A DNA stretch of 64,000 nucleotides from Candidatus Altimarinota bacterium (lineage in GTDB: Bacteria > Patescibacteriota > Gracilibacteria > UBA4473), in contig JAIPJB010000002.1 in the NCBI GenBank assembly GCA_021734395.1, forward strand, positions 62,001 through 126,000. The letters are read 5' to 3'. A program made the translations under genes and the position numbers. Position 1 is the stretch's first letter. Each line of letters begins with the position of its first letter. Below the pieces are notes generated by a model. It was given only the letters and a program-made list of their open reading frames with translations. It did not search any database and was not told where the DNA came from. Of this stretch, positions 1-64,000 are shown piece after piece.

Positions 1-589
1 CTTGAAAATGTTTTTCAGGAATTTGCAAAACTTCTGGCGCTACAAAATGCATTTGAATGTGTGGAAAATTTCGCAGAATAGTTTCCAGTGAATGAACAGT
101 TCGTCCGTATTTGAGATCTCCCACAAAGGTCACTGTGAGCGGTTTTTGAATATCAAAATATTTACTGATCGTAAAAAGATCAAGTAATGATTGCGTCGGA
201 TGCTCTCCTGGTCCATCACCAGCATTGAGAATAGGAACCGAAGACACTTTGGCGGCGCGCTCTGCATAACCTACATCTTTGGACCTCATAGCGATAACAT
301 CCGCATAACCGGACAAAATACGCGTTGTATCTTCCACGGTCTCCCCTTTTCGAACCGAGGACACAGCGGCATCGGGAGTGGAAATAACTTTTCCTCCCAG
401 TCGATGCATTGCTGTTTCAAAACTCAGACGCGTACGCGTCGAAGGTTCATAAAAAAAGGTCGCTAATATTTTCCCCTGCGCCAAATCACTTGTCCCTTTG
501 GCGAGTATTTTTTCCATCTCTTGAGCTTGTTTTAATATTTCCAAAAGCTGCTTTTGATCAAACTGAGCTGCATTGAGAACATGATTCAT
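1..589 (-). CDS. pyrB: Aspartate carbamoyltransferase catalytic chain, 3' end outside window
   Basis: Catalyses carbamoyl phosphate + L-aspartate to carbamoyl aspartate, the first committed step of pyrimidine synthesis in the cytoplasm. I translated the minus strand from the ATG at 589; 196 codons are inside the window and about 110 more are missing (the family is usually 300-310 residues). The carbamoyl-phosphate motif STRTR lies at residues 50-54, followed by the NAGDG..HPTQ segment near 122-133 and the start of the aspartate domain (VTFVGDLKYGRTVHS) near 153-167. It is transcribed away from rplU. No regulatory-chain gene is visible here. Identification is secure from the motifs; only the truncation limits it. 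Confidence 0.95.
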   Translation of the reverse strand, partial: MNHVLNAAQFDQKQLLEILKQAQEMEKILAKGTSDLAQGKILATFFYEPSTRTRLSFETAMHRLGGKVISTPDAAVSSVRKGETVEDTTRILSGYADVIAMRSKDVGYAERAAKVSSVPILNAGDGPGEHPTQSLLDLFTISKYFDIQKPLTVTFVGDLKYGRTVHSLETILRNFPHIQMHFVAPEVLQIPEKHFQ

Positions 590-613
590 TTGAAATAAAT
601 TGTAGAGGAACAT

Positions 614-641
614 TTGACAGAGAGCAAAAAAAAAGTACTCT
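614..641 (+). promoter_or_regulatory. Probable sigma-70 promoter of rplU
   Basis: TTGACA at 614-619, a 16-nt spacer, then TACTCT at 636-641. The transcript would start near 648 and carry a leader of about 70 nt to the rplU ATG at 719. The open frame could be extended back to a TTG at 614, but that TTG is the -35 box itself, which supports the ATG start. The leader holds a small hairpin (ATCTC/GAGAT around 669-690); whether it binds L21 is unknown. Confidence 0.6.
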
Positions 642-718
642 GCCGCCGCTTTCTGCGTTCCCGGGAAAAGTATCTCTGTCATTACGAGATCTCCGATACG
701 CGAATAACCCATTCTCTT

Positions 719-1177
719 ATGATTGCAGTAATACAAATCGGCGGACATCAGGCTCTGGTGAGCGAAGGCGATGTTTTGGAAATAGATAAACTCGACTCAG
801 AAGCTGGAAAAACCGTTTCTTTTGAGGCACTTCTTGTTTCTGAAGAAGACGGAACCAACTGTAAAATTGGCGCTCCGCTCCTGGAAGGAGTGCGCGTCGA
901 AGCCAAAGTTCTCGAGCATGATCGAGCAAAAAAAATTCGGGTTTTCAAAATGAAACCCCGCAAACGATATCGTCGAACAAAAGGACACCGTCAGGATTAT
1001 ACGGTAATCGAAATTACAAAGATCGGTAGTGGTACCAAAAAATCCGAACCCAAAAAAGAATCTTCAGAAAAAAAGACTGACAAAAAATCAACTTCTCAAA
1101 AACCGAAACAAGCAACCGAATCAAAAAAACCAACCACAAAAAAGAAAACAGTTGCGAAAAAGAAGAAAAAATCGTAG
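719..1177 (+). CDS. rplU: 50S ribosomal protein L21 with lysine-rich C-terminal tail
   Basis: Large-subunit protein bound to 23S rRNA. Start chosen at ATG 719, where the L21 N-terminus (MIAVIQIGGHQ) begins; the upstream extension is promoter and leader. The core fills residues 1-103, including the basic KRYRRTKGHRQ rRNA-binding segment at about 82-92. Residues 104-152 are an extra tail made almost only of Lys, Ser, Thr, Glu and Pro; typical L21 is about 103 residues. The usual partner rpmA (L27) does not follow; an acidic protein gene starts 12 nt downstream. The tail is probably disordered and may touch rRNA; that is inference. Confidence 0.93.
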   Translation: MIAVIQIGGHQALVSEGDVLEIDKLDSEAGKTVSFEALLVSEEDGTNCKIGAPLLEGVRVEAKVLEHDRAKKIRVFKMKPRKRYRRTKGHRQDYTVIEITKIGSGTKKSEPKKESSEKKTDKKSTSQKPKQATESKKPTTKKKTVAKKKKKS

Positions 1178-1189
1178 CCTTTCTTCGGC

Positions 1190-1606
1190 ATGACTGATGA
1201 TAATTCACCGGTAGATCCAGCTGACAACCATCAAGGAGGACAAAATTCCACAGGCGGAAAACATGTTTTTCAGATTCCTCCTCATCCCAAGACTGAATTT
1301 GATGAAGAGTCTTTTTTGACATTGCTGGAGGGATCGATTTCTCTGACCATGGAGGAAAAACGACGAGTCATCGATGCGATCCCTCGCTTAGAAATCGAGC
1401 AGATCAACGAGCTCATAAAAATATTCGAGGAAGAAAAAGCAAAATTCGCAGATCTGGAAAAAGAGTTCTCTGACGATGTCGCCAAACTCAAAGCCCAGCG
1501 CGAAAAAGAAATCGAGATGGCACAAATAAAAGAAGAGGAAAAACAATCCTCCACAGCCGAAGAAGACGAAGCTACGGCACTCAAGAAAAAGCTTCTGGGA
1601 GAGTAG
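1190..1606 (+). CDS. Acidic coiled-coil protein of unknown function
   Basis: 138 residues, no recognised family. Residues 1-35 are Gly/Asn/His/Pro-rich and probably flexible; residues 40-75 look helical; residues 75-130 are a highly charged Glu/Lys run with heptad-like spacing that predicts a coiled coil. There is no signal peptide or membrane segment, so it should be cytoplasmic. It lies 12 nt after rplU, so co-transcription is likely, and it sits where rpmA would be expected. The open frame has codon use like its neighbours. It could be a lineage-specific ribosome-associated or chaperone-like protein, but nothing in the sequence proves this. Confidence 0.7.
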   Translation: MTDDNSPVDPADNHQGGQNSTGGKHVFQIPPHPKTEFDEESFLTLLEGSISLTMEEKRRVIDAIPRLEIEQINELIKIFEEEKAKFADLEKEFSDDVAKLKAQREKEIEMAQIKEEEKQSSTAEEDEATALKKKLLGE

Positions 1607-1615
1607 AATATTTCC

Positions 1616-2287
1616 TTATTTTTGTTTAACAAAATAAATCAAATCTCCTGTACCATACGGTTTTTTTTGTTCTTCCGTACATTTTTCAGCAAAATGATAA
1701 ATAGCTGGTTCACTGAGCTCTGTCGGTCTAAAAACCCTGCATAATTCATAATGCTGATCGTTAATAAACCAATTATTGCCCGCATCTGTGTAATATAAGT
1801 AAGTTCCATCATCAGCTGTTAAAAAGAGATTTCCGACTTCCACTATTGCTGTTTTTTCTTCTTCGGAGAGAACTTCTCCAGAATACAGAAGTGAAATAAC
1901 TGTTTTTACCACAACAAACGAACCAATAATAACGATCAGTCCAATAAGCGACCACATAATTCCCTTTTTTGCATTCGAAACCGCCTCTCCTCCAGCCGCC
2001 GTAATAAGCGTGAAGGCATTCTGAATCAGAAATAAAATAGCAATCGCTGTCGCCACGCCGGCAAGAGCGTTGATAAATCGCTGTAAAAAACTCGTCACAT
2101 CGCTCGCATCTCCCTGAAGTTCGGTCTCTACCCCTGCTAAATGCTTGGGATATATTGTTTTTTCGCCGGAAAGCCACTGAAGAGATTGTTTGAGATCATA
2201 TCCTTCTCCTCCCTCTTCCTGAGCAAAAGCTATAGGACAAGAAAAGAAAGAGAATACAAGAAGCAGAAAAGAAAAAAATGTTCTCAT
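1616..2287 (-). CDS. T4SS-pilin-like two-helix membrane protein with C-terminal domain
   Basis: 223 residues. A signal peptide ends near residue 22 (AFA|QEE), followed by a soluble stretch and two hydrophobic helices at about 72-96 and 111-134 separated by a short charged loop (AVSNAKKG). This is the layout of VirB2/TrbC-like small pilins and the T4SS_pilin family common in candidate-phyla genomes. A soluble domain of about 85 residues follows, with two cysteines near residues 183 and 202. It is the last gene of a leftward operon and its ATG overlaps the stop of the preceding gene (ATGA). Possibly a surface filament or DNA-uptake component; no T4SS ATPase is in view. Confidence 0.7.
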   Translation of the reverse strand: MRTFFSFLLLVFSFFSCPIAFAQEEGGEGYDLKQSLQWLSGEKTIYPKHLAGVETELQGDASDVTSFLQRFINALAGVATAIAILFLIQNAFTLITAAGGEAVSNAKKGIMWSLIGLIVIIGSFVVVKTVISLLYSGEVLSEEEKTAIVEVGNLFLTADDGTYLYYTDAGNNWFINDQHYELCRVFRPTELSEPAIYHFAEKCTEEQKKPYGTGDLIYFVKQK

Positions 2288-2946
2288 ACGGTCGAAAAAA
2301 TAAAGTACAGAGATTTTATGACTGAATAGCTCAACACAATAAAGAGCACTCCCATAAGCGCGTAGGTAAAAAATTGTTTTGCTTTGCTGAGCTCTTCCTC
2401 GTCATCCCCAGCATAAATAAAGCGAATTCCAGAATACAAAAACATAACCAAAACAATCGGAGCCACAAATTTCAAAAGAATATCAATCAATCGTGGTAAA
2501 TAGGTAGGGAGAAACCGCTGATCTCCGATCACACCGATAACCCCTTTTATTGGTTCTGCATTTTCATTGATATTTGGTGGGTTCGCTTCCCATTGGCTTA
2601 TTTCCGCTCGCTTTTCCTCTATCTGAAGGTTGATTTCGACAAGCTTTTGCTCTTCTATACCACATTCCATCTCTAAATACTCATCAAAAAATCCTGACAA
2701 TCTCTGCTCATGACATTCTTCTACTTTCCCTTGTTGCTCTTCTTGCTGCTCCATCAAAGCCGCTAATTCATCATTCAGAGTTTGGAGTTCAGCATAATTT
2801 ATTGTATTCCAGCTCGGAAAAAGTTCATGAGACACGTCTGAACCTCCTTTCATAACTTTATCTCCCCACACCTGAGCAGAAACTTCTCCTGCCCCCAAAG
2901 AAAAAAAACAGAAACACAAAAGAAAATGTACAAAATATATCTTCAT
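2284..2946 (-). CDS. T4SS-pilin-like membrane protein with coiled-coil ectodomain
   Basis: 220 residues. Signal peptide to about residue 24 (EVSA|QV). Residues 52-120 are a Glu/Gln-rich coiled coil with cysteines near 78 and 95. Two hydrophobic helices follow at about 154-177 and 192-215, separated by the acidic loop DDEEELSKAK, the same arrangement as both neighbours. It overlaps both neighbouring genes by 4 nt (ATGA), so the three pilin-like genes should be translated together. The shared two-helix core with three different extracellular additions suggests three subunits of one complex. Function is inferred from architecture only. Confidence 0.7.
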   Translation of the reverse strand: MKIYFVHFLLCFCFFSLGAGEVSAQVWGDKVMKGGSDVSHELFPSWNTINYAELQTLNDELAALMEQQEEQQGKVEECHEQRLSGFFDEYLEMECGIEEQKLVEINLQIEEKRAEISQWEANPPNINENAEPIKGVIGVIGDQRFLPTYLPRLIDILLKFVAPIVLVMFLYSGIRFIYAGDDEEELSKAKQFFTYALMGVLFIVLSYSVIKSLYFIFSTV

Positions 2947-3326
2947 CCTGGGGTAAAATTAATCCCAATAACGAATTTCACGAGAGCGACCGATAGCATG
3001 GCAATCCCCAACCCAACAATAGTCCAAAGAATAATATCTCGTGCTTTGCCAGTCATTTCTGAATCTCCCGAGCTAAAAATATAAATAATACCCGCAATAA
3101 TAATCATAATTACTCCAATAATCAGGAGTACAACCGTAAACCCACTCGCCAAAGCAGGAATGAGTTGATCTACTACATATCTCTGCCCGGCTTCTGGTTG
3201 TCCCTGCAAAGAAACGCTTTCTGGGCCTGGAAGAATCCCCCCACTACTGACAGGTGGAGCTATTGGTTTTGCAGCAAAAACAAGTTGGCTGCTCAAAAGA
3301 AAGAAAACAGAAAAAAGTATCTTCAT
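2943..3326 (-). CDS. Short T4SS-pilin-like membrane protein
   Basis: 127 residues from the ATG at 3326. A longer reading from 3398 would overlap the LCP gene and put 24 polar residues before the signal peptide, so 3326 is preferred. Signal peptide 1-18 (LVFA|AKP), a Pro/Gly-rich stretch, then two hydrophobic helices at about 58-85 and 98-121 with a charged loop (SSGDSEMTGKARD). This is the minimal form of the two-helix pilin fold shared by the two genes downstream. Its gene lies 40 nt after the LCP gene. The usual VirB2-type pilin is of similar size. No partner ATPase or secretion channel gene is in the window. Confidence 0.7.
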   Translation of the reverse strand: MKILFSVFFLLSSQLVFAAKPIAPPVSSGGILPGPESVSLQGQPEAGQRYVVDQLIPALASGFTVVLLIIGVIMIIIAGIIYIFSSGDSEMTGKARDIILWTIVGLGIAMLSVALVKFVIGINFTPG

Positions 3327-3366
3327 AGGAAAACTTGTCTGATTGTAAAGCGACTTCGGGGAGAAA

Positions 3367-4713
3367 TCAATTTGTCCCCAAAATAACCTGTAAATCAATG
3401 AGACTCTCCGGATTCTGCTCCTGAGGAGGAGCTATTTCTACTGGAGGGGCTTCAAAGATTTGCTTGAGGATAGCGCGTGTCCCCGTATGCTGATCTGGTC
3501 CCGATAGATCACGAAGAAATGTTTTGAAAACAGGACGATCTGATTCGTAATTGTCGATATCGATCACATGAAATCCCAGACGTCTCAAGCGCGAAGCTGT
3601 ATCACCGGCTTTCCCGGAAATCATAGATCCATTTAAAACAGAAACCTGTGCATTTTCTAGGAGCACTTGCGGATGAATCAAAACCAAATCCATAAAGAGT
3701 TGTGTATCCTTCAGGTCCTCCGGCAGAAGTACAAATTGTCCTCCATAAAATTCCTTTGCGGGCGTATACAAAAATCCACCCATTTGCGTGGGATCATCAT
3801 TAAGTACTGCCGTCACAGAATTCGAATAATCGATCGCAATCGCTATTTTCGCGAGAGCAATCATTTCGGTCACACCAATATCGGTATTCACATTTCGTCG
3901 GTAAATCTCAAAGAAATTTTGTAACTTCCCAAAATCACTCAAAAGATTCAATTCTTCAGCTTTCTTTCGAATTGCGAGTAATAAATCTTGCTGCCTCTGT
4001 GCGCGATTATAATCCGATGATGTTTTGCGGCTTCGGGCATATTTGAGAGCCATCTCCCCATCAAAATGCTGGAGCCCCTTTCGGACGACAAATGTCTGAT
4101 AGCCATAATTTTCATCCGGATAAAAAGGGTCTTCAATCGTCTCCGGAACAAAAATGTCCACTCCACCTAAAGCATCGACCACTTCTTCAAAAACATCAAA
4201 ATTGATCACCGCTCCATAATGAATATCTATTCCTGTAAAATCTGACAGAGCGTCTTTGATAATATCCAATCCTTTCCGATCACCATGTTTATAACAAGCC
4301 GCAGCATAAATTTCATTTATTTTTCGATCTCCGATTCGAGACGGAATAAACAGATCCCGCGGCAAACTCAAAAAAGAAGCCGAAGGATTGCTGGGGTCAA
4401 TAGAGGCAATCATGATCGAATCCGAGAGATTTCCTCCTTCTGCCCCGCGTCCGCCAACTCCCAAAAACAAAATATTCGTATGACCAAATGAATCTTTTTT
4501 TAACGAACCAAAGGAAAAAAGTTCGCGGTTTTTTTTAGCCAGAAAAAAATCCGATTCCAAAAAAGTATTCCCCGCCCAAAGAACCCCTGCCAAACCCAGA
4601 ACAACGACAATAATCACCGATAGTCGAGGACCAAAAAAACGGACTATTCGTCGCCAAAACCTGTTCTTTATCTTTGTTTCGGTCGAGTGAATCTTTCGAA
4701 CTTTAAAATTCAT
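3367..4713 (-). CDS. LytR-CpsA-Psr (LCP) family protein with LytR C-terminal domain
   Basis: 448 residues. LCP proteins transfer lipid-linked glycopolymers to peptidoglycan outside the cell membrane. A basic cytoplasmic N-terminus is followed by a single membrane helix at about 33-52. The LCP catalytic domain spans about 80-270: SDSIMIASIDP, LSLPRDLFIP, the Arg-rich KYARSRKTSSDYNRAQRQQ segment, and INFDVFEEVVDALGGVDIFV. A LytR_C domain covers about 325-405 (VSVLNGSMISGKAGDTASRL). Length is normal for this two-domain form. It heads the operon with the three pilin-like proteins, so surface-polymer attachment and a surface appendage may be linked. Family assignment is firm; the polymer is unknown. 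Confidence 0.92.
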   Translation of the reverse strand: MNFKVRKIHSTETKIKNRFWRRIVRFFGPRLSVIIVVVLGLAGVLWAGNTFLESDFFLAKKNRELFSFGSLKKDSFGHTNILFLGVGGRGAEGGNLSDSIMIASIDPSNPSASFLSLPRDLFIPSRIGDRKINEIYAAACYKHGDRKGLDIIKDALSDFTGIDIHYGAVINFDVFEEVVDALGGVDIFVPETIEDPFYPDENYGYQTFVVRKGLQHFDGEMALKYARSRKTSSDYNRAQRQQDLLLAIRKKAEELNLLSDFGKLQNFFEIYRRNVNTDIGVTEMIALAKIAIAIDYSNSVTAVLNDDPTQMGGFLYTPAKEFYGGQFVLLPEDLKDTQLFMDLVLIHPQVLLENAQVSVLNGSMISGKAGDTASRLRRLGFHVIDIDNYESDRPVFKTFLRDLSGPDQHTGTRAILKQIFEAPPVEIAPPQEQNPESLIDLQVILGTN

Positions 4714-4820
4714 CGCGAGGGATTATAGAAGCTTTTGATTCCGGGTCAATTGTAGTTGGACAAAAAAATTGTTCAAATAAAAAGAAAGTTTTCTTATTCT
4801 CTCGAGAAGAATACTTCTGA

Positions 4821-5936
4821 TTATATTTTTAATTCCTTTGCGCTCTCCCAAGGGAAATGGTCGTTTTCCCGTCCGAAATGACCATACACAGATGTTGCAT
4901 AGTAGAGCGGTCTTTTGAGATCTAAATCACGAATAATTCCTCCTGGAGTCAGATCGAAATTATTTCGAATAATTGTTTCGAGTTCTTCAGGGCTGTACTC
5001 AGAAGTTCCAAATGTTTCTACAAAGATAGATACTGGATCACAAATACCAATAGCATACGCAATCTGCACCTCACACCGAGAAGCGAGACCTGAGGCAACG
5101 AGACTTTTGGCGACCCACCGTGCCGCATATGCTCCAGATCGATCCACTTTGGATGGATCCTTTCCTGAAAAGCATCCTCCTCCATGTCGTGCTGAACCAC
5201 CGTACGTGTCAACGATAATCTTTCGTCCGGTAAGTCCACAGTCTGCATGCGGCCCCCCCAGAACGAAACTTCCCGTAGGGTTGATATGATAGATTGTTTT
5301 TTCATCCAACCATTTTCCCGCAACCGGCTCAATAACATGCTGGAGAAGATCTTTTCGAATTTGATTCTGAGAAACGTCTGGATTGTGCTGTGCCGAACAC
5401 ACAATTGTAGAAATACGAATTGGTTTCCCATCATGATTTTCAAAGGTAACCTGTGTTTTTCCATCCGGACGCAAGTAGGGAATAATTTTTTCTTTGCGCA
5501 CCTGCGCCAATCGACGAGCCATTTTATGCGCCAGAGAAATGGGCAGAGGCATAAGTTCTGGCGTTTCATTAGACGCATAACCAAACATGAGTCCCTGATC
5601 TCCCGCCCCACATTTATCAACGCCTAACGAAATATCGGATGACTGATCATCGATAGAAGTGAGCACCGCACAAGCCCTTCCATCAAACCCCAATTCGTCC
5701 GAATCATACCCGATCTGAAGAATTGTATCGCGAGCAATCTGAGGAATGTCGACATAACAATTGGTTTTGATTTCGCCCGCCAAAACGACCAATCCCGTAT
5801 TGACCATAACCTCGCAGGCACATCGAGCATTGGGATCTTGAGACAATAAAGCATCCAGCACCGCATCAGAAATCTGATCCGCAATCTTATCTGGGTGTCC
5901 TTCAGTAACAGATTCTGAGGTGAAATATGTTTTCAT
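4821..5936 (-). CDS. metK: S-adenosylmethionine synthetase
   Basis: Makes S-adenosylmethionine from methionine and ATP in the cytoplasm. 371 residues, slightly short of the common 380-400. The N-terminal [19 protein letters not shown] (catalytic His 14), [12 protein letters not shown] near the middle, and [18 protein letters not shown] in the C-terminal half are all diagnostic. The start at 5936 is the last of three near-identical start regions: two further copies of its first 15 codons lie 197 and 394 bp upstream, each followed by junk sequence. Its ATG overlaps the stop of the preceding 66-codon frame (ATGA). A SAM-I-type riboswitch stands upstream of the whole array, so SAM feedback on transcription is expected. 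Confidence 0.97.
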
Positions 5937-6133
5937 TGTGAAAGCAAGTTAAAAAACGAAGAAGCAATAAACCCAGATAAGACTGGGGTCCCCAGAGTAC
6001 GTAAAGCGTACGATGGGGAGAGGAGGATAGGACGAAATAAGCGAAACCCCGCCTGAGCGGGATGAAGCAATGAAGTCATTGACGACGACGGGTGTCCTTC
6101 AGTAACAGATTCTGACGTAAAATATGTTTTCAT
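5933..6133 (-). pseudogene. Duplicated metK 5' end (66-codon frame, copy 2)
   Basis: The first 15 codons equal those of metK (ends ...SVTEGHP); after that the frame runs through the repeat element and encodes an unrelated Ser/Leu/Pro-rich stretch ending at a TGA that overlaps the true metK ATG (ATGA). It lacks all catalytic parts, so it is a start-region duplicate and not a working enzyme. It could be translated and pass ribosomes to metK by stop/start coupling. No Shine-Dalgarno site precedes any of the three ATGs, which have nearly the same upstream bases. Confidence 0.7.
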
Positions 6134-6330
6134 TGTGAAACCAAGTTAAAAAACAAAGAAGCAATAAACCCAGATAAGACCGGGGTCCCCAGAGTACGTA
6201 AAGCGTACGATGGGGAGAGGAGGATAGGACGAAATAAGCGAAACCCCGCCCAAGCGGGATGAAGCAATGAAGTCATTGACGACGACGGGTGTCCTTCGGT
6301 AACAGATTCTGAGGTGAAATATGTTTTCAT
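6130..6330 (-). pseudogene. Duplicated metK 5' end (66-codon frame, copy 3, closest to riboswitch)
   Basis: Same structure as the copy at 5933-6133: 15 codons identical to metK, then 51 codons read from the repeat element, with a TGA that overlaps the next ATG. This is the first start codon met by a ribosome on the riboswitch-controlled transcript. Its upstream flank differs from the other two copies after about 10 nt, because it joins the riboswitch terminator region rather than another repeat. The two 66-residue products differ by only a few residues, so the duplication is recent or under homogenisation. Confidence 0.65.
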
Positions 6331-6344
6331 TGTGAAAGCAGATT

Positions 6345-6370
6345 TAAAAAAAGAAGGAGTGATACTTCTT
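6345..6370 (-). terminator. Riboswitch expression-platform terminator
   Basis: Read on the minus strand, a 6-bp stem (AAGAAG/CTTCTT, 6365-6370 with 6351-6356) with an 8-nt loop is followed by a run of T (6350-6345). Its first two bases also belong to the 3' strand of riboswitch helix P1, so the two structures touch. It fits an intrinsic terminator that acts when SAM is bound. The stem is short, so strength is uncertain. Confidence 0.6.
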
Positions 6371-6467
6371 ATCGAGTTTTATCCCGTCTGAGTGGAGCAC
6401 CTTATTCCGCCGAATAGGTTGCTGGGAGTTCATTGAGTCTCAGACCTCTTCCTCCCTCTCGATAATA
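6367..6467 (-). promoter_or_regulatory. SAM-I-type riboswitch upstream of metK
   Basis: On the minus strand the aptamer is closed by P1, TTATCGAG (6458-6465) pairing with CTCGATAA (6369-6376). Inside come AGAGG, the conserved ATGAACTCCCAGCAACC-like block (ending at about 6417), a P3 hairpin (TATTCGGCGGAATA), GGTGCTCC, and a final hairpin region before P1 closes. The GCAACC and AGGTGC blocks and their order are hallmarks of the SAM-I (S box) family. The position upstream of metK matches its usual targets. Basis: motif recognition by eye; a covariance-model search would settle it. A terminator hairpin follows directly. Confidence 0.87.
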
Positions 6468-6477
6468 AGCAGATCAA

Positions 6478-6505
6478 ACTCTATTTTTTTTTCTTCAGAA
6501 TGCAA
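6478..6505 (-). promoter_or_regulatory. Probable promoter of the metK riboswitch transcript
   Basis: Minus strand TTGCAT (6505-6500), 16-nt spacer, TAGAGT (6483-6478), about 10 nt before the start of the SAM-I aptamer. The -10 is imperfect. From here to 6663 I see nothing else that I can assign. Confidence 0.45.
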
Positions 6506-6663
6506 CTTTTATCGCCACAAAAATATCACGATGTAATGTTTGATTTCCTGTTTTAAGAGTTTCATTCTGCTCTACCGGCTTCTCAAAGCGAATTAATAAT
6601 CATCGCCGCATAGACTCAGGGAAAGAGAAGAAGTATGTATATAATTTTTGTTTATTGTCCTGA

Positions 6664-6691
6664 TTGCGGGGAAAGAAAAAAGAAATACAAT
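6664..6691 (+). promoter_or_regulatory. Promoter of the rimK-like gene
   Basis: TTGCGG at 6664-6669, 16-nt spacer, TACAAT at 6686-6691. Only 14 nt separate the -10 box from the ATG at 6706, so the mRNA would be leaderless or nearly so. A GGGG...CCCC inverted repeat brackets the spacer. Confidence 0.5.
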
Positions 6692-6705
6692 CCCCCTGAT
6701 TTAAA

Positions 6706-7599
6706 ATGAATATCTGGATCCTCGCCAAAAAAAATAAATTCGAAAGTTACGAAAACAAGCGTTTCGCAAAAGAAGCGCGCAAAAGAAAAATAAAACTGAC
6801 TCTTGTTAGTCCTGAAGACATTGAAATTCTGGAACCCCAGCAAAAAAAAGAAAAAATCCTCTATCAAAACAGAGAGATTGATTTCCCGGACGGTATAATC
6901 CCGAGAATGGGAAGTGGAACAAATTACTTCGGACTGGCTATTTTGAGACAGTTTGAGATGCTTCATATCCCGCTCCTCAATGCCGCGCAAAGCATCGAAA
7001 ATTCCAAAGACAAACTCCGAGCAATACAGCTGCTCTCGCAGAATAATATTCCTATTCCCAAAACTATGCTGGGGCGATTTCCGATGAGTACCGACTTCAT
7101 TCGAAAGGAATTTCGGTTTCCGGTCGTGGTAAAAATTATTTCCGGTTCGGAAGGAAAGGGAATTGTCCTGTGCGAAAACAAAAACCAGCTCCAGGATATA
7201 CTCGATCTCACGGAACAATCTTCTGAAGGAAAACAAAATATTATTATTCAGGAATTTATTTCTGAAAGCAGAGGTCGAGATATTCGAGTTTTGGTTATCG
7301 GAGGAAGAGCTATTGGAGCTATGCTCAGGAAAGGGAAAAAAGGATCTTTTAAATCAAATTTTTCTGCTGGAGGAACAGTCGAGCTTTTTCCGCTCAATTC
7401 AGATTTAGAATGGATCGCCGTACAAAGTGCTCAAGCCGTAGGATTGGATATTGCAGGGGTTGATATCCTTATGGGAAAAGATGAGTACAAAGTTTCCGAG
7501 GTAAATTCCGCTCCATATTTTGAAGGATTTGAGGCTTCTACAGGAATAAATGTTCCCGAAGAAATATTTCATTTTTTACAGCTCAGGATAAATACCTGA
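6706..7599 (+). CDS. rimK: RimK-family ATP-grasp ligase
   Basis: 297 residues, about the length of E. coli RimK (300), which adds glutamate to the C-terminus of ribosomal protein S6; relatives LysX/ArgX act on the carrier LysW and others build glutamyl tails. The N-terminal domain (MNIWILAKKNKFESYENKR) and the ATP-grasp core (PVVVKIISGSEGKGI at about 129-143, DIRVLVIGGRAIGAMLR at about 191-207, VSEVNSAPYFEGFE at about 265-278) are complete. It stands alone with its own promoter. A LysW-like zinc ribbon is encoded at 39249-39422, so a carrier-protein substrate is possible as well as S6. Fold and chemistry are secure, the substrate is not. Confidence 0.85.
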   Translation: MNIWILAKKNKFESYENKRFAKEARKRKIKLTLVSPEDIEILEPQQKKEKILYQNREIDFPDGIIPRMGSGTNYFGLAILRQFEMLHIPLLNAAQSIENSKDKLRAIQLLSQNNIPIPKTMLGRFPMSTDFIRKEFRFPVVVKIISGSEGKGIVLCENKNQLQDILDLTEQSSEGKQNIIIQEFISESRGRDIRVLVIGGRAIGAMLRKGKKGSFKSNFSAGGTVELFPLNSDLEWIAVQSAQAVGLDIAGVDILMGKDEYKVSEVNSAPYFEGFEASTGINVPEEIFHFLQLRINT

Positions 7600-7756
7600 A
7601 TAAGCCGTACACAAAATGTATACTCAAAAATGTTTTTTCTTCGCCCGCAATACATTTTTAGGTGCTCCGAAAAAGCCTTCCAGAAGAAAAGAGATTTTGT
7701 CTCTTGTGCGAAAAAAGAAACGTGAAATAATCAAAATAATTCTTTATTTTTTATAC

Positions 7757-7801
7757 ATGGCCAAGGCAAAAAAACCAGCAGCAAAAGGAAAGAAGAAATA
7801 G
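7757..7801 (+). CDS. Possible 14-residue basic peptide
   Basis: ATG at 7757 gives a peptide with only Met, Ala, Lys, Pro and Gly (six lysines) before TAG at 7799-7801. It lies 25 nt before a strong intrinsic terminator. The same frame is open back to 7616, but that part has no recognisable protein character. Short Lys/Ala peptides like this resemble the tails of ribosomal proteins or histone-like peptides. It may be a real micro-gene or chance; no ribosome binding site decides it. Confidence 0.3.
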   Translation: MAKAKKPAAKGKKK

Positions 7802-7826
7802 TGTTTCTGAAATCTTTTGCTCTCCT

Positions 7827-7860
7827 GCCGGGTCGAATGACCCGGCTTTTTTTATTTTTG
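7827..7860 (+). terminator. Intrinsic terminator, possibly bidirectional
   Basis: Perfect 8-bp stem GCCGGGTC/GACCCGGC (7827-7834 with 7839-7846), loop GAAT, then seven T on the plus strand. On the minus strand it lies just past the stop of the 52-residue YdaT-like gene (stop at 7852-7854), so it could end both convergent transcripts. Confidence 0.8.
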
Positions 7861-8010
7861 TTCTTTTGCTTTTTTAATTCCGGTAGCAATCGCAATCCCC
7901 TCATCCTTTCCTTCATCCAAAAGAGCATTGGTGATCTCAATAGCTTTCCGACGAGTAGACGGGGAAAGATTTTTCATCGAATCGGGATAATTTTTTGGGG
8001 AATACGGCAT
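7852..8010 (-). CDS. Small YdaT-like protein
   Basis: 52 residues, translated from the ATG at 8010. The sequence opens MPYSPKNYPDSMKNLSPSTR and continues RRKAIEITNALLDEGKDEG, matching the short family in which a Pro-Asp-Ser-Met segment is followed by a helix that counts as 'ANALLEEG.DEG.AI' (found in Bacillus YdaT and stand-alone proteins). Function in that family is unknown; stress response has been suggested. Its ATG overlaps the TGA of the upstream membrane-protein gene (TGATG), so the two are translated together. Being under 60 codons it is easily missed. Confidence 0.7.
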   Translation of the reverse strand: MPYSPKNYPDSMKNLSPSTRRKAIEITNALLDEGKDEGIAIATGIKKAKEQK

Positions 8011-8312
8011 CAGGAAACAGAATCAAAAAAGAGGCGAAAAATTCCAAGCAAGAGCAGTGTTAAAATCAGGAATAAAATTCCGGCTATGAGCCATTCTTTT
8101 GATTTTTTCGAATTTCCTTTCGAGAGAAAAACAATCGAAACAATAATATCGATCAGAAAAATAATAACCGCTCCATAAAAAGAATAGAGCATGAAGACAA
8201 GACCATGAAAATTTCCAAGTTTCAAAACCAAGTCCCAAACAGCCGTCACAATCAGGAGGCCAAAAACGCCAATAATATGATTGATATATAAATGAGAAAA
8301 AGTTCGTTTCAT
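8010..8312 (-). CDS. Small integral membrane protein, unknown
   Basis: 100 residues from the ATG at 8312 (an upstream start at 8327 would add five residues with no support). Three hydrophobic helices: about 10-30, 35-62 and 75-96. The loop between helices 2 and 3 is Lys/Ser-rich (SKGNSKKSKEW). No family recognised. It lies 28 nt past the terminator that ends the FAS1 gene transcript and is coupled to the YdaT-like gene downstream. The pairing of a small membrane protein with a YdaT-like protein suggests an envelope-stress role, but this is only a guess. Confidence 0.6.
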   Translation of the reverse strand: MKRTFSHLYINHIIGVFGLLIVTAVWDLVLKLGNFHGLVFMLYSFYGAVIIFLIDIIVSIVFLSKGNSKKSKEWLIAGILFLILTLLLLGIFRLFFDSVS

Positions 8313-8340
8313 CGCAAAACAAGTCAAAAAATAAAAATTT

Positions 8341-8372
8341 CACTCTCTCTGTCCCGAAAGACAGAGAGAGTG
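8341..8372 (-). terminator. Intrinsic terminator after the FAS1 gene
   Basis: A perfect 13-bp stem (CACTCTCTCTGTC with its complement, 8341-8353 and 8360-8372) and a 6-nt loop lie 15 nt after the stop of the FAS1 gene. On the minus strand it is followed by AAATTTTTATTTTTT. Confidence 0.8.
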
Positions 8373-8387
8373 AAAAGAAGAAAAGCA

Positions 8388-10205
8388 TTAGTCCAGAACT
8401 TTGTCGATTATATGGATTACTCCATTGGAAACGTGGACATCAGGACCAATAACACGGGCTTCTTCTACTTTTGTCCCGTTTACGGCGCTCAGATCCAAGT
8501 AATTTCCATTAAAGTTCTGAACTCGCGAAAACCGTTCTCCGAGCTGACTTTCGTCAAAGTTTCCAACCAGCATGTGGTTTCTGACAAACCGACGAAGGGC
8601 AGGTCGATCATTGAGCAGTGCTCGAAATTGAGCATCTCCCATATCACTAAAAGCATTGTTGGTCGGAACAAAAAGGGTTACGTCTTGTCCGACTGCATCT
8701 AGGTCGTCTTTAAGTCCTGCTTCAGAGAGAGCATCTTCAAATGCTTCCATAGCGGGGCTCTGTTCTAAAACAGAAACCAGCCGATCATCACGATATTGTT
8801 CTTTTACTTCAAGTAACCTATCTACGGTATCCAACCGTTCAAAGTCTTTGGGAATTGGGGGAGTCAGCATCTGACGATCCATCCCTAACTCATCTTGAGA
8901 AATAAATCTTGGTGCAGGTTCAATAAAACTATATCGTTCCTGGAGTGATGAGTCTCTTTCCGGACGAACGAATCCATTCACCAGATGGATAACTCCATTT
9001 TGTGCTTGAATATCAGGTCGCACAATACGAGCGGCTCCAATCATAATGTTTCCAGAACCAGCCGCATCAACTTCTACAAATTGTCCGGCTTGAGTTTCCA
9101 AAACACCCGTAGGGTTATTTCGGAAGTCTCGGGCATAAAATGTTCCCGGAACAACATGAGCATTTACCAGCTGTTGTTTTTGGAGAGGACTTGATTCGAA
9201 TTGATACATGGATCTATTCGGAATCTCTTCAAAAACTTCATCTACTGGGACAAAAACAGTCACGTCCTGAGCGGTTTCCAGATACTGCATCCATCCAGTA
9301 TCCTGTAACCATTCCTCAAAAGTGCCCAAAGCTGATGAGCGTCGAATAACATCGGCGACCGTATCATCAGAAATCATAGTCTGAGGATCGTTTATATAGT
9401 CTAATCTTTGATTTAATCTTGAACGAGAAATACTTTCATTGGGCAGAACACGAGATCGTCCTGAAAATCCAGTCGCTCTCGATTCACGATAGATACCATA
9501 TGCGGAAGGCATAATTGGCTCATCCACTAAGTGTATGACCGCATTTCCAGCCACGAGGTTTTCTTTCACTACTTCCGATTCTCCGATGTAGAGAATATCA
9601 TGATCTCGCTTATCCAGATATAAGTTGGTATCTGAGAGCGCACGAGATGAAGTTTTTCCAAGAGGAATCTGATCGAAATAATACTTTCGATTCAGAATAT
9701 GATTCACAATCGTTGCTCTGAGAGCGGGAGTGCTTTCTTCAAGGTTTTCCTTGACCGTTTCACTCAGCCGAGCAATGGCTTCATTTGTCGGTGCAAAAAT
9801 AGTCACTCCATCAGGTGTGTAGAGCAGATATTCTAATCCTGCTTCTCGTATCCATGAGGCAAACATAGAGAGACGGGGTTCCTGAGCAACAACTTCGCTC
9901 AGAGTCTGAGCTCCTCCTGCTCGATACTGTCCCACATCAAATTCTGCATATGGACTGTCCCCCGTTCTGTCAAAACGGTAGTATTGGTAGGGAGAACCAG
10001 AATGACGATATCGAAGAGCATCGTTCTGGGAATCATAACCATATGGATAATATTGCTGCGCTTGAGCTCCAGAGAAAAGGAACGCTACGGCAGCGAAAAA
10101 TACAGAAACAACCGAAACTTTTCTTCCTACTCGTCTTCCATCGAAAAAAGTCTCAGCTGACCTCCAAAGAGGATTTTGCCGAAACCGGTGTAATAGATGT
10201 TTCAT
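8388..10205 (-). CDS. Secreted protein with three fasciclin (FAS1) domains
   Basis: 605 residues. An Arg-rich N-terminus and a hydrophobic segment (about 28-48) form a long signal peptide ending AQA|QQYY. A Tyr-rich linker (50-95) precedes three FAS1 domains at about 100-232, 280-420 and 468-605. Each has the H1 box (for example VTIFAPTNEAIARL, VTVFVPVDEVFEEI, VTLFVPTNNAFSDM) and the H2 box ending in VIHLVDE, VIHLVNG or VIHIIDK. FAS1 domains act in adhesion to surfaces, polysaccharide or other cells. The protein ends with the third domain; there is no anchor, so it is released or held by other wall parts. A role in host or biofilm contact is inferred. Confidence 0.92.
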   Translation of the reverse strand: MKHLLHRFRQNPLWRSAETFFDGRRVGRKVSVVSVFFAAVAFLFSGAQAQQYYPYGYDSQNDALRYRHSGSPYQYYRFDRTGDSPYAEFDVGQYRAGGAQTLSEVVAQEPRLSMFASWIREAGLEYLLYTPDGVTIFAPTNEAIARLSETVKENLEESTPALRATIVNHILNRKYYFDQIPLGKTSSRALSDTNLYLDKRDHDILYIGESEVVKENLVAGNAVIHLVDEPIMPSAYGIYRESRATGFSGRSRVLPNESISRSRLNQRLDYINDPQTMISDDTVADVIRRSSALGTFEEWLQDTGWMQYLETAQDVTVFVPVDEVFEEIPNRSMYQFESSPLQKQQLVNAHVVPGTFYARDFRNNPTGVLETQAGQFVEVDAAGSGNIMIGAARIVRPDIQAQNGVIHLVNGFVRPERDSSLQERYSFIEPAPRFISQDELGMDRQMLTPPIPKDFERLDTVDRLLEVKEQYRDDRLVSVLEQSPAMEAFEDALSEAGLKDDLDAVGQDVTLFVPTNNAFSDMGDAQFRALLNDRPALRRFVRNHMLVGNFDESQLGERFSRVQNFNGNYLDLSAVNGTKVEEARVIGPDVHVSNGVIHIIDKVLD

Positions 10206-10307
10206 ATTTTAAACATAGAAATGGCAATCAACGTGTCAAACTGCTAAAAAGAAAAAATCTACAATATTTCTTATTTTGAAGAGGCATAATTCCATTTTGA
10301 AAAAGTA

Positions 10308-10336
10308 TTGCTTTATTTTTAATATTATGTTATAAT
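10308..10336 (+). promoter_or_regulatory. Strong sigma-70 promoter
   Basis: TTGCTT at 10308-10313, 17-nt spacer, perfect TATAAT at 10331-10336. It serves the His-rich membrane protein gene; the leader would be about 60 nt. Confidence 0.75.
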
Positions 10337-10402
10337 AAAAGTTTGAGGCAAGAAAATATTTGCTCTTTTTTCCTTTCTATATACCATCAACGGGATTTTT
10401 AT

Positions 10403-11107
10403 ATGAATACGCTTTCTCGATTTCGATATTGGCTCGAAATTATTGCCCTTCCGGTATTTTTATTTTTGGTCATTCATTTGGCCGGACACGGTATAACTAT
10501 TTTTCTTCAAGGAGAATCGCCTTCTCATGATCATGTTCATCATCTAGAGGAAAGTATTTCTGCCGAAGATCATGGCGAAAAAGAGCCTGTGCTAGAAAAG
10601 TTTTTCAATGAAGAGGTGCTCAGTGGCATCTTGCTGATGATTCTGTTTGTCTGGATTTGGCATCGTCCGGCGCTGAAAAAATGGATTCCGTGTGCGCACG
10701 ATCATTGCCACCATCATCATGATGGCAAAACTCCTCACATATTGGCCATTGTTGCTCTCTGTCTTCATTTTTTTCCAGAAGCAGGAGCACGACAAGCGCT
10801 GCTGCAAAATTTTCATCAAGGAGAAATCATAACGCTTCTGGGCCTCATTGGTTTTGCGGCTCATTTTCTGGTTGATGTCATTGTCGCGGTCTTAATTTCA
10901 TCTTATTGGAAAACATTCGGTCGATTTTGGTTGAGCTTGGGGATTATTACGGCATTTTGGTTTACCGCATTATTTTTTGGACAATATATTATCCACCACA
11001 TTCCTCCTCATGCGGAAGGAAGTCTTTTTCTAGTGAGTGCTTTCCTGTTGGCTATGTTTATTCACATGCCTCATAGACCAATACAGTCCTGCCATCATTG
11101 CGAATAA
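10403..11107 (+). CDS. Histidine-rich multi-pass membrane protein, possible metal transporter
   Basis: 234 residues from the ATG at 10403 (the frame is open to 10343, but those 20 residues lie in the leader). About six hydrophobic helices: 10-32, 72-90, 112-128, 146-172, 178-205 and 212-228. Two His clusters flank helix 2: HDHVHHLEE at about 46-54 and HDHCHHHHDGK at about 105-115. More His and Cys (HIPPH, MPHRP, CHHCE) close the C-terminus. His-rich loops are typical of ZIP, CDF and other zinc/nickel/iron carriers, but I do not recognise the family. The gene precedes dps, which would fit iron or zinc handling. Confidence 0.6.
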   Translation: MNTLSRFRYWLEIIALPVFLFLVIHLAGHGITIFLQGESPSHDHVHHLEESISAEDHGEKEPVLEKFFNEEVLSGILLMILFVWIWHRPALKKWIPCAHDHCHHHHDGKTPHILAIVALCLHFFPEAGARQALLQNFHQGEIITLLGLIGFAAHFLVDVIVAVLISSYWKTFGRFWLSLGIITAFWFTALFFGQYIIHHIPPHAEGSLFLVSAFLLAMFIHMPHRPIQSCHHCE

Positions 11108-11120
11108 AATTTGATTTTTT

Positions 11121-11149
11121 TTGTATGTCTTTTATGTTCAGAATAGAAT
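11121..11149 (+). promoter_or_regulatory. Probable dps promoter
   Basis: TTGTAT at 11121-11126, 17-nt spacer, TAGAAT at 11144-11149, about 40 nt before the dps ATG. Confidence 0.5.
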
Positions 11150-11190
11150 AAGAAGAATCTTATTCATTCTTTCTTTTAACTTTCTTTCTC

Positions 11191-11652
11191 ATGAAAACAG
11201 GTCTCGATTCCGATATCAGAAAAGCTCTTGCGGCCGAGCTTTCTAAAATCCTTGCCAGCAATTACCTCCTTCTGATCAAAACACAGAATTTTCATTGGAA
11301 TGTCACCGGATCCCATTTTCGCGATCTTCATTTGATGTTCGAGGAACAATACAATGATCTTTTTGGAGCCAACGATGAAATTGCGGAGCGCATTAGAGCT
11401 CTCGGTTTTGCTGCGCCAGGAACAATCAAAGAATTCGCTTCTCTGTCTTTTCTCAAAGACGCCCAAGAGATCCCCAAGGCCGAAGAAATGGTCGCGGAAC
11501 TTCTCAAGGATCACGAAACCATGATCCAAAGTATCCGAAAACTGATAAAAAAAGCCGGAGACGCACAAGACGAAGCAACGAATGATCTCTTGTCACCGCG
11601 TATTGATGCGCATGAGAAAACAGCCTGGATGCTGCGAAGCTTTTTGGGATAA
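11191..11652 (+). CDS. dps: Dps-family ferritin-like DNA-protection protein
   Basis: 153 residues, normal for the family. Dps forms dodecamers that oxidise and store iron with peroxide and can coat DNA. All five inter-subunit ferroxidase ligands can be aligned with E. coli Dps by spacing: H35, H47, E51, D62 and E66 (segments NFHWNVTG, LHLMFEEQY, NDEIAERI). The N-terminus is short and not very basic, so DNA binding may be weak. It has its own promoter and follows the His-rich membrane protein gene in the same direction. Expected role: protection from iron and peroxide stress. Confidence 0.95.
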   Translation: MKTGLDSDIRKALAAELSKILASNYLLLIKTQNFHWNVTGSHFRDLHLMFEEQYNDLFGANDEIAERIRALGFAAPGTIKEFASLSFLKDAQEIPKAEEMVAELLKDHETMIQSIRKLIKKAGDAQDEATNDLLSPRIDAHEKTAWMLRSFLG

Positions 11653-11658
11653 TTCTGC

Positions 11659-12759
11659 TTATTCCGAAAAAATTTTGAGATGAGTATCAAAAAATACTCG
11701 GGAGTTTTTTATTGCTTGATTCCAATACTCTCCCCAAAAAACGTGCTCCGCTCCTTCGTATTCAAAATGTTCAATATCTTTATCTAAATCACGAAGTATG
11801 TCCCGTGTAGATTGAGACCAAGTAATCGGAACGTCATCATCGACGGTTCCATGGTGGATGGAAATAGGTGTCTGAATGCGGTCAAAATAAGTTTGAGAGG
11901 AAAGAGCACGAAAAGACTGAGAATCGTCAATATCTCCAAAAACTTTCTCAAAAGTTTTTTGGGCTTCCTCTGTTAGCCTTCGACGAGACCACTGTTCAAA
12001 ATTTTTCTGATAATCACCACTGCTGGATCCCCATATCACCGCTGCATCAATAAGATCTGGATTTGCGGCAATCACATTGAGTGTTACCGCTCCTCCCAGA
12101 GAATGCCCGAACATTCCCACTCGAGACATATCAGTATACTCAAGAGAGGCATTTTTTAATGCTAATACAGCATTAATCGCATCGGTCGCATAGCCGGTGT
12201 ATCCCCACCGCTGACTATTGAGTCCGAAAGTATCATCGTCTGAATATGCGTATCCGCGATAGTCTATGTGTAGTACCACATATCCATGACGCGCAAAATA
12301 TTTTTGTTCTCGCCCAAACCCATAGCCATTGGTATAGGTATTAGGAGGGAAGTAACCATGATTGAGAATCAACACCGGAAAAGGACCTTCCCCTTCGGGA
12401 ACATGCAGCGTCCCTGAAATTTTCAGACCATTGCTCTGGTAAGTGATAAAATAACTTTTATGTGTTTCATATGTGGATAATAGTTTTCCAATTGTAAAAT
12501 CGGTTCCTTCGAAATCCTGCTGCCAAAAAGAACGAAAAGAAAGCGGATGATCTTCTGCGGGAATATTTTTTTTGGGTTGCGGAGACAAAATTTTCTCAGA
12601 AGAGGAGTGCTTTGAGAAGGGAGAATTATTTATTGAAGAAAAGGAAGACTCTTTCTCCAACGCTAAACTTTCTGGCACAGCAGAAGAATTTTTTTTGCAT
12701 CCTGCTAAAAGCAAAGCACACACGAGAAAACTTCCCAGAAGAAAAAATTTTTGCTTCAT
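11659..12759 (-). CDS. Lipoprotein alpha/beta hydrolase
   Basis: 366 residues. A lipobox (LLLAGC, Cys 21) marks it as an envelope lipoprotein. A low-complexity Ser-rich linker runs to about 65. The hydrolase domain (about 100-360) shows the oxyanion segment LILNHGYFPP, the strand VVLHIDYRGYAYSD, the nucleophile elbow GHSLGG (Ser 220), an acid candidate in GTVDDDVP near 315, and the catalytic His in GAEHVFW near 345. This matches the dienelactone-hydrolase/acyl-aminoacyl-peptidase-like group. Substrate unknown. Its ATG overlaps the stop of trhO (4 nt), so the two are co-translated despite unlike functions. Confidence 0.88.
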   Translation of the reverse strand: MKQKFFLLGSFLVCALLLAGCKKNSSAVPESLALEKESSFSSINNSPFSKHSSSEKILSPQPKKNIPAEDHPLSFRSFWQQDFEGTDFTIGKLLSTYETHKSYFITYQSNGLKISGTLHVPEGEGPFPVLILNHGYFPPNTYTNGYGFGREQKYFARHGYVVLHIDYRGYAYSDDDTFGLNSQRWGYTGYATDAINAVLALKNASLEYTDMSRVGMFGHSLGGAVTLNVIAANPDLIDAAVIWGSSSGDYQKNFEQWSRRRLTEEAQKTFEKVFGDIDDSQSFRALSSQTYFDRIQTPISIHHGTVDDDVPITWSQSTRDILRDLDKDIEHFEYEGAEHVFWGEYWNQAIKNSRVFFDTHLKIFSE

Positions 12760-13793
12760 GATACTGGCAGTTTACACCGACTATTGACCGCTCCTTTTCC
12801 AGAATAAAAATTCTTCTTTTCTGCTTTTTTTTGCTTTTCCTCGGGAAGCTGAATTCTATTTTGACATTTTTCACTACAGCAACCTCCATGTTGTTCTGAA
12901 CATTTTTCGCATTGTAAAAAAAGCAAATTACAAACTACATTCCGACAATTTACGTGTGTATCACAGGGAATATTGCATTGATGACATTCGGACAAAACAT
13001 CATCGGTTATTTGCTCTGCCAGACGCTCATCAAAAACAAAATTTTTTCCCCGAAATCGAGGACGAAGTCCTTTCTTTTGAACTTGGTGTGCGTAGGCGAT
13101 AATTCCTCCGTGTAATTGATTCACATCTTCAAATCCATGATGTCGGAGATAGGCACTTGCTTTTTCGCAACGAATGCCACCCGTGCAGTAGAGTAAAATT
13201 TTCTTTTTTTCTTTCCCCTGAAGTTTTTTTCGAACCCATGGAAGCTCTTCTCGAAATGTTTCAACATCCGGGCAGAGTGCCCCTTCGAAATGACCTATTT
13301 CACTTTCATAATTATTCCGCATATCTACCACAAGCGTTTCTGGATCCTCTAGAGCACAATGAAATTCTTCCGCATCCAGATGCTTCCCGACGTTTTCAAT
13401 ATCATATTCTTCTGAAGGAAGACCATCGGCAACAATCTGTTTTTTAACCCTGATAATCAATTTTAGAAAAGAATCTTTTTGTTGCCGCAATCCTATTTTA
13501 AAAGGCATATCCACAAACGGCTTGAAGGAATTTAAATCCGTGACAAAAGAATCCCATTGAGGTTCGGGAACACTAATCTGAGCATTGATGCCTTCGGAAG
13601 CAAGGTACACCCGTCCCAAAATTTTCATATCACTCCATCGACGATATAAATCATTCCGTAAATAGTGAGGATCTTCGATCCGAACATACCGATAAAAAGA
13701 AACTGTTTTCCTTTCAAAATCTTCCTGGTCAAGTTGCCTTTGGAGTTCTTCTTTACTGAGACGATTGTGGAGTACTTCCTGCTGCATGCTCAA
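12756..13793 (-). CDS. trhO: tRNA uridine(34) hydroxylase (rhodanese-like YceA family)
   Basis: 345 residues. TrhO uses oxygen to make 5-hydroxyuridine at position 34 of several tRNAs. The N-terminal ferredoxin-like domain (about 25-125, with ASEGINAQIS), the rhodanese domain (about 140-235) with active-site loop YCTGGIRCEKA, and the Cys-rich C-terminal region (CHQCNIPCDTHVNCRN...CEKCSEQHGGCCSEKC, about 275-320) are all present in the standard order. The many Cys may bind zinc. The start at 13793 follows the usual N-terminal length. It is in an operon with the lipoprotein hydrolase. Confidence 0.93.
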   Translation of the reverse strand: MSMQQEVLHNRLSKEELQRQLDQEDFERKTVSFYRYVRIEDPHYLRNDLYRRWSDMKILGRVYLASEGINAQISVPEPQWDSFVTDLNSFKPFVDMPFKIGLRQQKDSFLKLIIRVKKQIVADGLPSEEYDIENVGKHLDAEEFHCALEDPETLVVDMRNNYESEIGHFEGALCPDVETFREELPWVRKKLQGKEKKKILLYCTGGIRCEKASAYLRHHGFEDVNQLHGGIIAYAHQVQKKGLRPRFRGKNFVFDERLAEQITDDVLSECHQCNIPCDTHVNCRNVVCNLLFLQCEKCSEQHGGCCSEKCQNRIQLPEEKQKKAEKKNFYSGKGAVNSRCKLPVS

Positions 13794-13833
13794 AAGATTG
13801 TACTAGAGAAGCATACTGGTTCAAGTTAAAATA

Positions 13834-15024
13834 CTATTCGCTTCGCAGTGCATCTACTGGGTCCAATTTACTGGCCTGCAATGCCGGATAAAATCCGAAA
13901 AATATCCCCACAAAAACAGAAAAACTGAACCCCAAAACAACAGCAAAAACCGAATACACTGCTCCATAATCACGGAGAAAATAGACAACTGCCTGCCCCA
14001 AAAGAGCACCAATCAAGCCTCCACACAAACACAAAATAACCGACTCCAGAAGAAATTGACTGAGAATGTCTTTTTTCTGAGCGCCAATTGCTTTCAGCAC
14101 TCCAATTTCCTTTGTGCGCTCAGCCACAATAACAAACATGACATTCATAATGCCAATCCCCGAAACCAAGAGAACAATAGCTGCCACTGATGTCAGAACA
14201 AAAGAGAGTACTTTGGCAGTTGCTGTTGCTGACTCAACAATAGATCCCGGATCAAAAACTCGAAAATCATCTTCCTGATAGTCTTTGAGTCGATGTTCTT
14301 CACGCAAAATAGCCGTTACATCTTCTTCTGCCAAAGCCATCATAGCGACATCTTTTGCCAAAAAAACCAATCGTATTCTCCCTCCCTGTCCCAATATATT
14401 TTTCTCAGCAGTATCATACGGCGCATAGACACTGTCATCATAGGATGTCCCAAAAGAATTAGCGCCATTTTCTTTGAGAACCCCGATCACTTCCATTTTT
14501 CTCCGACCGATGGTCATTGTTTGACCTACTGCACTGGAAGGATTTTCTTCAAAAAGAAGATCCGCAATTTCGTGTCCTAATACCACTTTTTTGGCCCGAG
14601 AAAAAATATCTTCCCGAGTAAAAAGTCGACCATGCTCTACTTCTAAATTCGAAAGTGTAAAAAAATTTTCATCGATTCCTAAAATACTCCCTTCTTCTGA
14701 TTCTTTTCCGAAAGAAACAGTGGCATTCCCAGTAATACTTATACTTCCACGATCAATAAAAGGAGATTTTTCTACAACTATATCTAAATCCGCTTCTGAA
14801 AGTCGAGAGCTTATATTCCCACCTCGAGAAGGAACAACGACGATTGAAGTAACACTGAGATTTTTGAATTGCTCGGCTACCTGTTGTTGAGCTCCTAGAC
14901 CAATGCCAACAACACCAATAATCGTCGCCACACCGATAATAACACCGAGTGTCGAAAGGAATGTTCTGATTTTATTCGCCATCAGAGCACTCCATGCCAT
15001 TGATACCATCTCTCTACGAATCAT
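13834..15024 (-). CDS. MacB/FtsX-type ABC transporter permease
   Basis: 396 residues. Layout: first membrane helix at about 20-40 after SALMANKIRTFLSTLGVIIG, a large extracytoplasmic MacB core domain (about 45-265), and three further helices at about 275-300, 330-350 and 355-385 (IGVLKAIGAQKKDIL between them is the typical coupling loop). Ends with the family signature PVDALRSE. It works with the ATPase upstream (15021-15737), whose stop overlaps this start by 4 nt, and the adaptor protein before that. Such three-part sets export peptides, lipoproteins or drugs. Confidence 0.92.
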   Translation of the reverse strand: MIRREMVSMAWSALMANKIRTFLSTLGVIIGVATIIGVVGIGLGAQQQVAEQFKNLSVTSIVVVPSRGGNISSRLSEADLDIVVEKSPFIDRGSISITGNATVSFGKESEEGSILGIDENFFTLSNLEVEHGRLFTREDIFSRAKKVVLGHEIADLLFEENPSSAVGQTMTIGRRKMEVIGVLKENGANSFGTSYDDSVYAPYDTAEKNILGQGGRIRLVFLAKDVAMMALAEEDVTAILREEHRLKDYQEDDFRVFDPGSIVESATATAKVLSFVLTSVAAIVLLVSGIGIMNVMFVIVAERTKEIGVLKAIGAQKKDILSQFLLESVILCLCGGLIGALLGQAVVYFLRDYGAVYSVFAVVLGFSFSVFVGIFFGFYPALQASKLDPVDALRSE

Positions 15025-15737
15025 TTTTTGATGGAAGGAAGTGTATAATCGTGATCCAGAACCAAGCCGTCTTTTAGGAAAATAATACGATCCGCATAAT
15101 CAGCAACCTTGGGATCATGGGTGACGACAATAACTGTTTTTCCACGTCTTTTGAAATCCAGAAAAAGCTGGAGAATTTCTTTTCCCGTCACTGAGTCCAA
15201 AGCGCCTGTCGGCTCATCGGCCAAAATAATTTCTGGATCATTCATCAGTGCTCGAGCAATAGAAACGCGTTGTTGTTGTCCGCCGGAAAGCTCTGTTGGT
15301 TTGTGATCCATACGATCTGCCAGTCCGACAACTTTTAATAATTCTGTAGCACGCGCCTCTCTTTCTTCGTGTGATATATGAGCATAAAATCCCGGAAGCG
15401 CTACGTTTTTGAGAGCGGAAAGTTTCGAGAGCAGATTAAATTGCTGAAAAATAAATCCTATTTTCCGATTGCGAATAAAAGAAAGTGTGAAATCATCCCG
15501 CACTTTTCCGATATCTTCGTCCTCCAAAATATATTTCCCACTGTCCAATGGATGCAAACAGCCAATAACATTCATGAGGGTTGATTTTCCTCCTCCTGAT
15601 TCTCCCATGATTGCAACAAACTCATGTAACCCTATCGATGCATTTATTCCGTGAAGTACCGGAACCTCTTCTCCGTTCGCCAAATAATAAGATTTTTTGA
15701 GATCATTGAGTTCGATAATATTTTTTCGAGTCTTCAT
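15021..15737 (-). CDS. MacB/LolD-type ABC transporter ATP-binding protein
   Basis: 238 residues from the ATG at 15737; a GTG at 15764 is also possible but would overlap the adaptor gene by 17 nt. Walker [10 protein letters not shown] near residue 40, Q-loop [12 protein letters not shown] near 85-95, signature [15 protein letters not shown] near 145-160, Walker [12 protein letters not shown] and the switch His in VVTHDP. This subfamily powers MacB/FtsX-type permeases by mechanotransmission. It sits between adaptor and permease genes with a 10-nt gap and a 4-nt overlap. The substrate is not shown by the sequence. Confidence 0.95.
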
Positions 15738-15747
15738 AACAAATGCG

Positions 15748-17691
15748 TTATCTCCTTCCTCCACGTGTTGGAAGAAGAGAATTCCCTTCTCCTTGTTCCC
15801 TCATAGCACGCATTTTTTCTCGTATAGCATCGGTAAATTCTCCTTTTTGAAGTTGTTGAATTTCCGCTTCTGTAAAACCCGCTGTTTTTAATTGTTCAAT
15901 ACGTTCCGTACTCATTTCTTGTGATCCGGCACGATTCATTCCAGATGATTTCCCATTATTTTTTTCTCCCACATTTCCTCCCAAGAGAATCTTTTCTCCC
16001 GCTTGAAGTCCGCTGGTAATTTCAACCATATCTCCATCCGAAAATCCTATTTCCACTTCTCGTCGGCTTCCATCGGCCATGAGAACAAATTTCTCCCGAT
16101 AAACTGCTCCTTCTGGCACAGCGACAACATCGAGTGCTTCTCCTATCACAAAATCTACATAGGTCGTCATTCCTTCTCGGATAGGAGCGCCTTTGGAATC
16201 AGTAATATCGACACGAACTAAATAAGTCACAATTCCATTATTACTTTCGGTATTAGCCGTACTGGAAATAAAGGAAACTGTCCCTTCTAGTTCTAAATCT
16301 TCAACCGCATCCAGTGTGATAATTACTTTTTGTCCGAAAGAAATTTTGGCAATATCCACTTCTTCCACATACACCTCCGTTGTAAAATTAGAATCACTGA
16401 GAATTTTAATAAACGCATTATCACTGCTGGTACTTTCTACTTTTATCGTCTCCCCCTCGCTGCCGTTAATCTGAATGATTTCTCCATTAATCGGAGAGCG
16501 AAGTGCGGTCAGATCCAGATTATATTTTGCTTTTTCTACTTTGAGTTGGGATTGCTGAAGCTGCGCATACAAGACTGATAAATCAGCCTCCTTATTGATT
16601 TCCATTTTCTCGTAATTTTTTTCACTGTTTTCGAATTTTATTTCTGAATTTCGAAGATTATTATGTGCCTCTGTAATATTATTCTGCCGAGCAAGAAGAG
16701 CACTATCAATCGCTTGTTTTGCATTTGTGAGACTCGAGATCTGACTGGTAATTTGGCTGTGTTGGGATTCAATAGTCGATTGAGCAGAACGAATATCGTC
16801 TGCACTAATCCCATTATTGGGACGAGCAGACTTCAATAAAGAAATCATTATATCCAAAAGGGTTTGTGCAGAACGAGTCATATCCGTTAATTTCCAAAGA
16901 GTACGAGATATATCAGCTTGCTCAAAATCAGCATGATTGTTTTCATATTCACTATGAAATTGATCAAACTCACGACGCAGCGCCTCATATCCATTATGAG
17001 CATTTCGTTCCTGAAGAGAATCATTAAAAGAGTACCGAACTAACACTCCTCCCGTATTATAATATTTTTCAACTCCCATAATTCGATCTATTTCTTGAAG
17101 CGCTTCTTCGATTTCTGGAATCGTCGTTTCAATCTCTACCAATGTCGAATCAAAGGCCTGTTCTACCTTTTGTTCGACATCTCGCTTTGTCGCTTCATAA
17201 TTTTGCTGGCTGGAAAAAAAATCATTTTTGGCAACTCGTAATTCTGTATCAGTAAGTTCTGCTTCTTTGGAAGCAATGTGTGCTCGAGAAATACGAACAT
17301 CATTTTCTGCACTCTGAAGATCAAATCGAAATTCTCGTTTGTCTAATTCTGCCAAAATGTCTCCTGCTTTTACTTTGTCTCCTTCTTCAAAATAGATTTT
17401 TTCAAGCGTTCCATTTACTAGAAATGACAGATTTACAATATTAGGGTTGATAATAGTTCCGTCAGAAGAAACCATTCTTCGTAAATTTATTTTCTGAGCC
17501 GTAATAATTTCGGGCTCCGAAAATGCAGCCTCAGAATTTTGGGAAGTATGATACCAACGAATAAACCCTCCTCCGACAACAAGAAAAAAAATGATAATTC
17601 CGCCCCAAAATTTTTTCGAATTTTTTGAACGAATATTCTTTATTTCTGAAAGAACAGAAAGGCTTGTTTTCTTTTTTGAAGGAAGTTTCAT
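15748..17691 (-). CDS. HlyD/MacA-type periplasmic adaptor protein, long coiled coil
   Basis: 647 residues, much longer than MacA (about 370). A single N-terminal membrane helix at about 30-48 is followed by a split lipoyl/barrel-sandwich domain (VNLSFLVNGTLEKIYFEEGDKVKAGDILAELDKREF at one end, LRSPINGEIIQINGSEGETI at the other). Between them, residues 130-400 form a very long coiled-coil hairpin with a helical insert. Beta-barrel and membrane-proximal domains follow (to about 590), then a short helix-rich tail that carries a 'GFTEAEIQQLQKG' motif. Organisms of this kind often lack an outer membrane, so the hairpin may bridge to wall structures instead of TolC; that is inference. Confidence 0.9.
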   Translation of the reverse strand: MKLPSKKKTSLSVLSEIKNIRSKNSKKFWGGIIIFFLVVGGGFIRWYHTSQNSEAAFSEPEIITAQKINLRRMVSSDGTIINPNIVNLSFLVNGTLEKIYFEEGDKVKAGDILAELDKREFRFDLQSAENDVRISRAHIASKEAELTDTELRVAKNDFFSSQQNYEATKRDVEQKVEQAFDSTLVEIETTIPEIEEALQEIDRIMGVEKYYNTGGVLVRYSFNDSLQERNAHNGYEALRREFDQFHSEYENNHADFEQADISRTLWKLTDMTRSAQTLLDIMISLLKSARPNNGISADDIRSAQSTIESQHSQITSQISSLTNAKQAIDSALLARQNNITEAHNNLRNSEIKFENSEKNYEKMEINKEADLSVLYAQLQQSQLKVEKAKYNLDLTALRSPINGEIIQINGSEGETIKVESTSSDNAFIKILSDSNFTTEVYVEEVDIAKISFGQKVIITLDAVEDLELEGTVSFISSTANTESNNGIVTYLVRVDITDSKGAPIREGMTTYVDFVIGEALDVVAVPEGAVYREKFVLMADGSRREVEIGFSDGDMVEITSGLQAGEKILLGGNVGEKNNGKSSGMNRAGSQEMSTERIEQLKTAGFTEAEIQQLQKGEFTDAIREKMRAMREQGEGNSLLPTRGGRR

Positions 17692-17756
17692 TCACACATA
17701 AGTATAACCAATATTCTTTTTTGATACGCATAAAAAATATTTTTCTTTCAAGAAAA

Positions 17757-19253
17757 TCAAAAATTTGAATACAAAAATTCTGTTGAGGGAGTGATATTCT
17801 CAATATATTGTTGAGCGACAATACCGACTCCCATACACAGAAGAATGACAACGATATTCCACCAGGAAGGACGCCATTTCTCCCAGAGCTGAGGGGCATC
17901 CCACCATATATACCGGAGAATGATACCGACAGAAATCAAAAAGAGCCCACTCCCCAAAAGCCACCAGTGATGAGTCAGAAGTGTCTGCCACAGATCAATC
18001 CACCAGTCAGTCTGCAGCCAAGGAAATACATCGCTGATACTTTTTCCGGTATCAAAAAAAGTATCCTGTGCTGTTTTTTGGCCAGCAAAAAGGGCTCGAT
18101 ACATTGCCGTTGCTACCGACAGATCTCGACTTCGAAATAAAACCCAACTCAAAACCAAAAATAAGAACGTACTACTCCACTGAAAAAATTTCGGCCATAT
18201 CCACCGGCGGTGATGAAAAAATCGCTCAATCACCATCCCAATGCCATGAGCCATTCCCCAAAGCACAAAAGTCCATCCAGCTCCATGCCACAACCCACTC
18301 AGAAAAAAAACAAGAAGAATATTGAGATAGGTTCTCCACTGACTGATTTTGCTTCCTCCCAAAGGAATATAAATATAGTTTCGGAGAAAACGAGTCAGTG
18401 TCATATGCCATCGACTCCAAAATTCTCGAATACCTCTGGCTTTATAGGGCTGATTAAAATTAAAGGGGAGTTTTATATTAAACATTCGAGCAATTCCCAA
18501 TGCCATATCCGTATATCCGCTAAAATCAAAATAGATCTGAAATGTATACGCCAGTGCTATTCCCCATGCCGCCAGAGACGGAAGAAAAGAAATATTGTCA
18601 TAGCCGTTATCCACTATTACACCAAGCCCGTCAGCAATCATCACTTTTTTAAAAAATCCAACCGCAAACAAAAATCCTCCTCCAAAAATATGATTCCAAT
18701 GGATTTCTTTTTTCTTGGGCTCATGAAACTGCGGCATCATTTCGTCGTGATGCACTATGGGCCCAGCAATAAGTTGAGGAAAAAAGAAAACAAAGTTTGC
18801 GTAATGCCACAAACGATAATCAGGCTTATGTCTTCTTCTCCAGCAATCCACCAAGTACATAATCTGCTGAAATGTAAAAAAACTAATTCCTAAAGGCAGA
18901 AGAAGGTGCAACAGAGAAAAATCTGTTCCCAGGATCATATTTATATTTCCCAAGAAAAAATCCGCGTATTTATAGTATCCCAGAAGTACCAAATTAAAGG
19001 TGATTCCGAGTATTAACCATGTTTTTTTCTGGGTGCACCATCGACAGAGTCTCCGCCCAATCCAAAAATTTACCAAAATCGAAGCGCCAATCAAAAATAA
19101 ATACCGCCAATCCCACAGTCCATAAAAAACCAGAGAACACAGCAATAAATACAACATGCCGCCCTTATAAAATCGACTGTAATTAAGCCAAAAATATCCC
19201 CCTACCGCCACAGGCAGAAAGAGGAGAAAAAAAGCAGGTTGGTAGAAAAACAT
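17757..19253 (-). CDS. MBOAT-family O-acyltransferase (AlgI/DltB-like)
   Basis: 498 residues with about 11-12 membrane helices. Diagnostic segments: LLPLGISFFTFQQIMYLVDCWRR, FFPQLIAGPIVHHDEM, FWSRWHMTLTRFLRNYIYIPLGGS and the catalytic His in LSGLWHGAGWTFVLWG. Members move acyl groups across the membrane onto polysaccharides (alginate) or teichoic acids (D-Ala). The usual AlgJ/X-like partner is not next to it; the only close neighbour is a lipase-like lipoprotein upstream in the same direction (start overlaps nothing, 3-nt gap). That lipoprotein may act on the same acyl esters. Substrate unknown. Confidence 0.92.
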   Translation of the reverse strand: MFFYQPAFFLLFLPVAVGGYFWLNYSRFYKGGMLYLLLCSLVFYGLWDWRYLFLIGASILVNFWIGRRLCRWCTQKKTWLILGITFNLVLLGYYKYADFFLGNINMILGTDFSLLHLLLPLGISFFTFQQIMYLVDCWRRRHKPDYRLWHYANFVFFFPQLIAGPIVHHDEMMPQFHEPKKKEIHWNHIFGGGFLFAVGFFKKVMIADGLGVIVDNGYDNISFLPSLAAWGIALAYTFQIYFDFSGYTDMALGIARMFNIKLPFNFNQPYKARGIREFWSRWHMTLTRFLRNYIYIPLGGSKISQWRTYLNILLVFFLSGLWHGAGWTFVLWGMAHGIGMVIERFFHHRRWIWPKFFQWSSTFLFLVLSWVLFRSRDLSVATAMYRALFAGQKTAQDTFFDTGKSISDVFPWLQTDWWIDLWQTLLTHHWWLLGSGLFLISVGIILRYIWWDAPQLWEKWRPSWWNIVVILLCMGVGIVAQQYIENITPSTEFLYSNF

Positions 19254-19256
19254 AGA

Positions 19257-20666
19257 TTACGAACAGTAATCGGGAATGTCTTCATCATTCCGGAGCGCTT
19301 CTATCCAGCGAAGTGTTTCGTGGTGAGTAGATTGGCGCGTATAGACATGATCAATCCCGGGAAGTTCATGAAATGTAACTCTTTTCCCCTGCCGACAAAG
19401 CTCTTGGGCATAAATTTTTTGAGACTCAAGGGGGGTAATGGTGTCAGTTTCCCCCTGCAATAAAAATACCGGCACATCAAAATCTCTGAGTCCGGTATTA
19501 TTGAGCACCATCAATTTGTACACCTGAGGAAATTTTTGTTGTAAATTATTTCCGAAAAGAGCCTCCTGAAATTTTTGAGAATAAAGAGGTCTTTCCTTGT
19601 GACCATAGTACTCTCCCGCTTCGCCGACACACTTACTGGTCGTGTCTTTTTCGAGTGTTGTCACCCATTCGGATTCCATAATTTCTTCCGGATCAAATCG
19701 ATCTCGACCGTAAAAATCAGAATAGGCATAAATAAAATACGGCGCCAGATGGGCATTGTTTTTGAGCAGGTCAAAAACATTTGCCGCTGCTCCGTATCCA
19801 ATAATTCCCCTGAGCAATATATCAGGAGCATATTCCCCATTCATATCCGCTGCTGCCAGAGTCGCGTGGGCCCCTTGAGAATATCCATTCAGAAAAAATC
19901 CCGGTTCGAAAGAAATATTTTCTTCCTGCATTATCTCTCGTAATGCTCTGCCGCTATCCAGAATTACCTTTCCTTCCAGATGAGCAATAAAATAATGATG
20001 GAGTCCGTCTTCATCATTAAATCCTGAATAATCAGGCATGATCACTCCATACCCTTGTCCTGCATAGGAAAGATTAAATCCTTCGTAGTCTCCCCAATTA
20101 GCCACAGAAATATCTTCTTTGGAAGGAGCACATCGATCATCAATACCGGTTGTCCCAGGAGCGGTGACCATGAGCGGAATTGGTTGTGGTGCATCCGTAG
20201 GGATATAAGCAAGTGCGTACCCTTTTATTTTTTCTTCTCCTTCATGACGAGTCAGAAACCGAACCTGATATTTTTTGACAGCATACTGAGCTGGCTTGTG
20301 CGCATAATTGAGATGAAACCGATCGGTTGCGGCTTCTACTTGCGCACGAGAAAAAGAATGTATAAATGTATACTGAGTCAAAACTTTCTCTGGAGCTTTT
20401 TTTTCGATTACCTGCTTTTCTGCTGGATCTTCTTTGGCTTCCGCGGTGTGAATAATTTCGCTTTCTTCCAAAGAAACATCGGTCACGTCTTGAGGCGGAG
20501 TTACTACGCCTTCAGGAGCAGGTTGTCTTGATGATTCCGAAAGAATCTCTTCGTTTTCTGTTGTATTCTGGGAGATATTTTTTTCTGGATCAACAGAAGA
20601 GCATCCTGCTAAAACGAGTCCCACACAGAAAAGAAACATCGATCGCCGAATTATTTGTTGATTCAT
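19257..20666 (-). CDS. Lipoprotein related to secretory lipases (alpha/beta hydrolase)
   Basis: 469 residues. Lipobox LVLAGC (Cys at about 22), then an acidic Glu/Pro linker to about 95. The hydrolase domain (about 110-465) has PLMVTAPGTTGIDD, GYGVIMPDYSGFND, the nucleophile elbow GYSQGAHATLAA (Ser near 262), the late segment PVFLLQGETDTITPL and a His in LPGIDHVYTRQ, so a full Ser-Asp-His triad is visible. The nearest family I recognise is the secretory lipase (LIP) group. The gene ends 3 nt before the MBOAT gene, so they form an operon; esterase and acyltransferase could act on one cell-surface polymer. Confidence 0.82.
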   Translation of the reverse strand: MNQQIIRRSMFLFCVGLVLAGCSSVDPEKNISQNTTENEEILSESSRQPAPEGVVTPPQDVTDVSLEESEIIHTAEAKEDPAEKQVIEKKAPEKVLTQYTFIHSFSRAQVEAATDRFHLNYAHKPAQYAVKKYQVRFLTRHEGEEKIKGYALAYIPTDAPQPIPLMVTAPGTTGIDDRCAPSKEDISVANWGDYEGFNLSYAGQGYGVIMPDYSGFNDEDGLHHYFIAHLEGKVILDSGRALREIMQEENISFEPGFFLNGYSQGAHATLAAADMNGEYAPDILLRGIIGYGAAANVFDLLKNNAHLAPYFIYAYSDFYGRDRFDPEEIMESEWVTTLEKDTTSKCVGEAGEYYGHKERPLYSQKFQEALFGNNLQQKFPQVYKLMVLNNTGLRDFDVPVFLLQGETDTITPLESQKIYAQELCRQGKRVTFHELPGIDHVYTRQSTHHETLRWIEALRNDEDIPDYCS

Positions 20667-20821
20667 TGTCCTTCTTTTTTATACCGCACTGAGAGAAGAA
20701 TTCAAGGGAGCGATCGAAGAGGGAAATATTTTAATTTTGGAGGCGTGCAATTAAAAAATAAAACTTTCATACCTATTCTTTTTTTAAAATTTATAATGAA
20801 ACACGGATCTCGCTCCACTAA

Positions 20822-20853
20822 TTGACAAAGGCACTATATTAAAGCATAATATA
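20822..20853 (+). promoter_or_regulatory. Promoter with overlapping inverted repeat
   Basis: TTGACA at 20822-20827 and TAATAT at 20847-20852 with a 19-nt spacer, just before the ATG at 20858. A perfect 7-bp inverted repeat TATATTA-5 nt-TAATATA (20835-20853) covers the -10 box and could be an operator. The mRNA would be leaderless or nearly so. Confidence 0.45.
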
Positions 20854-20857
20854 AAAA

Positions 20858-21901
20858 ATGAAAGCGTTGAAAACCGCACGAAATGTAATTCTAAATTTGG
20901 GAAAGCGAATAAAACCTCAGCAAATTTTTTCTGCTACACGAAACTTTTTTCGTAAATTTTTTCCACCTCTTACTTCCCTTCCCGAAAACGTACTTGTGGC
21001 GGCTTCACACGGCAGTGCTCGATTTCCGTTAAAACTTTTTCGCTACCTGAGTCTGTACTATCAAATTTCCCCACGATTGCTCTTGAATTTTTCGGATTAT
21101 GGGACGAAGTCTCTGCTGGAAGGCATTCCCGATCCGCAAAAAGCGATTCCTCGATACGGACGGATCGTGGGAGATCCCAATCGCGACCTCAAGCAGGATG
21201 ATCTGATTCGTTTTGAGGATTTCGGTGGCAATAAAATTTTTCGCGAAAAATTCGAGCGTCGACTGACTACTTCTTGGATTCGTTTTATCTGGCGGAGAAA
21301 ACTGCTCAATTATTCCTATCGTCCCTACTACCGTGATGTTCACAAAAAAATAGAAGCGATTTCAGAAAAAATGGAAGACAAGCGAAATCCGATTATTTTT
21401 GTAGATGTACACGACATCGGCAACCGCATTCTTGGTCAACGATCCAAAGATGATATCCAGCGAAAAACAAAAATTCCAAAGGTGATTATTTCCAATGCGC
21501 CGGATGAAGAAACCGAAGAAGGGGTTTTGGGGACAGCCCCAGAATACTTTGTGAAAGAATTTGCGGAAACTCTGGCTGAAAATCTCGAAATAAGTCCTCA
21601 AGAAGTAAAGATAAATCATCTCTACAAAGGCGGAAATATTATTCGATATTTTGGGAATCTTCACCGAAATCCTCGTCTCAAACGCGTCCTCAAAGAGCAG
21701 AAAATTTTTGCGATTCAGATTGAATTCAATCGATCCTGGTATCTGGACGAAAAAACACAACGCATCTACAAACAACAGATGCGATTTGTCCGAAACGGCC
21801 TCATCCGAACACTCAAACACGTCTCCAAAATGAATTTTTGGGGATCAGAAGAAAACGAAGAGGAAGAAAGAGAGGGAAAAGAGAGCGCAAAGGAAGAATA
21901 A
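20858..21901 (+). CDS. N-formylglutamate amidohydrolase-like protein
   Basis: 347 residues. The family (FGase) hydrolyses N-formyl-glutamate or related amides with a metal-dependent fold. Visible parts: VAASHGSARFPL at about 47-58 in place of the classical PHSG, FSDYGTKSLLEG, VGDPNRDL near 104-111 (classical DLNR), VDVHDIGN near 184-191 (classical DLHS) and IQIEFNRSWYLDE near 288-300 (classical E.R..Y). An unusual basic N-terminus (1-35) and a Glu-rich C-terminal tail (about 330-347) are added. The gene is alone with its own promoter. In CPR genomes such proteins may act on wall peptides; family call is fair, substrate open. Confidence 0.7.
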   Translation: MKALKTARNVILNLGKRIKPQQIFSATRNFFRKFFPPLTSLPENVLVAASHGSARFPLKLFRYLSLYYQISPRLLLNFSDYGTKSLLEGIPDPQKAIPRYGRIVGDPNRDLKQDDLIRFEDFGGNKIFREKFERRLTTSWIRFIWRRKLLNYSYRPYYRDVHKKIEAISEKMEDKRNPIIFVDVHDIGNRILGQRSKDDIQRKTKIPKVIISNAPDEETEEGVLGTAPEYFVKEFAETLAENLEISPQEVKINHLYKGGNIIRYFGNLHRNPRLKRVLKEQKIFAIQIEFNRSWYLDEKTQRIYKQQMRFVRNGLIRTLKHVSKMNFWGSEENEEEEREGKESAKEE

Positions 21902-21936
21902 ATTCTAAAAAATTTCTTTTTTTACTTTGATTTTTT

Positions 21937-22188
21937 CTACCCCTTAAAGGCAAATTCTAAAAATTTCTGGAGATCTTTTTCTCTCATCTTTTGAGGAGAA
22001 GAAAGACATTTCTGAAGCATTTCTCGCGCCACTTTTTCCGAAAGAGAACGAAACGATCCATCAACCGCTTTGAGCTGAGTCAATACCTGAACACAGTCCA
22101 GATCTTTCTGAGCCAGCATTTTTTCTATGCCGGCGATCTGACCGGAAATAATTTTGAGGTGCCGGGAAAAATTTTCTTGACTTTTCAT
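21937..22188 (-). CDS. CsoR/CstR-family thiol- or metal-sensing repressor
   Basis: 83 residues, all-helical DUF156 family. Cys 32 and Cys 61 are 29 residues apart, exactly the CsoR spacing (C36/C65 in the M. tuberculosis protein), but the copper ligand His expected four residues before the second Cys is Met 57. Loss of this His with both Cys kept is the pattern of CstR, which senses persulfide, and not of copper-binding CsoR. It is transcribed divergently from a TDT exporter and DUF4395 gene, with an operator-like repeat in the short intergenic region. Sulfide/persulfide sensing is inferred from the residue pattern and context. Confidence 0.85.
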   Translation of the reverse strand: MKSQENFSRHLKIISGQIAGIEKMLAQKDLDCVQVLTQLKAVDGSFRSLSEKVAREMLQKCLSSPQKMREKDLQKFLEFAFKG

Positions 22189-22200
22189 CGCCCTTTATTA

Positions 22201-22222
22201 TACCCTATAGGGGCATAGGGTG
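22201..22222. promoter_or_regulatory. Operator-like inverted repeat between cstR-like and TDT genes
   Basis: ACCCTAT at 22202-22208 and ATAGGGT at 22215-22221 form a perfect 7-bp inverted repeat with a GC-rich 6-nt centre (AGGGGC). CsoR/CstR operators in other bacteria are of the TACCC...GGGTA type, so this fits the repressor encoded 13 nt away. It overlaps a possible GTG start of the TDT gene, which favours the ATG at 22241 instead. Confidence 0.65.
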
Positions 22223-22240
22223 TCAAATAATTTTTCTCTC

Positions 22241-23356
22241 ATGATCTCAAAAGAAATCATTGCCAGTCTCGAAACTCGGTGGTTTATGTCATCCATGGCT
22301 ACCGGAGCGGTCGGAATTCTCTGGACCAAAATTGCTCTTTTTCTCCACATTGACTGGATCAATACCGGCGGAATTGTCCTTTTGGGACTCGCATTCCTCT
22401 TTTTCCTTTCGGCAACAATCGGATATCTCTGGAGAGTTCTCACTTTTCCGGATGCCGTCCAGAAAGACTTCTCTCATCCCGGAACTTCGAAGTTTTTTGC
22501 TGGAATTTCTATCTCTCTGGCGATCCTGAGTACAGGCATCAGTACGGTCTTTGTCCCTCAGGGAATCCTCTCTCCCTTCTTGGGAATGTACGGAGCAGGA
22601 ATTTTATACGTCATCAGTCTTCTTTTGGGATTGTTTTTTCTGGTGAGCATTTGCTCTATGACCATCCGATCAGATATTACCGAAATAAAGCACGCGATTG
22701 GTGTTTGCTTATTACCGCCGGTCGGCGTATTTGTGAATGTTTTCGCCGGAAATTTCTTTGCTCAAATTTTTCTCCCGGGAACTCTCTTGGCAACAGTTAT
22801 TGGATGGATTCATTTTTTTCTTTTGGGTTTGCTCATTATGCTGACCGGATTTGTCCTCACTTTTATTCTTTTCCGGCTCAAATTTTCGCCGCTTCCTCAA
22901 AAAGAAATGTCCCCGAGTTTTTTTATTCCACTGGCACCAGTAGGAGTCGCGATTATTGCGTTGGTCAGTCTCTTGCCGCTCCTCTCTCCCGAACTACCCT
23001 ATAAATCCATACTGGATCTATTTCTGCACCTGCTTATTCCGGCACTTTTGGCCTTTGGATTTTTTTGGTTTCTGATTGCCCTCAGCGTGATGTGGCAGTA
23101 CATCCGTACCGAAGGAATCCCCTATACACTTGGATTTTGGGCGTTGGTTTTTCCTCCCGCAGCAATCGGTGTGGGGACTTTCACGGCCGCGCAGTTTTTG
23201 GTGGGAATGCAATTTTTGGCCTGGATCGGTATCTTTTGGGGAGTGGTGAGTACGCTTCTTTTGATTTTTGTGATGAGCCGAACAATACACTCTATTTTTA
23301 CGGGCAAAGCCTTTCTTCGTCCAAAATGCCTCCGAAACCAACCCTCTCAAAAATGA
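22241..23356 (+). CDS. TDT-family exporter (TehA/SLAC1/Ssu1-like)
   Basis: 371 residues from the ATG at 22241 (a GTG at 22220 lies inside the operator). Ten hydrophobic helices. WFMSSMATGAVGI at the first helix, FFAGISISLAILSTG in the third and FPPAAIGVGTFTAAQF near the end match the tellurite-resistance/dicarboxylate transporter family, which includes anion channels and sulfite exporters. With a CstR-like regulator next to it, sulfite or a related sulfur anion is the best guess for the substrate. The stop overlaps the next start (ATGA). Confidence 0.85.
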   Translation: MISKEIIASLETRWFMSSMATGAVGILWTKIALFLHIDWINTGGIVLLGLAFLFFLSATIGYLWRVLTFPDAVQKDFSHPGTSKFFAGISISLAILSTGISTVFVPQGILSPFLGMYGAGILYVISLLLGLFFLVSICSMTIRSDITEIKHAIGVCLLPPVGVFVNVFAGNFFAQIFLPGTLLATVIGWIHFFLLGLLIMLTGFVLTFILFRLKFSPLPQKEMSPSFFIPLAPVGVAIIALVSLLPLLSPELPYKSILDLFLHLLIPALLAFGFFWFLIALSVMWQYIRTEGIPYTLGFWALVFPPAAIGVGTFTAAQFLVGMQFLAWIGIFWGVVSTLLLIFVMSRTIHSIFTGKAFLRPKCLRNQPSQK

Positions 23357-23799
23357 AACAAAATTCTGTCGGCTGTCCCATTACCCGAGAACAAATCTCT
23401 CCTTCTCTCGCTCGTCTTTCGGCAGCGATAACGAGTTTTTTGCTTCTGCTCATATATTTTTTTCCTGCCCCCCTCATCCCTCTCTTTTTGCTTTTTGATT
23501 TTGGACTGAGAGGTTTTTTAAAAAAAACTTCTCCCATAAAATTGATAGCCCGTGGTCTCCAAAAAATCTTGGGAATCTCCGGAAAGAAGGTCAATGCCGG
23601 TCCGAAAATTTTTGCCATGAAAATCGGGTTCTGGATGTCGGGAGGACTTTTGGCGTGCTCCCTTTTGAAATGGACGACTGCTCTTTTTGTCCTGACGAGT
23701 CTTTTCTTATTCGCAGCTGGAATGGAGGCTCTCTTCAATTTTTGCCTGGGATGTAAAGTCTTTCCCCTCTGGCAGAAGATCACGCATTGGCATCAATAA
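23353..23799 (+). CDS. DUF4395 membrane protein
   Basis: 148 residues from the ATG at 23353, which overlaps the TDT stop by 4 nt; the frame is open further back but inside the TDT gene. The N-terminal GCPI segment (Cys 8), helices at about 25-50, 75-100 and 105-130, and the LGCKVFPL segment near 132-139 match DUF4395. In other genomes this family is found beside rhodanese, persulfide and thioredoxin-like genes; its two conserved Cys may carry sulfur. Here it completes a small sulfur-stress operon. No biochemical role is proved. Confidence 0.75.
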   Translation: MKQNSVGCPITREQISPSLARLSAAITSFLLLLIYFFPAPLIPLFLLFDFGLRGFLKKTSPIKLIARGLQKILGISGKKVNAGPKIFAMKIGFWMSGGLLACSLLKWTTALFVLTSLFLFAAGMEALFNFCLGCKVFPLWQKITHWHQ

Positions 23800-23847
23800 T
23801 TTTTTCTGAGTGTTTTGCAGAGCAAAATACTCGTCCAGAAAATCATA

Positions 23848-23895
23848 TTGCATTTTTTATTTGTTTCTTTAATATATCAACAAAGATTGATATAT
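23848..23895 (+). promoter_or_regulatory. Promoter and ArsR-type operator
   Basis: TTGCAT at 23848-23853, 16-nt spacer, TAATAT at 23870-23875. A perfect 9-bp inverted repeat ATATATCAA-6 nt-TTGATATAT (23872-23895) overlaps the -10 box and ends directly before the ATG at 23897. Self-repression by the ArsR protein encoded there is the obvious reading. Confidence 0.75.
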
Positions 23896-23896
23896 C

Positions 23897-24184
23897 ATGA
23901 AGGAAACGGAAATAGCCGCTCACCTAAAAATACTCTCCGAACCAAATCGGATAAAAATCATTCGTCAGGTTTGCCAGAAAGAGCGATGTGTCTGTGAAAT
24001 CCAAAAAGCAATTGATATCCCCCAAAATCTTCTGTCGCACCATTTGGCTGTTCTGCGTGATTGTGAAATCCTTCTCTCCCGAAAAGAAGGACGATGGGTT
24101 CATTATTCTCTCAACAAAAAAAAATTAAAATCTCTTTTTTCCTCGTTTTCTTGTCTTTTTCATCATGATCACACACTTTGCTGA
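23897..24184 (+). CDS. ArsR/SmtB-family metal-responsive repressor
   Basis: 95 residues. The winged-helix core (about 8-78) carries the metal motif ERCVCEIQ (Cys 31, Cys 33) on the recognition-helix side, as in ArsR/CadC-type sensors (consensus ELCVCDL). The DNA-contacting segment is QNLLSHHLAVLRD. The C-terminus adds Cys 86 and HHDHTLC (89-95), a second possible metal site. The gene is preceded by an operator-like palindrome and overlaps the following ArsP-like permease gene by 20 nt. Arsenic or antimony is the likely inducer; cadmium or zinc is not excluded. Confidence 0.9.
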   Translation: MKETEIAAHLKILSEPNRIKIIRQVCQKERCVCEIQKAIDIPQNLLSHHLAVLRDCEILLSRKEGRWVHYSLNKKKLKSLFSSFSCLFHHDHTLC

Positions 24185-25130
24185 CTGGCTGACATATTCC
24201 ATTCTGAAATTGGAAGAAAACTCTCATCTGGCGGAAAGTGTTTCCTTTTTTGTGAATGACACGATAAAAATCGTTCTGCTCTTGATCCTTGTCACGCACT
24301 TCATGGGCTGGCTGCGGTACCATCTTCCCACGAGTAAAATCCGAAATTTTTTGGCAGAGAAAAAACTTTTCGGGCTGGAATACTTTTTCGCTACGATTTT
24401 TGGAGCGGTGACCCCTTTTTGCTCTTGTTCTTCGATTCCCCTTTTTGTGGGTTTTATTCGCGCCGGAATCCCCCTGGGGGTGACGCTGTCTTTTCTCATT
24501 ACATCCCCGCTGATCAATGAAGTCGCACTGGTGCTTTTTTGGACTTTGTTTGGATGGGAAGTGACGCTGCTTTATTTGGTATCAGGACTCTCGATCGGCA
24601 TGGCGGGAGGATGGATTTTGCAAAAAATGAATCTGGAAGACCAAGTCGAAGAATTTTTGACCAAGCCACAATGTTCCTGTTCCAAAAAGAAAGAAGAAGC
24701 GGCTCTCGAAAAAAAAGAGCCCGGAATGTGGCACAATATTTCTCGAGAAGCGTTTTCCATTACCCGAAAAATACTGCCGTATTTACTCATTGGTATTGGG
24801 ATTGGGGCGATTATTCATGGCTTTGTGCCGGAAGGATATTTCGAACAATTTCTCACGCAAAATGTCTGGTGGACCGTTCCTCTGGCAGTTCTTTTGGCGG
24901 TACCTCTCTATGCAAATGCGAGCGCGGTCATTCCGATTATCGACTCACTGGTGCTAAAGGGCGTCCCTTTGGGGACAGCTTTGGCATTTATGATGGCGGT
25001 CGTCGGGCTCTCCTTTCCCGAAGCCTTGATCTTAAAACGAGTCATGAAAATGAAGCTCCTGCTTTCTTTCTTTGGCGTGGTCACGCTGGGAATTATTGTG
25101 CTGGGGTTTCTGTTTAATGTGTTGTTTTAA
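24165..25130 (+). CDS. ArsP-like permease (DUF318/UPF0718)
   Basis: 321 residues, eight to nine helices. TPFCSCSSIPLFVGF at about 83-97 and SFLITSPLINEVALVL at about 103-118 are the first family repeat; VPLYANASAVIPIIDSLVLKG at about 246-266 and FMMAVVGLSFPEALIL near 274-290 form the second. A Cys pair QCSCSKKKEE lies in the cytoplasmic loop near 168. ArsP members export organo-arsenicals; others carry metal or thiol conjugates. Expression is tied to the ArsR gene by overlap. Substrate is inferred from the regulator. Confidence 0.85.
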   Translation: MITHFADWLTYSILKLEENSHLAESVSFFVNDTIKIVLLLILVTHFMGWLRYHLPTSKIRNFLAEKKLFGLEYFFATIFGAVTPFCSCSSIPLFVGFIRAGIPLGVTLSFLITSPLINEVALVLFWTLFGWEVTLLYLVSGLSIGMAGGWILQKMNLEDQVEEFLTKPQCSCSKKKEEAALEKKEPGMWHNISREAFSITRKILPYLLIGIGIGAIIHGFVPEGYFEQFLTQNVWWTVPLAVLLAVPLYANASAVIPIIDSLVLKGVPLGTALAFMMAVVGLSFPEALILKRVMKMKLLLSFFGVVTLGIIVLGFLFNVLF

Positions 25131-25210
25131 GAAAACCAAAAGCTCAGACGGATCTAAATTTGCTATTGCTGGGAAAAAGTGTATGATTCTGGGACATAAT
25201 AACTTTTTAC

Positions 25211-25744
25211 ATGACCAATTCCCGTTTTTTTTCGTATATCGCTTCTTTTTTCATTCTTCCGCTCGCCCTCTTTGCTGTGACTGGTTGCGGAGGACAAGAA
25301 GCCACTTCTTCTGAAGATAATCCTTCATCACAAGAATCAACTCCTCTCTCACAAACAACTCCCACGCCTCCCCCTGCACAATCTCCCCCCTCAAATCAAC
25401 CAGCTTTGAATCCAGAAGGGAATGCCGGTCCTTCTGAAGCCGTTGTCGTCTTTCCAAATGGAGGGGAACAATTGGAAGTTGGAAAACCATATGAAATTAC
25501 ATGGGAGTCACAAGGATTCAACAAAATCAATATTAGCCTTGAAGAGGAAGGATATGGACGAGGTGAAATTGCAAAAGAAATTTTGGCATCCCAAAAAAAA
25601 TTCATTTGGACACCGTCTCTTGAAGATGGGATACAAGATGACCACATCATGAATTTACAGATCGTTTTGAGCGATTCTCAAACAGGCGAAGTTTTGGATA
25701 AAAGTGATGATTCGTTCATCATTATCGAAGCAACACCGGAGTAA
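25211..25744 (+). CDS. Lipoprotein with Kre9/KNH-like beta domain
   Basis: 177 residues. A signal peptide with lipobox (AVTGC, Cys near 26) is followed by a Ser/Thr/Pro/Gln linker (about 30-75) and one beta-sandwich domain (about 78-175) that opens VVFPNGGEQLEVGKPYEITW. That opening is the mark of the Ser-Thr-rich GPI-anchored (Kre9/KNH) family, seen in bacterial surface proteins as a small carbohydrate- or protein-binding module. It stands alone and ends in a strong terminator. Function unknown beyond a surface location. Confidence 0.75.
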   Translation: MTNSRFFSYIASFFILPLALFAVTGCGGQEATSSEDNPSSQESTPLSQTTPTPPPAQSPPSNQPALNPEGNAGPSEAVVVFPNGGEQLEVGKPYEITWESQGFNKINISLEEEGYGRGEIAKEILASQKKFIWTPSLEDGIQDDHIMNLQIVLSDSQTGEVLDKSDDSFIIIEATPE

Positions 25745-25765
25745 AGAATTTCTTCTTGCTCTATA

Positions 25766-25801
25766 AAAATACGCCAGTCCTCACGGGGTTTGGCGTATTT
25801 T
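25766..25801 (+). terminator. Intrinsic terminator after the lipoprotein gene
   Basis: Perfect 11-bp stem AAAATACGCCA/TGGCGTATTTT (25766-25776 with 25791-25801) with a 14-nt loop, 22 nt after the stop codon. The A/T ends make it work on both strands. Confidence 0.8.
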
Positions 25802-25802
25802 G

Positions 25803-26100
25803 AATGGCAGGCGCACCTGCCGGTAGACAGGAAAGGAAAAAAACGTCCAAACGCGAACATGGGGTAGCTGAATACGAGGAAGAGGAGTGAGTGGAACGAA
25901 CGAATCTGTTAAACGAGTATGAAGACCTCCATGTGAGCGAGACGAAGAGAAAACGAAATAAACAAAACTCCGCAAAAGCGGAGTGAAGGAATGAAGTTTT
26001 TCTCTGAGGATGGCAGGGAAGGAAATTCTCTCATTCTCTCCCGCCTTGGCGGGATTCGAAGTCGAAAACATTTTCATCAGCTCGAACACTCGCTGTGAAA
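25803..26100. repeat. Dispersed repeat region, direct copy
   Basis: Non-coding. Contains GGGTAGCTGA (25862-25871), a GAAGACCTCCATGTGAGCGAG segment in two parts around 25920-25940, then CGAAATAAACAAAACTCCGC, an ACTCCGC/GCGGAGT hairpin (about 25967-25984) and GAAGGAATGAAGT. The last part repeats the skeleton of the metK repeat element (CGAAATAAGCGAAAC, hairpin, GAAGCAATGAAGT). A CCCGCCTTGGCGGGA hairpin follows at about 26040-26054. The first part recurs inverted at 26371-26530, on the other side of the tRNA genes. Confidence 0.6.
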
Positions 26101-26188
26101 ATGCGAACCCTTGGGTTCAATTCCTCTAGTGCTTCGCACAAGGCAAAAAAGAGGCTGCGTCCCTTTGGGGGCGCACTCTCTTTTTTGC

Positions 26189-26262
26189 TGGCAGGCGCGG
26201 AAGGAATCGAACCCTCAACCTCGGTTTTGGAGACCGATGTTATACCATTTAACTACGCGCCT
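26189..26262 (-). tRNA. tRNA-Trp (anticodon CCA)
   Basis: Minus-strand cloverleaf: acceptor AGGCGCG (26262-26256) pairs with CGCGCCT; D-arm GTTAAATGGTATAAC; anticodon stem TCGGT/ACCGA with loop CTCCAAA, giving anticodon CCA; T-arm with TTCGATT; discriminator G at 26192 and an encoded CCA end at 26191-26189. All stems close well. No other complete Trp tRNA is in the window. Confidence 0.95.
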
Positions 26263-26292
26263 GTGGCAATTGAATTGTGAAAGATTGTTTAG

Positions 26293-26361
26293 TAGCGCGG
26301 TAGGAATCGCCCCGCCTTGGCGGGGTTGGAGACCGATGTTATACCATTTAACTACGCGCCT
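26293..26361 (-). pseudogene. tRNA-Trp pseudogene with hairpin replacement
   Basis: The 36 nt from 26361 to 26326 are identical to the 5' half of tRNA-Trp, including D-arm and anticodon. The next 17 nt of the real gene (3' anticodon stem, variable loop, start of T-arm) are replaced by a 16-nt GC hairpin of the CCCCGCC/GGCGGGG type (26310-26325). Then the T-arm and acceptor end resume with a few changes. No CCA is encoded and the T-loop is damaged, so it cannot be a normal tRNA. It lies 63 nt upstream of the intact gene on the same strand. Confidence 0.85.
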
Positions 26362-26370
26362 TCGTCGCTG

Positions 26371-26530
26371 AATCACTCCGTTGGACTTATTCGTCTGCGA
26401 CGAATTTTGTCATACTTCGTGATCGCTCCTTCTCGCTCACAGAGAGGTCTTCCGATTCGCTTACGAAATTTCTCGCTACACTCGAAATTTCTACTCATCC
26501 TCAGCTACCCTCTGTTCGCGGAAAATTATG
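26371..26530. repeat. Dispersed repeat region, inverted copy
   Basis: Non-coding stretch between the tRNA pair and the DEAD-helicase gene. On the minus strand it reads GGGTAGCTGAGGATGAG, then GGAAGACCTCTCTGTGAGCGAG in the same order and spacing style as the region at 25862-25940, so the two flank the tRNA-Trp genes in opposite orientation. The strand-symmetric, Cys/Gly-codon-free character and lack of a stable frame argue against a gene. The rest to 26649 shows no clear feature. Confidence 0.5.
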
Positions 26531-26649
26531 CTTGAAATAACGTTCGAGATTGTACGAGCGACAGAGCAAAAGTCAATTTGCGAGGATTATCTCAAATAAT
26601 ATTCGCTTTTTTTTTGGAATACGCTACCCTCCAGCCCCTTTTGACACCT

Positions 26650-27894
26650 ATGACATTTGAACAGCTCGATCTTATTGCTCCGATTCTTAAAGCGATACAA
26701 GACAAAGGATACACGACCCCTACTCCCATTCAGTCTCAGGCCATTACGCCGATATTGGCGGGACGAGACATTTTGGGGTGCGCCCAGACAGGAACCGGAA
26801 AAACAGCCGCTTTCGCGATTCCTATTTTGCAGACACTCTACAAGCAAAAACAAGCCGGACATCGTTCGGAGAAAATCAAAGCCCTTATCATCACTCCTAC
26901 CCGAGAGCTGGCGATTCAGATCGGAGAAAGCTTTACCGCTTATGGTCAAGGTCTCGGATTTCGAAACACGGTTCTTTTTGGAGGAGTCACCCAACACGGG
27001 CAAACACGCAAACTTCGCCACGGAGTCGATATCCTCATCGCTACACCCGGACGACTTTTGGACCTGATGAATCAGGGTTTTGTGGACCTACAAGGACTGA
27101 CAACCTTTACCCTCGACGAAGCAGACCGGATGCTGGATATGGGATTTATTCACGATATCAAGAAAATCATCAAAAAACTCCCGCCCAAAAGACAGTCTTT
27201 GTTTTTTTCCGCGACAATGCCGCCTTCTATTGTCAAACTTTCCCAATCCCTCCTCACTGACCCTGTGCGTATAGACATCGCTCCCCAATCCACGACCGCA
27301 GAAACCGTGACCCAAAAACTGTATCTTGTGGAAAGAAAAGACAAAAAAGCGCTCCTCGTCCACATGCTCCAAGACATAGCTCGGATTCCTTCTGCCCTTG
27401 TTTTTACTCGCACCAAACACGGAGCCGATAAAGTCGCAAAATTTATCAATGCATCAGGCATCGGAGCCGAAGCCATCCACGGAAACAAGTCTCAAAATGC
27501 CAGACAAAAAGCACTCCAAAACTTCAAATCCAATAAAACTCGCGTCTTGGTCGCCACTGACATTGCCGCCCGAGGAATCGACATCAAAGAACTCTCACAC
27601 GTGATCAATTTTGAGATTCCCAATGAACCCGAAACCTACGTCCATCGTATCGGACGGACAGGACGAGCGGAAAATAGCGGGATCGCCCTTTCTTTTTGTG
27701 ATCGAGAAGAAGTGAATTACATCCACGATATTCACAAGCTTATCAACCGCCAAATCCCCATCGAAAACGAGCATCCTTTTGCGACTGACTACATACCCCC
27801 CAAACGGAAAAAACCCACATATCAAGGTCCGAGAAATCGGGGTCAAGCCCCTCGGCAAAAACAACGAAGGCGCAGTTGGAGTAAACGCCGATAA
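26650..27894 (+). CDS. DEAD-box RNA helicase (RhlE-like)
   Basis: 414 residues from the ATG at 26650 (the frame is open to 26578, but the helicase homology starts [20 protein letters not shown]). Q motif [10 protein letters not shown], Walker [57 protein letters not shown] and [11 protein letters not shown] are all present in order. The tail from about 380 is basic (Lys/Arg/Gln/Gly-rich), which suits RNA binding. Members unwind short RNA duplexes in ribosome assembly and mRNA decay. It converges with typA, 3 nt apart. Confidence 0.95.
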
Positions 27895-27897
27895 GGA

Positions 27898-29700
27898 CTA
27901 CCTATGCCTTTTCCGTTCGTTTTCGGAGAGAAATTTCTTGCGCAGACGAATATTGAGAGGCGTGACTTCGACGTACTCGTCTTCTTTGATATATTCGAGG
28001 GATTTTTCGAGTGTTACGCGAATGGGCGGCGTGAGATTGACGGCTTCGTCGGTTCCCGATGAACGCACATTGGTGAGTTGTTTGCCTTTGAGAGCATTGA
28101 CGGTGAGATCGGTTCCTTGATTGTGTTCGCCGATAATCATCCCCTCATAAATTTCTGTCGCCGGATCAATGAAGATCGGGCCTCGTTCTTGCAATTTCCA
28201 CAGAGCATAGCCGGCAGACGTTCCTGTCTCTCCCGAGATCATGGAGCCCACTTGGCGTCGTTCGATTTTGCCCACGTGAGGAGCAAGACGCGAAAAAGAA
28301 CTATACAGAGTCCCCTCTCCTTTGGTCAGAATGATGAAATTGGAACGGATGCCCAAAAGCCCTCGCATCGGAATATCAAATTCGAGTTGTGTGACGCTAT
28401 TTTCGGTTTTCATATCGGTCATTTTTCCTTTGCGGAGTGACATCATTTCAATAATTTTGCCTCCGAGTTCTTCGGGGACGGTGATCACGACGTTTTCAAA
28501 GGGCTCATAAATCTGCCCATCTTTTTCCTGCAAAATCACTTCTGGTTGGGAAATTTGGAGTTCAAATCCTTCTCGTCGCATGGATTCGATCAGTACGGCG
28601 AGATGCATTTCACCTCGACCCAAAACTTTCATCTCATCCCCTCTGCTTCCGCCAAATTCCACATGGAGTCCGACATTGGTTTCGAGTTCTTTCTCGAGTC
28701 GGTCGCGAATCTGACGACTCGTGACAAACTTTCCTTCCCGTCCGGCAAAAGGAGAGTCATTGACCATAAAGTGCATCGCGAGCGACGGCGGATCCACGTT
28801 GATCGCGGGAAGCGGTTTGGACTCGGGGTCGGTAGTAATCGTCTCCCCTACAAAGATATCCGGCAAGCCGGCCACCGCCACGATGTCCCCCGCCGACACA
28901 GCTTCAGCGGGCACTCTTTTGAGTCCGGCGAAGGTAAAAATTTTAGAGATTTTTCCGGATCTTTTTTGGCCTTCGGGAGTCAGGACGGTGACGGTTTGAT
29001 TGGAACGGAGCATGCCCTCATGCACTCGTCCGATCGCCATTCGTCCGAGGAAATTATCGTACGACAGCGTCGCTGGTTGCATGCGAAAGGCACCTTCGGT
29101 GTTTTGTTCGGCGTGAGGGACGTGTTCGAGAATAAAATCCAGCAGAGGCGTAATATCCTTCTTTTCGTCGGTGAGATTGCGGATCGCGATACCGTCTCGG
29201 GCAATAGAGTAGAGATAGGGAAATTCCAATTGCTCATTGGTGGCGCCCAGCTTCACGAACAGATCAAACACTTGATCGATCACCCAGTCAGGTCTGGAAG
29301 CTGGTTTATCGATTTTATTGACCACGACGAGGACTTTTTTTCCTTGTTCGAGAGATTTTCTCAGGACAAATTTGGTCTGGGGCATCGGGCCTTCGTACGC
29401 ATCGACGACGAGAATCGTCGCATCGACTGTCTGGAGCACGCGCTCGACTTCGCTTCCGAAGTCCGCATGCCCAGGGGTATCGACGATATTGATCTTGGTA
29501 TCTTTGTACGTGATGGCGGCATTTTTGGCATAAATAGTAATACCGCGTTCCTTTTCCTGGTCGTTGCTATCCATGACACACGTCCCGACTTCCTCATGAT
29601 CATTAAAAGCACCTCCTGCCTTGAGCAGGGAGTCAACGAGGGTTGTTTTCCCATGGTCAACATGAGCAATAATGGCGATATTTCGAATTTCTTGTTTCAT
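27898..29700 (-). CDS. typA: GTP-binding protein TypA/BipA
   Basis: 600 residues, standard length. Ribosome-associated translational GTPase used in stress and ribosome assembly. GTPase motifs: AHVDHGKTTLVDSLL (G1), RGITIYAKNAAI (G2 region), DTPGHADFGSEVERVL (G3), NKIDKPASRPDWV (G4). Domains II, III and V follow and the C-terminal BipA-specific domain (GMIIGEHNQGTDLTVNALKGKQLTN near 520-545) is intact, which separates it from EF-G and LepA. It is a single gene here; no operon partner on the same strand is close. Confidence 0.97.
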   Translation of the reverse strand: MKQEIRNIAIIAHVDHGKTTLVDSLLKAGGAFNDHEEVGTCVMDSNDQEKERGITIYAKNAAITYKDTKINIVDTPGHADFGSEVERVLQTVDATILVVDAYEGPMPQTKFVLRKSLEQGKKVLVVVNKIDKPASRPDWVIDQVFDLFVKLGATNEQLEFPYLYSIARDGIAIRNLTDEKKDITPLLDFILEHVPHAEQNTEGAFRMQPATLSYDNFLGRMAIGRVHEGMLRSNQTVTVLTPEGQKRSGKISKIFTFAGLKRVPAEAVSAGDIVAVAGLPDIFVGETITTDPESKPLPAINVDPPSLAMHFMVNDSPFAGREGKFVTSRQIRDRLEKELETNVGLHVEFGGSRGDEMKVLGRGEMHLAVLIESMRREGFELQISQPEVILQEKDGQIYEPFENVVITVPEELGGKIIEMMSLRKGKMTDMKTENSVTQLEFDIPMRGLLGIRSNFIILTKGEGTLYSSFSRLAPHVGKIERRQVGSMISGETGTSAGYALWKLQERGPIFIDPATEIYEGMIIGEHNQGTDLTVNALKGKQLTNVRSSGTDEAVNLTPPIRVTLEKSLEYIKEDEYVEVTPLNIRLRKKFLSENERKRHR

Positions 29701-29767
29701 GAAGGAAATAATCCCTGATGTTGTATCTGGATTGAGAAAGAAGTCAAATAATGGAGCAAAGAATTTC

Positions 29768-29944
29768 CTATTCTTTCCAGTCTTCGATGGTGATCTTTTG
29801 ACCGCGTTGGGTAACGACGACTTTTTGGTGTTCGCGCCAGCCGAGAGCTCTCACTATGTCCTTGGGAATGGTGACAGAGTAACTGGCTCCACCGACTTTG
29901 GTGATCTTGCGGATGGGTTGGGAAGCGGTTTTGGAAAGTGCCAT
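29768..29944 (-). CDS. AbrB/MazE-like DNA-binding protein
   Basis: 58 residues, translated from the ATG at 29944. The swapped-hairpin AbrB core is clear: VGGASYSVTIPKDIVRALGW followed by HQKVVVTQRGQKITIEDW. Such proteins are transition-state regulators or antitoxins. No toxin gene (PIN, MazF) is next to it; upstream on the same strand is the restriction-modification operon, 96 nt away. A perfect inverted repeat lies 24 nt before the start, suggesting self-regulation. Under 60 codons, so it is easily missed. Confidence 0.8.
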   Translation of the reverse strand: MALSKTASQPIRKITKVGGASYSVTIPKDIVRALGWREHQKVVVTQRGQKITIEDWKE

Positions 29945-29966
29945 GATATTTCTATTTACGTAATCG

Positions 29967-29987
29967 ATTATAGAATCGTTTCTATAA
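29967..29987 (-). promoter_or_regulatory. Operator/promoter of the AbrB-like gene
   Basis: Perfect 8-bp inverted repeat TTATAGAA-4 nt-TTCTATAA (29968-29975 with 29980-29987). Its minus-strand edge is TATAAT (29972-29967), a perfect -10 box 22 nt before the ATG. A protein bound to the repeat would block the promoter. The -35 box is not clear. Confidence 0.6.
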
Positions 29988-30039
29988 AGAAATTATAGAG
30001 AAAAATAAAAAAGAGGGGAAATTTCTATTTTATGTTTGT

Positions 30040-31440
30040 TTAATGTTGAGGGGAGCTCAAGAAAACTTTTGCTACCTCCTCATCTCCTTCTATAAATATT
30101 TCTACCGCTTGTTTTGCTTTTTTCAAAAGTTTCTTACTTTCTTGCTTGAGCTGTTTTGAGTGTTTTACATTATCAGAAATAACTCTTTGAATTGATTTAT
30201 CGAGAAATGGGATTTTAAGGGCTATAAGAACTCTTTTATCAAGATGAGGCACGCCTGAACCTGTTTTAAGGTCATTAAGCTTTTTGAAATACATTTTGAG
30301 GATATTGAGCAGGGTATATTTATTTAGCATTTCTTGTCGAAGTCTCATGGAATAAAGCGTGGAGCCGACATATCCTTCTACATCCGTTCCCACTTCTCCC
30401 GACTTTGAACCGTCTCCCACAATAAGAATATCGTCTTCATTGCAATGCACACCGTTTTTTTGCTCGGTAAAACAGTGGTATTCACTTCCTCTCAGATTAT
30501 CAATAAGCACATACGGCAAAGAATCTTCTGTTTCTTCTTCCGAGTATTCCATGAGCTTGCCTTTGTTCATGTGCCGAATAAGTTTCCCAAACTCAGTAAA
30601 TCCTCCTTTGTAAGCTTCCACTTTGTTTTCAATATCTTCATATTCTGGCAAATAATATTCCGCATCAAGTCGGTCCGCTACTCGAACTTCTTTTGCGGTT
30701 TTGATATTCATAAATTCTTCCACTTCTACCGTATTTTCTTTGTTGAGGTCGATTTGTACTTTTTGAGGTGCATAATTCAATAACCCAAGCTCTTCGAGCA
30801 AAATTTTTTCGGCAGAATCATAAAGCATTTCTGCCTCTTCTTTTTTGGCATACGCTGCTGTTATTGTTGATTCGATTTTTTCTAATAATTCATCAGTAGG
30901 TATTGGTATTTTTATTCTAAAAAGATTTTCCTTGCTAAGTTTTGGCTGTGCAACTCCAGAAACATATCGAACAAGTGGCATCAAATTTAAGAAAATTTCT
31001 ACAATTTTTTGAACACTCTGACTCTCAAATTTTAAGATATGTGCATGGTTATTAACCCAAAATTTTCCATTCACGGAAAATGCAATGGGTTTTTTTCTAG
31101 ACCTTAAGTTATCCCCATCTTCAGCAACTAATAAATAGTTACCATCAAAAATATATTCATCAATGTATCCTGCAATGCCAGATGCCCCATAGTAGGGATA
31201 ATCACCCTCATTTCTTTTACTCTTTTCTATGGGAACTCTTCTATTGTTACATGATACACAAATCCTTTTTAATGGTTTTAAAATATCTTTTTTATTATTT
31301 ATTTTTTCCATAAATTCAATAGCTGTTTTTTGAAAAGCTTCAGCATCAATTCTTATATTCACACCAAGTTCTGCCACCCTTATTGTAGTAAAATCAATTG
31401 TTAAGCCGTCTTGTGTGTGAGTGTGAGTCTGCATATTCAC
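30040..31440 (-). CDS. hsdS: Type I-like restriction-modification specificity subunit (HsdS)
   Basis: 466 residues. Two target-recognition domains: the first about 45-190 (GDYPYYGASGIAGYIDEYIFDGNYLLVAEDGDN is read in pieces, with QPKLSKENLFRIKIPIP closing it), the second about 260-430 (YVLIDNLRG, ILIVGDGSKSGEVG, PHLDKRVLIALKIPF). Each is followed by a helical spacer (LLEKIESTITAAYAKKEEAE and QLKQESKKLLKKAKQAVE). This is the standard two-half-site HsdS layout. Its ATG overlaps the stop of the HEPN gene by 4 nt. There is no HsdR in the locus, so it works with the nuclease-methyltransferase protein encoded upstream. Confidence 0.88.
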   Translation of the reverse strand: MNMQTHTHTQDGLTIDFTTIRVAELGVNIRIDAEAFQKTAIEFMEKINNKKDILKPLKRICVSCNNRRVPIEKSKRNEGDYPYYGASGIAGYIDEYIFDGNYLLVAEDGDNLRSRKKPIAFSVNGKFWVNNHAHILKFESQSVQKIVEIFLNLMPLVRYVSGVAQPKLSKENLFRIKIPIPTDELLEKIESTITAAYAKKEEAEMLYDSAEKILLEELGLLNYAPQKVQIDLNKENTVEVEEFMNIKTAKEVRVADRLDAEYYLPEYEDIENKVEAYKGGFTEFGKLIRHMNKGKLMEYSEEETEDSLPYVLIDNLRGSEYHCFTEQKNGVHCNEDDILIVGDGSKSGEVGTDVEGYVGSTLYSMRLRQEMLNKYTLLNILKMYFKKLNDLKTGSGVPHLDKRVLIALKIPFLDKSIQRVISDNVKHSKQLKQESKKLLKKAKQAVEIFIEGDEEVAKVFLSSPQH

Positions 31441-32216
31441 AGGTCTTTGATAAGAAATTTAAGAATAAAAAAAGCTTGCTCGTATACTTTGTTTATTTCA
31501 GAAGTAGGAACAACCGAAGCATGAAATAAAGAGCATCGGAGCAAATAAATCACTTCAACAAGAGCCTTTGCAACCTTCTCTTTATTTTCTATAAAATAAA
31601 TACCTTCCATATCGTAACCACTTCTTTCTTCTGAAATAACAGATTCTTTTTTAAAGGGGTTTATGTTTTCATAAACCTTTAAAAGCAGTCTTTTTGCGTT
31701 ATCATTTGAAATAGTTTCTTGCTCTATTTCTGAAATATCAAAACGATTCTGTGTTTTAGTAAAAATTTCATTTCCGGCTCTATTGGTTATTTTATTTTCA
31801 ATTTCGAACCCTCCACCTGAAATATTTCTTTTTTCAACTTTTGCGGTAAAGCCATTATAACTTTGCGTTGAACTTGTTTCTGAGTTTTCTTGAGTAAAAA
31901 CAGAAAAGAATGTGATGATTTCCTCTTTATCATCCTTGATTCGATTGGCTTCAAGTTCTTTGTGCAAAGTTGAAACATGAATTCGAAAATTCTTTTTCTC
32001 TACATCACCGGCACCATCCAGAAGGTGAATAATCTTATCTTTTATTTGGCTATTGTTCTTCAATTGATTTATTTTCTCTCGATCCATTTTTATGCTTGGA
32101 TATCTATGAGTAAGCCACGCATTAATAGTAAGCCACGCTTTGATAAATTGGCTAAAGTAATCAATATCTGAAAGTTTCCGCCATTCCGATATGTTATCGC
32201 TTGTAACTCGTGGCAT
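31437..32216 (-). CDS. HEPN-like protein inside the restriction-modification operon
   Basis: 259 residues; not a standard R-M subunit. The C-terminal helical part holds RCSLFH (Arg 227, His 232), an R-x4-H motif of HEPN ribonucleases, followed by VVPTSEINKVYEQAFFILKFL, a helix typical of the domain's end. The N-terminal half (about 1-115) is helical and charged; residues 115-180 look like a beta insert. The gene lies 3 nt after the methyltransferase stop and overlaps hsdS by 4 nt, so it is made with the complex. It could be a toxin set off when the R-M system fails, or a structural partner. HEPN call rests on the motif only. Confidence 0.55.
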   Translation of the reverse strand: MPRVTSDNISEWRKLSDIDYFSQFIKAWLTINAWLTHRYPSIKMDREKINQLKNNSQIKDKIIHLLDGAGDVEKKNFRIHVSTLHKELEANRIKDDKEEIITFFSVFTQENSETSSTQSYNGFTAKVEKRNISGGGFEIENKITNRAGNEIFTKTQNRFDISEIEQETISNDNAKRLLLKVYENINPFKKESVISEERSGYDMEGIYFIENKEKVAKALVEVIYLLRCSLFHASVVPTSEINKVYEQAFFILKFLIKDL

Positions 32217-32219
32217 ATT

Positions 32220-34460
32220 TTAATTTTCCAAGAAATCAAAAAACTTATCTCCTTTTTTATATTGCTCAAATCCCCATTTTTGAAAGGCTTCAGCTATTAC
32301 AAAAAGGTCGGTTTGATAGATTTTATCTCCTGCAAAATATGGAAATTTACTTTCTTCTGCCTTTATATCCTGCCCGTTTTCATCTTGGAGAAAAACATAA
32401 TCCCCCGAGTTATTTTTGAACCCAATCTTTGAAGTAAAAAATGGAATTTCATAGTTTTCCAAATAATTGGTATTTCGTTTTTGCTCTTCGGTAAGTTTTC
32501 GCACAAAAAGAACACTTGTTTTTGTTCCAGTATGCGGCTTGAACGAATTTGCATGCAAACCTACTACTGCCAAAATACGGGCTTTATCAAAAAGATAATC
32601 TCGAATATATTTTTCTCCGCTGTTATTAAAAATCCCCTGAGGTAGTACAATTCCTGCCCTGCCTCCTTCTTTAAGCATATCAATAATTCTTTGAATAAAG
32701 AGAATGTGCCGTGAAATTTTTTGATAATCAGAAGCTTGTTTGGAAACAGCCGAAATATCAAAAAGACTCTCTGCCTCATCCTCAGTGAGATTGAAGTTTT
32801 CGTTCAAATACTCAATAACGGCACTTTTTGTTTGTATCCGGTATTCCTCAAAATCACCATACTGTACATCTTGCGTAAACTCCTTTACATACTCCTGAAG
32901 CTCTGCGACTTGTTCATCTTTTAAAACTTCTTTTGCTTCTTTTTTTTGAATCCCCACCTTTGAAGTTTTGGTGTGAAGAATATCATTGTATTGCCGTATG
33001 AGGTCTTGTTCATTGATTTCTCCGGCAAAAGGGGGGTTTGCAAGAATAACATCAAAATTGAGTTGCTTATTCCCACTCTCAATAAGTTCTTCTTTTTTGA
33101 GGTCATCCACAAGGGCAGCTTTCCAGTTTTTAAAATCCAAAGAATTTTCTCGATACACATGGGATTTTCCATCTCCGGCAATAAGCATGATTGCTTTTGA
33201 AATTTTTGTAGAGCGTTCGTCAAAATCTATTCCCCAAATGTACCGTGTAGCATATCGGCTTTTTGCCTGAAAATTTGAGAGATTATATTTTCCCCAAATA
33301 TATTTCATCGTGTGGACCAAGAACCCAGCTGAACCACAAGAGGGGTCCAAAACATACTCCTTATTGCTTGGGTTGAGCATCATTACGCACATATCAATAA
33401 CAACCCGAGGCGTGAAATACTGTCCTTTTTTACTTTTTGCTACTTCTGGAACCAGATATTCAAAGGCTTCATCAATAATTCGTAAATTTGAATCAAAGAG
33501 CTGAATTTTCTCAAAAGACTTTACACATATTTGAAGATGATTCGGAGAAAGTTTTATTTTTTCTGTTTCGTCAAAAATTTCTTTCCACTCTTTTTTTGAC
33601 TCCTCGAAGAGCTTCTCTATTTCCTTTTGGGTTGTGTCTGCATGGTAGTATTTACGAAATCTAAGTTTATGGCTTTCTCCTGTTTCATTTTCCCATTCGT
33701 CATACAATTTGGCATAAATCAACTTGAATATTTCGGAAAACACTTCTGCTCCGCTATTTGCTAAAACAAGCTCTTCAAGCCGAGTTATAACTTTTTTCAG
33801 GTCCGGCGTATTTTTCTTATTGTCTTCTTTGAGTTCTTCCAATGTGTAGTCTTTTTCTTCTACAACTTTTAAAAGTTCATCCAACGGATTGTCTGAATTT
33901 TTTACTTGTTCGTAATTTTCAAAAGAAGGAATGGAGTCTGCCAAAGACTCAAATTCTCTTGGGTAAGGTCTTAAAAACGCAAAAAGCTCCTCCCCATTTG
34001 TTATTACTCCTATTGGTGAGCCTTCTCCATTTACATACGATTTAAATTGTTGAAAATTGTTTTTCTCACCAATTGCTTTTACTTCTGCTACAAGCCAAGG
34101 GGTTGTTAAATCTTCTCCGTAAATAACAACATCTGCTTTTTTCTTTTTTACTTCCCTTCCAAAGCTGACAGTTTTTTCAATTTCTACTCGTTCTTTTGGA
34201 TATCCTAATTCATCAATAAGATAAAAAAGAAGGAGCTGTCGAATTATCTCTTCGGGTGAACCTTTTTTTGTCTGCTCATTGTAAATCTGTTTTTCGTTTC
34301 CGTCTCTATCGTATGAGGTGAGGTAATATTTTCCAGTGCCTTTTTCGTAAATATTGAGGTGTTCTGTTTGGTCTTTAAAATAATTTAAATCTGTTTCAAA
34401 GTTTGAAACCACTTTTTTGATAATTTCTTCAGTGGTTGAGTTTTTGTAGATCATAAGCAT
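32220..34460 (-). CDS. Nuclease-N6-adenine methyltransferase fusion (type I HsdM-like, BcgI-A-like)
   Basis: 746 residues. N-terminal HSDR_N-type nuclease domain (about 65-160) with Asp 110 (KKADVVIYG) and Glu 126-x-Lys 128 (LVAEVKA), a full PD-(D/E)xK set. A helical linker leads to the HsdM domain: YFTPRVVIDMCVMM near 348-361, SAM motif DPSCGSAGFLV at 372-382 and catalytic NPPF at 475-478. A methyltransferase with its own nuclease plus a separate S subunit, and no HsdR motor, is the build of type IIB/IIG enzymes such as BcgI. It starts the operon; the HEPN gene and hsdS follow. Confidence 0.85.
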   Translation of the reverse strand: MLMIYKNSTTEEIIKKVVSNFETDLNYFKDQTEHLNIYEKGTGKYYLTSYDRDGNEKQIYNEQTKKGSPEEIIRQLLLFYLIDELGYPKERVEIEKTVSFGREVKKKKADVVIYGEDLTTPWLVAEVKAIGEKNNFQQFKSYVNGEGSPIGVITNGEELFAFLRPYPREFESLADSIPSFENYEQVKNSDNPLDELLKVVEEKDYTLEELKEDNKKNTPDLKKVITRLEELVLANSGAEVFSEIFKLIYAKLYDEWENETGESHKLRFRKYYHADTTQKEIEKLFEESKKEWKEIFDETEKIKLSPNHLQICVKSFEKIQLFDSNLRIIDEAFEYLVPEVAKSKKGQYFTPRVVIDMCVMMLNPSNKEYVLDPSCGSAGFLVHTMKYIWGKYNLSNFQAKSRYATRYIWGIDFDERSTKISKAIMLIAGDGKSHVYRENSLDFKNWKAALVDDLKKEELIESGNKQLNFDVILANPPFAGEINEQDLIRQYNDILHTKTSKVGIQKKEAKEVLKDEQVAELQEYVKEFTQDVQYGDFEEYRIQTKSAVIEYLNENFNLTEDEAESLFDISAVSKQASDYQKISRHILFIQRIIDMLKEGGRAGIVLPQGIFNNSGEKYIRDYLFDKARILAVVGLHANSFKPHTGTKTSVLFVRKLTEEQKRNTNYLENYEIPFFTSKIGFKNNSGDYVFLQDENGQDIKAEESKFPYFAGDKIYQTDLFVIAEAFQKWGFEQYKKGDKFFDFLEN

Positions 34461-34533
34461 TTTTTCTTATTCTAACCTTCTTAGTTCCTTTCTTCAAATT
34501 CTCCTTCTCGATCCCTCTTAATCCAAACCTAAT

Positions 34534-35856
34534 CTATCTCCCAAACCCCTCAACCCTCCGATCCATAATCACATCACTCCTCCGAAAAGGCCTCCGCAAA
34601 ACAATCCCTTCCAAGCTCGTGCATCGACTGAGCGCCACATAGGTCTGCCCATGGGCAAAACTCCCACGTCCCAGATCAATAATGACTTTTTCAAACGTCT
34701 TGCCCTGGCTTTTGTGAATGGTAATCGCCCATGCGAGTTTCAAAGGAATCTGCGTAAATGATCCGATCTGTTCGCGTTTGAACTCTCCTCCATCAAAAAC
34801 ATATCGTGATATTTCCCACTTGTAGGGACGGACTTCGACACGAGCGCCATCGGTTTTTTCGATTATGAGAAATGTTTCGTCTTCCTCAATTTCTTCGTTG
34901 TAGCCTTCACAAATATCAACCACTTTCCCGATCGTTCCATTGACCCACCGCCTCTCGGGATCATTGTAGATAAACATGATCTGCGCGCCCACACAAAGCG
35001 TAATCTCCTCCTCGTTGGGACGGAGATTGCGCGCAATCTTTCCGGTCGTTGTCGAATGAAAGGTAACCTCCCGACTTTCCAGTTGACGAAGCTTGTGGGT
35101 ATTGATCGCCGAGGCGTCAGCATTGGTGGTAACCAGATGAATATAGTTGTCATCTTCGGACGGAATAAAATCGCCATCATGCCGAGCGTTGAGCATGGAT
35201 AAGTGGTCGTCGGTTACACAATTATTTCTCACGGAGTTGAGCACGTCGATGAAATCCATATCTGTTTGGCGATAGATCTCATCCAGCTCGATAAATTCCA
35301 AATGAAATTTTTCCGAGAGTAAGTCGTGGGCGCCCTGAAATACCTTGGCATCAAAGAAATACGGAGAATCGTATTCCGAAAGAAATTTGTCCTTGTCGGC
35401 GGATGTCATCACAGGGGGCAGCTGATACAGGTCGCCAAAAAACACCATCTGTACCCCTCCGAAGGGTTCGAAATTGTCACGAACTTTTTTCAGAAAAATA
35501 TCGATCGCGTCCAAGAGATCTGCCCGCACCATGGAGATTTCGTCGATGAGAATCGTCTTGAGACTCTGATAGCGCTTGGCCTTTTTTTCGTTGACGCGTT
35601 TTTCTCGGGCTTCATCGAGTTCAAATCCCGGCTTGAGCCCGAAAAACGAGTGAATCGTGTCGCCATTAACATTGATCGCCGCGACTCCCGTAGGAGCGAG
35701 AACGACCATTTTTCGTTTGGAATGAAGCCGCAAATGTTCGAGAAGTGTGGACTTTCCGGTACCGGCTTTTCCCGTGATAAAAACATTCTGTTTCCCCTCC
35801 TCGACAAGGTCAATAGCACGGCACGCCGCAGCGGAAAAGAGAAATTGTTTCATCAA
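34534..35856 (-). CDS. PIF1-like DNA helicase
   Basis: 440 residues, superfamily 1B. Walker A GKAGTGKSTLLEHL near 29-42, APTGVAAINVNGDTIHSFFG (motif Ia and PIF1 signature) near 54-73, DEISMVRADLLD (Walker B) near 102-113, GDLYQLPPV (motif III), then motif VI in VALSRCTSLEG. A UvrD_C_2-type segment AWAITIHKSQGKTFEKVIID is near 385-405. PIF1 enzymes unwind DNA 5'-3' and resolve G4 or stalled forks. Two start codons stand side by side (35856 and 35853). It lies 73 nt downstream-facing from the R-M operon but has no evident link with it. Confidence 0.92.
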   Translation of the reverse strand: MMKQFLFSAAACRAIDLVEEGKQNVFITGKAGTGKSTLLEHLRLHSKRKMVVLAPTGVAAINVNGDTIHSFFGLKPGFELDEAREKRVNEKKAKRYQSLKTILIDEISMVRADLLDAIDIFLKKVRDNFEPFGGVQMVFFGDLYQLPPVMTSADKDKFLSEYDSPYFFDAKVFQGAHDLLSEKFHLEFIELDEIYRQTDMDFIDVLNSVRNNCVTDDHLSMLNARHDGDFIPSEDDNYIHLVTTNADASAINTHKLRQLESREVTFHSTTTGKIARNLRPNEEEITLCVGAQIMFIYNDPERRWVNGTIGKVVDICEGYNEEIEEDETFLIIEKTDGARVEVRPYKWEISRYVFDGGEFKREQIGSFTQIPLKLAWAITIHKSQGKTFEKVIIDLGRGSFAHGQTYVALSRCTSLEGIVLRRPFRRSDVIMDRRVEGFGR

Positions 35857-35884
35857 AAATTGATCATGGATAATGAATCATTCT

Positions 35885-36616
35885 TCACACAAAGGCTTCT
35901 CGTGCCTGTTCCAATTGTTCTCGATTTCCAATATCAAACCACGTCCCGTCTGTTCTCCAGCCGTACACATCCTGTTTTGGGTACAGCCACGCGAGGAAAT
36001 CGCCGGCTTTGTCGGTATCGTGCTCGTCAGTAAAACGCAGAAAATCGGAAATCACTTTTGCCGGATACACATATAAACCAGTAGAAATAAGTGTTGATTT
36101 GGGAGCGCTTGGTTTCTCCTCAAAATCAATAATTTTCTGATTCTCGTCAATCGAGACAACGCCATACAGTTTGGCGAGTTCTTTGTCCTCCACATCAAAA
36201 AGTGCCACAGAGGTTTCTTTTTTCTCGTGATAAAAATCGAGTAATTTTTGGAGAGAAAACGAAAAAATATTATCTCCCGCCGCGACCAAAAGATCCTGAT
36301 CCTGGAGGGAATACTGCTCAATCACAAAACGAATATCTCCCAAAGACCCGAGTCTGTCTTCGTTGGTTTTGGTGCCGTCATTGACGACGGTAATTTTTTG
36401 CGGAGAGTCGATTGTCTCCGCCCACGTCTCAAATTGGGGAGAAAATTTGTCGTTGCTCACCACAAAAACTTCGTCTATCTCTGCCACATCCTGGATTTTT
36501 GCGAGTACATGCTCGAGTATCGGTTTTCCTCCCACATCCAAAAGAGGTTTCGCGGTATCTTTTGTCAGAGGATACAGGCGTGTTCCATAGCCGGCAGCAA
36601 GAATGATCGCTTTCAT
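35885..36616 (-). CDS. Sugar-phosphate nucleotidyltransferase
   Basis: 243 residues from the ATG at 36616, where the nucleotide-binding start MKAIILAAGYGTRLYPLT lies; the open frame runs back to 36748 without support. The family makes NDP-sugars from NTP and sugar-1-phosphate. KPLLDVGGKPILEHVL near 23-38, LLVAAGDNIF near 107-116, GVVSIDENQKIIDFEEKP and the late GTWFDIGN are typical. It ends 28 nt before the PIF1-like gene on the same strand. No pathway partners (rmlB etc.) are adjacent, so glucose, mannose or another sugar cannot be chosen. Confidence 0.87.
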   Translation of the reverse strand: MKAIILAAGYGTRLYPLTKDTAKPLLDVGGKPILEHVLAKIQDVAEIDEVFVVSNDKFSPQFETWAETIDSPQKITVVNDGTKTNEDRLGSLGDIRFVIEQYSLQDQDLLVAAGDNIFSFSLQKLLDFYHEKKETSVALFDVEDKELAKLYGVVSIDENQKIIDFEEKPSAPKSTLISTGLYVYPAKVISDFLRFTDEHDTDKAGDFLAWLYPKQDVYGWRTDGTWFDIGNREQLEQAREAFV

Positions 36617-36694
36617 GGGAGGGCGAATATAGCAGATTTTTTCGGAGAAGAGAAAATTTGATAGAATCTCTTTTCCGTGGAATGATACTCTCAG

Positions 36695-37999
36695 ATGAAA
36701 AAAAACTACCAGAGTTTTATTTTTGAAGACTATACGTTCTGGCCTCAAGAAAAAAAATTATTGCTCCGCTATTCCTTTGACGGAGAACTTTTTTTTACCG
36801 AAGAAATTCTTTTTGATTTTGATTTTGCGCCCGACTTCGACAAATTGGCGCTCGGAAAAATCCTGCACGGACTTTTTTTGATGTGTGGGATTTCGTATTA
36901 CAAAGCCTTTTTGCCCCCTCAGATCAAATGCAAGACCCGAGGGCTTACAAAATTCCAAGCAGCATTTTTCGAAAAAATATATCAGAACGGACTCGCTGAA
37001 TTTTTCTTTTGCAACAACCTGCCACTCGACCCAGCTATTTCCTTTCCCGTCGATCCCACAAAAGAAAATAAAGCGCTCACGCTTCCTGATCTCGAGGGAT
37101 CGTTGGTTCCTTTGGGAGGCGGAAAAGATTCACTCACAACGGTGGAAATCCTGAAAGCGCAAGGAGAAGCCTTTGAAACCTGGACCGTCGGGGATTTCCC
37201 TGCGCTGGAAAACATGATCCAAAAAATAAACCGACCCCATCTTCAGATTCGCCGAATCATCGATCCCAAGTTATTCGAGCTCAATGCTCAGGGCGTGTAC
37301 AACGGGCATGTCCCGATCTCCTCTATCCTGGCTTTTTTGAGCATGACTACTGCCATTCTGAAAAAGAAAAAAAACGTTCTCTTTTCAAACGAGTCTTCCG
37401 CCAATGAACCGACAATCGTCGTCAACGGAAAATCCGTGAACCATCAATATTCCAAAAGCCTGGAATTCGAAAAAGATTTCCAAGCCTATCTGCAAACCTG
37501 TGTTTCTGCTGACCTGCAATATTTTTCTTTCCTGCGTCCGCTGAGCGAACTGCGTATCGCCGAAATCTTTTGTCAGAATTTTTTTCATACGTATGCCGAT
37601 ATTTTTTCTTCGTGTAATAAAAACTTTCGCCAAAAAAATACCGCATCACAATTGCAGTGGTGTGGGAAATGTCCCAAATGCGCGTTTGTTTTTTTGATTT
37701 TTTCGCCCTTTCTCGAACGAGAAACATTAATATCACTTTTCGGGGAAAATCTTTTTCTGAAATCCGAACTCCAAAAAACATTCCGAGAACTACTCGGACA
37801 GGAATCCCAAAAACCCTTTGAGTGTGTGGGAGAAATCCGAGAAGTACAAGCGGCCTTGCGACTCGCCCAAAAAACAAACCAATGGCCGGAACTCAAATCA
37901 TGGGATATTCCCGAAACAAAATTTGATTTTCGGAAATTTTCCAAGCATGCTGTACCCAGAAAATTCGAACATATGATCTCTCCATATATTGCGTCATGA
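36695..37999 (+). CDS. murL: UDP-MurNAc-L-Ala-L-Glu epimerase
   Basis: 434 residues. MurL converts the L-Glu of UDP-MurNAc-L-Ala-L-Glu to D-Glu after MurD2 has added it. The PP-loop-like LVPLGGGKDSLTTVEIL (GGGKDS at 141-146), the substrate segment INRPHLQIRRIIDPKLFELN, and the C-terminal QWCGKCPKCAFVFLIF near 320-336 are the family's features. The next gene is a MurD-type ligase that overlaps by 4 nt, the known murL-murD2 partnership of Xanthomonas. The start at 36695 fits a divergent arrangement with the nucleotidyltransferase. This route makes a separate glutamate racemase unnecessary. Confidence 0.85.
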   Translation: MKKNYQSFIFEDYTFWPQEKKLLLRYSFDGELFFTEEILFDFDFAPDFDKLALGKILHGLFLMCGISYYKAFLPPQIKCKTRGLTKFQAAFFEKIYQNGLAEFFFCNNLPLDPAISFPVDPTKENKALTLPDLEGSLVPLGGGKDSLTTVEILKAQGEAFETWTVGDFPALENMIQKINRPHLQIRRIIDPKLFELNAQGVYNGHVPISSILAFLSMTTAILKKKKNVLFSNESSANEPTIVVNGKSVNHQYSKSLEFEKDFQAYLQTCVSADLQYFSFLRPLSELRIAEIFCQNFFHTYADIFSSCNKNFRQKNTASQLQWCGKCPKCAFVFLIFSPFLERETLISLFGENLFLKSELQKTFRELLGQESQKPFECVGEIREVQAALRLAQKTNQWPELKSWDIPETKFDFRKFSKHAVPRKFEHMISPYIAS

Positions 38000-39252
38000 A
38001 AGCCGAGCAACTCAAAAAAGCAAAGTCTATTCTCATTTACGGCTATGGTGTCGAAGGTCAGTCAACCGAGAAGTTTCTGACGCATCATTTTCCAAATCTA
38101 CAGATACATATATTCGATGATCATCGGGAGGAGTTTTCTCGTATTACGGATCTGAATACGTTTGATTTTATTTTTCGGAGTCCGGGCGTTCCGATCCGAA
38201 AACTTCAAAATATTCCCGCTGAAAAAATAACCAGCCAGACCGAGTTTTTTCTCGAAAATATCAGCGAAGAAGAACGCCGAAAAACGGTCGGTATTACCGG
38301 AACAAAAGGGAAATCGACCACAACAAAATTCTGTCAGGAATTACTCCAAAATGCTGGGAAAAATGTAGCGATAGCCGGAAATTTTGGAGTTCCTCCACTC
38401 GATCTTCTCCCCGATCTCCCCCAATATGATTTTATTATTGCCGAGCTTTCGAGCTTTCAGCTGGAATTCGTCAAACAGTCCCCTCACATCGCGATTTTTT
38501 TGAATCTGTTTCCCGATCATCTGGAACGGCACAAAACCGTCGACGAATATTTTCGAGCCAAGTCCAATCTCTGGCGACACCAGCAGGAAGAAGACGTTCT
38601 GATCGTGCCAGAGAAAACCGGTCTCAAAATAGATTTTTCTTGGATTCATGCTCGATTGGTTTTGTCGCCTCCTCTTCCCAAATCAATATTTCCAGAAAAT
38701 TCTGTGTTTCGGGCGGATCATTTCCGAGAAAATTTGGGAACGATACAATCGCTCTGTGAGATTCTCAAAATATCGGAAGAAATAGTGGAAAAAACAGCGC
38801 GAAACTTCAAAGGGCTGCCACACCGGATGGAGCTCTTTGCCGAGAAAAATGGAGTTCGATTTGTGAATGATTCTATCGCGAGTAATCAGGGGGCATCTCT
38901 GGCGGCGGTAAAATTTTTCAAAAACGATCTGGGATCGATTCTTTTGGGCGGTCGTCCTTCGGGAGATAATTGGAATTGTCTGCTCACTTTTCTCAAAGAC
39001 GAAACCGAGAGTCTTCTCCTGCTTCCCGATGGAGAGAGTTTTGACGCTATCACTCAAACCCTTCGAGACATACAATTCCCAGAAAAACGCATTCTTCACC
39101 GACAAAATTTTGAAGACATTGTTCGAACCGGAATAAGCATGACCCCCAAAGGAAAAATATGCCTGCTCTCTCCGGGAGCAAAAAGTTTTGATCTGTTTGC
39201 CGACTACCAAGAACGCGGCAATACCTTCAAAAGTATCGTGCTGTCTGCTTAG
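37996..39252 (+). CDS. murD2: UDP-MurNAc-L-alanine--L-glutamate ligase (MurD2-type)
   Basis: 418 residues. Mur ligase: N-terminal Rossmann domain (SILIYGYGVEGQSTEKFL), ATP site GITGTKGKSTTTKF (101-108), LNLFPDHLERHKTVDEYFRAK with the carbamylated-Lys region, KGLPHRMELFAEKNGVRFVNDSIASNQ and LLSPGAKSFDLFADYQERGNTF. These match MurD. Its tight overlap with murL points to the MurD2 form that adds L-Glu rather than D-Glu; sequence alone does not prove the stereochemistry. The gene converges with a zinc-ribbon gene, overlapping by 4 nt at the 3' ends. Confidence 0.85.
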   Translation: MKAEQLKKAKSILIYGYGVEGQSTEKFLTHHFPNLQIHIFDDHREEFSRITDLNTFDFIFRSPGVPIRKLQNIPAEKITSQTEFFLENISEEERRKTVGITGTKGKSTTTKFCQELLQNAGKNVAIAGNFGVPPLDLLPDLPQYDFIIAELSSFQLEFVKQSPHIAIFLNLFPDHLERHKTVDEYFRAKSNLWRHQQEEDVLIVPEKTGLKIDFSWIHARLVLSPPLPKSIFPENSVFRADHFRENLGTIQSLCEILKISEEIVEKTARNFKGLPHRMELFAEKNGVRFVNDSIASNQGASLAAVKFFKNDLGSILLGGRPSGDNWNCLLTFLKDETESLLLLPDGESFDAITQTLRDIQFPEKRILHRQNFEDIVRTGISMTPKGKICLLSPGAKSFDLFADYQERGNTFKSIVLSA

Positions 39253-39422
39253 TCCTCTTCCTCTTCGGTGAGAAGTTTTATTTTGGTGGGATCTTCCTGC
39301 ACTATTTCTATTTCTGCTCCACACAAAGAACACTCCAAAACTTCTCCTTCTACAATATCCTCTCGAACGACCTCGAATTTTCCCCGGCAGTCAGGACAAA
39401 AAATGTAGATTTCTTCGTTCAT
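39249..39422 (-). CDS. LysW-like zinc-ribbon protein
   Basis: 57 residues from the ATG at 39422. CPDCRGKFEVVREDIVEGE...CSLCGAEIEIVQED shows two CxxC pairs and the acidic strand pattern of LysW/ArgW carrier proteins. True LysW ends in EDWGE, whose last Glu carries the substrate; this protein ends KLLTEEEED, all acidic but without the Trp-Gly. It lies 56 nt after mutS on the same strand. A RimK/LysX-type ligase is encoded at 6706-7599 and could modify it. Otherwise it may be a free-standing zinc ribbon. Confidence 0.7.
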   Translation of the reverse strand: MNEEIYIFCPDCRGKFEVVREDIVEGEVLECSLCGAEIEIVQEDPTKIKLLTEEEED

Positions 39423-39478
39423 GGGTGGGAAATGGAGGGTTAGGCTCGTTGTGTTTTGTAGCGGATTTGAATGAAAAA

Positions 39479-42037
39479 TCAACTTTTTGTTCCCCGCTTC
39501 TTTTTGAGATCAAACAGAACATCCAGTGCCTGACGGGGTGTGAGTTCTTCGGGAGAAATTTTGTCCAGGATTTTCTCCAGTGGAGATTCTTTTTCGATCA
39601 TTTTTTCCCGAACACGAGGCGCGGAAAAAAGGGTCGGTTTTCCGGAAAGCAAACTTTCTGATTCCAGTCGTTCCAAAACTTTTCGCGCCTGAAGAATAAT
39701 AGATTTGGGGATCCCTGCTGATTGCGCGACTTCGATTCCAAAAGAATCCGATATACCGCCCTCAGCAATATGGCGTAAAAAAACAATACCGGTTTTGTCC
39801 TGTGAAACTGTCACGTGAAAATTTGCCGCCGATTTGAGGTCGGCTACGAGATCAATTAATTCGTGATAGTGTGTTGCAAACAGGGTTTTGGCTTTGATCT
39901 GGTCGTGCAAAAATTCAGTGATAGCCCACGCCAAAGAAATCCCGTCAAATGTCGATGTGCCCCGTCCAATCTCATCCAAGATAATAAAACTTTTCTCGGT
40001 CGCTAAATGTAATATTTTTGCGGCTTCGGTCATTTCCACAAAAAAAGTCGATTTCCCTTCGGCAAGATTGTCTGATGCTCCCACCCGCGTAAAAATCCGA
40101 TCAAAAATCCCCATCTGAACTTTTTTGGCGGGCACAAAACTTCCTACCTGTGCCAAAAAAAGAATCAGCGCATTCTGCCGCAAAAAGGTGGATTTTCCGG
40201 CCATATTGGGACCGGTGATCAGATGCAAATAAGAATCTTCATCCATGCGAAGATCATTGGCAATGAACGGCTCGGAAGAAATCTTTTCGACGACTGGGTG
40301 TCGTCCTTCCTGAATAAAAAGTTGTGCCTCACTCTCCCGTATTTCTGGTTTTTTCCAGCGGAGCGATATCGCTGTTCGCGCGAAAACCAGAAGCGCGTCG
40401 ATCTCGCCAATAGCTTCTCCGGCTTCACGGATTTCTTTTGTGTACTGACTGACTTCTTCCTGCAGTTCCAAAAACATTTGATGCTCCAATTCAAAACTCT
40501 GCGATTCTGAAGCCAATATTTTTTCTTCGTACTCAGCCAGCTCCGGAGTCGTAAATCGTTCGGCGTTTACGAGTGTTTGGCGGCGAACCCACGAAGAAGG
40601 AACTCGGTCTTTCTGTGATGTGGAAACTTCCAGGCAAAATCCAAAATTTCTGGAAAATTTTATCCTGAGGTTGGAAATACCTGATTCTTTTTTTTGCTGT
40701 GAGAGAAAAGTATCCAGCCATTTTTGAGCATCCTGAGAAAGCATTCTCAGCTCATCGAGCCGCTCTGAAAATCCGTTTCGGAAAATACCACCTTCCGTGA
40801 TTTCTGTGGGAGGATTGTCGACAAGCGCTTCTTGGAGTTTTTTTGTCAGGGACTCAAAGACTCGAAATAGACGTTCTTTTTCTCGGAGCAGAGCAGATTC
40901 TGATTGCTGACAGATCTCTGCTAGCTCGGGAAAAACCGAAAAAGAATCTCGGAAAAAAGCCAGGTCTCTTCCATTTCCACGTCCGGTCACCAGCCGTGAT
41001 AAAAGTCGTTCTAAATCCGAAATACACTTCAGAGATGACGAGAGTTGTTCGCGAAATTCAAGTCGTTGGCATATTTCTTCCACCGCTTCTTGGCGCTGGA
41101 GTATTTTTTCTCGAGAAAGCAGAGGATTTGCCAGCCACGAATGCAACCTGCGAGCGCCCAGAGCAGTGAAAGCGGACGCAAAAACCGACCAGAGCGTCGC
41201 TCCTTCTCCAGCACACAGTGGCTCAAAGATTTCCAGATGACGAAATGTCTGTCGATCCAAATGCATCGTCTCACTTCCCGAATACCGAGCGATCGTCGCG
41301 ATGTGAGACAGTTTTGCTTTTTGTGTTTCCTGCAGATACTGCATGATCGCTCCCGACACGCGGATCAAAAGATCCACTTTTTCGATTCCGAAAGCACCGA
41401 GCGTCTCAATTCCAAAATGCTCTTTGAGGAGAAGCGCATATTTTTCTGAAGAAAAATTGGGGCGAGGGGTGAGATGGGAAGACGGCACAAGCTGACAGAA
41501 TTTTTCGTCCGCAAAAAGATGCTGTGGAATCAGGATTTCTGAGGGATCAATCTTGTAGAGTTCATCCCAAAAAGCTCCTTCCTGCTCAAAAAGAGCCGTT
41601 CGAAATTCACCGGTCGACACATCGCTGTACGCCAAAGAAAATTGGTTTTTCTGACGATCAACTGCCGCTAAAAAGCTATTTTTTTCAGGAATCAAGTTCC
41701 CTTTTTCAAGGCTTGTTCCGGGGGTGACGACTCGCACAATTTTTCGGGAAATTTTTTTACTTTCGGGATCCTCAATCTGCTCGGCGATCGCGACTTTGTA
41801 ACCACTGTCTATGAGCTTTTCCAGATACTCTTCGTGAGCATGATACGGAAACCCGCACATAGGCATCTCATTGTCTGTCTTTTTGTGTCGAGCGGTCAGA
41901 GCAATCCCCAAAAGACGCGATGCCAACTGGGCATCTTCGTAAAACATCTCATAAAAATCCCCCAATCGAAAAAATAATACCGCTTCTGGGTGTTGTTTTT
42001 TGAGTTCCCAATACTGACGCTGAACAGGAGTCGACAT
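39479..42037 (-). CDS. mutS: DNA mismatch repair protein MutS
   Basis: 852 residues, standard MutS1 length. Mismatch-recognition domain at the N-terminus (RQYWELKKQHPEAVLFFRLGDFYEMF, in which the Phe-x-Glu wedge FYEMF is present), connector, lever and clamp, then the ATPase: GPNMAGKSTFLRQNALI near 595-610, LDEIGRGTSTFDGISLAWA, and THYHELIDL. The C-terminal helix-turn-helix dimer region (LTPRQALDVLFDLKKK) is intact. No mutL is in the window. Its start matches the family N-terminus. Confidence 0.97.
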   Translation of the reverse strand: MSTPVQRQYWELKKQHPEAVLFFRLGDFYEMFYEDAQLASRLLGIALTARHKKTDNEMPMCGFPYHAHEEYLEKLIDSGYKVAIAEQIEDPESKKISRKIVRVVTPGTSLEKGNLIPEKNSFLAAVDRQKNQFSLAYSDVSTGEFRTALFEQEGAFWDELYKIDPSEILIPQHLFADEKFCQLVPSSHLTPRPNFSSEKYALLLKEHFGIETLGAFGIEKVDLLIRVSGAIMQYLQETQKAKLSHIATIARYSGSETMHLDRQTFRHLEIFEPLCAGEGATLWSVFASAFTALGARRLHSWLANPLLSREKILQRQEAVEEICQRLEFREQLSSSLKCISDLERLLSRLVTGRGNGRDLAFFRDSFSVFPELAEICQQSESALLREKERLFRVFESLTKKLQEALVDNPPTEITEGGIFRNGFSERLDELRMLSQDAQKWLDTFLSQQKKESGISNLRIKFSRNFGFCLEVSTSQKDRVPSSWVRRQTLVNAERFTTPELAEYEEKILASESQSFELEHQMFLELQEEVSQYTKEIREAGEAIGEIDALLVFARTAISLRWKKPEIRESEAQLFIQEGRHPVVEKISSEPFIANDLRMDEDSYLHLITGPNMAGKSTFLRQNALILFLAQVGSFVPAKKVQMGIFDRIFTRVGASDNLAEGKSTFFVEMTEAAKILHLATEKSFIILDEIGRGTSTFDGISLAWAITEFLHDQIKAKTLFATHYHELIDLVADLKSAANFHVTVSQDKTGIVFLRHIAEGGISDSFGIEVAQSAGIPKSIILQARKVLERLESESLLSGKPTLFSAPRVREKMIEKESPLEKILDKISPEELTPRQALDVLFDLKKKRGTKS

Positions 42038-42119
42038 AGAGAAAAATCACAATCGGTGAGCAGGAACGCCTCGCTCTTGTACCGAAAAAAAGGGGGGAAC
42101 GCAAATTTGATTTTTGTTC

Positions 42120-42860
42120 CTACCTTCCCTCAACCGATTCCCAAGCAATCTCAAAAATCTGTCGTTGGGTGTCGGCTACGGTTTGAGACTGGATAATAAT
42201 GGCAAACGGTTCAGGATCAAAAGAGGCGATAAAAAATTTATCGTCATAGATATTGATTTCATTTTCCACCCAAAAATGTTTCTTGGGTAATAATCGTGTC
42301 TCGCGAAAATATTCCGCATCTTTTTCTTGTACTTTTTTTCCCTGCAGATCTTCTGGCGCAAGTCCGCGGAGAAATATTTTTTTCTTTTTGCGCTCCAAAA
42401 CGTATTCCTGATCGTAATCCGGCCAGTGATCGCGGATATTTTTGGAGTTGGCATAATTCAGCATCTGGGTCCGAGATTCGAGTGTTTCCCAGTACGCATT
42501 CTGTACGCCTTCCAGCCCTTTGAAAAAACGAACCAAAGGGCGATCCTCCTGTCCTCCCATGAGAGATTTTAAAAGGGGAAGACTCCTGTTGAGATTTTCG
42601 GCTCGACGCTGAATTTCTTCGATCAGAATATCGGGGCTCAATGCGGTAAAATGCTTGGTTCCTTTTCGCTGAGAAACCGCCATGAGTCCTTCCTCCAAAA
42701 GACGTTCTAGCACACTATAGGTCGTAACCCGATTGAGACCGGCCGTTTCGGCAATAGAGGAAGCCGGAGCGGTGCCGTTTTCCAGGCTGGACAAATACAC
42801 AATGGCTTCATTCTGAGAAAGCCCCGTATCGATAAGCTTCTTTATAATGTTTTTATCCAT
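42120..42860 (-). CDS. TrmB-family transcriptional regulator
   Basis: 246 residues from the ATG at 42860 (MDKNIIKKLIDTGLSQNEAIVYL). The N-terminal winged helix (about 1-75) has SSLENGTAPASSIAETAGLNRVTTYSVLERLLEEGLM, the TrmB DNA-binding pattern; residues 100-246 form the C-terminal effector-like domain with VRFFKGLEGVQNAYWETL. The family is best known from archaea for sugar control. Here it is divergent from glnA with a perfect 19-nt palindrome between them, so nitrogen-linked control of glnA is an obvious but unproved reading. Confidence 0.85.
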   Translation of the reverse strand: MDKNIIKKLIDTGLSQNEAIVYLSSLENGTAPASSIAETAGLNRVTTYSVLERLLEEGLMAVSQRKGTKHFTALSPDILIEEIQRRAENLNRSLPLLKSLMGGQEDRPLVRFFKGLEGVQNAYWETLESRTQMLNYANSKNIRDHWPDYDQEYVLERKKKKIFLRGLAPEDLQGKKVQEKDAEYFRETRLLPKKHFWVENEINIYDDKFFIASFDPEPFAIIIQSQTVADTQRQIFEIAWESVEGR

Positions 42861-42935
42861 GGCGCAAGCTGAAATTTTTGAGAACACCGAAAAAAAATTT
42901 CGTCTGAATTTTTTTGATGTGTCTTTATTTTAGTG

Positions 42936-42954
42936 TTGTAGAAATTTTCTACAA
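42936..42954. promoter_or_regulatory. Palindromic operator between trmB-like gene and glnA
   Basis: TTGTAGAAA-T-TTTCTACAA, a perfect 19-nt palindrome (9-bp arms) at 42936-42954, 76 nt from the trmB-like start and 92 nt from glnA. It is the only strong repeat in this intergenic space and a likely target of the TrmB-type regulator. Confidence 0.7.
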
Positions 42955-43046
42955 TAGATTTTTCCGTCCAAAAAAAATTGATTCCAACTTCAATGATCTG
43001 AAAATACAGACTGTGTTTTCTCTTTTTATTTTCTCTCTTTCTTCTC

Positions 43047-44510
43047 ATGAATGCTGCCTCTCCCGACGAACTCAGAAAGTTTCTTGAACTGCCCTATTCC
43101 GAACTCGAAAAAAGAAATCTGGAAATAAAACAACTCGCTACCGAGGGAAAGACCGAGAAATTTATGCAGCAAAAAATAGAGAAATATCTCTCAACCGAAG
43201 AGCATGTAAAAGCTATAACCATTGCTTTCTCCGACATGGAAGGGAAGCTCCACATGCTGGACTACGATAAAAAGTTTTTCCTTTCCTCCCATGAAAATCT
43301 GACTTTTGACGGATCCTCGGTCAAAGGTTTTACGGAACTGAACATGTCGGATCTCCGCCTAAAACCCGATTGGAATTCTTTTCGGATTCTGCCGTCTGAT
43401 GTTTTTGGAGCCGGAAAAGTGCTTATGTTTGGATTTGTCTGCAATCATGACGGTACGTATTTTCCGAGTGATTTTCGGGGACGTCTCGCACAATATCTCT
43501 CGAAACTCAAAACGAAAAAAATGGCGGCTTTTATGGCTCCAGAAATCGAAGGTTTTCTTTTTCGGGGGACCGATGTCGAACAATCCTATCAAGAAGAAAA
43601 AGGATTTGAACTCGTCACAAAGGGGGGATACTTTAATGCGCTTCCCAAAGATGAAATGCGACAATTTATTGATAAAGTCGCAGAAGTCCAGCGCGCATTG
43701 GGATTTGAAAACGAAAAAGATCACGGAGAAGTGGCGCCGTCACAATTTGAAATTAATTATCGATATGCAGAACTGATGACTGCTTGTGATCAGCTACTGC
43801 TGTATAAATTAACCGCTCGACAGGTCGCCAAACTCATGGGATTTACGGCTTGTTTTATTCCCAAACCCGTCACCGGCATCAACGGATCAGGGATGCATAC
43901 AAACCTGAGTATAACCAAAAACGGAAAAAATATTTTTTATGATGGAAAGTCACCCGAGCGTATTTCGGCTTTTGCAAAAAAGTTTATTACCGGTGTTCTG
44001 CACTACGCTCCTGATTATTGCCTGAGCATTTGCTCGAGTGTGAATGCGTACCGACGCTTGGATCCGAATTTTGAAGCCCCAAACGAAATGAAGCATTCCG
44101 CCTGTGATCGAGGATCGATGGTTCGTATTCCTCTGGGAAATTCCAAATCAGCACGAATTGAAATCCGATCCGTATCTCCGGACGCAAATCCCTATCTTTC
44201 ATTGTATTGTATTCTGCATGCCGGATTCTCCGCCGTAGAAATATCAGAAAAAGAATACGAAAATATGCAAAAAAAGAATTGTCAGAGAAAGATAAAAAAA
44301 CTCTGGCCCACCCTCCATGATGCCCTCAACGCATTCGGTCAGTCTGATTTTATGCAAAAAATACTCGGAAAAGGTCAGCACAAAAAATATTTTCAACTCA
44401 AACAAGAAGTCGCACGACGAAGTCCTCGAGAACTAGGGGAAAAAATAAAACGAGGAGAAGTTATCTATCACCATGAAGTAACCAATCAAATTCTCTGGAA
44501 CGATTTTTAA
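43047..44510 (+). CDS. glnA: Glutamine synthetase, type I
   Basis: 487 residues. Makes glutamine from glutamate, ammonia and ATP. A helical N-terminal addition (about 1-50) precedes the catalytic fold: FDGSSVKGF near 89-97, MAPEIEGFLF, KDHGEVAPSQFEINY near 227-241, GINGSGMHTNLSI near 277-289 and RIEIRSVSPDANPYLSLYCIL near 371-390. The adenylylation loop (NLYDLP type) is not visible, which fits the GSI-alpha form. It is divergent from a TrmB-type regulator. No glnB or amt gene is nearby. Confidence 0.95.
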   Translation: MNAASPDELRKFLELPYSELEKRNLEIKQLATEGKTEKFMQQKIEKYLSTEEHVKAITIAFSDMEGKLHMLDYDKKFFLSSHENLTFDGSSVKGFTELNMSDLRLKPDWNSFRILPSDVFGAGKVLMFGFVCNHDGTYFPSDFRGRLAQYLSKLKTKKMAAFMAPEIEGFLFRGTDVEQSYQEEKGFELVTKGGYFNALPKDEMRQFIDKVAEVQRALGFENEKDHGEVAPSQFEINYRYAELMTACDQLLLYKLTARQVAKLMGFTACFIPKPVTGINGSGMHTNLSITKNGKNIFYDGKSPERISAFAKKFITGVLHYAPDYCLSICSSVNAYRRLDPNFEAPNEMKHSACDRGSMVRIPLGNSKSARIEIRSVSPDANPYLSLYCILHAGFSAVEISEKEYENMQKKNCQRKIKKLWPTLHDALNAFGQSDFMQKILGKGQHKKYFQLKQEVARRSPRELGEKIKRGEVIYHHEVTNQILWNDF

Positions 44511-44511
44511 A

Positions 44512-44750
44512 CATAAAAAAAGGAAGGCGCAGGATATACCATATGCCTTCCTTGTTCGGGGGGGAGTTCTCTCTCCTTCCTGTCCCGATAGATCTTCGCA
44601 AAACCCGCGCAAAGGGTTAACTCAAACACGAGTTTACGAAAATCAAAAAATGAAGCGCCCTTCCCAGCGAAACCCCTTCCAGGGGTGATAGTACCAGCCA
44701 TCAATGCCGGGAAGAGCAAAATATTCCTGTCCCCGTAAACAAGGAGGAAC
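44512..44750 (-). ncRNA. Candidate structured non-coding RNA, unassigned
   Basis: Minus-strand transcript of about 240 nt between glnA and the next gene. P1: CCTTGTT-TA-CGGGG (44744-44731) pairs with CCCCG-AACAAGG (44561-44550), 12 bp. P2: a 12-bp helix GCTCTTCCCGGC (44717-44706) with GCTGGGAAGGGC (44668-44657); its two G.U pairs exist only on this strand (the plus strand would give A.C). Inside P2 are hairpins CCCC/GGGG (44673-44685) and TGAT/ATCA. Further hairpins: AACTC/GAGTT, AACCC/GGGTT within a TTCG/CGAA stem, and GGAG/CTCC. It has TTGACA promoter and terminator. It does not match RNase P, tmRNA, SRP or any riboswitch I know by sequence. Confidence 0.65.
44520..44553 (-). terminator. 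Terminator of the candidate ncRNA
   Basis: Minus-strand stem AAGGAAGGC/GCCTTCCTT (44553-44545 with 44528-44520), extended inside by ATAT/ATAT, followed by T bases from the A-run at 44515-44519. On the plus strand there is no T-run, so it serves the leftward transcript rather than glnA. Its first four bases also belong to P1. Confidence 0.8.
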
Positions 44751-44756
44751 GATTCC

Positions 44757-44785
44757 TCTTTAGCCTTCCTCTCAAATTTTGTCAA
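44757..44785 (-). promoter_or_regulatory. Probable promoter of the candidate ncRNA
   Basis: Minus-strand perfect TTGACA (44785-44780), 17-nt spacer, then TAAAGA (44762-44757; weak -10). The predicted start near 44750 lies 6 nt before helix P1 opens, which agrees with the fold. Confidence 0.5.
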
Positions 44786-44835
44786 AATTTTCTTGGCATT
44801 GCTTTTTGTCAGTGGTTTTGGCAGTATCGCAGCCG

Positions 44836-46059
44836 ATGAAAACCTTCTTTTGGGTCTGCTTGGGACTTCTCATTCCTGGCATGTTGCTCCGAATACCAGT
44901 CGGGGGAGCGGGGATTTTGGCGACTGATATCATTGTTCCCTTTTTCTGTCTGCTGTGGTTGGCAAAACAAATAATCGTCGAAAGACACTTCTCTCGTCCC
45001 TCTTTTCTTTTGCCCGGATTTATTTTTTTGGGAATTGCGAGCATCAGTTTCTTTGGAGGAGCGGGATCGCTGTTTCCCGTGGAGCAAATTATTTCTGGAT
45101 CATATCTGGTGCGTATTGCCTATTTCCTCCTTTTTGGATGGGCAGCTCATGACCTTTTTCGCCGCACCGAAGAACAAGAAAAATTCTGGAAGAGATTTTT
45201 TTGGATTGCGAGTATTGTTTTGCTTTTGGGGTTTATTCAGTTTTACTTTGTTCCGGATATTTCCCGTTGGTCAACAGAAGGAGGCCTTGATCCCCATACG
45301 GGAAGACTCCTCGGAACATGGCTAGATCCGAATTTTATGGCAGGATTTATCAGTTTTCTTTTCCCTCTGGGTCTTGGGTATTGGTATCAACTCCGAAAGA
45401 AAAAACAAAAAATAGGATTTTCTTTTTTTCTGATTGCTTGTGCTCTGGCACTTTTCTTTACTTTTTCACGCAGCGGATATCTGGCGGGGGCTTTTGGGGT
45501 CGGTCTATTTCTCGTCCTCCGAGATCCGAAAGTATTACTGATTTTGCTGCTCTGTGTGGGAATCGGTATTGCTTCCAATCAGCGCGCCCAAAAACGACTG
45601 ACCGAATTTACCGGTACGATTTCAGCACTGCTCCTCCATGACACCGATGAGATTGATCCGACGGCGAATCTTCGCCTAAAAAGCTGGCAGGAAAGCCTGA
45701 GCTTGTGGGAAAAATATCCAATACTAGGCATCGGATACAATACCTATCGATATCGTGCATCGGAAGAAGGAATCGTAGATGAAAATTACTTTTCTTCCGG
45801 AGGGTCTGATTCTACTCACATTACGATCTTAGTGACCAGTGGCATCATCGGATTTCTTGCTTTTTTATGGTTTTACGGCACTCTTTTTTGGAAAAACGCA
45901 CAGCGATTTTTTTGGGAAAAAAACGAACTTTTTTGGGGATTTAGTGCCGGAGTTGCAGCGCTCTTCCTTCATGGAATATTTGTGAATTCGATCTTTTTCC
46001 CGCTTCTTTTTCTTCCGGTAATAGCCATTGCTGGTGTCTTAGAACCTTCTCAATCATGA
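44836..46059 (+). CDS. O-antigen-ligase-like membrane protein
   Basis: 407 residues from the ATG at 44836 (an open frame starts at 44779, within the ncRNA promoter region). Ten or more helices, with the large extracytoplasmic loop of the Wzy_C/O-antigen ligase family: GRLLGTWLDPNFMAGFI and later RLKSWQESLSLWEKYPILGIGYNTYRY, then SDSTHITILVTSGIIGF. Members join or polymerise lipid-linked sugars outside the membrane. The stop overlaps the DUF4012 gene start by 4 nt; this pair is common in candidate-phyla genomes. Likely acts in surface polysaccharide or glycosylation. Confidence 0.87.
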   Translation: MKTFFWVCLGLLIPGMLLRIPVGGAGILATDIIVPFFCLLWLAKQIIVERHFSRPSFLLPGFIFLGIASISFFGGAGSLFPVEQIISGSYLVRIAYFLLFGWAAHDLFRRTEEQEKFWKRFFWIASIVLLLGFIQFYFVPDISRWSTEGGLDPHTGRLLGTWLDPNFMAGFISFLFPLGLGYWYQLRKKKQKIGFSFFLIACALALFFTFSRSGYLAGAFGVGLFLVLRDPKVLLILLLCVGIGIASNQRAQKRLTEFTGTISALLLHDTDEIDPTANLRLKSWQESLSLWEKYPILGIGYNTYRYRASEEGIVDENYFSSGGSDSTHITILVTSGIIGFLAFLWFYGTLFWKNAQRFFWEKNELFWGFSAGVAALFLHGIFVNSIFFPLLFLPVIAIAGVLEPSQS

Positions 46060-47846
46060 AAAAAGCAATTACTTTTTTGGGTATAATTTTGGTTGGAGGT
46101 GGGCTCTGGGTTTTTTCTCGAGGAGAAAATAGAGAAACCGCGCAACTCCAAGGAAATCTTCTGCAACTCGGAGAAAAAATTCAAACGGCTCAAACAGACT
46201 TCACACAGTGGAAAGAAATCTCTGCAGAAGCAAACAATATCCCCAATTTTTACCCTTTTTCGCGCCTCAGAAATGCATTGGAGGAAACCGGAAAACTCAT
46301 CGAAAAAATCGAGAAAATACAGAGCAGTATGGATCTCCTTTGGAAGAGTCCCCTTCCCACAGAACAAGTCCAACAAATATTTTCTGAACTGAAAGAAATC
46401 CAAAACTCACTGAATATTATTGAAACGAATATTGATTCCTTCCCCAATCTTTTTCTCTCCGAACAACAAGAGCTTCAAAAAAAGATTCTGCTTCGTTCTC
46501 TCCGTCTGGCCAATCAAGTATTCGACGATATAGATACTTTTGAAAGAGTTTTTGAGGAATGGACAGGAGATGGTGAACGACTTCTGATTTTGTTGCAAAA
46601 CCAAAACGAACCTCGTTCTACTGGGGGTTTTGCAGGAAGTATGATCGTGGTTGATTTTGGGCCGGAAGTGATTTCTTGGGAATTTTTTGACACGTATGCA
46701 CTCGATCGAAATATTCCTCCCCAAGCACAACTTCCAGCACCCGAGTTTTTTCATGATCTTTCCCAAACGATTTCTCTGCGAGACGCAAATTTTTGGCCTG
46801 ATTTTACGCAGAGTAGTGAACAATATCGTCATTTTTTCGAGAGCATTGGAAAACCGATTCCCAATACGATCGTGGCTCTAAATCTCAATGTAATAGAGGA
46901 ATTTCTGAAACTCACAGGTCCCGTGAAACTGGAAAAATGGGGCGTAACTCTCGACAAAGACAACTTTGATCTTGTGCTTCAATTTCTGGTAGAGGGCAAA
47001 GTGACCGGTCGATTTGATACCAAACTTCCGATTCTTCTTTTTGCCGAAAAACTTTTCGACCCTGATCATCTTCAATCTCTTTCCCCTCAAGAACTCCTGA
47101 CCTTTGATATGCAGAGCTTCATCGAAGAACAGAATATTCTCGCACATTCGCACAATAAAAAACTCCAAAAACTTTTTGAAAAATGGGGCATCAGCGGACA
47201 AATATGGCAAAAAAAAGAAGCTGATAATTTTCTCTATTTTGATTTTGTGTCCGTCGGAGCTAATAAATCCGAAAAATTCCTGTGGACCAAGCTCTGGCAT
47301 GATAGCAATATCCAGTCTGATGGAACCGTGATAAATACAATCGAAATCACCCGAAGTCACGCCCTGAGACAGGGAGAGATAGAGCAACTTTTGGGATTCT
47401 CCTCTTGGCCACAAAATCTTCGAGAACTCATGACCGAAGAACTCGCTTGGAAATTAGGAGCCGGACAAAACAGAACCATACTTCGCCTTTTTGTCCCTCG
47501 GGAAGCAAAACTTTTGGAATACGAAAATCCTTCTGGAGGGCTCGACGTGCATATGGCAGAAAATAAATCATGGCGAATCTTAAATATTCCACTCTTTGTG
47601 GCGCCCGGAGAAAAATTAACCGCAACCGTACAGTATTCAACTCGTATCGAAGAAGGAAGCGCGGCTTGGCGCCCTTATTTTTTGCAGCTCGAGGGAACTC
47701 CTGGGAGAGACGAAAAAACATCGTTTTTGTCGACGATTTCAACCCCAAGAAATGGAACGTTCCGAGCTGAGACACAAAACATAGGACGCCCCCAAAAACT
47801 TATTGACACTGATTTTCGTGCTGTGGTAGAGTTTGATTTGAAATAA
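46056..47846 (+). CDS. DUF4012 protein
   Basis: 596 residues. N-terminal membrane anchor (about 4-22), helical region with coiled-coil character (30-180), then the DUF4012 signature ERLLILLQNQNEPRSTGGFAGSMIVVDF at about 169-196 and the later IVALNLNVIEEFLKLTGPVKLEKW at about 270-295. The fold is remotely like LCP phosphotransferases; DUF4012 proteins are widespread in Patescibacteria and Chloroflexi next to surface-polymer genes. It is coupled to the O-antigen-ligase-like gene upstream and followed after 8 nt by an acidic lipoprotein. A role in attaching polymer to the surface is inferred from context. Confidence 0.85.
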   Translation: MKKAITFLGIILVGGGLWVFSRGENRETAQLQGNLLQLGEKIQTAQTDFTQWKEISAEANNIPNFYPFSRLRNALEETGKLIEKIEKIQSSMDLLWKSPLPTEQVQQIFSELKEIQNSLNIIETNIDSFPNLFLSEQQELQKKILLRSLRLANQVFDDIDTFERVFEEWTGDGERLLILLQNQNEPRSTGGFAGSMIVVDFGPEVISWEFFDTYALDRNIPPQAQLPAPEFFHDLSQTISLRDANFWPDFTQSSEQYRHFFESIGKPIPNTIVALNLNVIEEFLKLTGPVKLEKWGVTLDKDNFDLVLQFLVEGKVTGRFDTKLPILLFAEKLFDPDHLQSLSPQELLTFDMQSFIEEQNILAHSHNKKLQKLFEKWGISGQIWQKKEADNFLYFDFVSVGANKSEKFLWTKLWHDSNIQSDGTVINTIEITRSHALRQGEIEQLLGFSSWPQNLRELMTEELAWKLGAGQNRTILRLFVPREAKLLEYENPSGGLDVHMAENKSWRILNIPLFVAPGEKLTATVQYSTRIEEGSAAWRPYFLQLEGTPGRDEKTSFLSTISTPRNGTFRAETQNIGRPQKLIDTDFRAVVEFDLK

Positions 47847-47854
47847 CCTTTTAT

Positions 47855-48589
47855 ATGAAAAAAATATATTCCGCTTTCGTTTTGTTCGGAGTCCTTTTTC
47901 TTTTTGGCTGTCAAGATCAGCCAGAACCGAAAAAATTACAACCCAAAGACATTGTCCCTCCCTCTCAGGAAGAGGCTCTGATGCAAGAGGAGGAAATGCC
48001 TTCTTCAATGAATGAAGAAGAGACTCGCACTCCTGCCTCCGACGAAACAACCATCGAAGAAGCGCAAGAAGTAGATCTCGAATCGGAAACTGTTGTCATC
48101 GAAGAAGTAATCATTGACGAAGAAGCTATGGAGATGAATACGGGAACGGAGGAAGAAGGAGAAGCAGAAATGCAGGTCGAAGAGGAATCACAAACAGAAA
48201 TGGATGCCGAGGTCGAAACTGAGGCTGAAGTAAAAGCGGAAGTTGAAGCTGAGCCTGAAACAGAAGAAGAAACCTCTGAACCCACAGAACCAGAAGTGGT
48301 TTTAACCGAAGAGGACGCTCTTTCCTACGAGAATGCCGAGGACTGCAAAGACGATGGCGGAAGCTGGATTCGAGGACGAGGAGCAGACCGAAGTTACCTC
48401 TGTCTCAAAGCTTATTCTGATGCTGGTCAGCCCTGTGCCAATAGCGACGAATGCCAGGGAAAATGCCTCGGACGACTCAATGAAGAAACGGAAGAATACG
48501 AAGGCTATTGCCAAAAAAACAACAATCCTTTCGGTTGTTTTGTCGAAATGAAAAAAGGCGAAGCACAAGACGAAGTGTGTGTCGAATAA
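47855..48589 (+). CDS. Acidic lipoprotein with Cys-rich C-terminus
   Basis: 244 residues. Lipobox LFLFGC (Cys 19). Residues 30-150 are almost pure Glu with Ala, Thr and Val, including runs of E-A-E-V-E type, clearly disordered and very negatively charged. Residues 155-240 form a compact Cys-rich domain (DCKDDGGSW, CANSDECQGKCLGR, YCQKNNNPFGCFVEM, EVCVE; eight Cys) that probably folds by disulfides. The gene lies 8 nt after DUF4012 and converges with miaB 1 nt away. It may be a surface spacer or metal-binding stalk. No family recognised. Confidence 0.75.
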   Translation: MKKIYSAFVLFGVLFLFGCQDQPEPKKLQPKDIVPPSQEEALMQEEEMPSSMNEEETRTPASDETTIEEAQEVDLESETVVIEEVIIDEEAMEMNTGTEEEGEAEMQVEEESQTEMDAEVETEAEVKAEVEAEPETEEETSEPTEPEVVLTEEDALSYENAEDCKDDGGSWIRGRGADRSYLCLKAYSDAGQPCANSDECQGKCLGRLNEETEEYEGYCQKNNNPFGCFVEMKKGEAQDEVCVE

Positions 48590-48590
48590 T

Positions 48591-50000
48591 TCAGGAAAGA
48601 ACCTGAAGACTCTCATTTTTCACGCGTCGCTGAATACGCTCTTCGTGTTCGGGAAGCTCTCCATTGAGGATATATCCGTCTCGAGCACGAACTCGGGTCA
48701 AAACCTCTTTTCCTTTTAAGGGACGTCCAGAAAGAAAATACGTCTCGAAAAATTCTCGACTGCGCCCACCATTGAGATACAAACCATTTTCTTGTTTTTC
48801 TGAGGATTCGACCAAAATCTGAAGTTCCTTTCCGATAGATTTTTCTCGATACTCCCAAGACGTTTTTTTGATCAGATCATCAAATCGATGAAATCGATCT
48901 TTTTTGATTTCCAGAGGAACGAATTCTTTTTGCATCCTAGCTGCAGGGGTATTTCGTCGAGGAGAAAAAATCGCCGTGTAAGAGAAATCAAACTTCATTC
49001 TCTGAGCAAAGTTCAAAAGTTCCTGGAAATCTTCTTCGGTCTCTCCCGGAAATCCGACAATGATGTCAGTAGCGATCGTCACTCCTGGAATAGCTTGGCG
49101 AATACGGTGAATAATGTCTTCGTATTTTTCGATAGTGTAGTTGCGATTCATCGCACGAAGCATTCGATCCGATCCGTGCTGTACTGGCAAATGCACATAC
49201 GGACAGGATGTTTTCATTTCTGCTAAAGCAGAAATAACATCGTCCGTAAAATCCTGCGGATGAGGAGAAGTAAAACGCAGTCGAGACAATCCTTTTTCGT
49301 GGAGGGTATCAATTTTTCGGAGCAACTCCGCAAAGCATTTTTTTCCTTTCCACTTGTACGAATTAACATTTTGCCCCAGAAGCGTGATCTCCAGCGCTCC
49401 TCGCTCTACATGTTTCTTGCATTCGGAAAAAATGTCGTCCATGGGACGAGAGATCTCTCTTCCTCGGGTGTAGGGAACAATGCAGTACGTGCAAAATTTA
49501 TCGCACCCCTGCATGATCGGCACAAAAACCTGTGTTTTATTTTGTACAGACGGGACAATATCAAAATAATTCCGCTCGGGATCTAAACCCGGCTCCGCGC
49601 AACCCGATCCCGGACTCTGCAAGTATCCAGAGAAATCATGCTCAGGAAAAGAGGACTCGAGGAGTTTCGGAATGCGTGCGGTATCCTCAATCCGAAAAAC
49701 AAAGCCTATAGGATCGTACTGCAGTAATTCATCTCTAGAAGTGTGTCTGTCCCCCGTCTGGCGCACCATACATCCCGTCACCGCGATCAAAGCATGGGGG
49801 TGTTTTTTTTTCTGATTGACGATAAAGCCATACGCTTTGTCCTCTGATTTTTGTCGAACCGAACAGGTATTCACGATGATAACATCAGGATCTTTTTTTT
49901 CAGCCGGTTCAAATCCACACCGCTGCAAAACCGAAGCGACTCGCTCGGAATCAGAGTAATTCATCTGGCAACCAAAAGTCTGGATACTGTAGGTAGGCAT
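48591..50000 (-). CDS. miaB: tRNA-2-methylthio-N6-dimethylallyladenosine synthase
   Basis: 469 residues. Radical-SAM methylthiotransferase that modifies A37 of tRNAs. The N-terminal UPF0004 domain has FGCQMNYSDSERV, NTCSVRQKSEDKAYG and VTGCMVRQ (cluster Cys). The radical-SAM cluster is in QGCDKFCTYCIVPYTRGRE near 163-181. TRAM domain at the C-terminus (about 385-450). The order NTCSVR..., then CxxxCxxC of the FCTYC type, is MiaB rather than RimO or MtaB. It is a single gene; its start matches the usual MiaB N-terminus. Confidence 0.93.
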   Translation of the reverse strand: MPTYSIQTFGCQMNYSDSERVASVLQRCGFEPAEKKDPDVIIVNTCSVRQKSEDKAYGFIVNQKKKHPHALIAVTGCMVRQTGDRHTSRDELLQYDPIGFVFRIEDTARIPKLLESSFPEHDFSGYLQSPGSGCAEPGLDPERNYFDIVPSVQNKTQVFVPIMQGCDKFCTYCIVPYTRGREISRPMDDIFSECKKHVERGALEITLLGQNVNSYKWKGKKCFAELLRKIDTLHEKGLSRLRFTSPHPQDFTDDVISALAEMKTSCPYVHLPVQHGSDRMLRAMNRNYTIEKYEDIIHRIRQAIPGVTIATDIIVGFPGETEEDFQELLNFAQRMKFDFSYTAIFSPRRNTPAARMQKEFVPLEIKKDRFHRFDDLIKKTSWEYREKSIGKELQILVESSEKQENGLYLNGGRSREFFETYFLSGRPLKGKEVLTRVRARDGYILNGELPEHEERIQRRVKNESLQVLS

Positions 50001-50100
50001 GCGCGCCCCATGGTGCTGAATTTGTGAAAAAAATCAAACACCTCTTTCGTATTCGAACTTTGGGATTTGAGAGTTCGAATCCAAATACTTAAAAAAATAT

Positions 50101-50128
50101 TTGCCAAAAAATAATTTCCTCGTAAAAT
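50101..50128 (+). promoter_or_regulatory. Probable promoter of the secreted Asn-rich protein gene
   Basis: TTGCCA at 50101-50106, 16-nt spacer, TAAAAT at 50123-50128. The transcript would carry a leader of about 335 nt before the ATG at 50471. Confidence 0.5.
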
Positions 50129-50235
50129 ATATATCAGTTTGCTTTCTGACGAAATCCGAAAGGATATTCTGTCAGGAGAAACGGATCTTTTACACGACGA
50201 CTTCTTTTTGGAAAATAAGACTGGAAACGGAAGGC

Positions 50236-50328
50236 GTGAGTATTCAAAAAATTTTGAAGATTTTCTTCTTCTGTTTCCTGATTTTATATTTTATTCATTT
50301 GGCTATCCCCCTCACCTTAGGAAAGTGA
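50236..50328 (+). CDS. Possible hydrophobic leader peptide
   Basis: GTG at 50236 opens a 30-codon frame: a basic start (SIQKILK), a long hydrophobic stretch of Phe, Leu and Ile, then LAIPLTLGK and a TGA at 50326-50328. GGAAGG stands just before the start, too close for an ideal ribosome site. It lies wholly in the long leader and its end overlaps the first hairpin of the structured segment, so a regulatory or toxin-like peptide is possible. Low certainty. Confidence 0.25.
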   Translation: MSIQKILKIFFFCFLILYFIHLAIPLTLGK

Positions 50329-50428
50329 AGGCATTACGCAACTATCACTCACGAGAGAAAGCCGTGAGGAACCTGTCCAGCCAGCAAGCTGTGCCCGGGT
50401 CTGTCTCAATCTTATGAATAGAGACAGA
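50311..50428 (+). promoter_or_regulatory. Structured leader segment, unassigned regulatory RNA candidate
   Basis: A GC-rich block inside an AT-rich leader. Helices: CCTCAC with GTGAAGG (50310-50332), a perfect 6-bp hairpin CTCACG/CGTGAG (50348-50368), CAGC/GCTG (50378-50391), and an 8-bp hairpin TCTGTCTC/GAGACAGA (50400-50407 with 50421-50428) whose 5' part can also join the GGG upstream. It ends 42 nt before the ATG. Cyclic-di-GMP-I, ydaO, cobalamin and T-box consensus elements were looked for and not found. Could be a riboswitch or protein-bound leader. Confidence 0.4.
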
Positions 50429-50470
50429 TAAAAATATATTCATTCATAAACTAAAAAAAGGAAAAACATC

Positions 50471-51010
50471 ATGAAACGGTTAAAAAATGGAACATCCTAT
50501 CTGTTGATGTTCGCGATCTTAGCAATTATGGTCACAATGACTTTAAACGCGAACACAGAAAATACGGTAACTCAGAACGACGAAGTAAAGGTCGTATTAA
50601 ATGCTAATACGGACATGGTTGAAGCGGAAAGCATTTCTATTATTGACGGTACTGCAGCTAATATGGTTCAAAGGAACCAGGTAAACATCAGCTATGAAGA
50701 CAATGTGATGAATACGGAGGCGGCTATTGCCACGCTCCGGGTAAATCAGAACTCCGACTCAAACTTAAACTTGAATATGACGGACAACAATGCCGTTAGT
50801 GCTGAAGTAAACAATACCGATAAGTTAAGCGAAACAAACTATCTCTATTGCAATTGGGCCGGCGGGCTAGAAAACGCAAATGCAAATCAGGCTTATACAT
50901 ACTTGATGAATGATGACTCCCGGCAGCGGTTAAATAACTCAGCAAAAAATTGGACAAATGCTTGGGATATTAACGCCGCTAATCACAATATGGTAAACAG
51001 AATCTGCTAA
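50471..51010 (+). CDS. Secreted Asn-rich protein of unknown function
   Basis: 179 residues. A signal peptide (about 1-27: basic start, hydrophobic LLMFAILAIMVTMTL, then NA) leads to a mature protein unusually rich in Asn, Thr, Ala and Asp with few charges. Repeated short beta-like segments (VVLNANTDMVEAESISI, ATLRVNQNSDSNLNLNM) suggest a secreted beta-rich or fibril-like protein. Two Cys only (near 127 and at the C-terminal end, NRIC), which could form a disulfide. The gene stands alone with a 335-nt structured leader and a hairpin terminator downstream. No family recognised. Confidence 0.7.
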   Translation: MKRLKNGTSYLLMFAILAIMVTMTLNANTENTVTQNDEVKVVLNANTDMVEAESISIIDGTAANMVQRNQVNISYEDNVMNTEAAIATLRVNQNSDSNLNLNMTDNNAVSAEVNNTDKLSETNYLYCNWAGGLENANANQAYTYLMNDDSRQRLNNSAKNWTNAWDINAANHNMVNRIC

Positions 51011-51050
51011 CTTAGCGCTCTCTTAGATTGGAATACTTATCTTCCATGCT

Positions 51051-51074
51051 CCCCTGCCATTATTTTGGCAGGGG
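51051..51074 (+). terminator. Hairpin terminator after the secreted protein gene
   Basis: Perfect 9-bp stem CCCCTGCCA/TGGCAGGGG (51051-51059 with 51066-51074), loop TTATTT. It is 41 nt after the stop. The run after it is GG TATAAAT rather than T, so efficiency is unsure. Confidence 0.6.
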
Positions 51075-51138
51075 GGTATAAATAAAGAAGTCGTCGTCTT
51101 TTTTTCTCTAAATTTTGAGATTCGGAGATTTTTATTAT

Positions 51139-51235
51139 TGTCATCGCGAATCCCGCAATAGCGGGATGTGGCGATCTCTTTCGCACAACAAAAAAAGATT
51201 GCCGCGTTCTCGCTTTGCTCGTCCTCGCAATGACA
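51139..51235. repeat. MITE/REP-like element next to prs 3' end
   Basis: Ends are inverted repeats with one mismatch: TGTCATCGCGA at 51139-51149 and TCGCAATGACA at 51225-51235. Inside are an ATCCCGCAATAGCGGGAT hairpin and an AGATTGCCGC segment. The right end is 2 nt from the prs stop codon. A related element lies at 61835-61937, again 2 nt from the stop of a minus-strand gene (tyrS). Confidence 0.7.
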
Positions 51236-51237
51236 GG

Positions 51238-52185
51238 CTAGAAATACAGCTTCGACACCGACTTGTGCTCGACCACATTGCGCACCACTCCCGAAAAAAG
51301 TGGCGTCATGGAAATCGTGTTGAAATTTTTGGGCTTTTTCTCGACAGGCAGACTGTCGGTAAAGACACATTCTTTGATCTTTGCAGCCTCTAGATTTTTC
51401 TGTGCATCACCGGATAAAATCGCATGCGTCGCACAGAGATAAATGTCTTTTTTGGATCCCTGAGCCAAGAGTGCCTGAGCCGCGCCAATAACCGATCCCC
51501 CAGTGTCCACCATGTCGTCTACAATGATCGGTGTTTTGTTTTCAATATCTCCGATCACATGCGTGACTTCTGATTTATTATGGGCAGGACGCTGCTTGTG
51601 CAAAATCGCCAGCCCCGCCCCCAATTCATCCGCAAATTTTTTGGCGTCTTTGGCGCCCCCCGCATCGGGAGAAACAACGACTGGATCGGAAATATTTTTT
51701 TTCTTGAAGTATTGTACCAGCTCTTTTCGAGGATTGAGATTGTCGACCGGACAGTCAAAAAATCCCTGAATCTGATCCGAATGCAAGTGCATCGTGATCA
51801 CATGATCCGCTCCCGCCCCCTGTATCATCTGCGCAAAAAGTTTCGCGGAAATGCCTTCTCTGGGAGCATGAATCTTATCCTGTCGAGAATACGCAAAGTA
51901 GGGCAAAATCACATGAACGCTTTTGGCAAAACTCTGCTTTGCCGCATCAATCATGAGAAGAAGTTCTATCAGATCATTATTCATCTGTCCTGTGCGGCAA
52001 GTCTGCACCAAAAAGACTTCTTGCCCACGAAACGTTTCGTCGTACTTTACATAGGTTTCTCCGCAGGAAAAACGCTTGATCGTCACTTTCCCCAATTGTG
52101 TTTTTAGGTGATCAGCGATAGCCTGAGCAAAGACAGGATGACTGGAGCCGGAAAAGATCTTAAATTCTTGTTTCATCGTGCTCAT
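51238..52185 (-). CDS. prs: Ribose-phosphate pyrophosphokinase
   Basis: 315 residues from the ATG at 52185 (52176 is an alternative; a further ATG/GTG at 52263 has no support). Makes PRPP from ribose-5-phosphate and ATP for nucleotides, His and Trp. KIFSGSSHPVFAQAIADHL at the start, PYFAYSRQDKIHAPREGISAKL near 98-119, VVVSPDAGGAKDAKKFADEL near 166-185 and the PRPP loop PIIVDDMVDTGGSVIGAA near 230-247 are complete. It sits with the pentose-phosphate genes in metabolism but is a separate transcript, divergent from a glycosyltransferase. Confidence 0.95.
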   Translation of the reverse strand: MSTMKQEFKIFSGSSHPVFAQAIADHLKTQLGKVTIKRFSCGETYVKYDETFRGQEVFLVQTCRTGQMNNDLIELLLMIDAAKQSFAKSVHVILPYFAYSRQDKIHAPREGISAKLFAQMIQGAGADHVITMHLHSDQIQGFFDCPVDNLNPRKELVQYFKKKNISDPVVVSPDAGGAKDAKKFADELGAGLAILHKQRPAHNKSEVTHVIGDIENKTPIIVDDMVDTGGSVIGAAQALLAQGSKKDIYLCATHAILSGDAQKNLEAAKIKECVFTDSLPVEKKPKNFNTISMTPLFSGVVRNVVEHKSVSKLYF

Positions 52186-52222
52186 TTTGCGAAATTTAAG
52201 GGGATTTGTAAACTCATACCAT

Positions 52223-53014
52223 ATGAAAAAGAAAAAAATTGAACTTTCCTTGGTGACCGTCAACTATGGAACGTCGGAAAAAATACAAAAACTCTTCGAT
52301 TCTCTCAAAAAATACGCGGGAAATATCGAATGGGAATGGATCATTGTGGATAATAATTCCGCGCACAATGATGCCGAAAAAATAGAACATTGTATTGCAC
52401 AAGAATCATCCATTCATCTTCTCAAGCTCCAAGAAAATATTGGATTTGGAAAAGCAAATGATGAAGCGGTGCGATTTGCTCAAGGAGAATATATCGGATT
52501 CATCAACCCAGACATACAGATTCAGCCGAATTGTCTGGAGGAATTGTTATCTTTTCTCGTGCATCATTCACGCGTCGGCATCATCACTCCTGCACTTCAA
52601 TCACCACAGGGGAATTTTTTGGAAAATACGTGGGATTTTCCGACATTTTGGTCACTTATCAAAAAAAGACTTTTTGCCCGAAAACAAAAAAAAGTTCCTA
52701 CTTCTGACCCTCATTCTGTTGCCTGGGCGCAAGGATCATTTCTCATCATCAGTCAAAAACTTTTTCGAAAACTGGGAGGATTTGATCCGCGATTTTTTCT
52801 CTTTTTCGAAGACACAGACTTGTGCCGAAGATGTTGGGAGGCCGGACATCAGGTGGTACAAATCCCCACAGCTCGAGCTTTTCATTCTGAGCATCGATTG
52901 TCAGGAAAAGATATTTTTCGATCATTCCTGCGGAAAACCTTTTGGATTCATGTGCTCTCTATGATTCAATACTTTTGGAAATGGCGCGGAAAGAAAAAAC
53001 CAAACATTTTTTAA
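52223..53014 (+). CDS. Family 2 glycosyltransferase (rhamnosyltransferase-like)
   Basis: 263 residues from the ATG at 52223 (an upstream frame to 52178 runs through the intergenic space). GT-A fold: LSLVTVNYGTSEKIQKLFDSL, WIIVDNNSAHND, GFGKANDEAVRFAQGEYIGFINPDIQIQ (DxD-type NPD near 92), QGSFLIISQKLFRKLGGFDPRFFLFFEDTDLCRRCWEAG near 180-220. This is the WbbL/rhamnosyltransferase-like branch. The basic C-terminus (KWRGKKKPN) suggests membrane contact. Single gene, next to prs (divergent). Acceptor unknown. Confidence 0.9.
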   Translation: MKKKKIELSLVTVNYGTSEKIQKLFDSLKKYAGNIEWEWIIVDNNSAHNDAEKIEHCIAQESSIHLLKLQENIGFGKANDEAVRFAQGEYIGFINPDIQIQPNCLEELLSFLVHHSRVGIITPALQSPQGNFLENTWDFPTFWSLIKKRLFARKQKKVPTSDPHSVAWAQGSFLIISQKLFRKLGGFDPRFFLFFEDTDLCRRCWEAGHQVVQIPTARAFHSEHRLSGKDIFRSFLRKTFWIHVLSMIQYFWKWRGKKKPNIF

Positions 53015-53023
53015 ATTTCTTTT

Positions 53024-53052
53024 TTGTCATTCCCGCGAAGGCGGGAATCCAT
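53024..53052. repeat. Short GC-hairpin repeat (GTCATTCCCGC type)
   Basis: Perfect 8-bp stem ATTCCCGC/GCGGGAAT (53029-53036 with 53041-53048), loop GAAG, preceded by TTTTTTGTC. It follows the glycosyltransferase stop and could end the transcript. It shares the GTCAT-hairpin style with the elements at 51.1 and 61.8 kb. Confidence 0.6.
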
Positions 53053-53099
53053 AGCTTCTATTCTTCAAAAATCTACACAACGACAATATTCCTTAAACC

Positions 53100-53969
53100 A
53101 TGAAAATCGCCGATACTCATACTCATCTTTATTTCACGTCTTTTGATCGGGATCGCGAAAAGGTCGTTCAACGAAATAAAAAATCAGGAGTTGAGCTGGA
53201 AATACAAATTGGCGTAGATGAAGTCAGTAGTATCGCCGCTCTTGAACTCGCAAAAAATTACAATCACATATACTGCACACTTGGTGTCCATCCCTGCGAT
53301 GTAGAGACCTGTTTTTCTCCGAATCCGGATTATATTCCTCGCGACTTCAAGAAATATAAACGAAAAGCCCATAACTTTGACGAACTCTTTCAACTCTTTG
53401 AACACCTGACAGAACAATATCCCGAAAAAATCGTGGGATTCGGCGAAACAGGATTTGATTTGTATCACCAGAATACGCCTGAACTTTTAGAGCTGCAGAA
53501 AAATATTTTTCGGCGTCATATCGCCCTCGCTAAAAAATTTGGGAAGCCCGTTGTCATTCACAACCGCAATAGCCGAGAACAAATGATTCAATTTCTGGAA
53601 ATTGAATTTGATTACAAGAGCTCCGATTCAAAAGTAAAAGGAATTATTCACTGTTTTAGCGAAGACACGGAATATGCTGAATTAATGACACAAAAATACG
53701 GATTCTTTTTGGGAATTGGCGGAGTAGCAACCTACCCGCAGAGCGAAAAAATTCGAGAAGCGATCAAAGCTACTCCGATTGAATTTCTCCTCACCGAAAC
53801 CGATGCGCCCTTTCTTACTCCCCAAAAAGCAAAACAACAACACAAGCGAAATGAATCTTCCTTTCTTCCGGAAGTCATTCAATTGATCGCCGAACTCAAA
53901 AAAATACCGAAAAAAGAATGCAGTGAAATACTGTTTTCCAACGCCAAAAAAGTTTTTGGCATAAAATAA
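53100..53969 (+). CDS. tatD: TatD-family metal-dependent DNase
   Basis: 289 residues, slightly longer than E. coli TatD (260). TIM-barrel nuclease with metal ligands visible: IADTHTHLYF near 3-12, GFGETGFDLYHQ near 119-130, VVIHNRNSREQMIQFL near 153-168, GIIHCFSEDTEY near 180-191 and TETDAPFLTPQ near 234-244. An insertion with SPNPDYIPRDFKKYKRKAHN (about 76-95) explains the extra length. Role: DNA or tRNA quality control. Followed by a strong terminator. Confidence 0.93.
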   Translation: MKIADTHTHLYFTSFDRDREKVVQRNKKSGVELEIQIGVDEVSSIAALELAKNYNHIYCTLGVHPCDVETCFSPNPDYIPRDFKKYKRKAHNFDELFQLFEHLTEQYPEKIVGFGETGFDLYHQNTPELLELQKNIFRRHIALAKKFGKPVVIHNRNSREQMIQFLEIEFDYKSSDSKVKGIIHCFSEDTEYAELMTQKYGFFLGIGGVATYPQSEKIREAIKATPIEFLLTETDAPFLTPQKAKQQHKRNESSFLPEVIQLIAELKKIPKKECSEILFSNAKKVFGIK

Positions 53970-54002
53970 AAGAGTCTTCCGACAAAGCAGAAGACTCTTT
54001 TT
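53969..54002 (+). terminator. Bidirectional intrinsic terminator
   Basis: Perfect 11-bp stem AAAGAGTCTTC/GAAGACTCTTT (53969-53979 with 53990-54000) and T/A runs on both sides. It separates tatD from the convergent doxX gene. Confidence 0.85.
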
Positions 54003-54015
54003 GAAGATAAAAATA

Positions 54016-54492
54016 TTATTTTTTGGTATCACATTTCTCCGCACTCTTGCAGCCCGTAATACCCAAAGGACACAGGGGATAAGTCACCCAAAGAGCCACC
54101 AAGCCCAGAGTCGCCAAAACCTGAAAGAAAAGTTGTACGATATTCGTCCCTGCCCATTGATCGGTTGCGGCGGGGAGATGAACGCCCAAAAGAGCAACAA
54201 CCGAAATAACAAAAAGACCGAGAACTGAAATTTTGTAGAGTGGTTTGGGAACTATTTTCCCCAGCAGGATAAAAAGGCCGCCCAAAACTTCAAACAGAAC
54301 AACAAGCCAAGCAGCGACAAGCCCGGCTGTACCAGTCAGTCCGACCATGCCTTCGAGCATACCCGCAAAATTTTCGACTCCTCCGAGCCATTTATCGATA
54401 CCAGGAAGGAGAAAAAGAAGTCCCACGCCTATTCGAACAAGAAATAAAGCAAGCGCCGGATTATGACAACAGCAACAAGATTTTTCTTTCAT
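54016..54492 (-). CDS. DoxX-family membrane protein
   Basis: 158 residues, four helices (about 12-32, 60-82, 88-108, 120-140). RIGVGLLFLLPGIDKWLGG and the small-residue pattern of helices 2-4 match DoxX, part of quinone/oxidase or thiol-redox systems in other bacteria. A Cys cluster (CCCC near 6-9) at the start and CPLGITGCKSAEKC at the end add seven Cys, which suggests redox or metal chemistry. Single gene. Exact role unknown. Confidence 0.85.
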   Translation of the reverse strand: MKEKSCCCCHNPALALFLVRIGVGLLFLLPGIDKWLGGVENFAGMLEGMVGLTGTAGLVAAWLVVLFEVLGGLFILLGKIVPKPLYKISVLGLFVISVVALLGVHLPAATDQWAGTNIVQLFFQVLATLGLVALWVTYPLCPLGITGCKSAEKCDTKK

Positions 54493-54564
54493 GATACAGA
54501 AAGGTTAAAAAACAAAAGAAAGTATGATTATTGTAGAGGAAGCCGCTATGAATACAAAAATCTT

Positions 54565-55218
54565 TTAGGAATCCAGGTAACAAAATATCGCATCTGGATA
54601 ATCTAATATTTTCCGAGCGGGATACTGATGGAAATCTGTTTGCGGATCTGTACAACGAGTAAATACTTCTTTCTTTTCTTGTCCCCGCACAAGAACTAAA
54701 ATCGTTCTACTGCGTTGAATCGCTGGGAATGTCAGTGTCATTCTTTTTCGAACAGCGAATTGATCCGTATATGTGACGGCTGTAAGTTTTTTCGATTCAT
54801 CAAGCACTGTTGAATCCGGGAACAGAGAAGCCGTATGTCCATCCGGTCCCATACCTAAAACCGTGACATCAAAAAAATATCCGTCCTCATCGAGAGATAA
54901 TTGCTCTTCATAAGAAGCAATACTCGCTTTGGGAGTATTTAAAACAGGGAAAAAAAATTGTTTTCCTGATGAATCTTTCAGCTTTTCTCTGAACAATCGA
55001 GCGTTATTTTCTGGATGATCAGAGGAAACAAATCGCTCATCGGTCTGAAAAAATTCCCATTTTGAAGTATCCAGAGCGGCTTTCTGCCAAGCATCAATGA
55101 TATCTGCTGCACTTCCCCCACTGAGTGCTACGCGCAATTTTTTCCCAGAAAGAAACGGTTCTCGTGCTTTTTCCCAAAATATGTCTGAATCTGAAAAACG
55201 AAATATTTGCGCATTCAT
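54565..55218 (-). CDS. pgl: 6-phosphogluconolactonase
   Basis: 217 residues, SugarP_isomerase/Pgl (DevB) type. KLRVALSGGSAADIIDAW near 27-44, WEFFQTDERFVSSDHPENNARLF near 54-76, LGMGPDGHTASLFPDS near 125-140 and MTLTFPAIQRSRTILVLVRGQEKK. Opens the lactone made by Zwf. Last gene of the pentose-phosphate operon; its ATG overlaps the zwf stop by 4 nt, which fits the pathway order. Confidence 0.95.
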   Translation of the reverse strand: MNAQIFRFSDSDIFWEKAREPFLSGKKLRVALSGGSAADIIDAWQKAALDTSKWEFFQTDERFVSSDHPENNARLFREKLKDSSGKQFFFPVLNTPKASIASYEEQLSLDEDGYFFDVTVLGMGPDGHTASLFPDSTVLDESKKLTAVTYTDQFAVRKRMTLTFPAIQRSRTILVLVRGQEKKEVFTRCTDPQTDFHQYPARKILDYPDAIFCYLDS

Positions 55219-56663
55219 TTGTTACCGTTTTGCTCATGAATATCATACCATCGAAAAGGAGTGCCCTCCATCAGCAACGTTTGGGATTCGGGGCCAGAAC
55301 TACCAGCCAGATACTGTACTGGTTTTCTTTTTTGTTCTTCTAAAAAATGATCGACTGCATCGATTAATTGCCACGAAGCCAGAATTTCTGAAAAACTCAG
55401 AAAATGCATTTTTTCATTCCGAATCACATCCAAAAGCAAGAGTCCGTGCTCAGGCAAACAGTAATCCCCCTGGCAGGCAATAGATTCACTGGCACCAATT
55501 TCTCCCAAGCGTGCGGTCGCTCCGTCTTCATCGAGTAATTTGATATGAATTTTTTCGTCTGGATACAGCTCGATGACAACTCGATTCGGCTCGTGATCAG
55601 AAGATTGAAATTCAAATTTTTTGAGCTCAAGAGTGATGTAGGTATTTTTACTCGACAGCTTTTTTCCAGCGCGCAAAAAAATCGGAACCCCGTACCAGCT
55701 TTCACGATTGATCTGCAATCGAAGAGCGACGAATGTGGGAGTTTCCGAATCTTTCACTTTCGCACTCTGCTTTTTATATCCTTCATATTGCCCAAGACAA
55801 ATAGAACTTTTTTCAGGAGAAAACTCGAGTGCGGAAAGAACTGCTGATTTTTCTTTTTGGATACTGCTGGTGTCTTTTTTGATAGGAATTGACATAGTCG
55901 TGAGCGCCAGCATCTGGAGCATATGAGACTGAATCATATCCTTGAGAGTTCCTACCTGATCAAAATAATCCAAACGATGCTCCACTCCTACTGATTCCAA
56001 AGCGGAAATTTGAATATTGGCAACTTCTCTCCCCTTCAGCATAAGATTGAGAATCCGATTCATATGCCGCAGAGGAATAAGGCTTCGAACGGCCTTTTTT
56101 CCGAGATAATGATCCAGCAAATATATCTGATCTTCTTCAAAATACTGCCCAATAAAATGAAACAAATGCCGAGCAGAATGTTCATCGCGACCGAATGGTT
56201 TTTCCAAAACCAGTCGTATATCGTCACTTTGAGAGTCGCGAATGCGAGCGAGATTTTGGACAATGGGTTCAAAAATCGTTGGAGGAACTGAAAAATAAGC
56301 CACATGCATGTATTTCCTTTTTTGCGTCAGGGAATAACAAAATTCTTTATATCTCTGAAAATCTTCTTCTTGGTCGTACTGCCCAGAAAAATAAAATACA
56401 TGATTCAAAAGTTCCTTTAGTACTTTTTCTTGATGTTCATTTAGTTTTTTCTTCTTACTTTTTCGAACAGAATCCTCAAAAAAATTTCGGAAATCTTCTG
56501 TTTTTTTTATGGTTCGGGCATAGCCTACAATCCAAAATTTTTGAGGAAATCGTTTTTGTTCGGCGAGGGCAAAAAGCGCCGGAAAAATTTTGAGCTGAGC
56601 CAGATCTCCGGAAGCCCCGAAAATCGTAAACACAAATGATTCTTGAATGCGATAAATTTTCAT
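55215..56663 (-). CDS. zwf: Glucose-6-phosphate 1-dehydrogenase
   Basis: 482 residues. Oxidises glucose-6-phosphate with NADP. FTIFGASGDLAQLKIFPALFALAEQ (NADP site) near 12-36, RLVLEKPFGRDEHSARHL near 150-167, DHYLGKKAVRSLIPLRH near 183-199 with the catalytic His-containing segment VGVEHRLDYFDQVGTLKDMIQSHMLQ near 225-250. The usual DHYLGKE reads DHYLGKK. All parts are present; length is normal. Start overlaps the gnd stop (ATGA). Confidence 0.96.
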   Translation of the reverse strand: MKIYRIQESFVFTIFGASGDLAQLKIFPALFALAEQKRFPQKFWIVGYARTIKKTEDFRNFFEDSVRKSKKKKLNEHQEKVLKELLNHVFYFSGQYDQEEDFQRYKEFCYSLTQKRKYMHVAYFSVPPTIFEPIVQNLARIRDSQSDDIRLVLEKPFGRDEHSARHLFHFIGQYFEEDQIYLLDHYLGKKAVRSLIPLRHMNRILNLMLKGREVANIQISALESVGVEHRLDYFDQVGTLKDMIQSHMLQMLALTTMSIPIKKDTSSIQKEKSAVLSALEFSPEKSSICLGQYEGYKKQSAKVKDSETPTFVALRLQINRESWYGVPIFLRAGKKLSSKNTYITLELKKFEFQSSDHEPNRVVIELYPDEKIHIKLLDEDGATARLGEIGASESIACQGDYCLPEHGLLLLDVIRNEKMHFLSFSEILASWQLIDAVDHFLEEQKRKPVQYLAGSSGPESQTLLMEGTPFRWYDIHEQNGNK

Positions 56664-58081
56664 GAGGAAGAAGAATCAAGCCAGTCCGTGTGGAATATGC
56701 CCTCTCGATCAATGCGTTCGTATGTATGAGCTCCAAATCCATCACGGAGTGCCTGGATAAAATTGGCTGATGTTCGAGATTGAGTCATTGACTCGAGAGA
56801 AGTTAGTGCCGCTCCCAAACAAAATACCGGAATCCCTTGGGCGGTGACGGCAGAAATAACCAGTCGAAAATCTGGCCAGGCTTTCTGTATATCTTTTTGG
56901 ATTGATCCGACTTGAAGCAAATCCGTTTTTTTCTCCTGCAAAAAAGCTCGGTGTAATTCTTGTAAAATACGTGCTCGAATAATGCACCCCCCCTGCCAAA
57001 TGCGCACAATTTCAGAAAAATCAAAATCCCATTTCTGTTCCGCACCAGCTCTGACCAGCAAATCAAACCCCTGCTTGTAAGCGACGAGCATTCCCGCATA
57101 GAGGGCATTCTCCAGCATCGGAATGAATTTTTTTTGTGGGGGAAGAGCGATTTCCGGAGATGCAGAAGTGTATTTCTCTGCCAAAATTTTTCTCTGTTCT
57201 TTGTTGCTGGAAGAAACCCGAGCAAAAACAGCCTGTGTAATGGTGGAAATATCAACCCCTCGCTCTAATCCCTCTATTGCTGTCCATCGACCCGTTCCTT
57301 TCTGTCCGGCCGTATCCAAAATAGTATCGATCAGATACCCTTTCGAGAACTCGTCTTTTTTTCGCAAGATAGGCAGAGTAATTTCGAATAAAAATGATTC
57401 TAGTCTGCCACGATGAAAACCCTCAAATATGTCGGCTATTTCAGGTGGGGAAAGTGTATACCCACGAGTCAGAATTTCGTAGGCTTCCGCCATCATCTGC
57501 ATAACCGCATACTCGATACCATTGTGTACCATTTTGACATAGTGTCCCGCTCCGTTTTCACCCAGATACGAAACACACGGTTTTCCCTGAAAATCCTTCG
57601 CGGCAATGGCTTTCAAAACAGGCTCTAAGTGTTCCCAAGTTTTTTTCTTGCCTCCGGGCATAAGACTGGGACCATGAAGAGCTCCTTCTTCTCCTCCTGA
57701 TACTCCACAACCGAAAAAAGAGAATCCTTTTTCTGCCAGAATTTTTTCTCGTCGAATCGTGTCGGTGTAGAGCGAATTTCCACAGTCAATAATGACGTCT
57801 TCTGGTTCTAGTAACGGAAGCAACTGTTCTATAACTGCATCTACAGCTGTGCCAGCTTTAACCATCAAAAAAATCTTTCGTGGTCGAGCCAGTGAACGAA
57901 CAAAATCTTCGAGTGTTTTTTCTCCGGTTAAATATTCATTCCCAAATTCACGAAGAAATGCGTCTGTCTTTTGAGATGTGCGATTATACACTGATACGCG
58001 AAATTTTTTATCGGCCATATTGCGGGCCAGGTTTGCCCCCATGACGGCAAGTCCTATGAGACCGACATCGGCTTTTTTCAT
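56660..58081 (-). CDS. gnd: 6-phosphogluconate dehydrogenase, decarboxylating
   Basis: 473 residues, long (GndA) form. GLIGLAVMGANLARNMADKKF near 7-27, IIDCGNSLYTDTIRREKIL near 95-113, FFGCGVSGGEEGALHGPSLMPGG near 122-144, LGENGAGHYVKMVHNGIEYAVMQ with the catalytic Lys near 180-205, and GTGRWTAIEGLERGV near 262-276. Yields ribulose-5-phosphate, CO2 and NADPH. Between LOG-protein and zwf genes, with ATGA overlaps on both sides. Confidence 0.96.
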   Translation of the reverse strand: MKKADVGLIGLAVMGANLARNMADKKFRVSVYNRTSQKTDAFLREFGNEYLTGEKTLEDFVRSLARPRKIFLMVKAGTAVDAVIEQLLPLLEPEDVIIDCGNSLYTDTIRREKILAEKGFSFFGCGVSGGEEGALHGPSLMPGGKKKTWEHLEPVLKAIAAKDFQGKPCVSYLGENGAGHYVKMVHNGIEYAVMQMMAEAYEILTRGYTLSPPEIADIFEGFHRGRLESFLFEITLPILRKKDEFSKGYLIDTILDTAGQKGTGRWTAIEGLERGVDISTITQAVFARVSSSNKEQRKILAEKYTSASPEIALPPQKKFIPMLENALYAGMLVAYKQGFDLLVRAGAEQKWDFDFSEIVRIWQGGCIIRARILQELHRAFLQEKKTDLLQVGSIQKDIQKAWPDFRLVISAVTAQGIPVFCLGAALTSLESMTQSRTSANFIQALRDGFGAHTYERIDREGIFHTDWLDSSSS

Positions 58082-58734
58082 GGGGTGAGTTTGTATTTTT
58101 TAGAATTCACACAAAAACTCTCCCCTTTTTCCTGGTACATCTGAAATGTATCACGAATAATTTTGAGCGCTTCCTCGTCCTTTTGGGTGCAAAAAATATT
58201 CTGAAGATCATGGGCACTCAAGAGACTTTTTTCGAGAGGAAACTGACGAACCCACTGAATTAATTCCGACCACATCTGACCGTGCAGAATAATCGGGATA
58301 TTACAGATATGTTTTACCTGTGTCAGCTGCCAACTATAGAATAATTCCAAGCAGGTCCCAATCCCCCCCGGCATCACCACAACAACATTCGAAAGCGCCA
58401 TAAAATGGTCCAGCCTGTCAGAAAATTTTTCGAAGTGTTGTTTGACATCTAAATGCCTGTTTCCCTGAGCCTCAAAGGGAAGCTCTATCGTCAGTCCAAT
58501 AGAATGAGAATCTGTATTTCCGGATAATTTCTGTCCGAGATTCGCGGCTTCCATCAGCCCCGGTCCTCCGCCAGTAATAATATCAATTCCTTCTGAGGCA
58601 ATAGCCCGCGCCAAATCCGTAACATTTTTATAGAGAGCATCGTGGGGCTTGATGCGTGCGGAACCAAAGATTGCTACTCGAAAATGTTTTTCGTAGAACT
58701 CTTGGGCAACGGTCTTTTTTTCGTCTTTTTTCAT
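58078..58734 (-). CDS. LOG-family Rossmann-fold protein
   Basis: 218 residues. LOG-type nucleoside-5'-phosphate phosphoribohydrolase fold: FGSARIKPHDALYKNVTDLARAIASEGIDIITGGGPGLMEAANLG near 24-68 and VVMPGGIGTCLELFYSWQLTQ near 118-138 (PGGxGTxxE). Family members release the base from NMPs (cytokinin activation in plants) or act on pyrimidine/purine 5'-phosphates. It sits in the middle of the pentose-phosphate operon, coupled on both sides, so ribose-5-phosphate salvage from nucleotides is a natural idea. Confidence 0.88.
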   Translation of the reverse strand: MKKDEKKTVAQEFYEKHFRVAIFGSARIKPHDALYKNVTDLARAIASEGIDIITGGGPGLMEAANLGQKLSGNTDSHSIGLTIELPFEAQGNRHLDVKQHFEKFSDRLDHFMALSNVVVVMPGGIGTCLELFYSWQLTQVKHICNIPIILHGQMWSELIQWVRQFPLEKSLLSAHDLQNIFCTQKDEEALKIIRDTFQMYQEKGESFCVNSKKYKLTP

Positions 58735-59999
58735 GCGGAAAGAGATTCTCGAGTTAATTGTTTGGAACGTTCTACTCCTGGCTGGTCAAAAGCATCGATT
58801 TCTAAAAACTCTCCCAAAAATGCAGTCGATCCTTCGAAAAGAAAAAAGAGCTGTCCGAGTGTTTCCTCTGAAATTTCCGGTATTGAAATATTCAAACTCG
58901 GTCGATCCAGCTCTGCCAAAGATTTTGCTGTTGCTTGTTGTTCGGTGTGTAGCAATTTCCCAAAAGAAACACCGTTCAGAAATTGCCCATCTTCGTTTTC
59001 TTCGGGGACAGGAATCATTGGATCCATTGAAAATTTTTCCACTGAGAGAAAAAGGATCAATTTGTCCGCTGGCCCCTGAGCATATAATTGAAGTTGAGAA
59101 TGTTGATCGGTTACTCCCAATGACGCGAGAGGAGTGAGGCCGACATTTTTTCCATCCGTATTTATTTTTCCTGTTGATTCCGCCAAAAGCTGAGCAAACC
59201 AAGCTGAAAAAGTACGGAGTTTTGTAGCATAGGGCATCAGTACATTCTGTGTCTTTCCTTTTTGCGCCAAATGAAACTGGACGGTCGCCAATTGGAACGA
59301 AAGATTTTTTTTGAAGTTTTTGCTGAGAAATTGTTTTCGAGTTTCTTTTGCCCCCTCTATGAGAGAGCGAATATTAATGCCTATCAGCGCGGCCGGCAAA
59401 AGCCCCACACTCGTCAAAACCGAAAACCGCCCCCCTACACGCGGTGGAACTGGGAAAGAAGGAATATTCTTTTCGATTGATCTTTTGCGCAAAAATCCTT
59501 TTTCTGGATCGGTTATAAATACAAAATGATCGCTTATTTTGAGATTCGCCTGAATCACCTGATCTTGGAAATAAAAAAACTGAGCGAGTATTTCGGGCGT
59601 TTCCCCGGATTTGGAAACCACGAGAAATAGTGTTTTTTCAAGATTCAGAAATTGAGTACTCTCAGCTATCAGATCTGGATCGATATTTTCTAAAATATGG
59701 AGTCGTGGCTTTTCTTGAACAAATTTTTTGTTCAACGAGTCTCGCAGAACAATAGTCCCCAATGCCGAACCACCAATCCCCAGCACGACAATGTCGTCGT
59801 ATTGTTCTTTTTTTTGCTGAGCAAATTGTTCGATATCATGGATAATTTCTTCGTCGTCTAAAATCGCCGCAAAATCCTGTCCCCGATCTTGAATCTGAGA
59901 AAGAAAATCAGGCAGTTTTTCCGCAGAAGACGCAAACGCTTCTCGGCTCATACCGTGAGCCGAATCGATGCCAAAAACATGTTGAAAATCTATTTTCAT
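58731..59999 (-). CDS. pgi: Glucose-6-phosphate isomerase
   Basis: 422 residues. DIVVLGIGGSALGTIVLRDSL near 70-90, TLFLVVSKSGETPEILAQFFYF near 125-146, GGRFSVLTSVGLLPAALIGI near 193-212 and LLAESTGKINTDGKNVG near 285-300 are the glycolytic PGI signatures, in the shorter archaeal/bacterial form. Converts glucose-6-phosphate and fructose-6-phosphate, linking transaldolase output to Zwf. Overlaps tal and the LOG gene by 4 nt each. Confidence 0.95.
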   Translation of the reverse strand: MKIDFQHVFGIDSAHGMSREAFASSAEKLPDFLSQIQDRGQDFAAILDDEEIIHDIEQFAQQKKEQYDDIVVLGIGGSALGTIVLRDSLNKKFVQEKPRLHILENIDPDLIAESTQFLNLEKTLFLVVSKSGETPEILAQFFYFQDQVIQANLKISDHFVFITDPEKGFLRKRSIEKNIPSFPVPPRVGGRFSVLTSVGLLPAALIGINIRSLIEGAKETRKQFLSKNFKKNLSFQLATVQFHLAQKGKTQNVLMPYATKLRTFSAWFAQLLAESTGKINTDGKNVGLTPLASLGVTDQHSQLQLYAQGPADKLILFLSVEKFSMDPMIPVPEENEDGQFLNGVSFGKLLHTEQQATAKSLAELDRPSLNISIPEISEETLGQLFFLFEGSTAFLGEFLEIDAFDQPGVERSKQLTRESLSA

Positions 60000-60655
60000 T
60001 GTTCTTTTTGGCAGGATTTACATTTTTCCCAATCAGACAGAAATTTTTCGAGTCCCTGATCGGTGAGCGGATGAGAAACCAGTTTATCGAAGACCGCAGG
60101 CGGCATAGTCGCAATATCGGCTCCAACTTTCATCGCCTGAACCACATGCAATGGATGACGAATTGAGGCCGCAAGGACTTTGGTCTGAATACCATAATTC
60201 TGAAACACATCTACGATATCAGCGACCAGTTCGATTCCTTCGCTAGAAATATCGTCCACTCGTCCCAAAAAGGGAGACACAAAATCAGCTCCGGCTTTGG
60301 CCGCCATCATGGCCTGAGGCACAGAAAAAACCAGCGTGACGTTAATTTTAATTCCCTCCGCAGAAAGAATTTTTACTGCTTTCAAACCTTCGGAAGTCAT
60401 GGGGATTTTGACGGTCACATTTTTATGCCATTTGGCCATTTTCCTGCCTTGTTCGACCATTCCGTCAGAATCTGTCGCTACCACTTCAGAGGAGATCGGT
60501 CCATCGATAATCTCTGCGATTTCTTGAATACGGGTTTTGAGATCCACGCCTTCTTTGGAAATCAATGTAGGATTGGTCGTAATGCCATCCACAATCCCCC
60601 AGGAGGCATATTTTTTGATGGCGTCAATGTCAGCGGTGTCGAGAAAAAACTGCAT
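59996..60655 (-). CDS. tal: Transaldolase (short FSA/TalC-like form)
   Basis: 219 residues from the ATG at 60655 (MQFFLDTADIDAIKKYASWG). DGITTNPTLISKEG near 25-38, VTVKIPMTSEGLKAV with the Schiff-base Lys near 84-98, INVTLVFSVPQAMMAAKAGADFVSPFLGRVDD near 108-140. The size is that of microbial TalC/fructose-6-phosphate aldolase rather than E. coli TalB (317). First gene of the operon, with its own promoter. Transaldolase is favoured by the pathway context; aldolase activity is possible. Confidence 0.93.
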   Translation of the reverse strand: MQFFLDTADIDAIKKYASWGIVDGITTNPTLISKEGVDLKTRIQEIAEIIDGPISSEVVATDSDGMVEQGRKMAKWHKNVTVKIPMTSEGLKAVKILSAEGIKINVTLVFSVPQAMMAAKAGADFVSPFLGRVDDISSEGIELVADIVDVFQNYGIQTKVLAASIRHPLHVVQAMKVGADIATMPPAVFDKLVSHPLTDQGLEKFLSDWEKCKSCQKEQ

Positions 60656-60670
60656 AAGAGAGAGGTCAAG

Positions 60671-60710
60671 AATCAATTTGATTCTAGCACGACACATCGC
60701 AAATCGCCAA
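60671..60710 (-). promoter_or_regulatory. Promoter of the pentose-phosphate operon
   Basis: Minus-strand TTGGCG (60710-60705), 18-nt spacer, TAGAAT (60686-60681). A 13-nt palindrome AATCAA-A-TTGATT (60671-60683) overlaps the -10 box and may be an operator. The leader to tal would be about 20 nt. Confidence 0.5.
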
Positions 60711-60733
60711 GCAGGACGTGTAGTCGGACATAC

Positions 60734-60768
60734 AAAAAAATCCGGACCTGCTCAAGAGCAAGCCCGGA
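60734..60768 (-). terminator. Terminator of plsY
   Basis: Minus-strand hairpin with CCGG/CCGG ends and an inner GCTC/GAGC stem (60768-60741), followed by seven T (60740-60734). Located just past the plsY stop. Confidence 0.8.
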
Positions 60769-60773
60769 AAGAT

Positions 60774-61445
60774 TTAAGAGTTTGAGAATTTTTTAGAAAA
60801 TGAAAATTTGTCTTCCTCTCCGTTCAATAAACGCCCGATGTTTTTTCGATGTGTAAAGATTGCCAATAACGCAATCGCTATCAAAAACGGCAGTAATGTA
60901 CCGTAGCTTTGAATGTCTACATGAAAAACATTTTCTCTTAAAAAGAGAGTTACAGGAACAGCAACGGCCGCTAGGATTGAGCCCAGCGATATATAACGCG
61001 ATATAGTCACTACTAATATAAAAACTCCTAGCGCAACGAGGATATCTATTGTCACTATTCCTACTAGCACCCCAAGGGCAGTAGCGATGCCCTTGCCGCC
61101 CTTAAATCCTGCAAAGATTGTCCAAATATGACCGACAACTGCAGCCAGCCCGGCAATGATTTGGACTAATGTGAAATCATCAAAAGGCGTCTCATTGGGG
61201 AATGGAAAATTTCCCAGATATAATCGAGCGATAAGGAGCACTGCAATAGCTCCTTTGCTAGCATCTAAAAGCAGGGTTAAAATTCCCCATTTCAATCCGA
61301 GAACACGTTTTACATTGGTAGCCCCAATGCTTTTACTTCCATGCTCTCGAATATCTATATTGGCTACTTTTTTGCCAGTAATTAATCCCACTGGGATACT
61401 CCCTGCAAGGTAAGATAAGACAATAATAACAATTAAGTTTGACAT
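60774..61445 (-). CDS. plsY: Glycerol-3-phosphate acyltransferase PlsY
   Basis: 223 residues, five to six helices. YLAGSIPVGLITGKKVANIDIREHGSKSIGATNVKRVLGLKWG near 12-54 (GSxxxAxxxG-type substrate site), VVGHIWTIFAGFKGGKGIATALGVL near 100-124 (acyl-phosphate binding, H and GGK) and ITRYISLGSI near 145-155. Uses acyl-phosphate, so PlsX should exist elsewhere. It starts phospholipid synthesis in the membrane. The gene is monocistronic, ending in a terminator, with tRNA-Arg upstream. Confidence 0.95.
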   Translation of the reverse strand: MSNLIVIIVLSYLAGSIPVGLITGKKVANIDIREHGSKSIGATNVKRVLGLKWGILTLLLDASKGAIAVLLIARLYLGNFPFPNETPFDDFTLVQIIAGLAAVVGHIWTIFAGFKGGKGIATALGVLVGIVTIDILVALGVFILVVTISRYISLGSILAAVAVPVTLFLRENVFHVDIQSYGTLLPFLIAIALLAIFTHRKNIGRLLNGEEDKFSFSKKFSNS

Positions 61446-61592
61446 GGCTCTCTCCTTCTATTTATTTGAATAAAAAATTTTGTACTTTCAAAGATCCCAA
61501 ACTCTTTTGTTTCTCGAAAGCTTGGGTATTTGAAATACCAAGCACCGAATGAAACTGAAGTGCTTTTACTATAATATTTACTTTTTGGCAAA

Positions 61593-61667
61593 TGGTGGTC
61601 CCGCCAAGAATCGAACTTGGATCTTAGGTTCCGCAAACCTACATTCTATCCGTTGAACTACGGGACC
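61593..61667 (-). tRNA. tRNA-Arg (anticodon GCG)
   Basis: Acceptor GGTCCCG (61667-61661) pairs with CGGGACC; D-arm GTTCAACGGATAGAAT; anticodon stem TAGGT/ACCTA with loop TTGCGGA, anticodon GCG (reads CGC; CGU only if A34-edited types are absent); T-arm with TTCGATT; discriminator A and encoded CCA (61595-61593). G34 in place of the usual A34 (inosine) means CGC/CGU decoding without TadA for this tRNA. Confidence 0.9.
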
Positions 61668-61834
61668 TCGTCGTCGGTGATTTCGTATATTTCGTCCTTT
61701 TTTTTCTGGACTTCATTCACTCCATCACCTCCTCCTCTCAAAATGAAAACAAAGTTCCATTTTGAAAAAAATGCCTAAAGCGCACGGATTCTAAGTTTGA
61801 GCGATGTTTTGTCAATCACTCTCCTTCCAAGAAC
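61668..61834. repeat. Repeat region beside tRNA-Arg
   Basis: Non-coding. The minus strand reads GGAGGTGATGGAGTGAATGAAGTCC and later CACCGACGACGAG, which resembles the tail of the metK repeat (GAAGCAATGAAGT, GACGACGACG). It ends directly at the tRNA-Arg 5' end. A TTTTGAAA-like AT stretch follows. The resemblance is partial. Confidence 0.4.
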
Positions 61835-61937
61835 TGTCATTGCGATCCCTCCACCTTGGCGGGGGGAGAAGCAATCTTCTTCGTTTTTTAGATTGCCGCA
61901 CTTCTCTTCGAAAAACTCAAGGGCGACCACGACGACA
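61835..61937. repeat. MITE/REP-like element next to tyrS 3' end
   Basis: Begins TGTCATTGCGA (61835-61845), the same end as the element at 51139-51235, and includes CACCTTGGCGGGGG and AGATTGCCGCACTTCTC. Its right end is degenerate (ACGACGACAG). It ends 2 nt from the tyrS stop codon, exactly as the other copy ends 2 nt from prs. Confidence 0.65.
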
Positions 61938-61939
61938 GA

Positions 61940-63112
61940 TTATTTTTTGATTTTTGCAAATTTTCGTTTCCCAACTTTCAGTATTTCTCCTCCTTCAAAA
62001 TGAATAATTTTATTTGGATCTTCTATTCTCTGTCCATCAAGAGAAACTCCTCCTTGTTGGATTAATCTTCGAGCTTCAGATTTCGAATTTGCAAATCTAC
62101 ACACATCAACAATCAAGTCTAAAACACCTATCTCTTTTTTCTTTATTTCAAACTCCGGCATCTCGTCCGGCACTTCCTTCTTTACAAACTTCGTCACGAA
62201 ATCTTTTTCTGCCGCATCAGCATCTTTGGCGCTGTGGAGCCAAGTAACAATAGATTTTGCCAGATGAACTTTAGCATTGCGGGGATCTTTTTTGATAAAT
62301 TGCTTCATTTCCTGCATATCCTCATCTGTAAAAATTTCGTAGTACTGTTCCATCACTTCATCAGCAACCGACATCAACTTGCCAAACATTTCTTTGGGTT
62401 CGTCCGACAGCGCGATAAAATTATGGTAAGACTGGCTCATTTTTCGTCCGTCTGTGCCCGGAATCAGAGGCGTCGTGAGGACGAATTTTTCATGATTATT
62501 GTAAATGCGCTGAAGTGTTCGTCCCATCAGCATATTAAAGGTCTGATCATTTCCCCCAATTTCGAGGTCTACATCCATTGCCACCGAGTCATATCCCTGG
62601 AGTAATGGATAAATAATCTCATGACCGAAAATAGGTTTCCCTTCGGAAATCCGTTTTTGAAACATATCCCGTTCCAAAAGCTGTTGAACCGTTACTTTCC
62701 CCATGAGACGAACTAAGTCGTCGAATTGAAGTTTGTCCAACCATTTACTGTTGTAGCGCACCTCTATATTTTCAAAATCCAAAATCTTACTGGCCTGCTT
62801 CTTCCAGTGTTTAAAGTTTTCTTTAATCTGCTCTTCGGTCAAAACTGGTCTCGTCGTGTCGCGGCCGGTCGGATCGCCGATTTTCACAGTCCCACTCCCT
62901 ACCAAAAGAATCACTTGATGTCCAAGCTCTGCAAATTGCTGCAGTTTTTTGAGCGCCACCCCGTGTCCGAGTGTCAGTAATGAACCTGTGGGATCAATGC
63001 CCAAATACAGACGAATTTTTTTCTTCTGCATCAGTTTCTCCAATACGGATTTCTCCGGTAAAATTTGCTCGACTCCTCGAGAGAGGGTTCTCTGAATTTT
63101 ATTTTTACTCAT
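61940..63112 (-). CDS. tyrS: Tyrosyl-tRNA synthetase
   Basis: 390 residues from the ATG at 63112 (a longer frame from 63148 has no homology and would run through the divergent gene's start). Class I synthetase: LYLGIDPTGSLLTLGHGVALKKLQQF near 36-61 with HIGH as LGHG, LMGRTLQRIYNNHEKFVLTTPLIPGTDGRKMSQSYHNFIALSD with KMSKS as KMSQS near 230-250, and an S4-like RNA-binding domain at the end (SKSEARRLIQQGGVSLDGQRIEDPN). The class of TyrRS with C-terminal S4 domain. KMSQS keeps both Lys-Met and Ser positions. Confidence 0.95.
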   Translation of the reverse strand: MSKNKIQRTLSRGVEQILPEKSVLEKLMQKKKIRLYLGIDPTGSLLTLGHGVALKKLQQFAELGHQVILLVGSGTVKIGDPTGRDTTRPVLTEEQIKENFKHWKKQASKILDFENIEVRYNSKWLDKLQFDDLVRLMGKVTVQQLLERDMFQKRISEGKPIFGHEIIYPLLQGYDSVAMDVDLEIGGNDQTFNMLMGRTLQRIYNNHEKFVLTTPLIPGTDGRKMSQSYHNFIALSDEPKEMFGKLMSVADEVMEQYYEIFTDEDMQEMKQFIKKDPRNAKVHLAKSIVTWLHSAKDADAAEKDFVTKFVKKEVPDEMPEFEIKKKEIGVLDLIVDVCRFANSKSEARRLIQQGGVSLDGQRIEDPNKIIHFEGGEILKVGKRKFAKIKK

Positions 63113-63132
63113 CTTCGCTCTAATATAGAATC

Positions 63133-64000
63133 GTGAAAATCGTGCCACAAAAGCTTTCCAAAATCAATTTTCGCCCGCTCAAAAGAGAGGTCTGGTTTTG
63201 GATTGGGTTCGGGGTGTTCCTATTTGGGATTGGAAAATATCTCGACCAGGAACTGTTTCTTTTTGTCCAAGAACACATCCGAAACCCTCAACTGGATCGA
63301 TTGGTTGTTTTTCTGACCGAAAAGTTTATCTGGATTATCCTCGCGCTCTTTGTGATGGTAACGGGATACCGTGTCTGGACAGGACCAGGGGCTCACAGCA
63401 AGCTTCTCCCGGCTCTTTTTTCTGTAGTTGTAGCGGGGATTGCCGCTTTTGTGCTGAAATCTTTTTTCGCGGTTCCACGCCCTTTTATGGAAACCGCCTT
63501 TGAACCACTCGTTCAAGCTCCTTCATTGAGTTTTCCTTCCTTTCACGCAGCCGTCTCTTTTGCGCTCTTTATCCCTTTTCTGAGAATCTCTTCTTCCATT
63601 GGTCTTTTTTGGCTGGTATTTTCACTCCTGGTAAGCGTCGCTCGAGTCTACGAAACCGTGCATTACCCTTCTGATATTGCAGGAGGAATATTTCTGGGAG
63701 GAATTATCGGTTCGTATTTCTCTCATCCCACAACAAAGCGAACACTCGAAATCCTCTGGCGCGAAAGAGAGTTCCGCCGGCAGAGTTTTCATTTTGTAGC
63801 CGGATTTCTGTGCGTATTTTTGCACTGGGCTGGATTTTTTCGTCTTCGCTGGATTGCTTTTTTTCTCATTGTCGGACTGATGATTTCCTATGTTTCCCAA
63901 AAAAGAAAAATTCCCTTTCTTCATGAAATACTCCAGCTTTTTGATCGACCTCGTGATGCCCAATTCCCCGGACGAGGTGCTTTTTACTTTTTATTGGGGG
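63133..64000 (+). CDS. PAP2 phosphatase fused to dolichol/phytol-kinase-like domain (3' end outside window)
   Basis: 289 codons are in the window from GTG 63133; a stop codon lies in frame 12 nt upstream, so this is the first possible start. The PAP2 half (about 20-200) has K109-x6-R116-P, PSFH at 135-138 and R171-H177-D181 in SVARVYETVHYPSDIAGG, a complete type 2 phosphatase site in a five-helix bundle. From 211 the sequence changes to EREFRRQSFHF, more helices, and FDRPRDAQFPGRGAFYF, the conserved start and PGxG motif of dolichol kinase/phosphatidate cytidylyltransferase-like proteins. The fusion could dephosphorylate and rephosphorylate polyprenol lipids. Divergent from tyrS (20-nt gap). 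Confidence 0.8.
   Translation, partial: MKIVPQKLSKINFRPLKREVWFWIGFGVFLFGIGKYLDQELFLFVQEHIRNPQLDRLVVFLTEKFIWIILALFVMVTGYRVWTGPGAHSKLLPALFSVVVAGIAAFVLKSFFAVPRPFMETAFEPLVQAPSLSFPSFHAAVSFALFIPFLRISSSIGLFWLVFSLLVSVARVYETVHYPSDIAGGIFLGGIIGSYFSHPTTKRTLEILWREREFRRQSFHFVAGFLCVFLHWAGFFRLRWIAFFLIVGLMISYVSQKRKIPFLHEILQLFDRPRDAQFPGRGAFYFLLG

Follow-up and report, generated by a model that had tools for sequence, protein, structure and literature searches.

The gap between the glutamine synthetase gene glnA and a gene resembling Wzy_C/O-antigen ligases raises the question of what is encoded on its minus strand, i.e., whether the strongly folding sequence found there is a gene in its own right or belongs to one of its neighbours. 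The gap lies in a 64-kb window, the whole stretch of DNA that was analysed, from the genome of an uncultured Peregrinibacterium (here G000), and it was compared with the corresponding gap of the sole congener used, Gracilibacteria bacterium Tobar12.5m-G38 (JAIPGI010000002.1; here G001). From the sequence, we read a candidate small RNA gene on the minus strand at positions 44785-44515. Our preferred answer, to which we give a probability of roughly two in three, is that a lineage of the Peregrinibacteria has here a stand-alone gene for a small noncoding RNA, running from a promoter of the class used by tRNA genes to a terminator that faces glnA. Computation finds a promoter motif, a terminator and strand-specific folding in the gap and, in the matching gap of G001, a counterpart transcription unit; the stable-RNA type of the promoter, the terminator, this counterpart and the lack of any Rfam match support the prediction that the minus strand carries an orphan RNA gene.

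Layout of the locus

Read along the minus strand, the gap holds TTGACA, 17 nt, TAAAGA, 5 nt, CGTTCC, about 190 nt of strong folding and then the terminator (Table 1). Genes were called with a simple open-frame rule. The G000 assembly, most of which was analysed, is 81% complete. For the Wzy gene, the conserved ATG at 44836 is preferred as the start over a TTG at 44779, and ATGAAARCCTTYTT is common to G000 and G001. A preliminary description of this DNA held that the intergenic space has no other purpose than the RNA, which is too strong, since the promoter of the Wzy gene should sit within the gap as well.

Table 1. Features of the glnA-Wzy gap and its flanks (positions in the window)
Feature	Position	Strand	Remarks
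glnA, glutamine synthetase (flank)	43047..44510	+	PF00120/PF03951
Intrinsic terminator GGAAGGC..GCCTTCC + T7, convergent with glnA	44515..44551	-	pairing probability 1.0; terminator energy -16.5
Predicted small RNA, ~235 nt	44515..44751	-	MFE -98.2 kcal/mol, plus strand -75.1
Alternative closing helix span (44745-44731 with 44549-44561)	44549..44745	-	competes with terminator
Second arm, long imperfect hairpin	44591..44644	-	MFE and centroid
Inner arm: 13-bp helix, three G.U pairs, two capping hairpins	44656..44718	-	MFE and centroid
CGTTCC start-site element, degenerate CGTTCTT	44746..44751	-	N5 spacing same as in tRNA promoters
-10 box TAAAGA, weak match, 17 nt 3' of -35	44757..44762	-	tRNA genes have TACAAT; motif score 12.6
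-35 box TTGACA	44780..44785	-	sequence; part of tRNA-class promoter motif
Wzy_C/O-antigen ligase-like gene (flank)	44836..46059	+	PF04932

A promoter motif of the tRNA class

Many tRNA genes of G000 are preceded by a common promoter block, TTGAC(G/A)-N16/17-TACAAT-N5-CGTTCTT, and the locus carries a degenerate copy of it, TTGACA-N17-TAAAGA-N5-CGTTCC. The perfect TTGACA box of the preliminary description is indeed present, with a 17-nt spacer to a weak -10 box, and the start predicted from the motif, near position 44751, agrees with the earlier placement of the start about 6 nt ahead of a "closing helix". A stand-alone small RNA gene is expected to have a promoter of its own, and what is found here is this tRNA-class motif; both the promoter and the start are matches in sequence rather than mapped ends.

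In its strict form, the tRNA-promoter motif has 17 matches in 13 genomes of the class, 14 of which lie at ARAGORN tRNA genes. The remaining three precede a groES-like gene and an apparent ileS leader (the former called via a CIRCE-like operator, and both identities being a reading of the downstream sequence rather than the result of a family search) and, in the third case, lie in the glnA-Wzy gap of G001. With a weight matrix made from 17 tRNA promoters, a small set that includes G000 sites and excludes the locus itself, the locus site scores 12.6 and ranks 90th in the genome; with 23.5, the site of G001 would come about 17th in the G000 list. A generic sigma-70 scan did not list the locus site.

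The intergenic gaps of G000 hold 39 sites that score at least 12.6, as against 0-2 (about 1) in shuffled or resampled sequence, and such a promoter is combined with a good terminator at 8 distinct places in these gaps, as against none in four resamplings; because the promoter elements were sought after the locus had been seen and the threshold is the locus's own score, these counts describe a class of sites and are not a formal probability. Among the other seven places, tRNA units account for four and the 23S rRNA leader for one, and the remaining two point toward open frames with Shine-Dalgarno-like sequences, which leaves the locus as the only place with no tRNA, rRNA or apparent gene downstream. 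We take this co-occurrence of promoter and terminator to be the strongest evidence that the putative RNA gene is real.

The element at the start of transcription, CGTTCC at the locus and CGTTCTT at the tRNA genes, resembles the boxA of stable-RNA (rRNA and tRNA) leaders, for which the gamma-proteobacterial consensus is GYTCTTTAANA (PMC5725501). This resemblance would fit the loading of Nus factors, and in that case the CGUUCUUU leaders may be putative NusB-S10 binding sites. Unlike the boxA leaders, the locus has no rRNA or tRNA downstream, and its element is degenerate. TTGAC-N16/17-TACAAT-N5-CGTTCTT is a stable-RNA promoter signature for the lineage and finds RNA genes without the need for conservation; what is gained here is this signature together with one well-framed candidate RNA.

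The stable-RNA promoter block with a boxA-like start element occurs in several Peregrinibacteria, examples in G000 being contig C5 at 1274 (-) and 91007 (+), contig C6 at 123357 (-) and contig C1 at 148014 (+). At the apparent ileS site mentioned above (L246; G003:C25:78625-78665, minus strand), the tRNA-class promoter is followed by a long structured leader, a possible attenuator.

Folding of the minus strand and the terminator

On the minus strand, positions 44512-44785 fold with -107.8 kcal/mol, which corresponds to a z of -5.5 against dinucleotide shuffles. The predicted transcript alone reaches -98.2 kcal/mol, versus -75.1 for the plus strand, and its minus-strand fold includes 14 G.U pairs. 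The preliminary description had pointed to G.U pairs that exist only on the minus strand, and this strand argument holds because the minus-strand fold, with its G.U pairs, is far the stronger. Nevertheless, folding alone would not make the case, since such stability is unexceptional for G000: the first 785 kb of the genome contain 137 intergenic gaps of 180 nt or more, and in a ranking of these by stability for the given G+C content the glnA-Wzy gap comes 25th. Known RNA genes have similar ranks in this set, the gap with the 6S RNA being 18th and that with the RNase P RNA 34th.

In the full-length MFE structure, a 5' hairpin and the two inner arms are followed by the terminator, which remains intact. 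The inner helix that had been described as 12 bp with two G.U pairs is present, and only its computed length and number of G.U pairs depart from that description (Table 1). The 12-bp closing helix, however, which had been attributed to the finished RNA, is absent from the full-length MFE structure, and forcing it costs 8 kcal/mol; its 3' arm is shared with the terminator, and it takes omission or weakening of the latter for the helix to form, then as a bulged helix of 13 bp. We considered an attenuator-like switch based on this overlap and do not claim it, because G001 has no such overlap.

The terminator, earlier described as good and followed by a T-run, is U7-tailed and ends 4 nt past the glnA stop codon. 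It abuts the 3' end of glnA, in line with the described convergence of the transcript on that gene, and the candidate RNA gene would thereby have an intrinsic terminator before the next gene, as is expected of a stand-alone small RNA.

Comparison with known RNA families

When the RNA was searched against Rfam 15, no family was matched at the gathering threshold, and a relaxed threshold gave only chance matches (E 0.3-4.4); the same is true of the G001 RNA. The preliminary description had seen no fit to RNase P, tmRNA, SRP RNA or common riboswitches; G000 has its RNase P RNA and its tmRNA elsewhere (at C6:174260 and C3:127970, respectively), the locus being the copy of neither. Neither the small nor the large SRP RNA model matched in any of 13 genomes of the class, and SRP54-type GTPases (Ffh/FtsY) were found in none of 41 genomes of the class, with 14 of 14 control genomes positive. 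That SRP subunits are missing in many CPR bacteria has already been noted (PMC8080830). We considered the SRP RNA as a missing housekeeping RNA that the locus might supply, and rejected it; the lineage appears to be without SRP54-type GTPases too, so that there is no need to seek its SRP RNA here.

The 6S RNAs of the class mostly fall below Rfam's gathering score. Because Rfam's 6S model is too weak for the class, we built a covariance model from 16 Peregrinibacterial 6S RNAs, and this lineage model recovers the 6S RNAs of the 16 relatives and of G000. The true 6S RNA of G000, missed by Rfam's model, lies at C6:157920-158078 on the minus strand.

In its layout, the locus is similar to the orphan small RNAs with a sigma-70 promoter and a Rho-independent terminator, sharing with them the promoter, the structured body, the terminator, the lack of a homology-supported frame and the convergence with a neighbour. 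In contrast to such intergenic RNAs, its promoter is of the class of the host's tRNA genes, with a boxA-like start, and it has no known family and no homologous sequence among the genomes searched.

The gap in the congener and the search for relatives

The gene order glnA then Wzy is kept in G001, and the gap between them has, on the same strand, a full tRNA-class promoter of the CGTTCTT type (TTGACA-N17-TAAAAA-N6-CGTTCTTT). This is followed by a hairpin of some 83 nt, whose pairing probability is close to 1, and by a terminator with a U-tail that points at glnA; the z of the G001 fold is -4.6. The RNA bodies of the two genomes align no better than shuffles, while the flanking genes align continuously up to the gap and the two 6S RNAs share 67% identity.

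BLASTN retrieved no sequence homologue of the RNA from 60 relatives, and a single-sequence covariance model run on 20 genomes of the family matched only the RNA itself. No second copy was found within G000, and BLASTN against its own genome, phages and plasmids, as well as an exact pattern search of IMG/VR, gave only short chance matches. Outside the genus, the RNA is found neither beside glnA nor upstream of Wzy, and neither neighbour keeps the arrangement. The conservation in relatives to which the preliminary description had looked takes the form, in G001 only, of a counterpart unit in the matching gap and not of a homologous sequence.

The position between glnA and Wzy and the signals are common to G000 and G001 and the body is not, which may reflect fast evolution or replacement; we read the candidate as a lineage-specific RNA, probably a fast-evolving one. 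We would put forward tentatively, and with more doubt than conviction, the idea of a very fast-evolving structured RNA at a fixed glnA-Wzy site in a single genus of the Peregrinibacteria, with tRNA-like expression and a boxA-like start. Its body would have become unrecognisable from one species to the next, and only the type of promoter, the strong folding and the terminator would have been retained. As for the candidate being a new class, this is not established and could not be demonstrated here, because the genomes searched hold no homologous sequence and there is consequently no covariation to compare. We came across no publication on the small RNAs of Patescibacteria in our searches of the literature.

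Alternative explanations

The preliminary description had suggested a 6S-like RNA, and an additional 6S RNA, or a divergent homologue of it, would account for the size, the abundance-type promoter and the long helices, all of which are loosely 6S-like; 6S RNA (RF00013), which measures 160-240 nt and has long helices, is likewise a stand-alone small RNA. However, the locus scores 1.4 bits in the model made from the relatives' 6S RNAs, versus 104 bits for G000's own 6S RNA, and that of G001 is also located elsewhere. Nor does the MFE structure, with its 5' hairpin, two arms and terminator, have the hallmark of 6S RNA, a single rod with a central bubble mimicking an open promoter, and we reject a 6S identity as extremely improbable. 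It also seems very improbable that the stretch is a short protein-coding gene, using either the frame at 44507-44785 (92 codons from TTG) or an inner ATG. This frame is open over the entire stretch, but it has no Pfam match and passes through both promoter and terminator, and the RNA of the congener offers no alignable sequence.

With both flanking genes on the plus strand, one might expect an element of that strand, i.e., a 3' UTR terminator of glnA or a leader of the Wzy gene, of which the minus-strand structure would be a mirror image. We consider this improbable: in G000 and G001 alike, the U-run 3' of the stem is present only on the minus strand, the plus strand folds worse than the minus (or, in G001, minus-equivalent) strand by 23 kcal/mol in G000 and 13 kcal/mol in G001, and the tRNA-class promoter is directed to the minus strand. 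Unlikely in our judgement, yet a serious rival, is a relic or neutral unit, in which a leftover stable-RNA promoter (e.g., that of a lost tRNA) remains, the terminator is kept to shield glnA from convergent transcription, and the body is unselected. Such a relic would be consistent with RNA bodies that are unrelated in sequence between aligning flanks and with the G001 promoter being the stronger of the two. One would not, however, expect a neutral body to fold 5.5 (G000) and 4.6 (G001) standard deviations beyond shuffles on the transcribed strand, with the caveat that other gaps of G000 also fold well.

Possible mode of action

If the locus is a stand-alone small RNA gene, as we prefer to think, minus-strand transcription would begin near 44751 from a somewhat decayed tRNA-class promoter, would yield some 235 nt of RNA folded into a 5' hairpin and two long arms, and would stop at the intrinsic terminator next to the end of glnA. 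The RNA itself would be the gene product and might, though our confidence in this is low, be a stable small RNA acting in trans; we infer its transcription, its stability and its regulatory role from the features described above. The tRNA class of the promoter suggests steady or high, growth-coupled synthesis. A local role on glnA by convergent transcription is possible.

A duplex screen of the RNA against the starts of glnA and the Wzy gene in both genomes gave unremarkable ranks. We also considered a CsrA sponge on the basis of eight GGA motifs and rejected it: the count is near the mean of dinucleotide shuffles, there is no convincing CsrA-like frame, and the G001 RNA has one GGA.

Other RNA features of the window and genome

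The rRNA genes of G000 are unlinked, with 23S-5S on contig C6 at 47136-50614 (-) and 16S at 154942-156421 (+), about 100 kb apart and on opposite strands. Within the window, the most stable folding region (25960-26380) lies around tRNA-Trp, where part of the tRNA gene is repeated (26192-26262 and about 26295-26361). A SAM riboswitch is located at window positions 6376-6468 on the minus strand, and the stretch beside it, 6287-6357, and part of 6090-6362 both match one piece of congener DNA, which may point to a repeated or tandem aptamer.
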